A stretch of DNA of 42,374 nt from a virus. Made by a program: the position numbers and the translations under genes. The notes under the pieces are model-generated. The model saw only the letters and a program-made list of their open reading frames with translations. It was not told where the DNA came from and searched no databases. The DNA is taken from positions 1-42,374 of IMG/VR virus record IMGVR_UViG_3300049617_000256; one strand, written 5' to 3'. This document shows positions 1 through 42,374 of the stretch, piece after piece (the stretch's first letter is position 1; each line of letters starts with the position of its first letter).

Positions 1-1487
1 ATGATTATTTCACTAAGTTTAAAGTTGTTGGAATGGATCCAACTATTACTCCAAATGATATAATTACTGGTTCTACTAAAAATCCGCCTTTTACAGAAGA
101 TAGAGAAATGACTTACGAGTTTCAATATCAATCTGAGATTGTAGATGATGTCAATGAATCTAATAGATATGCTAAAACGCCAGCATCATCACAAAATACA
201 AACTATACTTTTCCAAATCGTAGAATAAGTAGAGCGGATACGCTCAGCTTATCTTTGGTATCTCCTAATTATTTAATAGAAAATACTAAAGGTACTGTCG
301 TTGATATTTTTGGAAACATCCTAGATTTGAATAGATATCCATTACCAATTGGACAAAAACAAAATACAATAAATCCTACTGTGAGTACCGATAAGCAAAA
401 ATCATTTTTATTGATTAAAGCCTTAGAAAGAAAATCTTTAGCTTATCATTGGGAACTGAATGCCAGAAAAGATTTAACAGGAACTAGTCCTATCAATGCA
501 GTTAGCTCTAGTGATAACTATGCTAGACTTAGAAGTCGTTTCTTTTTAGATATTGATAAAGAGGGTCAATTCAAACTTAATGTTCCGGCGTCGAGTGAAA
601 CTGGTAACGTGCCACTGTTAACCAGATATGAAAATTATTCTACTTTTGGTTCTGACGATAACGGTAATCCAGATAAGCTAGTTTATAGAACTGATGGAAT
701 CGATATTTATCAAGATTCTTTTGCCTCTCCAGCTTTATCTGCTGGTGATGCCGGCTTCTTACCATCTTCAGATAAAAGCCGAGGCTCGATTAAAGTAACA
801 GATGGAAATACTCAGATTACCCCAATTGATAGATTAACTGGATCTCCAATCAAGCATGGTATGGTTTATCACGACATTCTACAAACATGTTTCACGCATC
901 AGAATAACCAATTCATTAGTTATGGTGGTCCCGGAGAGCCAGGCATAACACCTATTGATGTTAGTTACTCTGGAATTCCAAAACTAACTAATGTGGCATC
1001 CAGTACCATTGTTACTTCTGGTTCTGGGGCGAATGCGGGTGGTCGTAGTGGTTCTATTAATTTTGATGGCTCAATAGAATTTAATATTGGAGCTAACACA
1101 GTTGATCGACAATCTTTGTGGTTGGATACAGCCGGTGGGACTGTTATCAATTTGGGACGAGATATAAATGGTAGAAGCTTAATTGCGGCTACTGGTGGAG
1201 ATTTTTTTCTTCAAGTTGGCGGTTTTGGTGTATTAGGGGACAGTAGATTTGCTAGCCAAGATAACTCAGTTAAAGGGGCTGTCCTAGATTTGAGAATATT
1301 AGGAAGCGGCGGCATATGTCACATGATTAGATGTGACGATACAGGCGTGACTGTAATGACTCCTGGTAAAATGCAATTACATTCCAAGGCAGCTATGACC
1401 CTTTCTTCTGACACTAGTATAGACATCTCTGCCCCAAATGTTAATATTTTACAACGACCAGTAATACCATTGCTAGGTTCAATATGA
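1..1487 (+). CDS. Baseplate/tail spike-like protein, 5' partial
   Basis: The frame is open to the left edge: ten codons precede the first ATG at 33 without a stop, so the gene probably begins outside the window. The visible ~494 residues end in a Gly/Ser-rich repetitive beta region. Near residue 350 (counted from the ATG at 33) there are strand repeats such as DGSIEFNIGANTVD and GTVINLGRDINGRS. The C-terminus has a stretch (LHSKAAMTLSSDTSIDISAP) of the kind seen in beta-helical gpV/gp5/VgrG spike tips. I infer a central spike or hub-associated baseplate protein, which fits the gp25-like and baseplate J genes downstream. No enzymatic motif was recognised. The spike family match is by pattern only. 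It ends just before a Shine-Dalgarno GAGGA that serves the next gene. Confidence 0.6.
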   Translation, partial: DYFTKFKVVGMDPTITPNDIITGSTKNPPFTEDREMTYEFQYQSEIVDDVNESNRYAKTPASSQNTNYTFPNRRISRADTLSLSLVSPNYLIENTKGTVVDIFGNILDLNRYPLPIGQKQNTINPTVSTDKQKSFLLIKALERKSLAYHWELNARKDLTGTSPINAVSSSDNYARLRSRFFLDIDKEGQFKLNVPASSETGNVPLLTRYENYSTFGSDDNGNPDKLVYRTDGIDIYQDSFASPALSAGDAGFLPSSDKSRGSIKVTDGNTQITPIDRLTGSPIKHGMVYHDILQTCFTHQNNQFISYGGPGEPGITPIDVSYSGIPKLTNVASSTIVTSGSGANAGGRSGSINFDGSIEFNIGANTVDRQSLWLDTAGGTVINLGRDINGRSLIAATGGDFFLQVGGFGVLGDSRFASQDNSVKGAVLDLRILGSGGICHMIRCDDTGVTVMTPGKMQLHSKAAMTLSSDTSIDISAPNVNILQRPVIPLLGSI

Positions 1488-1494
1488 GGAAAAT

Positions 1495-1848
1495 ATGAAA
1501 TTAAATTTAACTATTTATCGTAAATTAATGGCTCAAGCTGAAGAGGCTCAAGGACAAGGTTTAACCAAATTGGCATCTAGTATTAGGCAAGCTATTAGTG
1601 ATGATAATGATTCAGGGGATGAGCAATATTCTTATGCTCAGCTTAATGATGAGATTCATCGTGATTTGTGGAAACTTGCTAAACGAATCATGATGTATTA
1701 TGATGTGGAAGATGTTGAAGTTGAAAAATTAGACAAAACTATTTTATCCTGGGCAGTAAAGATGACAGACGATTTGGAAGTTACTTTAGGAGTTGATACC
1801 ATAGTAAAAGGTCCATTAGAGCCAAAGTTGCCAGGGGAAGATAAATAA
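1495..1848 (+). CDS. Small hypothetical protein in baseplate block
   Basis: This 117-aa protein starts at an ATG preceded by GAGGA (1486-1490), which overlaps the stop of the spike-like gene, so the start is well supported. It is acidic and mainly helical in composition, with a DDNDSGDE acidic loop in the middle and a C-terminal half rich in Val/Glu/Asp. No signal peptide, membrane segment or known motif is visible. Its place between the spike-like gene and the membrane/collagen-like gene suggests a small virion or assembly protein, but the function is unknown. Confidence 0.7.
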   Translation: MKLNLTIYRKLMAQAEEAQGQGLTKLASSIRQAISDDNDSGDEQYSYAQLNDEIHRDLWKLAKRIMMYYDVEDVEVEKLDKTILSWAVKMTDDLEVTLGVDTIVKGPLEPKLPGEDK

Positions 1849-1872
1849 GTTGATATATAAACTATTACAACA

Positions 1873-4176
1873 ATGCCGTGTACTCCTACAGCAACCGTAA
1901 CACCAACTGGTTCAAGTGCCCCAGCCATTCATGGGTTTGGAATACCTTTTTCAATTCAATTACCAAATTTTAATCCCTTTCCGGCTGGCTTTCCAGAAGA
2001 TTTATTAGATATTTTAAATGAAATTCAATTGTTGGTTCCTCCCGGACCATTGATGCCTCAACTCAATGCCAATTTTGGCAAAGACATTTTTGATGGAATC
2101 ATGAAATTGTTAGATCAATTCATGCCATTTTTAATGTTATATAAATTCTTTTTGCCTATTTTGGAAATTATCATTTGTATTATTGAAGTACTCTGTGCTT
2201 TAATGAATCCGTTTAAATTGATTCCAGCTATCAATAGATTATTAACACAGTGTATTCCAGCTTTTTTGAATATGTTTCCCCCATTTGCATTCATTATAAT
2301 GATCATATCATTATTGTTACTTATTTTAGCTTTGGTGGAATATATTATTAATAAAATCATTGCGATGATTGAGTACTTATTGAAAAACATTTTGGGATTA
2401 GAGCAAGCTTTTCAATATGGTGATGCTAATGGAGTGTTAGCTATCGTAGCTAAATTAGGTGCTCAATTATGCGTGTTCCAGAATCTATTTGTTCTATTGT
2501 CTATTTTTGACACTATTATACAAATTATCAAAGATATTTTAAATCTAATATTCCACATTCCACCATGTTCGGATGGCGGTTCAGGAGATCAAAATAGTTG
2601 TTGTACACCAGATGTATGTCCAGAAATTGTTAAGACTGAATATACAAATATGACTGGTACACTTAAATATTTTCCATTAGTTGAAGTTGAGACAACTATA
2701 CCATTACCAACTGGTCCATTTAATGTTGCTATTAGAAATGAACAATGGCAACTTTATGATAATCAACAAACACAGGGACAGGCTTTCAGCAATATCTATA
2801 ATGCTTTCGATGTAACGGGTGTAACTCCACAACCAGTCTTCTTTCCAACAGATGCTGTTTATAACGCGCAAACTGCTCCAGCTCAAGCACCATATCAAAT
2901 CGATTTAAGATTATATTATGATCCAATAGCTTGGGGAAGAACATCTGGCACTGCACGTTACATTAGATTTAAAAATTGCATCATGACCAATGTTCCAAGT
3001 ACAAATTTAATTGAAGCAGATAATAGCATTCAAACTGTTAATAATGCAGTAGCTAACATTGTCGGTGGTTTGGGATATGAAGATGATGGTATTACTCAGC
3101 TTCAAGCTTTTGTTGGCACAGGTCAAGCTACGTTAGAAAATTTCTTAACGATGCCAGCCATGTCAAGCGCTTCTCCTGTCTTAAAAATCAGTGATGGTTA
3201 TACATTTATTGATGCAACATATACTTTTAGACCTAACATTGCGCCTCTATTACAAAAAAATCTCATTACTTTAGGATGTATCCCGGACGTAGCTTTAAAT
3301 AGAGAATTCGTTAATAACGTTTTGGCAGGCGATGTTGGATTAAAAACTCAACAATTACAAACTTTATTAAAGAGTCCAAACTCTATTAGTCCGACACGTC
3401 CATCTAACATTCCTCCCAACCAACCATTTAGTCTTCCTGCCGGCACACAAACTTTCCCAAGTACCGCTGCGGCTCAAACGGCGTTGACTGCCGCAGTTAA
3501 TACTTTAAGAAATGATATGAATCCAACAGGAGTAACAAACTTCCAAAATACCTCTAATGTTATTTTAAATTCACTAAAGGCAGATACAAATTCTGCATTA
3601 GCAGCTATGGTAGGAATTGGTTTTGCACCATGTAGCAGTAGTGTTGTTACATCTCCATCAACTCAATTTACTAGTACACCCATTACTGTAACAGTAGTTC
3701 TTAATGAGCAAAATAATTTGCCATTGACGGCAGGACTTTCGGCTGAAGTTGGTGCCAATATCGCGGCTCGAATTTCTTCTTATATTACTTTCGGAACCAT
3801 AAGTAATTTTGTTTATGATGGTTACAAGTCCTTTGTTGCTACTCTAACGGGAACTGATCCTGGTAGTGGTCAATTAATGATTGCTTTTGATAATAATTTT
3901 TTCTGTACCAATACTCTGCCTGCCCCAGCAAACACTGGCGCTTCATTACCTCCAACACATACTTTACAAACTTTAGATTACCAATTCATCTACGCTCCAA
4001 GCATCTCTATTCCAGGAACCATTGGAGAAGATGGTGGAATTGGAACTCCAGGCTCTTCTGGTTCTTCTGGACCTCCAGGAACTTCTTCTGGTGTGGGTGA
4101 TACTGGTGGTACTCAACCAAGAAGAGATCCGGGTGATACCTCTAGAGATGGTGGTAAGGGTCAAGGGGGTAGTTAA
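1873..4176 (+). CDS. Hydrophobic virion protein with collagen-like C-terminus
   Basis: This 767-aa protein was not recognised as a family. The N-terminal third is very hydrophobic, with long apolar stretches near residues 84-110, 127-170 and 200-228. A Cys cluster follows (CSDGG...SCCTPDVC, about residues 234-254), then a large Asn/Thr/Ser-rich beta-type region. The C-terminus has eight uninterrupted Gly-X-Y triplets (about 715-738: GTI GED GGI GTP GSS GSS GPP GTS) and then a Gly/Arg/Asp-rich tail, which is collagen-like. Two DGY motifs occur, as in the giant proteins downstream. Its position in the baseplate block suggests a tail component; the apolar part may act at the host membrane or pack inside the tail (inference). 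The next gene starts at the overlapping TAATG. Confidence 0.75.
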   Translation: MPCTPTATVTPTGSSAPAIHGFGIPFSIQLPNFNPFPAGFPEDLLDILNEIQLLVPPGPLMPQLNANFGKDIFDGIMKLLDQFMPFLMLYKFFLPILEIIICIIEVLCALMNPFKLIPAINRLLTQCIPAFLNMFPPFAFIIMIISLLLLILALVEYIINKIIAMIEYLLKNILGLEQAFQYGDANGVLAIVAKLGAQLCVFQNLFVLLSIFDTIIQIIKDILNLIFHIPPCSDGGSGDQNSCCTPDVCPEIVKTEYTNMTGTLKYFPLVEVETTIPLPTGPFNVAIRNEQWQLYDNQQTQGQAFSNIYNAFDVTGVTPQPVFFPTDAVYNAQTAPAQAPYQIDLRLYYDPIAWGRTSGTARYIRFKNCIMTNVPSTNLIEADNSIQTVNNAVANIVGGLGYEDDGITQLQAFVGTGQATLENFLTMPAMSSASPVLKISDGYTFIDATYTFRPNIAPLLQKNLITLGCIPDVALNREFVNNVLAGDVGLKTQQLQTLLKSPNSISPTRPSNIPPNQPFSLPAGTQTFPSTAAAQTALTAAVNTLRNDMNPTGVTNFQNTSNVILNSLKADTNSALAAMVGIGFAPCSSSVVTSPSTQFTSTPITVTVVLNEQNNLPLTAGLSAEVGANIAARISSYITFGTISNFVYDGYKSFVATLTGTDPGSGQLMIAFDNNFFCTNTLPAPANTGASLPPTHTLQTLDYQFIYAPSISIPGTIGEDGGIGTPGSSGSSGPPGTSSGVGDTGGTQPRRDPGDTSRDGGKGQGGS

Positions 4177-5951
4177 TGCCTGATCCATCCAAAGTTGCTG
4201 ATCCATCCAAAGTTGCTTCTCCCCATCAGGCAACAGCTCAAGATGATCAAAATTTTGAAATCGATATTGATCAAATTTATAAAGATTGGATAGTACCGTT
4301 AGATGCTATTCGTAGCTATGCGAACGTTGATGCCAACCAAAGTATTATTCAGTCACTTGAAAAAATCATGCCAATTGATGTTACTGGTCTTCCTAGATTA
4401 ACTAAAATGGAAAGAACCCCACAGGAAAGTAGATGTCATGCTTTTTATAGATGGATAGGTCTTCCTGTTGCTAATGCCAATGGTGATCAAATTTATAATC
4501 CAGGTTTGGATATCATCTATACTACTGGTAGAACGGTCGATACTACTTATAAATTGAATATAGCAAAAACTCACGATAAAAATGATAAGTTCAATGCGCT
4601 TTCTCAACAGCGTGAAGAGTTTAATCAAACCATGTTAAAAGTATTTGCAAATCCAACTGTCGTTAGTGCCGGAGTTTTAGCATTATCGTCAGGTGGAACA
4701 CAAACATTAAGAAAATTTTCTGCACCATTTTCCAATACAACAATTATGCCAGCAGATCAGGCGCTCGATACCAATATAAGTGATCAAACTTATACTCCTG
4801 ACATCAATGGATTAGTTGGGGAGGCTTCTATTACTTTAAGTCTTTATCAAGATGCCAATGGTAACATAAATAGTGCTACCAGTTCTCCTGCTAATTTAGG
4901 GAAGAGAGCTCATATAATTGTTCCATTCATGGTTGATGCTAGAATAGATTTTACAGTTTGTCCACAATCTAATTTAATAGCAGTTCCTTTTGTTCCAGAT
5001 GAAACTTATACCAAAGTGTCCGCCACTACGAGCGTAAAACGTCCATTGATAGAAAAGATAATTACCGATAGAACGATGGTAACGAATGAAAAGGCTTCGG
5101 TAGGTACAAATACTCAAGCCATCTTAGATTTGATCAAAAATGTTAGCACCATCGCTACTATTAACAAGAAAGATTTATTAGAATTAACTAATAATCCTAG
5201 TCATCTTTATAAAACTGATCAAGACAAATTTGTGGATACTGTTAATACTATTCGTACCATGATGAAAAAATTGGTGGATGCCCAAAAGATCATTAAAAAA
5301 GCACAAGGCGCATATTATTGGTTACCAGCACCTTCTTCGACTGGTCCAGAGGGCGGATCTACTGTGCAAGGCATCTTTTTGCCTAGTGTCATTAATAGAG
5401 ATTTGGTTACCACCAAAGATGCGAATATCGTTTTAGCTTTAGCGAGGGCAGCAACGAATAACATAAATTCCCAGACCGCAACAGTTACTGGCGCACCAGA
5501 TCCTGGTAATTATGGATTGGCTCATAGTTCAGTTACTTTTGGACCCGATACTGCTTCTGGTCTAGGAGACAATAATCAACAACAATTGGATACTGGTACA
5601 ATGGGACGCACTCGTGTATTAAGTAAAGCTAATGATGCCTTACGTACCATAGAAATAATTATGGGTGAGTTTAGCGGGTTTGGTTTATGTGATATTGTAG
5701 CCATAATCGGAGCGCTCAATTTTATCAAAATCGAAAGTTTGATTGGATTGTTAGATCTTGACGCCCAGGCAAGAATGAAAACCGCTTTGACTACTGTTAA
5801 GGGACAAAGTAGTAACCTTCCAACAGCTAATTCTTATTCAGCATCTCTTCAAGAATTAACATCTACTGTAAAAGATTTTTATGCACTTATGGATGCCATA
5901 TATCTAGATTTTCACAATAATAATGGCTTATATTCCTCTCCATCTTCGTAA
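4176..5951 (+). CDS. Hypothetical structural protein of the baseplate block
   Basis: This 591-aa protein starts at an ATG that shares its A with the preceding stop codon (TAATG), implying translational coupling. The N-terminus carries a tandem hexapeptide DPSKVA-DPSKVA, encoded by a perfect 18-bp DNA duplication. The middle is Thr/Asn/Ser-rich and probably beta. The region around residues 310-390 looks helical and Lys-rich, and the C-terminus (about 480-585) is helical. No catalytic motif was seen. A virion or tail-assembly role is inferred only from its position between the collagen-like gene and the gp25-like gene. Confidence 0.75.
   Translation: MPDPSKVADPSKVASPHQATAQDDQNFEIDIDQIYKDWIVPLDAIRSYANVDANQSIIQSLEKIMPIDVTGLPRLTKMERTPQESRCHAFYRWIGLPVANANGDQIYNPGLDIIYTTGRTVDTTYKLNIAKTHDKNDKFNALSQQREEFNQTMLKVFANPTVVSAGVLALSSGGTQTLRKFSAPFSNTTIMPADQALDTNISDQTYTPDINGLVGEASITLSLYQDANGNINSATSSPANLGKRAHIIVPFMVDARIDFTVCPQSNLIAVPFVPDETYTKVSATTSVKRPLIEKIITDRTMVTNEKASVGTNTQAILDLIKNVSTIATINKKDLLELTNNPSHLYKTDQDKFVDTVNTIRTMMKKLVDAQKIIKKAQGAYYWLPAPSSTGPEGGSTVQGIFLPSVINRDLVTTKDANIVLALARAATNNINSQTATVTGAPDPGNYGLAHSSVTFGPDTASGLGDNNQQQLDTGTMGRTRVLSKANDALRTIEIIMGEFSGFGLCDIVAIIGALNFIKIESLIGLLDLDAQARMKTALTTVKGQSSNLPTANSYSASLQELTSTVKDFYALMDAIYLDFHNNNGLYSSPSS
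4181..4216 (+). repeat. Perfect 18-bp tandem direct repeat
   Basis: An 18-bp unit beginning TGATCCATCC occurs twice back to back (4181-4198 and 4199-4216), inside the start of the structural gene at 4176. It duplicates the hexapeptide DPSKVA without shifting the frame. It looks like a recent slippage duplication. Confidence 0.9.
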
Positions 5952-6009
5952 TGATAAACCTACGGATTTATCTAATAATTTAGCATTAGGGAAGGTAGGA
6001 GTTCCATAA

Positions 6010-6441
6010 ATGTCGTTTGATCTTAAAATAATTAATAATGATTTGGTTATCACTAACGGAGCTTTACAGCAAGTCGTAGATAGTGAAAAACTAATTCAGG
6101 ATATCCTTAAAATGTGTTTAACGGATGCTGGAAGTAATCCAATGTATCCTTGGTACGGTTCTTTTTTGAGTAAAACAATTATTGGAAGTCCCTTTTCTAG
6201 TTCTATTTTAGTTCAAGTAGCTAAATCTCAATTAACTACATCTTTACAAAATCTACAGAAGTTACAAGAAATACAAGTTAAATCTGCTCAAAGCGTTAGT
6301 GCTGATGAACAAATTGCAGCTATTTCTGATATATCTATAGTTAGAAATCAAGTTGATCCTAGACTATTTTCTGTTATAGTAAAGGCTTTCACTAAAGGAA
6401 TGAAACCAATTACAACAGCATTTAATGTTTCTACGATATGA
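6010..6441 (+). CDS. gp25-like baseplate wedge protein
   Basis: This 143-aa protein resembles the GPW/gp25 family of contractile-tail baseplate wedge proteins. It has the expected length and the expected N-terminal pattern: SFDLKIINNDL, then SEKLIQDILKMCLTDAGSN and PWYGSFL, matching the family's LiQdi..LlT..G....pyGs core. An AGGAG (5996-6000) lies nine bases before the ATG. In T4, gp25 joins gp6 (a baseplate J relative) in the wedge, and here a baseplate J gene follows directly, which supports the call. The last 30 residues are less typical. Confidence 0.75.
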   Translation: MSFDLKIINNDLVITNGALQQVVDSEKLIQDILKMCLTDAGSNPMYPWYGSFLSKTIIGSPFSSSILVQVAKSQLTTSLQNLQKLQEIQVKSAQSVSADEQIAAISDISIVRNQVDPRLFSVIVKAFTKGMKPITTAFNVSTI

Positions 6442-6466
6442 AGAATTAACTTCTTAAGGATAATAT

Positions 6467-9400
6467 ATGGTAACTATTCGCAGCGTAAATGAAATTATCT
6501 TAAGTTTGTTAGATTTTTTTCAATTAGCCCAACCTAATCTTGATACCAAACCAGGCACAGTCGCTAGAGACTTATTTGTCGACGCCCCTGCTAGCCAATT
6601 ATCTTTATTATATGATGAATTATCTGGAGTCTCTAGCAAGCAATCACTTAGATTGGTAGTTGGTTCTGATTTAGATAGATTATCAACCAATTATGGATTA
6701 ACTAGAAAACAATCCACACCCTCATCTGGTACTGCCTTATTAACTTTTTCCTCCATCACTGCCACCATCAATATCAATGCCGGGGCTATTGTTGTTGCTA
6801 ATAATGGAACTAGCTTTGGAGTAGTCAATGGCATAGCAGTAACTCCTTCCGCTATTAACTTCTATCGTTCAGTTGCTTCTAAATTTAGTGCCCAATTAGC
6901 TTTTGCCGGCATTACTGATACCCTAGCTGTTCAAGTAACGGTAACGGCTACCTCTCCTGGAACTATTGGAAATATTGGTTCATTTGCCTTAAATACAACT
7001 AATATTCCTGGTGTTAGTAATGTAACTAACGTCAATGCTTTTAATGGTGGTACCGATCAAGAGACCGATGCTGCCTTCAGGAACCGTGTTCTAGCCACTT
7101 TCAGTGGTTCTAGTGTCGGAACTGCTTTGGGTTATTTAAACGTCGCCTTAGGCACCACAGGCGTCAATGATGCGTATGTAGTGCAACCTGGAGACCCATT
7201 AATGACAAGAGACGGCTCCATTGTCAATACTATTAATGGAGTTCCCACTGTAGTTTCTGAAGGTTCGGGTGGGAAAGTAGATATTGTAGTTTTAGGCTCT
7301 ACTTTAGTCAATAACTCAGATACATTTATTTATCAAGATAAAAGTAATAATAATGATCCCACTAGTGTCAATAATAATTTTGTTTTAGGACAAATTGCAG
7401 CCGATGCCGGACTAACTGTCAATCAGAAAAGAATTAATGACATCGCTAATGGTGAAGTGCCAGCTCAACCTGTAAGCGGTATTCTACAAGTTACTGGATC
7501 ATTAAGTGGATCTAATTTTCAACCTAAAAGTATAGACTCTTTAGGTAGAGTGTTCGGTAATTATGCATTGTTACCAGATACTGGCGTCTATGCAGGTAGT
7601 CCTTGGGGATTTGATACTTTTCATTGGATCTCAAATAAAATATCTTTATTTTCAGAAGATTTAGTTAAAGGTCAGTTCAATGGTCAAGATGCTACCACTT
7701 TCACTGGGATAACTGAAATACCTCAAGTTCAACAAATAGTTTCAATCACCAATGAAAATAGTACCGTTACATCAGATCGATCTCTCATTCAACTATTACA
7801 TACTCCAGCTACCAATGTAACTAGAGTTTATAACGTTAATACGGGTGAAAGATATACTATCACTAATCAAAATTACGATCAAACTGGTACCTATAATACT
7901 ACGGGTAGAATTCAAATCTCTGGAAATACATTGCCATCTCCAAGTGATTTGCTCCAAGTAGATTATAACTGGGTTATTAATTTCGATCAGTACACTGATT
8001 ATGATGGGTTAGTAGATACTAAAAATCCAAGACCAGTAACCGATAGTATAGATTGGGGCTACGCGTCCGCTGTTGTAAATGAGAAGATATTATTTACAGA
8101 AACAGTTGGTAATAATTTTTTTGTAGGCACTTCTAGTCAACCTATTGGAACTGTTATCTCAGCTAATTCTTTCGTAGAAGCAGATGGTTATGTGACAATA
8201 ATTACTACGGGTAGCTATACAAACAGATTGGCTGTAGTAATTAATGATCTTGCGGTCGCCACCACGACTGTTAATTCAATAAAACTTAAAAATTCTAATG
8301 TTGAATTATTTAGCACACCACAAAATAATGGAATTATAACTAATATTTCACAGGTTGCGGGTATTTATATTGTATTTACTACAACTATTATTCTTCCAAC
8401 TGATACTACTGCTATAGCTGGCAACTATGTTACAACTACATTAAATAGTACAAACGTATTTAGCTCGACTCTTACACAAGGAAGTAGTAATGGAACTCAA
8501 ATCACTATTCCTACATCCTTACTTAATACTAGTGCTAGCAGCATAATATTATCAGTTAATTATATTTCCAGTATTCCAAGTTTATTTAATGAAGCAACCA
8601 CTACCATTCCGTCTAGTAGAATGGGCAATGGGTTCGTTTTAAATAACAATAACGGATTCAATAATTTTAGTATTGCAAATATTTCTAGAAGAGAGAATCA
8701 AACTGTTCAGTTAAATTTGAGTAATCAATATTATGTCGAATTAAATTTACCGAACACTGATTTTGGTCTAGTAGTTGGACAAATTTTATCAGTGATAAGA
8801 TTAGCAGATGGCTACCAATTATGGAGTACCAACCATCCAGGCACGATCGCAGTTGGTTCTGATGGTAATTATCAACTTATTCTTTCTGGATTTAATAACC
8901 CACTTCAATCAGATAGGGTTTTGGTAATTTATTACGCTACCGATGTTTCACGATTCCAGCCGTTCGTTTATAGTAATTCTCCAATTCATATTAGATCTGA
9001 TGTATTGGGAACTGATCCTATTTCAGGAAAATTCGTAGTACCACTAAATAACATCATCACTGAATCTAATTTAACATTTAGTGTTATTCAACCAAATACA
9101 AATATTGTTTTGTTTTCTGGAACAGATGGATACGTAGTTAATAACAATGACGGCACAGCTACTTTTTCTAGCTTATCAGTCAATTTCGATACGCTACCAA
9201 ATTTGATTTATAATAAAGTAGTTATTGAGGTCCCAACCATTTTATCCGGAAATACTAATTGCAATAATGATGGCGTTTATGATATTTTATCATACAACCT
9301 TAATTCTAATGCAATGAATATTACTAATATACTTAACAATATTACTGCTGATCAAATATCTGTAGTAAGATTATTAGACGGTCAGGAAATTTGGAACTAC

Positions 9401-10579
9401 TCTGGTACCATTGATTTGGCAAATAATAGGGTAATCATTCCGATTGGTCCATCTGCAATTGCTGGTGAACAAGTGTTTACGATGTTTTTTAATTTTCAGA
9501 ATCTTAGAAAAGCACCAACTCGTCTAGTAGCAACTACCACGGACCAAGTAACCAACACCGGAATTATTACTATTAATGGAACGACTTTAGCTAAAGCGAA
9601 TAATATTGTTTTTACAGCAACTAGCACTGGTCTTAAGCAAGATCTTACTGGTGCTTTACGTACAGCTCTATCATTAAGTTCATCTGCAACTATCCCTTCC
9701 AATATTAAGATTGCTAAAATTATTCGAGTATCTAAAGTAGTAACTGCCAGCCCAACTAATAGTAGCGTACTAGAAACATTGGTCAATTACGATGTAGAAG
9801 GTACTACTATTCAAAGTAATTTATTTTATTCTGATGAAATGAATGAAAATCCAAGTTTAGCTCCGCTAAGCTTTATTTTACCTAGTACCACTACTAATAC
9901 TATAAATACTGTTCCAAATAATTTACCAACTGTGGGAGATTCTCTGCAAGCAACTTTTTATTATACAACTACTAATGATTCAGAAAATTTATCATATACT
10001 CAAAATGGAACGTTATATACTAATAAGATATTTGCATTGATCAATAAGATTTATGTAGCCAGTGGTTTTAATAGCTCTCAATCTACTACACTTGCACTTA
10101 GTTCTTTTAATCAACCAAATTTGGGCGCACGTTATACTGTTTTTTATGATTATACGGCACCAAAACAGAATGAAAGAATTGTAGTTAACTACAATTACAA
10201 TAGTCTAATTTCTACAGTAACTTTTAATGTAGAAGCCGCTCGTCCAATCAATGCCGATGTATTGGTAAAGGCAGCTCAGGAAGTTGAATTGGATTTGACT
10301 ATGAATATCGTTATCAATCCAACTATGCTTAGCTCTACCTCTACTATCATACAAAATCTAAATAATCAATTGATTACCGCTCTTACTACAACTACTTTGG
10401 GTCAAATCGTGGATCAGCCAACTCTAATCAATGTAGCACAAGCAGTTTCAGGTATAGCAAGAGCTAGAATCTTGTATTTCAATGTTACTGGTGAAGTTGG
10501 TACCGTTTTACAAGTACAGGCACAAAATAATCAATATTTTTCTGCAAATAATATAATAATTAATACAGAAACTAGATAA
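6467..10579 (+). CDS. Baseplate J-like (gp6/gp47 family) protein, enlarged
   Basis: This 1370-aa protein opens with a baseplate J N-terminal region (residues 1-290): LDTKPGTVARDLFVDAPASQ, then a beta region and GGTDQETDAAFRNRVLA, hallmarks of the family. The C-terminal 130 residues (RPINADVLVKAAQEV onward) look like the usual C-terminal J domain. Between them sit about 900 residues of Asn/Thr/Ser-rich beta modules that ordinary J proteins lack. Modules near 775-830 and 965-1015 share an R-L-x-D...W...GTI pattern with each other and with the next gene. Three DGY motifs occur. AAGGA precedes the ATG. It would form the baseplate wedge ring; the insertion probably projects outward (inference). 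Confidence 0.88.
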   Translation: MVTIRSVNEIILSLLDFFQLAQPNLDTKPGTVARDLFVDAPASQLSLLYDELSGVSSKQSLRLVVGSDLDRLSTNYGLTRKQSTPSSGTALLTFSSITATININAGAIVVANNGTSFGVVNGIAVTPSAINFYRSVASKFSAQLAFAGITDTLAVQVTVTATSPGTIGNIGSFALNTTNIPGVSNVTNVNAFNGGTDQETDAAFRNRVLATFSGSSVGTALGYLNVALGTTGVNDAYVVQPGDPLMTRDGSIVNTINGVPTVVSEGSGGKVDIVVLGSTLVNNSDTFIYQDKSNNNDPTSVNNNFVLGQIAADAGLTVNQKRINDIANGEVPAQPVSGILQVTGSLSGSNFQPKSIDSLGRVFGNYALLPDTGVYAGSPWGFDTFHWISNKISLFSEDLVKGQFNGQDATTFTGITEIPQVQQIVSITNENSTVTSDRSLIQLLHTPATNVTRVYNVNTGERYTITNQNYDQTGTYNTTGRIQISGNTLPSPSDLLQVDYNWVINFDQYTDYDGLVDTKNPRPVTDSIDWGYASAVVNEKILFTETVGNNFFVGTSSQPIGTVISANSFVEADGYVTIITTGSYTNRLAVVINDLAVATTTVNSIKLKNSNVELFSTPQNNGIITNISQVAGIYIVFTTTIILPTDTTAIAGNYVTTTLNSTNVFSSTLTQGSSNGTQITIPTSLLNTSASSIILSVNYISSIPSLFNEATTTIPSSRMGNGFVLNNNNGFNNFSIANISRRENQTVQLNLSNQYYVELNLPNTDFGLVVGQILSVIRLADGYQLWSTNHPGTIAVGSDGNYQLILSGFNNPLQSDRVLVIYYATDVSRFQPFVYSNSPIHIRSDVLGTDPISGKFVVPLNNIITESNLTFSVIQPNTNIVLFSGTDGYVVNNNDGTATFSSLSVNFDTLPNLIYNKVVIEVPTILSGNTNCNNDGVYDILSYNLNSNAMNITNILNNITADQISVVRLLDGQEIWNYSGTIDLANNRVIIPIGPSAIAGEQVFTMFFNFQNLRKAPTRLVATTTDQVTNTGIITINGTTLAKANNIVFTATSTGLKQDLTGALRTALSLSSSATIPSNIKIAKIIRVSKVVTASPTNSSVLETLVNYDVEGTTIQSNLFYSDEMNENPSLAPLSFILPSTTTNTINTVPNNLPTVGDSLQATFYYTTTNDSENLSYTQNGTLYTNKIFALINKIYVASGFNSSQSTTLALSSFNQPNLGARYTVFYDYTAPKQNERIVVNYNYNSLISTVTFNVEAARPINADVLVKAAQEVELDLTMNIVINPTMLSSTSTIIQNLNNQLITALTTTTLGQIVDQPTLINVAQAVSGIARARILYFNVTGEVGTVLQVQAQNNQYFSANNIIINTETR

Positions 10580-10580
10580 T

Positions 10581-13500
10581 ATGAAAACCCTAAGAATAAT
10601 TAGCGCTACAGCCATAGATAGCACAAATATCAATATTGTGTTTACCGAAGCTTTAACCTCTAATCTTATTCCTTCTAACATTTCAATTATTGCTAATACT
10701 ATTAATATTCCTGACTCTCAAGTTTTAGAGATAAAAATAAACGGTAGTACGTTATCTCTTGTTTGTCAACCACTAACACCATTAGCAACTTATTTTGTTC
10801 AATTGCAATCTCTTTCACAATATCCATTCGAGTCTCTAAATGGTGATGCAATTATTATGGAAAATGGAGTAGCTAATCAATATTTAATTACAGCTCCACA
10901 AGATCCTGATAATGTGATTAAAAATTATCTGAACTCTTATTTTCAAGGCAATATTTATAATACGGCTGATAGTAGTGATACGTTGGTTTCTAAATACATC
11001 AATTCGTTGGCTAATAATTTATCTAGAGCCCTGTATGATATTAGGCAGGCAGGCAACGAAAACTATCTTAGTTTTACCGTTACCGATGAACAACAAACTC
11101 GTGGTGCGGGTGCCTATGATAGATTAAATGAAGAAAGTGCCTATGAAATTATTAGAGTAGGAAGAACACCTACTGGAACAAATGTTAGTAATACTTTTCA
11201 ATTCACTAATTTTCCAAACTATCCGGTCACACTTCAAAGACAAATTAATACAGATATACTAACCGCTAACTCTATCGATGTGGCTGGATTTTTTAATATC
11301 AATACCTTCACACTTAATTTGAATAATTCGCCAGTTACTAGAGTAGATAGTATAACGTTTAATTTAAATACCAGTAATCAAGTTTACACATATGATATTT
11401 CAAAACTGGGATATCAAATTCAAAATTCCAGATACGATCAAGAGTTTAGCTTTACTTATTTACCACTTGGTGTTAATCAAATTAAAATAAGCGAGCTTAT
11501 TCTGAATGATCCGCTTTTTTCTTTGAACAACATTATTAATGTTGTTGTACAGTACGAATCTAAAAATTTAGGAATTGTAGTAGATCCAACTACAGTAGTT
11601 TCGTATACTAATTTAAATTCCATCAGAGAAGTTATTCCGCCTATTATCAATATTTTTTCTTTGAAGCATGCTCCTATAACAGATGTCAATAATAATATCG
11701 CTACTGTAGGAGGAGTAACTTTTACAGATCCTAATTCTAATACAGGCTCACCACATCCAGCTTTCGTTAATGAAATTCCATTTTCATTAGCCTCCCTACC
11801 ATTTATTCCGGGTCAATATTCTGTCGATTATTCAACTGGAACAGTTTATGTTTTTGGAGCGAATTTAAATAATGATGGAACGGGACCATTTCCACCTTTA
11901 GCAACTTATACATATAGATTTACGTATCAGTCAGAGATTGACTATGTTTATGATTCTGATTCATTAGATTTTGTCTCTTTGCCTACTGGAAGTTTAGTTA
12001 ATCAAGCTGGTGATATTACTTTTAATTATGAAGAGGTATTAATACCAGGCACTGATTATCAAGTTGATTTACATAAAGAAAGTTTACAGGAGCGAATCAC
12101 CAATAGAATATCGGCTCTTAATGTGTTACAAGTCCAAAATGGACCTATCACTGACGTATTCCAAATTTTTAATGAAACATCTGGCGAAATCTATACTTTA
12201 GATCGATGGGATAATAACAACATTTATTTTTTGTATAATAAACCACCTAACATTGTTTCTCAAACAGAAGAAAGAGCTTCATTTAATACAGTCAGTAATG
12301 AATTATTATTTGTCAACACCACTTTATCTAACCCTTCTAGTTTGAGAATTTTCAAAATTTTCCTGGATAATAATACTTTAATATCTTCGACTCAAGATTC
12401 ATTAGCCTCATCTTTCAATACAAGTGCAGTTTTTTCCAATGCTAATGTTTTTAAAACAGAAAGATGGTTCAACAAAGATTTTGATGAATCAACTAATTTA
12501 ACCAGACTATTAGACACTGGTGACTATATGCTTGACTATATTAATGGTATAGTTTATGTTGTAGCCTCTTTATCTCAAAGTTTTAATATTGGTTCTGTCA
12601 CTTATAAAAACAATGACGTGATTCCTCAGTTTCCACACCTAATTAGTGTGGATGACCTCTATTATCAAATTAGCGTTTTAAATCCTAAAAATAAACATTT
12701 TACTGTAACTTCATTTGGTGATGGAACTATTACTCCACAAGTGCCTGATCCTTCAGATGAATTATTTTTGAATGCTAATGCTTCCGCCCCTTACCAAATA
12801 CTCAATGGAGCAGTAGGAATTTTTCTTAGTAGCAGTTTTCTAGCTGGAATTACTAATCAAGTAAAATTTGTCAGATCAGTTTATGAGTACGACGACTTAC
12901 TATTTAGTTCAGTTCCGTATAATTTTGCTTCTGTTAGCACTAGTAGTGGATTTAACATTAGCGTAAGCAGTATCAATAAACAATTTTTTACCAATGTTCA
13001 ATTTGATGGTACTCATTATTATATTTTGATTAATGAAAATATTCCGCGTCTTTCACCAAATATTACTTATACCTTTACTGTTACTAGGATATCAGATAGT
13101 GCTGATTTGTGGGGTAGTGTAGGAACAATAGTTCCAGGAAATCCTCTTAAGCTTATTTTATTTGGTATCCATTCTCCAATGGCAGGCGACCAAGTTAGTG
13201 TTAATTATATATTTACCATTGATAATTTATCTCGCATTGTTGTTGATTACAATAGGGGAGATTATTTTGTTGATTACACTTATTTAGCGGATGAAATATT
13301 AATTAGTTATGAATATGGAGATAATTATTTAGATTTTCGACTTAACACTAATTTACCAATAGGTACAACATACTATGTTTCTTATAAGGCTGGTGCCTTA
13401 AGAACCGCATTGGTACAAAATTTTGGAACCTTGGTAAATGTTCCTTCTTTAGCGACCGTTGATGTTACTTTGGATCGTGAGAGATATCGCGATGCATTGA

Positions 13501-16500
13501 CGGCGGCATTAACTTCTTTCGTTCAAGGTCCTACTGTAGCTGCTATTAAAAATATTGGGCAAGTTATCTCTCACATAGAACCAGAAGTAATTGAAGATGC
13601 TTTCCAAAGTTGGACGTTGGGTACTAGTCTCTTGAATCCGGAAGAACTAACTACCACTGGTTCATTTCAATTAATACCTGCAAAATATGATAATGGTGCA
13701 TTGATTAATAGTACAGATCAAACAGTCAAATTTCCAGTTAACTCTAATCTTAGATTTGAAGAGGGTACTTTTGAAACTTGGATTATTCCACAATGGAACG
13801 GTTTAGATAACGATGCTGAATTAACTTTCAATATCCTTCAAAATGGTTTACCAATAGCTTCTAACAAAATATTTATTGGAGGAGCCGAATACCACCCAGA
13901 TGTTACCAATGGGACTTTTACTGTTAATAAAAATAGTGGGGTAACAGGAACGCCAAATACTAATAAAGATGGAATCTTTATTTATTACAACAAAGATATA
14001 TCTGGCAGCTTTTTTAGATGGTATGTGAGAGTAATCGATGGTTATATTAATGCCAGCTCTAGTTATAAATTCAAAATAACTTCTAATGGATATTTTTACG
14101 ATTCTAAATCGATTCCTTCTCAACCTTCTAATATGACTATTTTTAGTGGAACTAATAGTATTAATTTTTCTATTACTAGTGGTGGAAGTTTTGATGATAC
14201 CATCACTTTTGTTTCAGATTTAGAACATTATATTCTAGATTTTGGTGACACACCATCTAGTAGTAGGCTATCTATTTTCAAAGACGCGACCGGCTATATG
14301 AATTTTAGAGTTTTTGATAAAAATAAAACTTCGTATTCTGTTAGTGCAGATGTTTCTTCTTGGAGAGCGGGTGACACTCATCAAGTAGCAGCCTCTTGGA
14401 AATTAAATACTCGTAATAATCGTGACGAAATCCATTTATTCTTGGATGGATTGGAAGTTCCAAACATTATAAAATATGGTCAAAAATTACGACCATATCT
14501 CCATGAAAAATTTAGAGCAGTTAACGTAGATGAAATTTTTGGTTCGACCACCAGAGATATTGTATCTTCAGTTGATTTACATACTAATGCAGGTAACATA
14601 AATGTTACATCCAGCTTAAATTTTAGTTCGTATCATATTTTTATTGGTGATACCATTTTTATCAACGAACCAGGATTCTCTCCAACTGGATATACTATTG
14701 AGAATATTAATGGTCAAACATTGACACTTGATACTCCAATGCCAATTACTTTAACTGACGGTAAATTTTCTGTTAATCAGACTCAATTTATGGTAATGGA
14801 CGATATTGATATCGTTCCCAATATAGCCGTTTCTACTATACATACTTTTGTTACGGGCAATGATTTATCAGGAATTGATGGCTATAATGTGGTTACATCA
14901 TCTGGTACTGATTTCACTACACAAAATGTATTACCGGGATATTTAATAAGAATAGACAATTCTAGTTTAGAGAATATTTATACCATTGTACAAGTATCTG
15001 GAAATTCTCTTACGTTAGATGATCCTCTATCAATAACTATTTCTGGTACAACTTTCCAGGTTTATTCTACTACAGAGAATGAAATACCGGGAGTTCGTGC
15101 AGTTAGACCATCTTACTCTATTTCACAAGATGTTAATTTTCATAATATTTTAACCGTTTATAATAATGTTTATGCTGGAGATTTAATTTTAATAAGAACA
15201 TTAGGATTGAATTTCAGAAAAGTAACACAATCATATTATGTCTGGAGTGATGAATTAGAAAATGTATTGATGACTAATTTACCACCTCCTATTTCACTAG
15301 ATGAAGCTAGAATTACAAAAATAATTTTACCTCTCACGGCTATTGGTCCTGCCAATTCAACATTAAGTGGCGGTGTTTTCACATCAAATAATTTACCTTG
15401 TGCCCATCCCTCTAATTCTCAAAATGGCAGAACGATTGGCATTACACTTAATGGTAATAATGTTGATTTTTCTTCTCCAGTTGATGTTACCATCAATGGT
15501 ATCGTGGGTGCATTAACCATCAGCGAAACAATTAGTTTTACTGATTACGGAACATTAGATTTCGCCAGCCCATTCATAGAAATCAATTACATAAATGTTG
15601 TTGGTACTCCAATCAATACTTCTAAAAATTTGGTAACACTTGTAGTAAAAGAAAAATATCCAATCACTCATAGTGAGTTTAGTGGATTAGTTCCAGTTGT
15701 TAGATATTCTTATAATATTGGTGGCGGTACTAATCTTTATTTGAGCGATGGTTATGGAGTTGTCACTGATGAAGAGAATTTATTTAGTGAATTTGATGTT
15801 AATAATTATTTAATCATCAATTCTCCACCTTCAGTTGCGGGATATTACGTTATTACTGGGATTTCATCTGATAGGCATTCGTTGACAATTAGTCCAACCA
15901 ATGTAGCGACAGCCCTGCCACTGCCTTCTTTCAGTGGTGGAGTTTATCAAGTTATTAATGTCACTGCCTATAGAAGCGGTTTGCAAAATGGTTATTTTAC
16001 TTTTGAAACCAATATTTTACCTACTCAAGCATATTTCTTGTCACAAGGATTTTATGAACTATCATATTATACTTATTTGCAAATAGGAATTGCTCCTTTT
16101 AGAAAATATGTTTATTTAGGAAGTGATTTTGAAGGTCATCGTCAGCTAAATGGAATTATAGATCAAACAAAAATATATTCTACTATGTTGACTGATACTA
16201 GAGTGGGTGAAACAATTCCTGCCAATCAACGTTCTGTTACTAAAGATTTTAATTCTCTTAAGCCGCTGCAATCGGATAATAATACTTTGATGTTAATTAG
16301 TTTTGGTAGTTTTCCATTTATAAATTCAGCTAAGTTTTATATGAATCCTGATACCGACAAACAACATTTTCAATCGTCTTATGTTATTAATGAAAATTTT
16401 GGAAATAGTTTAGTTATGTTAGACAAGCCAATTTTAATTCCAAATGAAGGAATATTGGATACAACTAAGCAAGGAACTATTGAATTTTGGATGTCACCAT

Positions 16501-17732
16501 TGTTCGATACTGCAAATGATCCTGTAAATAGATATTATTTTGATGCTTATGGTGCAGTTGTGACGGAAGCGGTCAGTGTCAGTAATACATCAGTTAAAAT
16601 TTCTGCACCCGCTAGTAAAATTCTGAGTGTTACTTTGCAGGCTGGTGACCCACGCATCGATTATTTTGCAGGTGGAAAATTAGAAATTGACACTCAGAAT
16701 GCTATCCAAGAAACCGGAACTAGCATATCTAATTACGCCATTAAAGTATCTAATCCTATTTTACAAGTTATTACGGTTAAAATAGTGGGAGATGCCCGCA
16801 ATATTGATTATTTTGATGGCGGCTCTATTAGCTCAGATAAAAAAACGATATTTCTAGGAACTTTACTTCCTGTTGGTAACTTACCATTGATTGTCACTTA
16901 TCAGTCAACTAATAATAATAACGTGAAGTTAAACACACAGGTTATTAGATTAAATAGAAAGTTACCTTATCAAAACTCTAATGTCATAGTTAGTTACATT
17001 CCTCAAGGATTACAAGGTGATCGTATTTCTATTTTCAAGGATGCTGCTGGATATATGAATTTTTCCATTACAGCTTCTGGTATTAACTTTGTAGTTAATG
17101 CGGCAACTCGTTGGGCAAAAGGAACTTGGCACAGAGTTAAGGCTAGTTACAAAATTAATGGAGGTATTGGTTCCGATGAATTAAGATTATTTTTAGACGG
17201 TTACCAATACACGGATGTCACTTATAATGGAAATACCGTATATAATGAGTATCCGGCTGTTTGGGGTGCCTCGGCTCCTGGCGGATTTAATCAAATAGAT
17301 GGTTATGGACTATTAGAGAATATTACTTTTAAAGATCCAATTAATGACCTATTTATTGGAACTCAATACAATGGAACAAGCCCTGTTTTCAGCTTAATAG
17401 ACAATTTTAGAATAAGCAACATATCTCGTCCCATTTATGCACCTTACGGAGAGCCAATAGATGTCAATTACAGCAGTAATTTGAATACAGTTTTTCCAGT
17501 TACTAGTGATTTATATACTACTTATCTACTAGATTTTGCAAACACTGTTATTTTAAATCAATATTTTACCACCATCGTTAATAGAGAGACTGGTTCTTTT
17601 GATTTTTCAGTTAATATTTTGGATTCTTTTGGTATAGTTAGTAGTAATATACAGGTCAAAGAAAATTTAGAAACACTGATAAATATATTGAAGCCGGCTA
17701 ACTCTAAGGTGTTTATCCAGTATATTAGTTGA
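10581..17732 (+). CDS. Giant LamG/concanavalin-fold virion protein
   Basis: This 2383-aa protein starts one base after the baseplate J stop. The N-terminal ~100 residues resemble a Big/fibronectin-like beta domain, followed by a helical segment near 110-180. Two LamG-like domains are visible. The first has GTFETWIIPQW (about 1050), SIFKDATGYMNF (about 1230), DEIHLFLDG (about 1290) and a closing strand VYLGSDFEGHRQLNGIIDQ (about 1845). The second has GTIEFWMSPLF (about 1955), SIFKDAAGYMNF (about 2148), DELRLFLDGY (about 2205) and a closing IDNFRISN. Inside the first lie three related ~50-residue beta modules (about 1355-1400, 1452-1498 and 1742-1795). It carries five DGY motifs. LamG folds often bind glycans, so a receptor-contact or baseplate-periphery role is inferred. 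Confidence 0.8.
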   Translation: MKTLRIISATAIDSTNINIVFTEALTSNLIPSNISIIANTINIPDSQVLEIKINGSTLSLVCQPLTPLATYFVQLQSLSQYPFESLNGDAIIMENGVANQYLITAPQDPDNVIKNYLNSYFQGNIYNTADSSDTLVSKYINSLANNLSRALYDIRQAGNENYLSFTVTDEQQTRGAGAYDRLNEESAYEIIRVGRTPTGTNVSNTFQFTNFPNYPVTLQRQINTDILTANSIDVAGFFNINTFTLNLNNSPVTRVDSITFNLNTSNQVYTYDISKLGYQIQNSRYDQEFSFTYLPLGVNQIKISELILNDPLFSLNNIINVVVQYESKNLGIVVDPTTVVSYTNLNSIREVIPPIINIFSLKHAPITDVNNNIATVGGVTFTDPNSNTGSPHPAFVNEIPFSLASLPFIPGQYSVDYSTGTVYVFGANLNNDGTGPFPPLATYTYRFTYQSEIDYVYDSDSLDFVSLPTGSLVNQAGDITFNYEEVLIPGTDYQVDLHKESLQERITNRISALNVLQVQNGPITDVFQIFNETSGEIYTLDRWDNNNIYFLYNKPPNIVSQTEERASFNTVSNELLFVNTTLSNPSSLRIFKIFLDNNTLISSTQDSLASSFNTSAVFSNANVFKTERWFNKDFDESTNLTRLLDTGDYMLDYINGIVYVVASLSQSFNIGSVTYKNNDVIPQFPHLISVDDLYYQISVLNPKNKHFTVTSFGDGTITPQVPDPSDELFLNANASAPYQILNGAVGIFLSSSFLAGITNQVKFVRSVYEYDDLLFSSVPYNFASVSTSSGFNISVSSINKQFFTNVQFDGTHYYILINENIPRLSPNITYTFTVTRISDSADLWGSVGTIVPGNPLKLILFGIHSPMAGDQVSVNYIFTIDNLSRIVVDYNRGDYFVDYTYLADEILISYEYGDNYLDFRLNTNLPIGTTYYVSYKAGALRTALVQNFGTLVNVPSLATVDVTLDRERYRDALTAALTSFVQGPTVAAIKNIGQVISHIEPEVIEDAFQSWTLGTSLLNPEELTTTGSFQLIPAKYDNGALINSTDQTVKFPVNSNLRFEEGTFETWIIPQWNGLDNDAELTFNILQNGLPIASNKIFIGGAEYHPDVTNGTFTVNKNSGVTGTPNTNKDGIFIYYNKDISGSFFRWYVRVIDGYINASSSYKFKITSNGYFYDSKSIPSQPSNMTIFSGTNSINFSITSGGSFDDTITFVSDLEHYILDFGDTPSSSRLSIFKDATGYMNFRVFDKNKTSYSVSADVSSWRAGDTHQVAASWKLNTRNNRDEIHLFLDGLEVPNIIKYGQKLRPYLHEKFRAVNVDEIFGSTTRDIVSSVDLHTNAGNINVTSSLNFSSYHIFIGDTIFINEPGFSPTGYTIENINGQTLTLDTPMPITLTDGKFSVNQTQFMVMDDIDIVPNIAVSTIHTFVTGNDLSGIDGYNVVTSSGTDFTTQNVLPGYLIRIDNSSLENIYTIVQVSGNSLTLDDPLSITISGTTFQVYSTTENEIPGVRAVRPSYSISQDVNFHNILTVYNNVYAGDLILIRTLGLNFRKVTQSYYVWSDELENVLMTNLPPPISLDEARITKIILPLTAIGPANSTLSGGVFTSNNLPCAHPSNSQNGRTIGITLNGNNVDFSSPVDVTINGIVGALTISETISFTDYGTLDFASPFIEINYINVVGTPINTSKNLVTLVVKEKYPITHSEFSGLVPVVRYSYNIGGGTNLYLSDGYGVVTDEENLFSEFDVNNYLIINSPPSVAGYYVITGISSDRHSLTISPTNVATALPLPSFSGGVYQVINVTAYRSGLQNGYFTFETNILPTQAYFLSQGFYELSYYTYLQIGIAPFRKYVYLGSDFEGHRQLNGIIDQTKIYSTMLTDTRVGETIPANQRSVTKDFNSLKPLQSDNNTLMLISFGSFPFINSAKFYMNPDTDKQHFQSSYVINENFGNSLVMLDKPILIPNEGILDTTKQGTIEFWMSPLFDTANDPVNRYYFDAYGAVVTEAVSVSNTSVKISAPASKILSVTLQAGDPRIDYFAGGKLEIDTQNAIQETGTSISNYAIKVSNPILQVITVKIVGDARNIDYFDGGSISSDKKTIFLGTLLPVGNLPLIVTYQSTNNNNVKLNTQVIRLNRKLPYQNSNVIVSYIPQGLQGDRISIFKDAAGYMNFSITASGINFVVNAATRWAKGTWHRVKASYKINGGIGSDELRLFLDGYQYTDVTYNGNTVYNEYPAVWGASAPGGFNQIDGYGLLENITFKDPINDLFIGTQYNGTSPVFSLIDNFRISNISRPIYAPYGEPIDVNYSSNLNTVFPVTSDLYTTYLLDFANTVILNQYFTTIVNRETGSFDFSVNILDSFGIVSSNIQVKENLETLINILKPANSKVFIQYIS

Positions 17733-17739
17733 GAGAGAA

Positions 17740-20700
17740 ATGACTACCAAACGTAATCCCGTATCTGCTGTCCAAAATATCTGGTTTGATGCCCAACAGG
17801 TTGATAACACTGATCTAACTTTGGAGCAGAACTTTAACAATACTATCGAATCTTCGACCATTGACAACCATGTGGGCACAGGTATTTTACCAGAAAATTT
17901 GGTTCAAAATGTCATTTTTGATTCCAGTTTGGTATCCGGATTTTTGGATGGTCTTGCTATCCCTCCCCAAAATCAGCCCACCGACAATAATTTAGGTAAT
18001 CAATTATCTATCACTTTAAACAATTCTGCTGTGGCTAGTCGTCGTACCATTAAACTTTGTGTTATTGGTTTAGATTTTGAAAGTAATCTACAATATGAAA
18101 TTTTCTATTTTAAAGAAAATGAAACTCAAGTTAGTCAAAGACATTTTGCGTCTATTTTAGTTCTTTTATTCAATGATTTCATTGGAGATCCTAACCTATC
18201 TTTTAATTTAGGTGGTCGTATCGTTATTCAAGATGTCGCTCCCATGACATTATCTAGAAGCACATTGATGGTTGCTCAGGATATGCAACCAAATTTATTC
18301 TTTAGAGATTTTTTCATTGATGGCAGCTCCTCTTTACCAATCTTTTTACAGTCTGCTCTCCCGTTATACAACGTCGACACCCTAAACGTTTATACGTCCG
18401 TACTCAGCAATCAAATCATTTCTAGTGGTGATGTTACTACACAAATTGGTGAAAAATTTATCGCTACAACAAATAATATTCAGAAAGTAACTTTATTATT
18501 ATCTGTTCAAAATCTTGTGGTTGGTGAATCTTCTAATTTGGTTTGGAATGGCGATTTAGTGGTAAGTATTTACCCATTACAATCTAGTGTTACTTGTGCG
18601 GGAGATATTGCGCCAACTTCTCCAATCGATTTTGCGCCATCTAATATTCCACTGGCGCAAATAAGCATCAATTATAATAGTTTACTATCTTCTGGTGTAG
18701 TTTTGAATTCAGTTCCACAGCCAGTTGACTTTGTGTTTAGTAATAGTCCAATTGCTGGCGGCAATGTTTTGGTTCCTGGAAACTATTACGCTATTGCCTT
18801 ACAACGAAGCGGCGCTGCCAACCAATGCGACATTTTGATTGCAGTTGGAAGTAATTTAATTCCTAATTCAAGAGTAACTACTTTCGCTAGCACCCTATGG
18901 GTAGATATTCCAGATCAACAACTATGGTTTAGAATTTGGACAGATGCTGCCAAGATATCAGATGGTCAAGCTTATGAATCAGGTCATGGAATTATTATTC
19001 CAAAAACTACTCAAGATCCTACGACACTCAATACTGTAGATTATTCAGATAACAACCTACAGTTTACGGGTAACGACGTATTCCGTGCTGTTGTTGCCGC
19101 AACCACTCAAGAGAGCGTTCCTGTTCCTGATCAAAGAACAGGTAATCCAATTTTATCTAGACAACAATTTGTGCCTAATGTTACATTGTATAATACCATA
19201 GATATTACTAATTTGGAAAATACGGCAGAGCCATTAATTATTGGAGCCATCACAGATAGAAATATCAAATTTTTTAACTCTCTCAATTCTGTCATCAGTT
19301 CTAATCTATACAGTGCTACGATAGTAAATGACGAACTTATCATAAAAATTATTGATGATCCAACTGATACTACTAGATTTGACTCTTCGGTCATTAGCTT
19401 GCAAACCAATTTATTAAATGGTAATTTTGAAGGTGCTCGCATTATTACAAATAGTAATAATGCTAATACTTACTATCGTATTGCTGATGCTCGTCTATGC
19501 ACGATGATTGTCGGAGATGTAGATGGTAATGGAATCGTAGACATCAATGATCTTAATATTTTAAACTCATTTTTGAACTATGATTTAACTGTTGGACCAC
19601 CATTACATAGTAGCGTAGTAACGGACGGTTATACTACAGTAGCTAACAATGGTTATTTAACTCTTACCAGCCCGTTCAATAATTTATTTGGCGTTCAGTT
19701 TCAACTCATTAATTCATCCGGAAATGTAATTTTAACTGGCAATGATGGCGTTTTAGTTGTCAATCCAGCCACACCAGCGCAAGCTCAATTTACTAGTGCT
19801 AGTATTGCATTTAATGAAATCATTGGTATTAGTGATTTTAATTTAGTAATTATGGATCCAAGCAATGATGCTGATTATGGAATATTCGATATCATTGGTC
19901 TTAATTCACCATTAGATGTACTCACAATTAGTAAAATATTATTAAATGGTGATGTAATTTGCCAAATGCTAAGAGCAGATATTGATGGTGACTTTCATAT
20001 TACTTTGAATGATGGATATATTTTACAAAGTTATATAGAAAGAAACACATTATCTCCTGCGCCAGCATCTACTTATCCAGCACCTTCAACAAATCCGTAT
20101 ACAAAAATTGGAACTACTTTTAACGTTATTAGATTTAAACTAGAAACATTTGTAGATAGAACAGATGATTATAATTCTGGGGTAGTGAGTAGACCATTAG
20201 GTGTTCATCCACTTCCAGATATTTTTGAATCAGACGGTTACTTTGCTTCACATAATTTCTTAGCTTCTCCAGTTAATTTTGTTATACAAGAAATTTTGAC
20301 TTGGGATGATTCTCTTGTAGTTACTAATAGTAATCCTAAATTAGTGCCTAGTGTTTTCCCTACTCAAAATGGATTTATTCAAAATGTCTGCTCTGTTGAA
20401 GGTGTACAATGTAGTACTTATGCAGCTCCGCCAGAATTTGATCCAGGAAGAATAGATTACTTCTTCCCTAATAATTTGATTATTGGTGATGGAGGAGAAT
20501 TACAAAGACCTGATGGATATTTTTATAAAGTAGATTTTGAAGTTGGAACTATAGTTTTGCAAATTCCAGACGGTTTGTTTGGATCTGAAAGAACTATTGA
20601 TATATTGAATGATTTTATCGCAGATTACACTGGAACAGGCGTTACACGACTTGGTTTTCCTGCTATGAGATTTGCAGATTGTTCAACTGTTTCTCAAGAT

Positions 20701-21741
20701 GCATTAGTCAATGATCAATTAAGATTATCAGTTTCTGTTCAATCATTCTCACCCAATACCAACGGTTTAACTACGGATGGATATACAGGAGTTATTGTTG
20801 ATGGAAAAATTGGTGTCTCTATTGATTACGCAACCGGATTATTAACTTTAAACTTTACTAATTTATATCAAGATCAGGTTTTGCAAACTTTAAGCACTAA
20901 AGTGCAAGTTAACGTTTTCCTAAAGAAGGGTGGATTTAATAATCAACCTATCTTCATTGATTCCGTTAAAGTTCAAAATATGCTTCAATTAATTAGTGTG
21001 TTCAGCGGTGCCAATGAAGGCGGTCCTTCAGCACTAGTTGATTTGAGTAATGATATTAGTGGTGTTCTTCCAGTTATTAATGGTGGTACTGGACTAAATG
21101 GTGTGGGTGTAAGTGGCACCGTTCTTGTTAGTAATGGAAGTTCTCTTAGCTATCAATTTATCTATGATACCATTGGAGCTATCCCTTATTCTCTAGGACC
21201 TTTGAGTGATGGATACATTCCTAAACTTGACGGCTATGGACTATTAGATCCAAGCTTTATGTACAAAAATCCAGTTTATATTTATGCAAGTGCCGGAACA
21301 GCTTCTAATGATGGTTCCACGCCATCCACTATTGGTGCCTTTACTTTTAGATTTGATACTTTTATTATGGAAGGATGGAGTTCCATAAAATTAGAAGTTA
21401 TTCTAGAAACTACTAACGGATCTGATGTCGCGCAAGTACAACTATTTAATGTTAATACAAATAGTTATTTAAATTTAGTTGGAACTAGTCAATTATTAAC
21501 AACAACAAGTACTTCTGCTGTTTTAGTTAGATCTAAAGATTTAAGTTCTGAATTGTCAGCCGGAGCCACCGATTATGTTTATGAAGTTCAACTTAGTTTG
21601 AGTCCTACAAGTGGAACAGATGCAGCTATTTGTAAAATGTCTAGATTAGTTATCACTTATAATAATCCATACGGAGCAGCTCCTCCTTTGGCTAATAGTT
21701 CTAACTTCGTGCCGTACCTTCCTCCTTCTAGTCCAGGCTGA
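17740..21741 (+). CDS. Tail fibre-like protein with dockerin/EF-hand calcium loops
   Basis: This 1333-aa protein starts with SD-like GAGAGAA seven bases after the LamG gene. Residues 592-605 (GDVDGNGIVDINDL) fit a dockerin type I calcium loop. A second loop at 747-758 (DIDGDFHITLND) has Asp at positions 1, 3, 5 and 12, and a degenerate third lies near 709-720. A beta domain separates loops one and two, unlike true dockerins where they are adjacent. Near residue 1101 is LSNDISGVLPVINGGTG, a motif common in phage fibres. The last ~130 residues look like a beta receptor-binding domain ending in a Pro-rich tail. Seven DGY motifs occur. I infer a calcium-stabilised receptor-binding fibre at the end of the virion operon. 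Confidence 0.75.
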   Translation: MTTKRNPVSAVQNIWFDAQQVDNTDLTLEQNFNNTIESSTIDNHVGTGILPENLVQNVIFDSSLVSGFLDGLAIPPQNQPTDNNLGNQLSITLNNSAVASRRTIKLCVIGLDFESNLQYEIFYFKENETQVSQRHFASILVLLFNDFIGDPNLSFNLGGRIVIQDVAPMTLSRSTLMVAQDMQPNLFFRDFFIDGSSSLPIFLQSALPLYNVDTLNVYTSVLSNQIISSGDVTTQIGEKFIATTNNIQKVTLLLSVQNLVVGESSNLVWNGDLVVSIYPLQSSVTCAGDIAPTSPIDFAPSNIPLAQISINYNSLLSSGVVLNSVPQPVDFVFSNSPIAGGNVLVPGNYYAIALQRSGAANQCDILIAVGSNLIPNSRVTTFASTLWVDIPDQQLWFRIWTDAAKISDGQAYESGHGIIIPKTTQDPTTLNTVDYSDNNLQFTGNDVFRAVVAATTQESVPVPDQRTGNPILSRQQFVPNVTLYNTIDITNLENTAEPLIIGAITDRNIKFFNSLNSVISSNLYSATIVNDELIIKIIDDPTDTTRFDSSVISLQTNLLNGNFEGARIITNSNNANTYYRIADARLCTMIVGDVDGNGIVDINDLNILNSFLNYDLTVGPPLHSSVVTDGYTTVANNGYLTLTSPFNNLFGVQFQLINSSGNVILTGNDGVLVVNPATPAQAQFTSASIAFNEIIGISDFNLVIMDPSNDADYGIFDIIGLNSPLDVLTISKILLNGDVICQMLRADIDGDFHITLNDGYILQSYIERNTLSPAPASTYPAPSTNPYTKIGTTFNVIRFKLETFVDRTDDYNSGVVSRPLGVHPLPDIFESDGYFASHNFLASPVNFVIQEILTWDDSLVVTNSNPKLVPSVFPTQNGFIQNVCSVEGVQCSTYAAPPEFDPGRIDYFFPNNLIIGDGGELQRPDGYFYKVDFEVGTIVLQIPDGLFGSERTIDILNDFIADYTGTGVTRLGFPAMRFADCSTVSQDALVNDQLRLSVSVQSFSPNTNGLTTDGYTGVIVDGKIGVSIDYATGLLTLNFTNLYQDQVLQTLSTKVQVNVFLKKGGFNNQPIFIDSVKVQNMLQLISVFSGANEGGPSALVDLSNDISGVLPVINGGTGLNGVGVSGTVLVSNGSSLSYQFIYDTIGAIPYSLGPLSDGYIPKLDGYGLLDPSFMYKNPVYIYASAGTASNDGSTPSTIGAFTFRFDTFIMEGWSSIKLEVILETTNGSDVAQVQLFNVNTNSYLNLVGTSQLLTTTSTSAVLVRSKDLSSELSAGATDYVYEVQLSLSPTSGTDAAICKMSRLVITYNNPYGAAPPLANSSNFVPYLPPSSPG

Positions 21742-21749
21742 CGCGCCCC

Positions 21750-21777
21750 TTGACATCCAATTTTTTAGATTTATCAT
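21750..21777 (+). promoter_or_regulatory. Sigma70-type promoter candidate
   Basis: A perfect -35 box TTGACA (21750-21755) is followed after 16 bases by TATCAT (21772-21777), five of six matches to the -10 consensus. It lies in the short gap after the last virion gene, so it may start the glycosylation/accessory transcript. The predicted +1 falls at about 21784, on the downstream start codon, so that message would be leaderless. Confidence 0.45.
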
Positions 21778-21783
21778 GAGTGC

Positions 21784-22509
21784 ATGCTATATTTACGCAA
21801 GCTTCTAAAATTGCCGACGCCTAAAGAACTTGGTTGGGGACCGTATAATGCTCTTCCTTCTAGGGAATTTACTCCTGATTGTCAAGGACCTACCTGGGAA
21901 GATTGGCACGTTGAAGTAAAGAAGTTACATCCGGTCAAATACTGGATTGCAGAAACTTTTGGAGACTTTCTTCGTTATGAAGTCTGGTTTCGCATTAGTC
22001 GTCCTTTCGAGGATTTTCATTACTGGTTTGTTTCTCATTTTATTCCTAGCCGGCGCTATCACATGCTAGATTTACGCCAACCTCTTGGCAAAAGCGAATT
22101 AGTTAATCATCATGCTTATCGTTACGGCTGGGCTGATGTTTGTAGCAAAATGCTATACGCCATGTTTAATTTATTAGGTGAGTATTTAAAAGAAGAGCCT
22201 TATGATTTAACTGAAAATTATACCTTAGAACAAATTAACGCTGATATTGGATTAAAAATGCAGCATGAATCTTTGCAAGAAGCCAGAGCTATCCATCAAT
22301 GGTGGAATGTAGGGCGAAAAGAAGAACAAAAGATTTACGATGAATTGCTGGCTCGTTGGTGTGATTTACGGAAGAGCAAGGCAGCTCGTGATAATGGTGA
22401 AGCTGATCAAATGTTTAAAGTGTTAAAAACTGCCGAAGAAGAGATGGAAGAAAAAACCGATCAAATGATAGCTCGTTTGATGAAAATAAGACGAAATTTA
22501 TGGACTTGA
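21784..22509 (+). CDS. Trp-rich hypothetical protein
   Basis: This 241-aa protein has an unusual aromatic N-terminal half, with many Trp, Tyr and Phe residues (GWGPYNALPS, TWEDWHVEVK, YEVWFRISRPF, DFHYWFVSHFIPS). A Lys/Glu-rich helical, probably coiled-coil, C-terminus follows from about residue 155. No transmembrane segment or catalytic motif was identified. The ATG has almost no Shine-Dalgarno and lies about seven bases after the candidate -10 box, so the start is less certain than for other genes. It opens the block that leads into the glycosyltransferases. Function unknown. Confidence 0.7.
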   Translation: MLYLRKLLKLPTPKELGWGPYNALPSREFTPDCQGPTWEDWHVEVKKLHPVKYWIAETFGDFLRYEVWFRISRPFEDFHYWFVSHFIPSRRYHMLDLRQPLGKSELVNHHAYRYGWADVCSKMLYAMFNLLGEYLKEEPYDLTENYTLEQINADIGLKMQHESLQEARAIHQWWNVGRKEEQKIYDELLARWCDLRKSKAARDNGEADQMFKVLKTAEEEMEEKTDQMIARLMKIRRNLWT

Positions 22510-22522
22510 TATAGAAAGGTTT

Positions 22523-23659
22523 ATGAAAATATGTTGGTTTGGATTCTTAGGCAAAAATCATAGTTGGTCTATCGTTGCACAAAATCTTTCTAGAGAATTA
22601 ATAAAATTAGGGCATCACGTTGATTTATTTACTACTAACGGCACCCTATATTTTCCTGACGATTTGAAACCTTATCTCAAAGGTGTATTAGATGAAGGAC
22701 AATCCGTTACTTTAGAAAACTTTCAAAGTTTAGTTGGCTCTAAATTAGATACTGATTATGATATGCAATTGTCATATACAGCTTTAAGGAATTTTGGTAA
22801 TTATTTTACTCGTGGTTCTAAAAATAGATTCGGTATTTGGAATTATGAAACAACCATACTACCAACCGCTTTCGCTAAATATTTTCAATATGTAGATAAA
22901 GTATTGCCATCTTCTAATTTCTCCAAAAAGATTTTTACTGATAACGGCATGCCTGATACTCAACAGGTAGTGGTACCACATGGTATCCATCTAGAACGTT
23001 TCCAAAATCTGGGTAAATACCCTTTAAAGACCAAAAAGAAATATAAGGTTCTTTGTAATATTGCCCAGCCACATTTAAGAAAGAACATTCCAGGTCTATT
23101 AAAATCTTGGGGTAAAGCTTTTACTAATAAAGATGATGTTTGTTTAGTTTTGAAAATATCTAAAAAGTCTCCTAATCCAGCATTTGATGTTAATTTTAAT
23201 GAAATCTTTAATGACTTTAGAAGCAAGTATAAAGCTCATGGAGAGATAGAGGTTATCGACAAATTTATTCCAGATATTGAGCCGTTGTATAATGCCTGCG
23301 ATATAGTTATCACTATGTCACACGCCGAATGTTTTTGGATGCCCGGCTTAGAAGGCTTTGCGGCTAATAAGATTGTTATTTCTCCTCGTTATGGTGGTCA
23401 ATTAGATTTCATGAATGATGACAATTCCATCTTGATCGATGGCAAACTAATTAGAGCAGATGTCCGTATGCAATATTGGGAACCATCTTCTTATGCAGCC
23501 GTTTTTGATCCCGATACCGATCAGTGTGCTGCTAAACTAAAAGATTTGATTGCAAACTATGGGGACTATCATAAAAAGTTTTCTCCTAAAATGCAAGAAC
23601 TTGTTCCTAATTATTCTTGGACCAAAGCGGCTGAGAGGATTGTAAGTTTATGCAAATAA
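22523..23659 (+). CDS. GT-B fold glycosyltransferase (GT4/GT1 type)
   Basis: This 378-aa protein has the two-domain pattern of GT-B glycosyltransferases. The N-terminus is KICWFGFLGKNHSW...LSRELIKLGHHVDLFTTNG. The C-terminal donor domain contains CNIAQPHLRKNIPGLLKSW, then HAECFWMPGLEGFAANKIVISP and GGQLDFM, the E-x7-E-like region that contacts the nucleotide sugar in GT4 enzymes. Length is typical. AGAAAGG precedes the ATG. Predicted role is sugar transfer in the cytoplasm from a nucleotide-sugar donor; acceptor unknown. It is the first of three glycosyltransferases within 5 kb. Confidence 0.85.
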   Translation: MKICWFGFLGKNHSWSIVAQNLSRELIKLGHHVDLFTTNGTLYFPDDLKPYLKGVLDEGQSVTLENFQSLVGSKLDTDYDMQLSYTALRNFGNYFTRGSKNRFGIWNYETTILPTAFAKYFQYVDKVLPSSNFSKKIFTDNGMPDTQQVVVPHGIHLERFQNLGKYPLKTKKKYKVLCNIAQPHLRKNIPGLLKSWGKAFTNKDDVCLVLKISKKSPNPAFDVNFNEIFNDFRSKYKAHGEIEVIDKFIPDIEPLYNACDIVITMSHAECFWMPGLEGFAANKIVISPRYGGQLDFMNDDNSILIDGKLIRADVRMQYWEPSSYAAVFDPDTDQCAAKLKDLIANYGDYHKKFSPKMQELVPNYSWTKAAERIVSLCK

Positions 23660-23832
23660 TTTTAGGTGGCAGAAAAGTAGATACGCCTAAACCAAATCAA
23701 GTCCTAACTTGGGATAGTGGCTCACAGGAATTGCACTCATACATCATAATTGATCCTAATAATAAGATGCGCCGCATTTTTCCAGTCGGACAATGGGTTT
23801 GCGTCAATGCTCGCGGGATAAGTAATGAATAA
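23650..23832 (+). CDS. Small hypothetical protein overlapping two glycosyltransferases
   Basis: This 60-aa frame starts inside the last ten bases of the GT-B gene and ends eight bases inside the following GT2 gene. That tight packing is typical of real coupled phage genes. Content is ordinary (GGRKVDTPKPNQVLTWDSG, FPVGQWVCVNARG) and may form a small beta domain. No motif is recognised. It may be an accessory factor of the neighbouring enzymes, but only the position suggests this. Confidence 0.6.
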   Translation: MQIILGGRKVDTPKPNQVLTWDSGSQELHSYIIIDPNNKMRRIFPVGQWVCVNARGISNE

Positions 23833-24532
23833 AGTACTTAGTATCGTTATTCCAGTTTGGAATAAATGGAATTTTACTAAAGCTTGTTTGGAAGATTTAG
23901 CACAATTGCCAGAAGATCATGAAATTATAGTTGTAGATAATGGTAGTACCGACGATACATCCAATAACTTATTAGCTAACAAAAGAATTATTTATCATCG
24001 TAATACAGAAAATCTCGGTTTTGCCAAAGCTTGTAATATCGGTTACAGTTTAGCAACAGCATCCAATGTTCTATTTCTTAACAACGATATTCGTGTTAAA
24101 TCCAACCATGAAAATTGGACTCATGAACTCATTTCGCTTAGTGAGTCTAATTGGTTAGTTGGACCAACCATGGGTGAATTAGATAATAATCTTTCTTTTA
24201 AGCAAGAAGCTAATCGTATGTTGTTAGGTAAAAATACTTATATGTCAGGGTGGTGTTTGTGTGCCTCTAAAAATACTTGGGAAAAACTAAGAATTTTACG
24301 AGCACCAGATGATCCTTCCGTTGTTCCACAAATCTTTTCAGAAGAGTTTGGATTAGCATATTTTGAAGATACAGATCTTGGATTTCGTGCCAATAGACTT
24401 AAAATGGATCGATTTGTAGTTGAAATTCCAGTTGTTCATTTTGGTAAACAAACTAGTGGGCAACTCAACACACATAAACTATACACCGCAGCTAGACAAA
24501 TTTTTGTGAAGAAGTGGGCTACTAATAAGTGA
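23825..24532 (+). CDS. GT2-family glycosyltransferase
   Basis: This 235-aa protein is a GT-A fold, family 2 glycosyltransferase. The N-terminus reads LSIVIPVWNKWNFTKACLEDL and then EIIVVDNGSTDDT, the nucleotide-binding pattern. NLGFAKACNIGY follows, and the metal-binding DxD equivalent is LNNDI near residue 85. A later region FEDTDLGFRANRLK matches the acceptor-side ED motif. It is at the short end of the family. It overlaps the preceding small gene by eight bases and the next gene at GTGA. Probably transfers a hexose or rhamnose; acceptor unknown. Confidence 0.88.
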   Translation: MNKVLSIVIPVWNKWNFTKACLEDLAQLPEDHEIIVVDNGSTDDTSNNLLANKRIIYHRNTENLGFAKACNIGYSLATASNVLFLNNDIRVKSNHENWTHELISLSESNWLVGPTMGELDNNLSFKQEANRMLLGKNTYMSGWCLCASKNTWEKLRILRAPDDPSVVPQIFSEEFGLAYFEDTDLGFRANRLKMDRFVVEIPVVHFGKQTSGQLNTHKLYTAARQIFVKKWATNK

Positions 24533-24948
24533 CTCTCAGATGTAAAATAGGCAAAGATATTTTTATATTTGATGACTGGCAATATGTAGATTTATATGAA
24601 TTTAACGTGACACATCCTCGTAAAAAGTGGATTCGCTTGTTATTAACGAAAAATAATGAGCATGTAGTTCCAAAAGAAAATCCACTATTCATTCATTCAA
24701 ATATTCCATTTGATCCTACTAAACGATACAATAAGCCTCGTTTAGAAATTACTGAAAGTGTAAAAGACACTTTATATTTTGAATTAACTAAATTTTATGA
24801 TATGGATGCCGCCATAATTTTTAACAATCTAAAAGAACAAGTTTATCCATTTCCTCAACTGTATACAGAAGCCGGAGATTACGAAAAAGCGAAACGTCAT
24901 TATGATCGTTTTATTAACATCATTACCAATCTAACAATTTTTATGTAA
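24529..24948 (+). CDS. Hypothetical protein, GTG start
   Basis: This 139-aa protein starts at GTG overlapping the previous stop as GTGA; no upstream ATG is possible because of that stop. It is rich in aromatic and basic residues (DDWQYVDLYEFNVTHPRKKWIRLL), with a Tyr/Lys-rich helical C-terminus (AGDYEKAKRHYDRFINI). No known domain is recognised and no membrane segment is clear. Its place in the glycosyltransferase cluster suggests an accessory or modifying role, without direct evidence. Confidence 0.65.
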   Translation: MTLRCKIGKDIFIFDDWQYVDLYEFNVTHPRKKWIRLLLTKNNEHVVPKENPLFIHSNIPFDPTKRYNKPRLEITESVKDTLYFELTKFYDMDAAIIFNNLKEQVYPFPQLYTEAGDYEKAKRHYDRFINIITNLTIFM

Positions 24949-24960
24949 CGGAGAATATAA

Positions 24961-25794
24961 ATGCCCGAAGGCGTAGAAGTAAAATTAAGTGCTGATTTGA
25001 TTAAACCATTAGTGAAAGATAAACAGGTTAAATATTTAGAAACTTATCCAACTAGCAGATATGCTTCCTCTGATCCAGAAGGTTATCCGGAATTTCAAAA
25101 TGAATTAAATAAACCATCTTGTATCGTATTAGACGTTCAAACTAAAGGTAAATTTATGTATTGGATCTTTAGTAATAATCAATATTTGATGTGTACATTT
25201 GGAATGACTGGTCAATGGTCTTCCCAAATTGGAAAACATCCCTGTTTCAGTTTTGATTTTACTGATGGAACTAAAATTTATTTTAATGACCCAAGACATT
25301 TTGGTACAATTAAATTTGTTAATAGCTATGCTTTATTGAATCTTAAATTATCTGAATTAGGCTGGGATCCATTGCAACACGATTTAGCGGGAACTAATCC
25401 AAATTACTTTGAATATATTGTTGGTCAATTGGTTCGTTCTACTAAACCAATTGGGCAAGTTTTATTGGATCAATCTCTTTTTGCTGGAGTAGGAAACTAC
25501 ATTCGAGCGGAGGCGTTATATCTAGCTAAGATATCACCGTTTCGTCAATCCAATCTCTTAAAGAAGGATGAAGTGAAAATTCTTTGTGAAGCTATTGTTA
25601 AAGTAATGACAGACTCATATAAGCAACAGGGCGCAACCATTCTCACCTATAAAGATGCTTATGGTGCAGAAGGAAAATATTCAGGCTTCTTTCAAGTTTA
25701 TGGTAAGAAAAAAGATCCTTTTGGAAATAGCATCGTTAAACATAATACACCAGAAGGAAGAGCAATTCACTGGTGTCCAGCAATTCAGGTATAA
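24961..25794 (+). CDS. Fpg/Nei-family DNA glycosylase with zincless finger
   Basis: This 277-aa protein matches Fpg/Nei base-excision glycosylases. It has the catalytic Pro2-Glu3 start (MPEGVEVK), a lysine in the TKGKF loop (about K64) corresponding to Fpg Lys57, NDPRHFGTIKF, and the helix-two-turn-helix LLDQSLFAGVGNYIRAEALY with the conserved GVGN asparagine. The C-terminal hairpin keeps the Arg (GRAIHWCP, R267), but only one Cys (C272) remains where canonical Fpg has two CxxC pairs. It therefore looks like the zincless finger described for NEIL1 and mimivirus Nei1. Predicted to remove oxidised bases and cut abasic sites. A good Shine-Dalgarno (CGGAGA) precedes the ATG. Confidence 0.88.
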   Translation: MPEGVEVKLSADLIKPLVKDKQVKYLETYPTSRYASSDPEGYPEFQNELNKPSCIVLDVQTKGKFMYWIFSNNQYLMCTFGMTGQWSSQIGKHPCFSFDFTDGTKIYFNDPRHFGTIKFVNSYALLNLKLSELGWDPLQHDLAGTNPNYFEYIVGQLVRSTKPIGQVLLDQSLFAGVGNYIRAEALYLAKISPFRQSNLLKKDEVKILCEAIVKVMTDSYKQQGATILTYKDAYGAEGKYSGFFQVYGKKKDPFGNSIVKHNTPEGRAIHWCPAIQV

Positions 25795-25797
25795 ATC

Positions 25798-26820
25798 ATG
25801 ACATTATCTACAAAAATTCTCGTTTGGCTCGGTGTCTTGGCAGCCTTAGGGGCTTTATCATTTCTTATCTATAAAGATTTAGATAATGCTAAACAACTAT
25901 CTGCTTTGCAACAACAAAATATTCAACAAAAAGCACTTATTGATGGATTAGTTCAAAGTTCCAATCAATATACTACTAAAGATGATTTGAATAATTTTAT
26001 TCAAAGTAATACAGATAATCTCAAGGCTATCCAGGACAATCTAAATAGCTTGGGTGCTCAAATTACTGCGGCTAACACCGTCACTGCTAACAGTTCTGGG
26101 CAACAGGCGACTAATGTTCATAGCTCTGGTACTGGAACAACGAATCCAAATCCAACAGCTCCAACTGTAATTCCTTGCCCTAGTGGTGGCTCCGTTAATT
26201 GTCCCAATACAGATCCATTTGGATATCAGTTAAAACAACAACAACTAACTCTAAATGAAGATTTTCCAAATCTGCAAGTTCCAATTGGTTCAATAGGATT
26301 TAGTGCTTGGCAACAAGCACCATGGAGTTTAAATATTGCTCCAAGAGAATATAATGTTACTAGCGTAATTGGTCAAGATCAAAATCAAAGAATCTATGTT
26401 GATAATCAATTTACTGTTAAAGTGAATGGTAAAGATTATGAAGTACCAATTAAGACTGCCCAGACCAAACAAGTCTTACCGCCAGCTACTTGGTCTTGGT
26501 GGAATCCAGGTTTGTTTATGGGTTTAGATGGAGGTCTTAATCTCACTAATATTCCACCGCTCCATGGCGAGGTCTCGCCCAGTTTGAATTTAGGTATTAT
26601 GTCTTATGGCACCTTTAAAACTCAACCGGATATTTCTGTACTGCAAATGGGTCTTGGTTATGGTTTTGTTAGCAAAAAACCAGAATTGGTTATCACTCCA
26701 ATCGCCCTCAACGTTGGTAAAGTTGTTCCACTTCTACACAACACTTATGTCGCGCCATCACTACAAATAGGGATAGATGGATCTGTCAATGCTATGTTAG
26801 GATTAAGACTAGGACTATAA
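25798..26820 (+). CDS. Membrane-anchored protein with coiled coil and beta C-terminus
   Basis: This 340-aa protein has one N-terminal transmembrane segment (about residues 6-25, ILVWLGVLAALGALSFLIY). A Gln/Asn/Leu-rich coiled coil follows (about 30-90), then a Thr/Ser/Asn/Pro linker with two Cys (C127, C135). The C-terminus (about 225-340) has Gly-rich alternating strands (FMGLDGGLNL, GLGYGFVSKK, MLGLRLGL) that resemble a beta-barrel. No lipobox was seen. The layout, anchor plus coiled coil plus periplasmic or outer domain, recalls spanin-like or envelope-spanning phage proteins, but there is no specific match. Function unknown; an envelope role is inferred. Confidence 0.7.
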   Translation: MTLSTKILVWLGVLAALGALSFLIYKDLDNAKQLSALQQQNIQQKALIDGLVQSSNQYTTKDDLNNFIQSNTDNLKAIQDNLNSLGAQITAANTVTANSSGQQATNVHSSGTGTTNPNPTAPTVIPCPSGGSVNCPNTDPFGYQLKQQQLTLNEDFPNLQVPIGSIGFSAWQQAPWSLNIAPREYNVTSVIGQDQNQRIYVDNQFTVKVNGKDYEVPIKTAQTKQVLPPATWSWWNPGLFMGLDGGLNLTNIPPLHGEVSPSLNLGIMSYGTFKTQPDISVLQMGLGYGFVSKKPELVITPIALNVGKVVPLLHNTYVAPSLQIGIDGSVNAMLGLRLGL

Positions 26821-27644
26821 TGATTTATTTACTAACACTAACTTGGAATGGTTGTGATAAATTAACAAAACTTAAAGAATCACTTCTGCCAGCTCTAAAT
26901 GGCTTAGATTATACATGGCTCATCAAAGATAATGCATCAAAAGATGATACTGTAGCTGTAGCCTCTGCCTGGGGCAATAATGTTAAAGTCATTCCATATA
27001 AAGATAATTTGCAGAATTTTTCCGCAGGAATGAATTTTCTATTTAAAGAAGCTTCTCCTCAAGATAATGATTTAATTATCCTACTTAATAATGATGTGAT
27101 CATTAATGATAAGAAGTCTATCAAGAATATGCTCGACATCATTAATAAGGATCCATCGGTGGGAGCAGTTGGAGGTCGATTATTATATACTGGTACGAAT
27201 CGTTTACAGCATGCTGGAGTAGTATTTGATAACAGTTTCCGAATGCCAGTTCATTATCGCGCTAAAGAAATAAGTGATGTGAATGCAGAAAAGAATCGTT
27301 TGTTTCAAATAGTTACTGGAGCAGTGCTCGTTACCAAAGCCGAATATTTTAGGAATATTTGGGAAGGCAATAAATCTGGTTTACCAGGATTAGATGAAAA
27401 TTATCATTGGGCATTCGATGACGTTGATTTATGCTTATCTATTCGTTACAAAATGAATAAGAAAATTGTTTATTGTGGCAGCACTAATATTTTTCATGAG
27501 GAAAGCGCCTCTTTGAAAAAGAATCCTGCCAATAAACTTTTTATGTCTCATAATATTAATTACTTATACAAAAAGTGGGGTTCTAGTTATATCTTGGATG
27601 GAGATGATTATTTGAAGAATCCAAAGCATAATCTCTACCCATAA
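26820..27644 (+). CDS. GT2-family glycosyltransferase (rhamnosyltransferase-like)
   Basis: This 274-aa GT-A fold protein starts at an ATG sharing its A with the previous stop (TAATG). Motifs: LLTLTWNGCDKLTKLKESL, LIKDNASKDDT, NLQNFSAGMNFLF, and the DxD-like metal site LLNNDVII near residue 88. VGAVGGRLLYTG and HAGVVFD follow, common in rhamnosyltransferase-type GT2 enzymes, and then a WAFDDVDLCLSIR acceptor motif. The protein is complete. It differs clearly from the GT2 at 23825, so it is unlikely to be a recent duplicate. Next to a dTDP-glucose dehydratase-like gene it may use a deoxysugar donor (inference). Confidence 0.88.
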   Translation: MIYLLTLTWNGCDKLTKLKESLLPALNGLDYTWLIKDNASKDDTVAVASAWGNNVKVIPYKDNLQNFSAGMNFLFKEASPQDNDLIILLNNDVIINDKKSIKNMLDIINKDPSVGAVGGRLLYTGTNRLQHAGVVFDNSFRMPVHYRAKEISDVNAEKNRLFQIVTGAVLVTKAEYFRNIWEGNKSGLPGLDENYHWAFDDVDLCLSIRYKMNKKIVYCGSTNIFHEESASLKKNPANKLFMSHNINYLYKKWGSSYILDGDDYLKNPKHNLYP

Positions 27645-27649
27645 AAAAT

Positions 27650-28600
27650 ATGAAGAAAGTTCTTATCACCGGCACTAGTGGCTTCATCTTTAGCAATTTT
27701 ATTCGCCGAGCCATTTATGAAAAGCATCCTTATTCATTCGTTAGTATCGATCGTATAGGTGATAAAGCTAATATTACGTATGAGCACAAGAGCCATACTT
27801 TTTATATAGCAGACATACGAGATCAACATATCATAGATAAGATCTTCCAATTTGAGAAGCCAGATATTGTAATCCATGGGGCAGCCGAAACCTTTGTTGA
27901 TTACTCTCTGACAGATCCTAACTCTTTCATTACCTCCAATGTTTTGGGAACCCAAGTTATTATTAATGCTTGTGTCAAACATGGAGTAGAAAAGTTAATC
28001 TATATCTCTACTGATGAAGTCTATGGTGAACTAACCTCTGAATCAGATGTGGCTTGGACCGAAGATTCGCCTATCAATCCTAGAAACCCTTATTCTGCTG
28101 CCAAGGCGTCAGGGGAACTACTGGTGAAAGCTGCCTTTACTTCGCACGGGTTAATTTATAACATTACCCGCAGCTCTAATAACTACGGACCCCGTCAGAC
28201 ACCAGAGAAGCTTATACCGAAGGCTATAAAATGCATTCTCCATGAGCAGAAAATACCTATTTACGGGCAAGGACTACAGATCCGTGATTGGACTCATGTT
28301 TTTGACAACTGTGCTGCCATTCTAACGGTTTTGAATCAAGGTAAACCGAATGAGGTATATAATATCTCAGCTAATCAGGAGTTTCCTAATATCGAAGTAA
28401 TACAGAAGATCTGTAATGCTATGGGCAAAGGTCATGAGTTAATTTCTTTTATTGAAGACCCAAGAAAGGGTCATGATTTCAGGTATTCCATTGATTCATC
28501 TAAAATTAGAGAATTAGGATGGAAACCATCTGTCAAATTTAAAGATGGAATTATAGAAACTGTTGAATGGTATAAAATTAATAATTGGATGTTAAAGTGA
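27650..28600 (+). CDS. dTDP-glucose 4,6-dehydratase-like NAD-dependent SDR
   Basis: This 316-aa extended short-chain dehydrogenase starts with the Rossmann motif LITGTSGFIFSNF. The third glycine of GxxGxxG is Phe14 here. The catalytic set is present: ISTDEVYGE (T121, D122, E123), the triad typical of RmlB-type 4,6-dehydratases, and YSAAK (Y148, K152). SSNNYGPRQTPEKLIPK and a RDWTHVFDNCAAI substrate-domain motif follow. The enzyme would convert an NDP-hexose to its 4-keto-6-deoxy form, a donor precursor for the neighbouring glycosyltransferases. Length is slightly short for RmlB. An alternative is a related NDP-sugar epimerase, but the TDE triad favours a dehydratase. Confidence 0.85.
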   Translation: MKKVLITGTSGFIFSNFIRRAIYEKHPYSFVSIDRIGDKANITYEHKSHTFYIADIRDQHIIDKIFQFEKPDIVIHGAAETFVDYSLTDPNSFITSNVLGTQVIINACVKHGVEKLIYISTDEVYGELTSESDVAWTEDSPINPRNPYSAAKASGELLVKAAFTSHGLIYNITRSSNNYGPRQTPEKLIPKAIKCILHEQKIPIYGQGLQIRDWTHVFDNCAAILTVLNQGKPNEVYNISANQEFPNIEVIQKICNAMGKGHELISFIEDPRKGHDFRYSIDSSKIRELGWKPSVKFKDGIIETVEWYKINNWMLK

Positions 28601-28606
28601 TATAAT
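28584..28606 (+). promoter_or_regulatory. Putative phage promoter, copy 1 (TTGGAT-N10-TATAATAG)
   Basis: TATAAT (28601-28606) followed by AGG lies 18 bases before the tubulin-like start codon, with TTGGAT exactly ten bases upstream. The same arrangement recurs before the small gene at 34973. There is no good sigma70 -35 box at normal spacing, so if active it may use a phage factor. Confidence 0.35.
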
Positions 28607-28623
28607 AGGCACGAGGAGATAGA

Positions 28624-29988
28624 ATGCCAGCGACAAGTGTTACCGAAGACGGTCAAAAAGAAGTAGTAGTAGATAATGTGTCAAGTGCGGAAGTAAAAGC
28701 ATCCGATAATGTCGATGTAGATAAATTAGCGGCACTAAAAGCAAAAAGTCAAGCCAAGCAACAGGAGAACAATATGGCAGCCCGAATAGTTTCGAAGAAA
28801 GAAAAGAGTTTAGTCCTTGGAGTTATTGGCTCAGGACAAGCTGGTTCTCGATTAGCCGAAGCCTTCCATAAAGAAGGTTACGATGCTGTCGTTATCAACA
28901 CAGCTATGCAAGACTTAAAGTATATTGATGTCCCCGATTCTAATAAATTACTTTTGGAATATGGTTTGGGCGGCGCCGCCAAGGAAGTAGAAATTGGTCG
29001 TGCAGCAGCCGAAGCACATCGTGGAGAAATTCTTCAATTAGTTAATGAAAAGCTAACTAACTCTCAAGTTAATGTTTTATGCCTTAGTTTAGGTGGTGGT
29101 TCTGGTGCAGGTTCTTGTGAAACATTAGTAGACATCTTATCTGGTCTTGGTAAGCCACTAGTTGTTATTACGGTTCTTCCAATGGATACCGAAGATACTC
29201 AAACAAAATCCAATGCCTTGGAAACTTTGTCTAAATTAACCAAAATGGCTCAAAGTAAAAAGGTCAATAATCTAATTGTAGTTGATAACGCCAAAATTGG
29301 AACTATCTATCATAATGTTAGCCAAATGGAATTTTTTGGTGTTGCTAATAAGGCTATTGTCAATCCAATTGATGTTTTCAATAGACTATCTTCTATGCCA
29401 TCTTCTGTTAAACCATTAGATCCAATGGAGTTCTCAAAAGTTTTTCTTGATGGTGAAGGTTTAACTGTTTATGGAGAGTTCTCTATTGATAATTATGATC
29501 AAGAAGAGACTGCGATTGCAGAAGCCATCATCAATAACTTATCTAATAATTTATTGGCAGAAGGTTTTGATTTAAAGCAGGCAAAGTATGTTGGCTATAT
29601 TCTTGCTGCTAATAAAACGGTCTGGGATAAAGTTAAAACAGAATATACTGATTATGCCAACCATATGATCAATGATTTATGTGGTCACCCTAAAGGTGTT
29701 TTCAAAGGAATGTATGTAACAGAAACTCCTGAAAATGTTATTAAGGTTTATTCTATGTTTTCTGGATTGGGTTTACCAACTTCGCGTGTTGAACAATTAA
29801 AAAATGACACCAAAGAACTCCAATCTAAATTTAAGAGTAAAGATGATGCTAGAAATCTTACTTTACATTTGGATACGGGTGCTAATGAAACAGTATCTGC
29901 TGCTCAAAAGGTTAAAGACAAGATCGCTAATAAATCGTCTACTTTCGGTAAGTTTGTTACAGGCGTAGTCGATAGAAGGAAATCATAA
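28624..29988 (+). CDS. Tubulin/FtsZ-superfamily GTPase-like protein
   Basis: This 454-aa protein carries FtsZ/tubulin signatures in order: VIGSGQAGSRLAEAF (G69-F81), the T3-like GLGGAAKEVEIGRAAAE, the tubulin T4 loop LGGGSGAGSCET (G157-S164), and VVDNAKI (about 220-225), matching FtsZ's guanine-contact region. The T7-like loop KPLDPMEFSKVF (263-274) differs from FtsZ's NxDxxD but keeps an acidic residue before Phe. It is longer than phage PhuZ. The first ~60 residues are low complexity; an internal ATG at 28774 is an alternative start. The C-terminus is basic and ends in a short amphipathic stretch. It probably forms cytoplasmic filaments that organise phage DNA or a replication compartment (inference). 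GAGGAG precedes the ATG. Confidence 0.85.
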   Translation: MPATSVTEDGQKEVVVDNVSSAEVKASDNVDVDKLAALKAKSQAKQQENNMAARIVSKKEKSLVLGVIGSGQAGSRLAEAFHKEGYDAVVINTAMQDLKYIDVPDSNKLLLEYGLGGAAKEVEIGRAAAEAHRGEILQLVNEKLTNSQVNVLCLSLGGGSGAGSCETLVDILSGLGKPLVVITVLPMDTEDTQTKSNALETLSKLTKMAQSKKVNNLIVVDNAKIGTIYHNVSQMEFFGVANKAIVNPIDVFNRLSSMPSSVKPLDPMEFSKVFLDGEGLTVYGEFSIDNYDQEETAIAEAIINNLSNNLLAEGFDLKQAKYVGYILAANKTVWDKVKTEYTDYANHMINDLCGHPKGVFKGMYVTETPENVIKVYSMFSGLGLPTSRVEQLKNDTKELQSKFKSKDDARNLTLHLDTGANETVSAAQKVKDKIANKSSTFGKFVTGVVDRRKS

Positions 29989-30245
29989 TGACATCATTTA
30001 ATTTTATAGAAGATGGATATAGACCACCTTCACCAATGGATGGCTATCGACCATCTATGTTAAGAGATTTATGTAGTTTTTATAAAACTCAAGGATCAAC
30101 TGTAACAATATACACTGATTCAAATCAAGTTTTCACTGGTACCCTGGTAGATTACAATATAGCTCTGGTTAAACTTACTACCACTGATACGCATCAAGAT
30201 TTTTATATATTGACTAATCACGTAATTGGAATTACTGGTCAGTGA
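29988..30245 (+). CDS. Small Sm/SH3-fold-like protein coupled to the tubulin-like gene
   Basis: This 85-aa protein starts at an ATG sharing its A with the tubulin-like stop (TAATG). The N-terminal third repeats EDGYRPPSP and MDGYRPSM. The rest has the strand pattern of an Sm-like or DUF2642-type small beta-barrel: GSTVTIYTDSNQVFTGTLVD, then ALVKLTTTD and FYILTNHVIGITG. Sm-fold proteins commonly bind RNA or oligomerise as rings, but nothing here proves RNA binding. The coupling suggests a fixed dose relative to the tubulin-like protein and a possible partner role (inference). The DGY motifs match those enriched in the virion proteins, so a structural role is also possible. Confidence 0.7.
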   Translation: MTSFNFIEDGYRPPSPMDGYRPSMLRDLCSFYKTQGSTVTIYTDSNQVFTGTLVDYNIALVKLTTTDTHQDFYILTNHVIGITGQ

Positions 30246-30257
30246 TTTATTAATATT

Positions 30258-30310
30258 TTGTCGAGAAAATGGTACTGGATATATATGATCTAGTACCTCC
30301 TACTCGGCAA
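30258..30310 (+). promoter_or_regulatory. Long two-part hairpin in the leader of the helicase gene
   Basis: An outer stem pairs TTGTCGAG (30258-30265) with CTCGGCAA (30303-30310), eight pairs with one G-U. An inner stem pairs GGTACTGGAT (30271-30280) with ATCTAGTACC (30288-30297), ten pairs with one G-U, around a 7-nt loop. Two five-base strands form an internal loop between them. The structure ends four bases before the helicase ATG, which has no ordinary Shine-Dalgarno. ACCTCCT (30295-30301), identical to the anti-Shine-Dalgarno core of 16S rRNA, lies in the 3' arm and internal loop. No T-run follows, so it is not an intrinsic terminator. A translational control element is the best guess. 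Confidence 0.55.
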
Positions 30311-30314
30311 AGCT

Positions 30315-31832
30315 ATGACCAAAATCTTGATCAAAGGTAACACCTCCCAGATAACAGAAGAATCCGACGCCAACCATTTACTTGCGCTCGATAAACATCT
30401 TTCTTTCTATGTTCAAGGGGCTGAACATACAGCAGCCTTTCGTGGTTTCTTCAACCGCGCGGGCGATTTTGTTAAGTGGGATGGATTCAAAAAACTTCTA
30501 ACTCCTACGCTTCAATTTTCTACTGGTTTAGTAGAGAGAGTCAAAGAATTCTATCAAGCTGCTAACAAAACAATTGAAGTTGTCGATAAACGACCACCCA
30601 AATCTATTGGAGCGCCTCGCGATATTTTGGGAAATTTAAAGAAAATAGATAAAGAGCCGTATCCGTATCAACTGGAAATTCTGGATGTCATTGACAAAAA
30701 TGATCGAGGAATTATAAAGGTAGCTACAGGAGGAGGAAAGTCTCTCATCGCCGCCCTTATTGCCGCAAAATTAGGCAAGAAGACGATCATCTACGTAATT
30801 GGAAAAGATTTATTATATCAATTTCATGATTTTCTCTCTCTAGCATTTGAAGAAAAAATTGGCATCATCGGTGATGGTCGGTGTGAAATACACGATATCA
30901 ATGTTGCTAGTATTTGGACTATTGGTCAAGCCATTGGTATGAAAAAGAAAGACATCTTACTTGACAACGAAGATGATGAAGAATCAATCAGTCCCAACAA
31001 ATATGTTGAGATTCTTAAAATGATGAAAGCAGCTAGAGTTCATATCATTGATGAATGTCACATGTCAGCTTGTGAAACCATCCAACAGATTTTCAAACAT
31101 GCTACTGCTGAGCACCTCTATGGATTGAGCGGCTCTCCTTGGAGAGATGATGGAGCCGACTTACTCATCGAATCCGTTTTGGGAAAGTACATTGTCAATA
31201 TTTCTGCTTCTTACTTAATTGCACGTGATTACTTAGCCCAACCTCTTATTAGATTTCGAGTTGTCCCACCCTATCATTATGAGTTAGAAAAAGTTTATCC
31301 ATCTATCTATAAGAAGTACGTCGTGGAAAATGAAGTCAGAAATGGTTTAGTATTAGAAGGAGCGAGAGCATTAGTTGGCAAAGGATATCAGGCATTAGTA
31401 TTATTTAATAGTCTTAAACACGGTAAGATTTTATACGATCTTTTTAAGCAACATATGAAGTGTGCTTTATTGGATGGATCCAATAGTAAAGAAGAACGTG
31501 AAAAGGTGAAGAAGGATTTAATGGAGCACAAGATAGATTGTGTTCTAGCCTCTCGTATCTTCGATATTGGAGTTGATATTCCGAGTCTTTCTGGCTTGGT
31601 AATCGCATGCGGCGGCAAATCGACAGTCAAGGCTTTACAACGAGTGGGAAGAGTTATTCGTAAATATCCTGGTAAAAAGTTTGCTGTGATTATTGATTAT
31701 GTTGATCAGGCGCCTTTTTTGGATAATCACTCTAAGACTCGTTATCGCATTTATACGTCGGAAGATGGCTTTGATGTAAAATGGCCAAGCGACGCAAAGA
31801 AACCTAGAAAAGCAAGTGGTAAGAAAAAATGA
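30315..31832 (+). CDS. SF2 DNA helicase, UvsW-like
   Basis: This 505-aa protein has the SF2 helicase motifs in order: PYPYQLEILD, Walker A ATGGGKS (A137-S143), Walker B IIDECH (D246-H249), motif III-like LSGSPWRDD, motif V LASRIFDIGVDIPSL, and motif VI QRVGRVIR (Q442-R449). The ~115-residue N-terminal part is typical of UvsW-type phage helicases, which remodel replication forks and recombination intermediates. It heads a coupled replication operon (helicase, two unknowns, loader, DnaB). The C-terminus is Lys-rich. A hairpin occupies its leader. RapA or XPB-like helicases are alternatives, but phage context favours UvsW. Confidence 0.87.
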   Translation: MTKILIKGNTSQITEESDANHLLALDKHLSFYVQGAEHTAAFRGFFNRAGDFVKWDGFKKLLTPTLQFSTGLVERVKEFYQAANKTIEVVDKRPPKSIGAPRDILGNLKKIDKEPYPYQLEILDVIDKNDRGIIKVATGGGKSLIAALIAAKLGKKTIIYVIGKDLLYQFHDFLSLAFEEKIGIIGDGRCEIHDINVASIWTIGQAIGMKKKDILLDNEDDEESISPNKYVEILKMMKAARVHIIDECHMSACETIQQIFKHATAEHLYGLSGSPWRDDGADLLIESVLGKYIVNISASYLIARDYLAQPLIRFRVVPPYHYELEKVYPSIYKKYVVENEVRNGLVLEGARALVGKGYQALVLFNSLKHGKILYDLFKQHMKCALLDGSNSKEEREKVKKDLMEHKIDCVLASRIFDIGVDIPSLSGLVIACGGKSTVKALQRVGRVIRKYPGKKFAVIIDYVDQAPFLDNHSKTRYRIYTSEDGFDVKWPSDAKKPRKASGKKK

Positions 31833-32422
31833 CAAAAGAAACAGACGGCGGCTCATTCGGTGATTATCCGAATGAAAAATATAAACAATTTTTTGAGAAG
31901 TTTTCAGAGATTGAAACTTTGGATGTGGCGGGCTGGAAACCTGTTCATGTTCTTGCTTATTTTTGTAAGAAATATCAGGATCAATATGGCGTGAAGTATT
32001 CATTCAAATTTAATAGCCCCTCGCCTCCCAAATGTTTTGAAGTATTCCAGGTCAAAAAAATGGGAATTTTGTTAAGCACTAATCCAGCTATTCTCAAAGG
32101 TTATATCGATTGGATTTACGAGAACAAAGTTGTCAAAGCGAAGAGACGTTTAACTTCTATTTCATTTATGACCAATGATATTGTTATAAATGATTATAAA
32201 ATGAATGTCTTACTGGCTAACAAGAAAAATCTTAATGTAGACCGTTCGACAGAACTACCTGTTAAATATAAAGATGCTTTTCAAGAGGTTGGTATTACGG
32301 TTGCTAACTATGGTGATTTAGCTTTTTTGTCACAGATGGAACAAACTCCAGAAATAACTTCTGCTTTTGAAAAATTGAATGAGCTAGGATTTGATAGTGA
32401 TATTTTAGGGAGAATTGTATGA
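31829..32422 (+). CDS. Hypothetical protein in replication operon
   Basis: This 197-aa protein starts at ATGA overlapping the helicase stop. It is basic in the middle (YENKVVKAKRRLTSISF) and has mixed helical and beta composition. Features such as VLAYFCKKYQDQYGVKYSFKF and MGILLSTNPAILKGYIDWIYE do not match a family I can name. Its place between a UvsW-like helicase and the helicase loader suggests a replication or recombination accessory protein. That is inference from context only. It ends in ATGA with the next gene. Confidence 0.7.
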   Translation: MTKETDGGSFGDYPNEKYKQFFEKFSEIETLDVAGWKPVHVLAYFCKKYQDQYGVKYSFKFNSPSPPKCFEVFQVKKMGILLSTNPAILKGYIDWIYENKVVKAKRRLTSISFMTNDIVINDYKMNVLLANKKNLNVDRSTELPVKYKDAFQEVGITVANYGDLAFLSQMEQTPEITSAFEKLNELGFDSDILGRIV

Positions 32423-32877
32423 TTCCACAAGTTGGTCAGCATGTAAAGTGTTTGCTTCGCACAGGCGTATTAGCAGAAGGCATAGTAGAAGATTGGGGAG
32501 AGAGGACCGTGCAATTACGATCTTTAGACGAGGAAAATATTCTGATTATCACACACCCTAACGATGATATAATGCTGATCAAAGTCGTCTTGAACACGCA
32601 CCAATCAGCCGCCGAAAAAGTTGCAGAAAAAATTCGTAGAGCGGGTCCTGAACGTCCTGTCCCAGAATCTGCTGATTTGAAACAGAAGTTTCAAGAGGTC
32701 TACGATTCGCCAAGTGATGATGATCTTCGTCTCAAAGAATTAGCAGATTTAAAAATCATGCTGATTGAACAGGAAAAGAAAATCATCGCAGATAAATTAA
32801 AGTCACATCACATTGGACCAGTGAATAAGGCAAAATATGGATACCCTGGATTTCTCACGAAGCCGAGCACTAAATAA
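32419..32877 (+). CDS. Hypothetical protein with N-terminal Sm/SH3-like barrel
   Basis: This 152-aa protein starts at ATGA overlapping the preceding stop. Residues 1-58 alternate strands as in small beta-barrels (VGQHVKCLLRTGVLAEGIVED, TVQLRSLDEENILIITH, DDIMLIKVVL). After a charged Pro-containing linker the rest is helical, with LRLKELADLKIMLIEQEKKI as a likely coiled coil. The first segment resembles the other Sm-like protein at 29988, though sequence similarity is low. The last 41 bases overlap the helicase loader gene in another frame. A helper of helicase loading is possible but unproven. Confidence 0.68.
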   Translation: MIPQVGQHVKCLLRTGVLAEGIVEDWGERTVQLRSLDEENILIITHPNDDIMLIKVVLNTHQSAAEKVAEKIRRAGPERPVPESADLKQKFQEVYDSPSDDDLRLKELADLKIMLIEQEKKIIADKLKSHHIGPVNKAKYGYPGFLTKPSTK

Positions 32878-33544
32878 TATTCCTCCACGCAAAGTAGCAG
32901 AAGCACTCCGTTTGGTTAATGAAAGTGCTGACGATATACAGACTAAGAGCGTTAGACTGATTGCCCTTAATAGATATGCAGAATCTAATATTCCAATGGA
33001 CTATTGGACTTTGAAAATGGAACGAGATTTCCGTGGTGATCCTCGTCTCTTGACAAAGTATAATGAATATGTTGCCGATTTACAAGCCGCTTATTTTACG
33101 GGACATTCACTTTGTTTTGCGGGCGGGCATGGTCTTGGTAAGACTATGACTATAACCTGCATCCTGAAAAAAGCAAGTCAGAAGGGCTTCCATTGCCTCT
33201 ATACGACGTTGAGTGATATAGTTAATGTCCTGACCCAAGGCGGGAGCGAAGAGAAGTTCCTAGCCCGACGTGAGCTAACTATGATAGATTTCCTAGCCAT
33301 TGATGAGTTTGATTCTCGTTTCATGCCAAATGATAACGCGGCAGATTTATATGCTCGTACTTTGGAGATTGTTTTTCGAACTCGTAGCCAGAACAAACTA
33401 CCAACTCTGATGGGAACTAACTCTCCTAATGCAGTGGAAAGTTTTAATGGACCATTAAAAGCTAGTATCGATTCTTTAATGAAGGGCTACATTCAAACTT
33501 TTAGAGTCATGCCAGGTGTAGATCAAAGAGGAGTTCCGAAATGA
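32837..33544 (+). CDS. DnaC-like AAA+ helicase loader
   Basis: This 235-aa protein is an AAA+ ATPase of the DnaC/IstB type. Walker A is AGGHGLGKTM (A95-M104), Walker B is FLAIDEFD, a sensor-1-like segment reads TLMGTNSPNA, and the C-terminus has an arginine in IQTFRVMPG. The N-terminal ~75 residues are helical and could bind DnaB. The start lies 41 bases inside the preceding gene. It is followed by a DnaB-like helicase at an ATGA overlap, the classic loader-helicase pairing. It should load the helicase onto phage DNA in the cytoplasm. Confidence 0.85.
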   Translation: MDTLDFSRSRALNNIPPRKVAEALRLVNESADDIQTKSVRLIALNRYAESNIPMDYWTLKMERDFRGDPRLLTKYNEYVADLQAAYFTGHSLCFAGGHGLGKTMTITCILKKASQKGFHCLYTTLSDIVNVLTQGGSEEKFLARRELTMIDFLAIDEFDSRFMPNDNAADLYARTLEIVFRTRSQNKLPTLMGTNSPNAVESFNGPLKASIDSLMKGYIQTFRVMPGVDQRGVPK

Positions 33545-34950
33545 GTTCTAACGAATTGGATTTTAATATTCTAAAAACATTAGTTACCAATAAAAAGCAC
33601 GCATTGGATTTCGTCAATGAATGTGACCCAAAACTCTTTTCAACTGAAGTATGGAATTTTGCCAATTTAGTATTTGGCTATATTCGTACTTATAAAGAAT
33701 TGCCAACTCTTCGTGTCATGACAGAGAGACTTGCTAAAAGCAAAAATGATGCCTTAACCCTTCATGTTCAAAAGATGTGGGATCAGATTGATAAAACCAA
33801 TTATAATGATCATGAATATAAACATGATCTAGAAAAAATTAAGAGACGTTACGCAGAAAAGCAAATCGCCTTAATGAAGGACTCTCTTACCAAGCTCGAT
33901 CCTGGTAGTATTGATATTCCTAAAATCATGTCAGAGATGACGAAGACAGTTCAAACCGTTAAGGCTTTGAGTCAGGTTAAATCTTACGAACGTAAAACTT
34001 TAAAAGAAGCAATTCCTACTTTTAGAGAAGAATATAATGCCAAAATGGAAGACCCGCATTTTGATCAGGGTATTCGTACAGGCTATTCTTATTTAGATAG
34101 TGCCACAGATGGGTTAAGACCTAGTGAATTGATTCTCATTGGTGGTGAATCGGGTGCGGGTAAATCCATGTTGTTAATGAACATGGCAATCCAAATGTGG
34201 CTGCAAGATAATAAGGTTGACATGACTGGTAATTTTGGTCCAGGTCAACACATTTTATATTTCTCTTTGGAAATGCCATTCAAGCCTTGTTTAAATCGTA
34301 CCTTGGCAAGACTGTCGGGTAATCCTTCCAAATTGATCAGAAATGCTAAATTAAATAATGATGAAGCTCTAAAGCTGAAGAAAGCTTTGAAATTTATTGA
34401 TAATTATCCTTATCAATTTGAAATTGTCGATATCCCTAGAGGTGCGACAATGGAAAGTTTGGAACTTATCTATGAGGAGGCGAAAGCAACTTATGATCCC
34501 AAAGTCATTATAATCGATTACATGGGTTTGATGAGTTACGAGGGCGCCGAAATGGAAGACTGGCTAAAATTAGGAAAGATTGCAGAAAAAATTCATGAAT
34601 TTGCCAGAGTGCATAACTGTACAGTATTAAGTGCCGTCCAATTGAATCGTGGCAAGGGTGGTAAGGAAGCAGAAGATAAGATTGGTCTTCACAGAATTGG
34701 TCGTTCTGCTTTGATTATGCAGAATGCTAATATTGCCATTCAGATTGAGACTCGTCCCAACGAGAAGTCATATCCTGACATGTATTACCATCTGATTAAA
34801 AATAGAGATGGTGAGCAGGGTAAAGGAAAAGTTATTAAAAATCTATCAGCGGGTACATTAATTGATGATGCTTCGGAAAATCCAGATGCTTCAGAATTCA
34901 TTAATCGTGACCCAGATGACATTTCAGATAAACTAGGAATGTTGGATTAA
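33541..34950 (+). CDS. DnaB-like replicative DNA helicase
   Basis: This 469-aa protein has a helical N-terminal domain and a RecA-like C-terminal domain, as in DnaB and T4 gp41. The linker region IRTGYSYLDSATDGLRPSELILIGG leads into Walker A GGESGAGKS (G201-S209). ILYFSLEMPF, IIIDYMGLMS (Walker B), a SAVQLNRGKGGKE loop and HRIGRSALIMQNANIAIQIE follow in the family order. Length matches phage DnaB-type helicases. It is translationally coupled to the loader (ATGA) and closes the replication operon. It would be the ring-shaped helicase unwinding the fork. Confidence 0.92.
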   Translation: MSSNELDFNILKTLVTNKKHALDFVNECDPKLFSTEVWNFANLVFGYIRTYKELPTLRVMTERLAKSKNDALTLHVQKMWDQIDKTNYNDHEYKHDLEKIKRRYAEKQIALMKDSLTKLDPGSIDIPKIMSEMTKTVQTVKALSQVKSYERKTLKEAIPTFREEYNAKMEDPHFDQGIRTGYSYLDSATDGLRPSELILIGGESGAGKSMLLMNMAIQMWLQDNKVDMTGNFGPGQHILYFSLEMPFKPCLNRTLARLSGNPSKLIRNAKLNNDEALKLKKALKFIDNYPYQFEIVDIPRGATMESLELIYEEAKATYDPKVIIIDYMGLMSYEGAEMEDWLKLGKIAEKIHEFARVHNCTVLSAVQLNRGKGGKEAEDKIGLHRIGRSALIMQNANIAIQIETRPNEKSYPDMYYHLIKNRDGEQGKGKVIKNLSAGTLIDDASENPDASEFINRDPDDISDKLGMLD

Positions 34951-34963
34951 AAAGGCATATAAT
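34942..34963 (+). promoter_or_regulatory. Putative phage promoter, copy 2 (TTGGAT-N10-TATAATAG)
   Basis: TTGGAT (34942-34947), at the end of the DnaB-like gene, is followed after exactly ten bases by TATAATAG (34958-34965). Spacing and both boxes match the copy before the tubulin-like gene. It sits ten bases before the small gene at 34973. A chance match is possible because part of each copy is coding. Confidence 0.35.
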
Positions 34964-34972
34964 AGAGGCAAA

Positions 34973-35146
34973 ATGCAGGATCAAATCATAGCAGAAGCAG
35001 TTAGAATAGAATACGAAGAAGACACGGGAAAACTCTATATTGTCTTTGAAGTTAAAGATGAGAAATCTAAACAAGATATTAGAAAAAATTGGACTAAAGA
35101 TATAGATTACAAATTAGTAGATAAGTTTTTAGTTAAAGGAAAATAA
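34973..35146 (+). CDS. Small hypothetical protein (57 aa)
   Basis: A complete 57-codon frame runs from ATG (34973) to TAA (35144-35146) and fills the gap between the DnaB-like gene and the zinc-ribbon gene. AGAGG lies five bases upstream of the start. The product begins MQDQIIAEAVRIEYEEDTGK, then has a strand-like LYIVFEVKD and a charged helix ending in FLVKGK. It resembles the small KTSC-like or single-strand accessory proteins only in size; no motif is certain. Its fit between neighbours, one base before the next ATG, is the main reason to call it real. Confidence 0.65.
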   Translation: MQDQIIAEAVRIEYEEDTGKLYIVFEVKDEKSKQDIRKNWTKDIDYKLVDKFLVKGK

Positions 35147-35147
35147 A

Positions 35148-35453
35148 ATGCCTACGTACGAACATCGTTGTGATTCTTGTTTACATGAGTGGGAAGACTC
35201 CTATTCCATCAAGGCTGAACCGCCCAAGGTTTGCCCCGAGTGCAAACAAGAGACTGCGAGAAGAATGATTTCTTTGGGTGGTAAAGGTGTAGTAGAATTA
35301 ACTGGTAATGAATTGGTATCCAAAGTTAAGGAAGATACCGCCAAACTGAAGAAGGAAGTATATTCTTCAGAAAAGGCTTACAGTAATTTCATAGGTGAAC
35401 ATCACTATGAGAATCTACAGAAGAAAATTGATAATCAGAAAAGAAATAGATGA
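35148..35453 (+). CDS. FmdB-type zinc-ribbon protein
   Basis: This 101-aa protein starts MPTYEHRCDSCLHEWEDS, then VCPECKQETARRMISLGGKG. Two CxxC pairs (C8/C11 and about C29/C32) and the MPTYEY-like start match FmdB/YdgX-type regulatory zinc ribbons (about 60-100 aa). The second half is Lys/Glu-rich and helical. It probably binds one zinc ion; the role in phages is not established. A second such protein lies 0.5 kb downstream, with one small gene between them. The ATG overlap with the next gene indicates coupling. Confidence 0.78.
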   Translation: MPTYEHRCDSCLHEWEDSYSIKAEPPKVCPECKQETARRMISLGGKGVVELTGNELVSKVKEDTAKLKKEVYSSEKAYSNFIGEHHYENLQKKIDNQKRNR

Positions 35454-35677
35454 ACGATTTTAGAAATGTTGGATTATCTGCTCGACTAACTGTATGCTCG
35501 CATACCATTAGGGCGCTATTATCAGAAATAAAAGAAATTGAATTTGATGCAAAAATGTCTGTAAATGATAAGCTAGATAAAATAAAAATCATTCGAGAAG
35601 AAATAAGTAAAGTTGGCATGGAAATTGACAGTATAAAAAAAGAGATTATATTGATCCATGCATACAAAATAAATTAA
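35450..35677 (+). CDS. Small coiled-coil hypothetical protein
   Basis: This 75-aa protein starts at ATGA overlapping the zinc-ribbon stop. After a short N-terminus (LSARLTVCSHTIRALL) it is a heptad-like charged helix (EIKEIEFDAKMSVNDKLDKI, then IREEISKVGMEIDSIKKEI), so a coiled coil is likely. No domain was recognised. Being wedged between two FmdB-type zinc ribbons suggests a shared transcript and perhaps a shared regulatory role, which is inference. Confidence 0.65.
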   Translation: MNDFRNVGLSARLTVCSHTIRALLSEIKEIEFDAKMSVNDKLDKIKIIREEISKVGMEIDSIKKEIILIHAYKIN

Positions 35678-35684
35678 GGAAGAT

Positions 35685-35876
35685 ATGCCGACCTACACAT
35701 ATCGTTGCCAATCGCACGGAGAATTTGACTGTGAGCATTCTATTTCTGAACAATTAGAAGAGTGCCCTAAATGTAAAGAAGAGGGTAAACCTCCATCGAA
35801 ATTAACTCGTTTAATTTCGGGAGGAACTGGCTTTATTCTCAGTGGTGGTGGTTGGGGAAATTCAGGTTATTCTTAA
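35685..35876 (+). CDS. Second FmdB-type zinc-ribbon protein
   Basis: This 63-aa protein starts MPTYTYRCQSHGEFDCEHSI and continues CPKCKEEGKPPSKLTRLISG with a Gly-rich end. The first metal pair is altered: C8 is followed by SHG rather than the usual CxxC, leaving His/Cys alternatives (H11, C16), while the second CxxC (CPKC) is intact. It is the size of compact FmdB proteins. AAGGA precedes the ATG. It shares only the general fold and start with the neighbour at 35148, so the pair looks old. The next gene begins at the overlapping TAATG. Confidence 0.75.
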   Translation: MPTYTYRCQSHGEFDCEHSISEQLEECPKCKEEGKPPSKLTRLISGGTGFILSGGGWGNSGYS

Positions 35877-36028
35877 TGCCTAAAGGAACTAAAAAAAAAG
35901 ATGACAAACAAAAGCTTCAGCAAATCATGGAGCTGTTAAAATTTGTACTTACTTTAGATGATGAGGAGATCGTTAAATCAACTATCGAATCTGTCATCGA
36001 ACTTTTAGAAGAAGAAATCAGTAAGTGA
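35876..36028 (+). CDS. Small hypothetical protein (50 aa)
   Basis: A complete 50-codon frame starts at an ATG sharing its A with the preceding stop (TAATG) and ends at TGA (36026-36028). The product is a charged helical peptide: a basic N-terminus (MPKGTKKKDDKQK), then LQQIMELLKFVL and an acidic end (ESVIELLEEEISK). The coupled start is the main support. No function can be given. Confidence 0.62.
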   Translation: MPKGTKKKDDKQKLQQIMELLKFVLTLDDEEIVKSTIESVIELLEEEISK

Positions 36029-36063
36029 ATTCAGTGAGTTGCAAAGATAATAAATTTTGACGG

Positions 36064-36109
36064 CTCATATTTGGAGATGAGTATCAATAATTGAGTATAC
36101 AATATACTT
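36064..36109 (+). promoter_or_regulatory. Two inverted repeats upstream of the sigma factor gene
   Basis: In the largest gap of the window (36029-36131), CTCAT (36064-36068) pairs with ATGAG (36077-36081) around eight bases. AGTATA (36094-36099) pairs with TATACT (36103-36108) around CAA. A TTGACG box lies at 36057-36062 with a weak TATCAA about 19 bases on. The region probably holds the sigma gene's promoter and possible operators; the exact boxes are uncertain. Confidence 0.3.
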
Positions 36110-36131
36110 CGAACTTAAGTGAGAAAAAAGA

Positions 36132-36761
36132 ATGTTGACAGAACAAGAAGCGCAAGACCTAATGATTAAATTGATCGATTTGAGAATCAAAAATAAAGAT
36201 TCTCAAGATCCGAAAATTAACATTGATTTGAAAAAGCATGAAAAAATCTGCATGGAAAAATTCAAGTATTTGGTGACCATGAAGACAGGTCGTTACAAAG
36301 CATTTAACAACTATGATGATCTTAATCAAGAGGGCTTTGAAGCCTTGATTAAAGCAATGAATAACTACAATCCAAAGAAGGGTTCTTTCTTTTGGTGGGC
36401 ACATAAGTATATTGACACGAGAATTTCTCGTAGTGCTAATTTACATACTACCATTAGATATCCGTTAAAAGTTGCAAAACAAACGACTCCTCACAAAGAG
36501 ACTATCATGCCTCTTATGATTGAAGAACGATATTGTCCCGATAAGGAGCTAGAAGAGTCTCAAGCAACTTCAGCTATCCACGGTGCGATATCTTTATTAA
36601 CTAATGATCAAAAGGAAGTCGTCAATCTTGCATTTGGATTCGATGGCGACAAGCCAATGTCAATTAATAAGATATGTAAAAAACTTAACATATCTAGATT
36701 GAGCTGTATCAAAACGATTAACAGCGCTCTTTCAACGATGAAAGAAAACATCAAAATATAA
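36132..36761 (+). CDS. Sigma-70-family RNA polymerase sigma factor
   Basis: This 209-aa protein has a sigma region 2: YDDLNQEGFEALIKAMNNYN (from about residue 61), GSFFWWAHKYIDTRISR with the aromatic -10 recognition residues, and IRYPLKV. A region 4 follows near 155-207 (LLTNDQKEVVNLAFGF, then an SINKICKKLNISR helix-turn-helix). The two are joined by a short linker. It would redirect host or phage RNA polymerase to phage promoters in the cytoplasm. Size suits an alternative sigma factor. It has its own leader with inverted repeats, so it may be separately controlled. Targets could include the TTGGAT/TATAATAG or CTCGTAT elements in this window (inference). Confidence 0.83.
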   Translation: MLTEQEAQDLMIKLIDLRIKNKDSQDPKINIDLKKHEKICMEKFKYLVTMKTGRYKAFNNYDDLNQEGFEALIKAMNNYNPKKGSFFWWAHKYIDTRISRSANLHTTIRYPLKVAKQTTPHKETIMPLMIEERYCPDKELEESQATSAIHGAISLLTNDQKEVVNLAFGFDGDKPMSINKICKKLNISRLSCIKTINSALSTMKENIKI

Positions 36762-36762
36762 C

Positions 36763-36781
36763 TAGCTGTTATAGACGGCTA
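36763..36781 (+). other. Short hairpin after the sigma factor gene
   Basis: TAGCTGT (36763-36769) pairs with ACGGCTA (36775-36781), seven pairs with one G-U, around TATAG, starting two bases after the sigma stop. No T-run follows, so it is not a typical intrinsic terminator. It could be an mRNA end stabiliser or processing site. Confidence 0.3.
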
Positions 36782-36823
36782 TTGCAACGGGTTTAATAAC
36801 TTAATTCTCGTATAGGACGAATT

Positions 36824-39340
36824 ATGACAGGATACGCTTATTCTCAGGTTTTTCAAGCATCAGTAGAGTATTTTCAGGGAGATGAATTTGCCGCAAAAGT
36901 ATTTGTGGATAAATACGCCCTGCAAAATTCTCAGGGTGAATTCTTAGAATTAACACCAACAGAAATGCATCGTCGATTGGCAAAGGAGTTTGCCAGAATA
37001 GAACAGAAATATCCCAATCCTATAGATGAAGAAACAATTTTTTCTTTACTAGATCGATTTAGATTTATTGTTCCACAAGGCAGCCCTATGTCTGCTATTG
37101 GTAACTCTTATCAATTACAAAGTATTTCTAACTGTTTTGTTATTCAAGGTGTTTATTCTGATAAATTAGATTCCTATGGTGGAATCATGCTAGCTGATCA
37201 AGAGCTAGCCCAAATTATGAAGCGACGTGGCGGAGTCGGTTTAGATATTTCCGGTATCCGACCTAAAAATGTAACGACTAATAATGCCGCCAGAACCACT
37301 GACGGCATTGCTGTCTTTCAAGATCGTTTCAGTAATACTTGTCGTGAAGTAGCTCAAAATGGTCGCCGTGGTGCGGAAATGCAAACACTAGATGGTAACC
37401 ATCCTGAAGTAGAAACCTTCATCAATATCAAGAGAGATCTCAAAAGAGTAACTGGAGCTAATATTTCTTTACGACTCAGCGATGAGTTCATGCAAGCTGC
37501 CAAAGAAGGTAAAGACTATGATTTACGTTGGCCAGTAGATGTTTCTCCTGAGAACGCCAAAGTAACTAAAAGAGTTAATATGAAAAGCATTTGGGATCAA
37601 ATCATTGATTCCGCTTGGACTTCTGCTGAACCTGGGCTTCTCTTTTGGGACACAGTAAAACGAGATACACCATCTGATATCTATTGGGAGTTTGGACACA
37701 ACTCTATTTCTACTAATCCGTGTGGAGAAATTGTTCTACCTGCTTATGATGCTTGTAGATTGTTGGTTCTTAATCTTTCTTCCTATGTTAAAAATATGTT
37801 TACAAAAGAAGCTACTTTTGATTTTAAAAAATTCAATCAACACACTATTATTGCTCAAAGATTGATGGATGATATTATCGATCTAGAAATAGAATGTATT
37901 GATCGTATTCTTCTCAAGGTAGAAGCTGACCCCGAACCTGTTGAAGTGAAACAGGTGGAACTCAATTTATGGAAAAAGATTCGTGATATGAATGTCAGTG
38001 GTCGTCGTACAGGTTTAGGTATCACTGCTTTAGGTGACACTCTAGCCATGCTAGGAATCAAATATGGTTCGAAAGAATCTATTGATATGACCCATAAAAT
38101 TTATCGAGCTTTAGCTGTTGCTTCTCATACATCCTCCTGTCTCATGGCTAAAGAGAGAGGTGCTTTTCCAATTTTTGATTACAAGTTGGAAAAAGATCAT
38201 AATTATCTCAATAATATTTTTGATGATTGTTCTCCCGAAACAAAAAAGATGTGGAAGAAAACTGGTCGTAGAAATATTGCCAATACTACCACTGCGCCGA
38301 CTGGTTCAGTTTCTTCTTTAACTCGCACAACTTCTGGTATTGAGCCGGTGTATATGCTTTCATACGTTCGTCGTAAGAAACATAATCCATCTGATAAAAG
38401 TGCTCGTGTTGACTTTGTCGATGCGATGGGAGATTCTTGGCAAGAATTTACAGTCTACCATCATGGTGTTAAACTATGGATGGATACGACTGGACAAACC
38501 GATATCAAGAAATCTCCATATTGGGGAGCCACTTCTAATGAAGTAGATTGGGTAGCTTCGGTAGAACTTCAAGCTGCTGCTCAAAAATCTATTGATCACA
38601 GCATTAGTAAAACTTGTAATTTGCCCGAGACGGCTACCAGAGAATTGGTATCTCAAGTTTATATGAAAGCTTGGGAAGCTGGTTGCAAAGGATTCACCGT
38701 TTATCGTGATAAGTGTAGAGATGGTGTTCTAATAAATACCTCAGAAGCTAAAAAGAAAAAAGATCCAGTAACCAGTAATCGTCCAGTAGAAATTGAAATG
38801 GTAATGGCACCTAAACGACCTATTGAATTATCCTGCGAAATTAAAAAAGTAAAAATTAGTGGCGCAGCCTGGACAATTTTTGTTGGAATGCTTAATGGTA
38901 AGCCATACGAAGTTTTCGGCGGTCTTTCCAAGTACGTAGATATTCCTAATAAATATAAAATGGGGAAAATTGTTAAAAATGGAAAAGTAGACGACATTAC
39001 TACTTACAACTTAATTCTCGACGAAGGCGATGATCAAATGATTGTCAAAGATATTGCTAACGTTTTCGAAAATGGTAATTTCGGTGCTTTTACTCGTACC
39101 ATTTCTCTGGCTCTTCGTCACGGTACGCCGGTTCAATATGTTGTGGAACAATTACAAAAAGATAAACACTCTGATATTACTTCCTTTTCTAAAGTTATCG
39201 CTAGAGTTTTAAAATCTTATATTCAAGATGGAACAAAATCTACTGTTGGAAGAAAATGTCCATCATGCGATAAAGATGGTTCATTTGCATATCAAGAAGG
39301 TTGTCTTCTTTGTACAAATTGTGGATATTCTAAATGTTGA
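36824..39340 (+). CDS. nrdJ: Class II (B12-dependent) ribonucleotide reductase
   Basis: This 838-aa protein is a single-chain ribonucleoside reductase of the NrdJ type. Hallmarks: QLQSISNCFVIQ with the first active-site Cys, RRGGVGLDIS, STNPCGEI (N298, C300, E302) with the thiyl-radical Cys and the Asn/Glu pair, and TAPTGSVSSLTRTTSGIEP. Near residue 680 is a TSCPD-like domain (ELSCEIKKVKISGAAWTIFV). The C-terminus is a zinc ribbon with CxxC pairs (812/815 and 827/830) and the redox pair CGYSKC (833/838). It makes dNTPs from ribonucleotides using adenosylcobalamin, works with or without oxygen, and needs no NrdB partner. The host or its surroundings must supply cobalamin. Confidence 0.93.
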   Translation: MTGYAYSQVFQASVEYFQGDEFAAKVFVDKYALQNSQGEFLELTPTEMHRRLAKEFARIEQKYPNPIDEETIFSLLDRFRFIVPQGSPMSAIGNSYQLQSISNCFVIQGVYSDKLDSYGGIMLADQELAQIMKRRGGVGLDISGIRPKNVTTNNAARTTDGIAVFQDRFSNTCREVAQNGRRGAEMQTLDGNHPEVETFINIKRDLKRVTGANISLRLSDEFMQAAKEGKDYDLRWPVDVSPENAKVTKRVNMKSIWDQIIDSAWTSAEPGLLFWDTVKRDTPSDIYWEFGHNSISTNPCGEIVLPAYDACRLLVLNLSSYVKNMFTKEATFDFKKFNQHTIIAQRLMDDIIDLEIECIDRILLKVEADPEPVEVKQVELNLWKKIRDMNVSGRRTGLGITALGDTLAMLGIKYGSKESIDMTHKIYRALAVASHTSSCLMAKERGAFPIFDYKLEKDHNYLNNIFDDCSPETKKMWKKTGRRNIANTTTAPTGSVSSLTRTTSGIEPVYMLSYVRRKKHNPSDKSARVDFVDAMGDSWQEFTVYHHGVKLWMDTTGQTDIKKSPYWGATSNEVDWVASVELQAAAQKSIDHSISKTCNLPETATRELVSQVYMKAWEAGCKGFTVYRDKCRDGVLINTSEAKKKKDPVTSNRPVEIEMVMAPKRPIELSCEIKKVKISGAAWTIFVGMLNGKPYEVFGGLSKYVDIPNKYKMGKIVKNGKVDDITTYNLILDEGDDQMIVKDIANVFENGNFGAFTRTISLALRHGTPVQYVVEQLQKDKHSDITSFSKVIARVLKSYIQDGTKSTVGRKCPSCDKDGSFAYQEGCLLCTNCGYSKC

Positions 39341-39362
39341 TATCAATTAACTCGTATTGGTA

Positions 39363-39752
39363 ATGAAGATGAAAGGTACAATCCTTCTAAATTATAGTGA
39401 CAATACCAAACAAGTTGAAGACGAAGAAAAAACTCGTTTCCTTCGTGGTATTCTGGATCAAATGAGCGTCCCGATCGGGGAATTTTGGATAGCTGACGGA
39501 CCTTTATCTATTGATCAGAAAATTAAATTGAGAGGAATCCTCGCCAGTTACGGTATACAGGTTATAGATGACTTAGATGGTCATATGCAAATATATGTTG
39601 AGGGTGAAAAGGTAGCCGAATGGTTCAAATGCACTTATAAAATAAAAAGGGATTTACGCCAAATTGATCCCAGAAAACAATTTTATTTGGAGATGGAAGT
39701 AAACTGCTGGTCGGTCTTCGAAGAAGAAGAGCAGCGCCTACAAGAGTCTTGA
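39363..39752 (+). CDS. Hypothetical protein between nrdJ and phoH
   Basis: I start this 129-aa protein at the ATG at 39363, because the in-frame TTG two codons earlier and the ATG at 39369 are less or equally supported. No start has a strong Shine-Dalgarno. Content is mixed alpha/beta: KGTILLNYSDNTKQVEDEEK, GEFWIADGPLSIDQKIKLR, YGIQVIDDLDGHMQIYVEGE and EWFKCTYKIKRDL, with a Glu-rich C-terminus. No family is recognised. It ends three bases before the phoH start. Association with nucleotide or RNA metabolism is suggested only by neighbours. Confidence 0.68.
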   Translation: MKMKGTILLNYSDNTKQVEDEEKTRFLRGILDQMSVPIGEFWIADGPLSIDQKIKLRGILASYGIQVIDDLDGHMQIYVEGEKVAEWFKCTYKIKRDLRQIDPRKQFYLEMEVNCWSVFEEEEQRLQES

Positions 39753-39754
39753 TA

Positions 39755-42121
39755 ATGAAAAAACAATACGTTTTAGATACATCGTCTTTAATTTTTGATC
39801 CTACAACTTGGAAACAATTTCCAAACAGTGATGTAATTATCCCTATCGCCGTCCTTAATGAGTTAGATAAACTCAAAAAGCAATCTGGCGAAGCTGGTAG
39901 AAATGCCAGAGTTTGTATTAGAATGCTGGACGATATTAGTGATAAGCTTGATATCAGTACTGGTATCGTTTTAGATGATGATATTTTATTGAAAATTGAT
40001 GCGACCTATCGTGATATGAGCAATCCAATGTACGCTGGATTTGGTGATCCTAATTACGGTGATACTCAAATCTTAGCTTGTGCATTAGCTACCTGGATGG
40101 AACACCCAGAACACGATGTCACATTGGTTAGTAATGATATCAATCTTAGAGTTAAAGCTAAATCTAGAAATATTGATGCTATCGCTCACGATGGTAAAAG
40201 ATACTCTCTAAGTGATTTGTATTCTGGTACTCAGACAATTGTTCACGAAGAGGCTGGTTTGGATTTGCTTAAATGTGGCTCTATTGATCCACGTGGTTAC
40301 GGATTCAACATGAGTCCGAATGAGTGCGTTCTATTCGAAAGTCCAACCGGAGAAGGTATTGCTTTGGGTCGTAAAGTCGCCAATGATAAAATTAAATTAG
40401 TTAGAAAAGTTTATCCTTGGAATATTGCTAGTAGAAACAAAGAGCAATCTTTTGCTATTGATTTAATTATGGATAAAAATGTTGATCTAGTTACTTTAAT
40501 TGGTAGAGCTGGAACTGGTAAAAGTTTAATTGTATTAGCTACTGCACTAGAATTAGTTATCAGTAGAAAAGAATATGATAAATTTATTATCTATAGACCA
40601 ATTCAACCAGTTGGAAATGATATTGGATATCTTCCTGGAACTATGGAAGAAAAATTGGCTCCTTGGTTTCAAGCCATTATGGATAACTTTGAGTTATTAT
40701 TTGGCAATAAAGTTGGAACTGATTGGAAACGTGATTTAGAGATGTTTCAGAAGAAGGGTAGAATTGAAATGGAAGCTATTACCTATATTCGTGGTCGTAG
40801 TATCCCCAATGCTATTATTTTAGTGGATGAGTGTTTTCCGGCAAATCAATATATTGCTACCGAAAATGGTAAAGAAAAAATAGGGATACTGTATAAGAAG
40901 TTTAAAAATGGTAAAGAATTACCTTTAGTTAAAAGCTATAATAGAACAAATGGTGAGTTTGAATACAAAAAAATAGTCAATGCTTGGAACCGTGGTAAGA
41001 AAAAATTATTAGAAGTTAAGTGCGCTAACAGAAAAATTAAATGCACAGAAAACCATAGATTTTTGACTGAAAATGGTTGGAAAGAGGCGTCTAAACTACA
41101 AATTGGTGAATTAATCAAAACCTCTGAATACACCGATCATCAACTGTTGCATTATCTAAATTCTGATCAAGAACAAATTATTTTAGGATCCTTCCTTGGC
41201 GATGGCAACATAGCCAATCATGGTCGTTCCAGATTTAGACTAAGGATGACTCATGGTTTTGATCAAAGAGAATATTGCGAATGGAAAGCTGGTATGTTTG
41301 GTGCTAAAACAAGAATTATTAAAGACAATGGTTATTCCAAGAAATTGGCAATTGCTTTCAATTCTGAAATGTTTGGCATGAATCAAATATTACCAAAAAC
41401 TAAAGAAAGCTGCCCTCAGTGGGTATTAGATAAACTTGATGTTAGAGGTTTGGCAATTTGGTTTATGGATGATGGGACAGTTAATGCCGATTATAATGGC
41501 GCTAGAATATCTACTTGTTCCTTTGATGAAAATTCGCAACAAAGAATAGTTAAGAAGTTGCAGTCATGGGGCATCGAATGTTCCTATGCTCAATATGGGG
41601 GATATTTTTATATCAATCTTACAAAGTCTGGATACATTAAATTAGCACAACTAATTGCACCTTATATGCATGAAAATATGCAGTATAAATGTGAAAAATC
41701 AAAACAAGTTGTGCATGTATGGGATACGCAATATGATGTTTCTGGCTGTACAGTAGTTGATGCTATTACTTATCTAGATTTAGAAGAAGAGGTTTATGAT
41801 ATTGAAGTAGAAGATAATCATAATTTTATAGTCTGCTCTTCTTCTCAAGGTAAGAATAAAACTAACAGCGGATTAATAGCACATAATTGTCAAAATTTGT
41901 CAAAAGAAGAGGTCAAAACCATTCTAACTCGTGCTGGTGAAAATACCAAAATTATTCTAACTGGTGATATAGAACAAATCGATAATTCGTTGTTGGATGC
42001 AACTAGTAACGGATTGACGCATGTAATTGAAAAGTTTAAGGATTCAGAGATGGCAGGACATATTACTTTCACACAGGGTGAAAGAAGCCGTCTTGCTTCT
42101 ATGGCAGCCGAAATTTTATAA
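39755..42121 (+). CDS. phoH: PIN-PhoH fusion protein interrupted by an intein
   Basis: I start at ATG 39755 (AAGAG eight bases upstream); an in-frame TTG lies at 39749. The 788-aa product opens with a PIN nuclease domain with likely metal acids D8, E36, D103 and D128 (YVLDTSSL, LNELDKL, GDTQILA, VSNDINLR). A PhoH ATPase follows, with Walker A GRAGTGKS (250-257) and Walker B IILVDE. At VDE the sequence is cut by a 352-residue intein (360-711) and resumes with CQNLSKEEVKTIL, LTGDIEQID and FTQGERSR. Spliced, the host protein is about 436 aa, normal for PIN-PhoH (YlaK-like) proteins, which may act as RNases coupled to an ATPase/helicase. Its activity should depend on splicing. Confidence 0.92.
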   Translation: MKKQYVLDTSSLIFDPTTWKQFPNSDVIIPIAVLNELDKLKKQSGEAGRNARVCIRMLDDISDKLDISTGIVLDDDILLKIDATYRDMSNPMYAGFGDPNYGDTQILACALATWMEHPEHDVTLVSNDINLRVKAKSRNIDAIAHDGKRYSLSDLYSGTQTIVHEEAGLDLLKCGSIDPRGYGFNMSPNECVLFESPTGEGIALGRKVANDKIKLVRKVYPWNIASRNKEQSFAIDLIMDKNVDLVTLIGRAGTGKSLIVLATALELVISRKEYDKFIIYRPIQPVGNDIGYLPGTMEEKLAPWFQAIMDNFELLFGNKVGTDWKRDLEMFQKKGRIEMEAITYIRGRSIPNAIILVDECFPANQYIATENGKEKIGILYKKFKNGKELPLVKSYNRTNGEFEYKKIVNAWNRGKKKLLEVKCANRKIKCTENHRFLTENGWKEASKLQIGELIKTSEYTDHQLLHYLNSDQEQIILGSFLGDGNIANHGRSRFRLRMTHGFDQREYCEWKAGMFGAKTRIIKDNGYSKKLAIAFNSEMFGMNQILPKTKESCPQWVLDKLDVRGLAIWFMDDGTVNADYNGARISTCSFDENSQQRIVKKLQSWGIECSYAQYGGYFYINLTKSGYIKLAQLIAPYMHENMQYKCEKSKQVVHVWDTQYDVSGCTVVDAITYLDLEEEVYDIEVEDNHNFIVCSSSQGKNKTNSGLIAHNCQNLSKEEVKTILTRAGENTKIILTGDIEQIDNSLLDATSNGLTHVIEKFKDSEMAGHITFTQGERSRLASMAAEIL
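40832..41887 (+). mobile_element. LAGLIDADG intein inserted in phoH Walker B
   Basis: The intein starts at Cys (codon 40832-40834) and ends at Asn (41885-41887), 352 aa, followed by a +1 Cys. Block A is CFPANQYIATENG and block B is TENHRFLTENGW, with the TxxH motif. LAGLIDADG-type blocks are LGSFLGDGN (about residue 477 of the precursor) and LAIWFMDDG (about 566). Block F is VYDIEVEDNHNFIV and block G ends GLIAHN before Cys. All class 1 splicing residues (C1, TxxH, HN, C+1) are present. The two endonuclease motifs keep acidic residues (GDG, DDG), so it may still home. Mobile by homing between phoH alleles (established for such inteins). Confidence 0.95.
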
Positions 42122-42132
42122 GGAGTTATTTC

Positions 42133-42374
42133 ATGAGTAACAATGAGAAAGTAAAAGACATTAAATCTAAGGTTAGTAAATCAGAGGTTGTGGTTCCAGA
42201 TGCTCCATCGACTCCGCTAATGCCACCAACTCCACCGACAGCAAATGTCGCTACTGCACCTGTCGTGGCTCCTGCCATCCATGAGAGAATTTCTGAGACT
42301 GATAAGATGGCTCTAGATTTAGCTAAGTCAAAGAGACAAACTGCTTTGGCAGAGGCTAAAACTGCTTTAGCTCA
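42133..42374 (+). CDS. Hypothetical Pro/Ala-rich protein, 3' partial
   Basis: The frame opens at ATG 42133, with AGGAG (42121-42125) overlapping the phoH stop, and runs open to the right edge, so at least 80 codons are seen. The start is charged (MSNNEKVKDIKSKVSK), then comes a Pro/Thr/Ala/Val linker (PSTPLMPPTPPTANVATAPV), then an Ala/Lys/Glu helix (KRQTALAEAKTALA). The end and any folded domain lie outside the window, so no function can be given. Confidence 0.7.
   Translation, partial: MSNNEKVKDIKSKVSKSEVVVPDAPSTPLMPPTPPTANVATAPVVAPAIHERISETDKMALDLAKSKRQTALAEAKTALA

Follow-up and report, generated by a model that had tools for sequence, protein, structure and literature searches.

The gene at positions 28,624 to 29,988 of the window (the whole 42,374-nucleotide stretch of viral DNA analysed here, IMG/VR record IMGVR_UViG_3300049617_000256) encodes, judging from its sequence and predicted structure, a GTPase of the tubulin/FtsZ superfamily, and the filament protein is apparently active. 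The product is probably a tubulin of the TubZ class, from an uncultured jumbo myophage, and its filament would move phage DNA or particles in the course of a lytic infection. The features of the gene and its product are listed in Table 1.

Table 1 Positions in the window of the tubulin gene, its ribosome-binding site and the segments of the encoded protein.
Feature	Positions	Strand	Remarks
TubZ-class tubulin/FtsZ-like GTPase (predicted)	28624..29988	+	intact ORF, 454 aa
GAGGAG ribosome-binding site of the tubulin gene	28613..28618	+	5 nt ahead of the ATG at 28624
N-terminal extension, residues 1-61	28624..28806	+	mostly disordered; conserved KLAALKAK; predicted helix 32-48
T1 loop GSGQAGS, residues 69-75	28828..28848	+	nucleotide binding; intein site in two relatives
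T4 signature loop GGGSGAG, residues 157-163	29092..29112	+	from the alignment
T7 catalytic loop LDPMEF, residues 265-270	29416..29433	+	D266 invariant; residue 269 always E or D
Long C-terminal helix, residues 386-414	29779..29865	+	secondary structure of the model; H11 position of TubZ and PhuZ
Conserved basic C-terminal tail, SAAQKxKxKI..S.FGK...D.RK	29896..29985	+	net charge +6

Homology, fold, conservation of the active site, purifying selection and copy number per phage were computed, and these computations support the fold and the active site of the window tubulin. The protein matched the tubulin GTPase domain (PF00091, E = 2.8e-15) and the TubZ-like_C domain (PF22453, E = 5.6e-9), both above the Pfam cut-offs; TubZ-like_C was above its cut-off also in 14 of 22 large contigs. 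The superfamily features were present, namely T1, a T4 loop of the GGGTGSG type and an activation domain with the T7 acids. Indeed, the preliminary description of this DNA had called the glycine loops clear, and both were found. The N-terminus, which it had described as being of low complexity, was predicted to be disordered at residues 1-30 and 46-57, but it is not simply of low complexity because it contains a conserved segment, KLAALKAK. The C-terminus proved basic, as described: the net charge of the last 30 residues was +6 (family mean +7, family minimum +5), and the tail was kept among relatives down to about 40% overall identity. Furthermore, dN against close relatives was 0.15-0.19 and dS was near saturation, indicating strong purifying selection on the tubulin.

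Subsequently, the T7 loop, which had been regarded as divergent in its catalytic residues, was aligned with those of known proteins. The segment KPLDPMEF of the window protein corresponded to MNVDFADV of FtsZ, QSLDLMDI of phiKZ PhuZ and YHFDSSEF of Lysinibacillus TubZ. The reading LDPMEF was accurate; however, both acidic positions (D266 and E269) are kept, and from the motif NxDxxD only the leading Asn is absent, as is also the case in phiKZ PhuZ (SLDLMD) and plasmid TubZ (HFDSSEF). D266 was found in 58 of 58 non-redundant family members, and position 269 was Glu in 51 and Asp in seven of them. Glu occupies the corresponding position in alpha-tubulin as well. Because the acids are conserved and the loss of Asn is common to PhuZ and TubZ, the loop is predicted to be active and its divergence to be of no consequence; a catalytically altered T7 loop was ruled out on these two grounds.

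The placement of the protein was examined with profiles, structure and phylogeny. When the family profile was compared with PDB sequences, TubZ/RepX (4ei7) gave an E-value of 4.9e-29, against 6e-17 for archaeal FtsZ. In profile-profile comparisons, TubZ together with Bacillus phage G matched at 6.9e-43 across residues 62-406 and FtsZ at 1.6e-16, whereas PhuZ gave the weakest match (2e-10), which covered residues 66-304 only and ended short of the end of the C-terminal domain. Structure prediction had been suggested as a check in the preliminary description, and the AlphaFold model built from 59 sequences (mean pLDDT 75.9, pTM 0.70, core mostly >80), which superseded a model from 6 sequences with a pLDDT of 54, had the tubulin/FtsZ fold with both domains, so the proposal withstood the refutation by fold named in that description. 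When this model was used for a fold search of the PDB, the top 20 matches were all TubZ (TM-score to target 0.71-0.81), followed by FtsZ and CetZ, and no PhuZ structure appeared among the top 50. In the maximum-likelihood tree, the family formed a clade (94/95) joined with TubZ and Bacillus phage G at 87/86; PhuZ (100/100) and FtsZ (99/99) formed clades separate from it, and TubZ itself was poorly resolved. The deep branches were long, and AU tests rejected neither a grouping of the family with PhuZ (p 0.29) nor one with FtsZ (p 0.14); hence, the designation TubZ-class is based on the profile matches, the domain and the fold, and not on the branching order of the tree. Membership in PhuZ itself was ruled out by the PhuZ clade at 100/100, which excludes the family, and by the weakest profile match. 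These results support, by sequence and model, the view that the window protein is nearer to TubZ, a plasmid mover, than to PhuZ, a phage spindle.

TubZ, known from the TubZRC systems of Bacillus-type plasmids and phage c-st (PMC7950403), has in common with the window protein the fold, the TubZ-like_C domain, the long C-terminal helix and a T7 loop of the DxxE type without Asn. The excess of about 140 residues over PhuZ noted previously was confirmed (127-140 residues; phiKZ 327 aa, Phabio 314 aa), but such a length is ordinary for TubZ, two plasmid references having 425 and 446 aa against 454 aa here. The identity to TubZ is only about 20%, and the window protein has an N-terminal extension of about 60 residues. 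In contrast to TubZ loci, no tubR or iteron centromere adjoins the gene, and the family occurs in jumbo phage contigs in which no integrase was detected. PhuZ of the nucleus-forming phages phiKZ and 201phi2-1 is likewise encoded by jumbo phages, and its SLDLMD resembles PLDPME; apart from the length, the window tubulin differs from it in its basic tail, its distinct clade and the lack of a detected chimallin. The C-terminus of PhuZ is an acidic knuckle that serves polymerisation, the H11 helix has been described in both TubZ and PhuZ, and the C-terminal tail of Bacillus/Clostridium TubZ recruits a cofactor (PMC3678025). The basic tail after the long helix of the window protein appears comparable to this cofactor-recruiting tail. 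With FtsZ and CetZ the family shares the common fold and the GTP loops, but the profile match is weaker, no division genes were seen among the neighbours, and the T7 Asn is absent here.

Taken together, these findings partly confirm the preliminary description, which was mostly correct on the facts but mistaken about what was strange. Its interpretation is partly supported: the branch is apart from PhuZ, as proposed, with its own clade and a far better profile match to TubZ, and it sits on the TubZ side. By sequence and predicted structure, PhuZ is the wrong yardstick and TubZ the nearest known family.

In three IMG/VR scans, family members were found in at least 88 distinct contigs, a lower bound; at least 26 of these are 200 kb or longer, the longest among the matches listed being 481 kb. 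In 22 of the large contigs (200-481 kb) the tubulin was counted, and every one had exactly one copy. No match to the window tubulin was observed among 50,697 named phage records at the protein or DNA level, and pattern scans of GTDB genomes gave no cellular homologues. The only named phage found was Bacillus phage G, whose gp138 was reached at 7e-11 from one relative (L063). This protein, annotated as a putative FtsZ-like cell division protein, is also a jumbo-phage tubulin, but its identity is about 24%, and it groups with a Pontibacillus TubZ, outside the family. Comparison of the DnaB helicase led only to distant named phages (20-26% identity). UniProt A0A6J5RW92 from an uncultured Caudovirales phage, named 'FtsZ Cell division GTPase', belongs to the same family (76% identity, 453 columns). 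Thus, this kind of protein is already known, under the name FtsZ; A0A6J5RW92 is annotated by name only, and the literature searched yielded no study of it.

The neighbouring genes were compared across 49 loci. Upstream of the tubulin were an epimerase (44/49) and glycosyltransferases, and downstream were a UvsW-type helicase cluster (48/49), a conserved 197-aa protein (45/49), a helicase loader and DnaB; in the window, the DnaB-type helicase lies 3.5 kb downstream, and conserved neighbours occupy 30315-31832 and 31829-32422. The tubulin gene is 23 bp from the upstream gene and is overlapped by the downstream gene. Clustering of the neighbours revealed no conserved small HTH or tubR-like gene flanking the tubulin in these loci, and no iteron array or tubS/tubC repeats were found near it, so the two other parts of TubZRC were not found next to the gene. 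Among the plasmid TubZ loci used for comparison, three of four had a gene of 90-103 aa directly upstream. In 22 large contigs, a TubR single-sequence query, run without a positive control, matched nothing, and no integrase was found (control 14/14). Chimallin (PF25677) was likewise detected in none of the 22; the same model finds it in five of seven PhuZ phages and misses two, so very distant chimallins could still be present. These absences are not final because the contigs carry no completeness estimate. The T4 capsid protein Gp23, used as a lineage marker, had no matches anywhere and hence did not discriminate.

Several small observations were made around the gene. Three genes upstream (25798-26820) lies the gene for a protein of 340 aa, in which a membrane segment was recognised by eye at the N-terminus; it was nearby in 33 of the 49 loci. 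The gene overlapping the tubulin stop codon (29988-30245) encodes an 85-aa protein without a Pfam or PHROG match; small genes of about 95-100 aa occur near its place in some other loci.

We infer the polymerisation, dynamics, cargo and timing of the protein as follows. Because the anatomy is conserved, GTP would be bound through T1-T6 and the subunits would stack head to tail, with D266 and E269 of the T7 loop completing the adjacent subunit's GTPase site. A dynamic filament would result, which may treadmill or be dynamically unstable; TubZ forms GTP-dependent treadmilling filaments of two or four strands. During lytic infection, the filament would place or transport phage DNA or particles within a cell that is large and crowded. 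PhuZ has a similar job, but here the polymer would be of the TubZ type and would work with no chimallin nucleus; the conserved basic tail would most likely dock a cargo or an adaptor. That no TubR or tubS was found next to the gene, that no integrase was detected and that the gene lies at replication genes make such lytic positioning the most likely role. The conservation of the active site, as read from the alignment, argues for GTPase chemistry and not for any particular cargo.

Other roles were considered. The tubulin might drive partition of type III (TubZRC), by which the phage genome would be segregated like a plasmid while it persists in a carrier or pseudolysogenic state; TubZ plays this part in phage c-st and in Bacillus plasmids. 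TubZ is indeed the closest family, the C-terminal tail is basic and conserved, and a plasmid prophage needs no integrase; however, we consider this role unlikely, as no TubR-like gene is conserved beside the tubulin, whereas most of the plasmid TubZ loci have a small upstream gene, no iterons were found near the gene, the neighbours of which are closely spaced, and the TubR query, albeit uncontrolled, was negative. Action on the host, in which the tubulin would assemble together with host FtsZ or cap it, so that division is blocked and the cell becomes larger for the phage, seems improbable. The NCBIfam FtsZ model TIGR00065 matched the window protein at 2.4e-20, though with 73 bits against an equivalog cut-off of 295 bits, and the fold is compatible with FtsZ, but a mere decoy would have no need of the T7 acids and the GTP loops, which are strictly conserved here, and the protein is nearer to TubZ than to FtsZ.

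It is very improbable that the protein is a diverged PhuZ centring a chimallin phage nucleus. PHROG 4733 (PhuZ) matched it weakly (2.9e-9), PhuZ is likewise found in jumbo phages, and the AU test did not reject a common clade. Against this stand the chimallin search, negative in all the large contigs yet positive in most PhuZ phages, the strongly supported PhuZ clade, the incomplete profile match and the acidic knuckle of PhuZ where the window protein has a basic tail.

On the preferred reading, a TubZ-class filament for lytic infection, we tentatively raise the possibility that lytic phages have a second class of spindle, independent of the first: many nucleus-free jumbo phages would use a TubZ-type filament without TubR or tubS and with the basic tail as the cargo hook. 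If this is true, tubulin would have been recruited separately at least twice for the positioning of phage material, PhuZ being one of these cases. Most of what is known about phage tubulins comes from PhuZ, which acts in connection with the chimallin nucleus. That a TubZ-class tubulin is widespread, single-copy and strongly conserved in jumbo phages without detected chimallin suggests that cytoskeletal positioning is useful to giant phages generally, beyond those that form a nucleus. The family offers a second system for testing what phage filaments do.

Mobile elements were also observed. In two jumbo-phage relatives, an in-frame intein of about 480 residues interrupts the T1 loop of the tubulin (GQAG^C...HN^S; L005:6330-9134, on the contig of L048, and L047:4366-7137); no report of an intein within tubulin or FtsZ was found in the open literature searched. 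In the former phage, the UvsW-type helicase also carries an intein, in the Walker A loop (GSGK^A...HN^T; L005:11612-14140). In the window, a PhoH-like ORF (39749-42121) is split by a LAGLIDADG intein (VDE^C...HN^C) beside the Walker B motif. Around the tubulin-helicase block of other loci, likely homing-endonuclease-type genes were seen, GIY-YIG-like or HNH-like by eye (L007:6897-7631, L007:12023-12829 and L004:12293-13096).

In one subclade (L067, L068, L070, L073, L074, L076, L077 and L078), a glycosyltransferase family 4 domain lies upstream of the tubulin in the same frame, giving ORFs of 700-824 aa. In five of these loci the tubulin start coincides with an ATG, which in most is preceded by a GAGGA-like site. 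The ORF may thus be a true fusion or a read-through gene with an in-frame start inside it.
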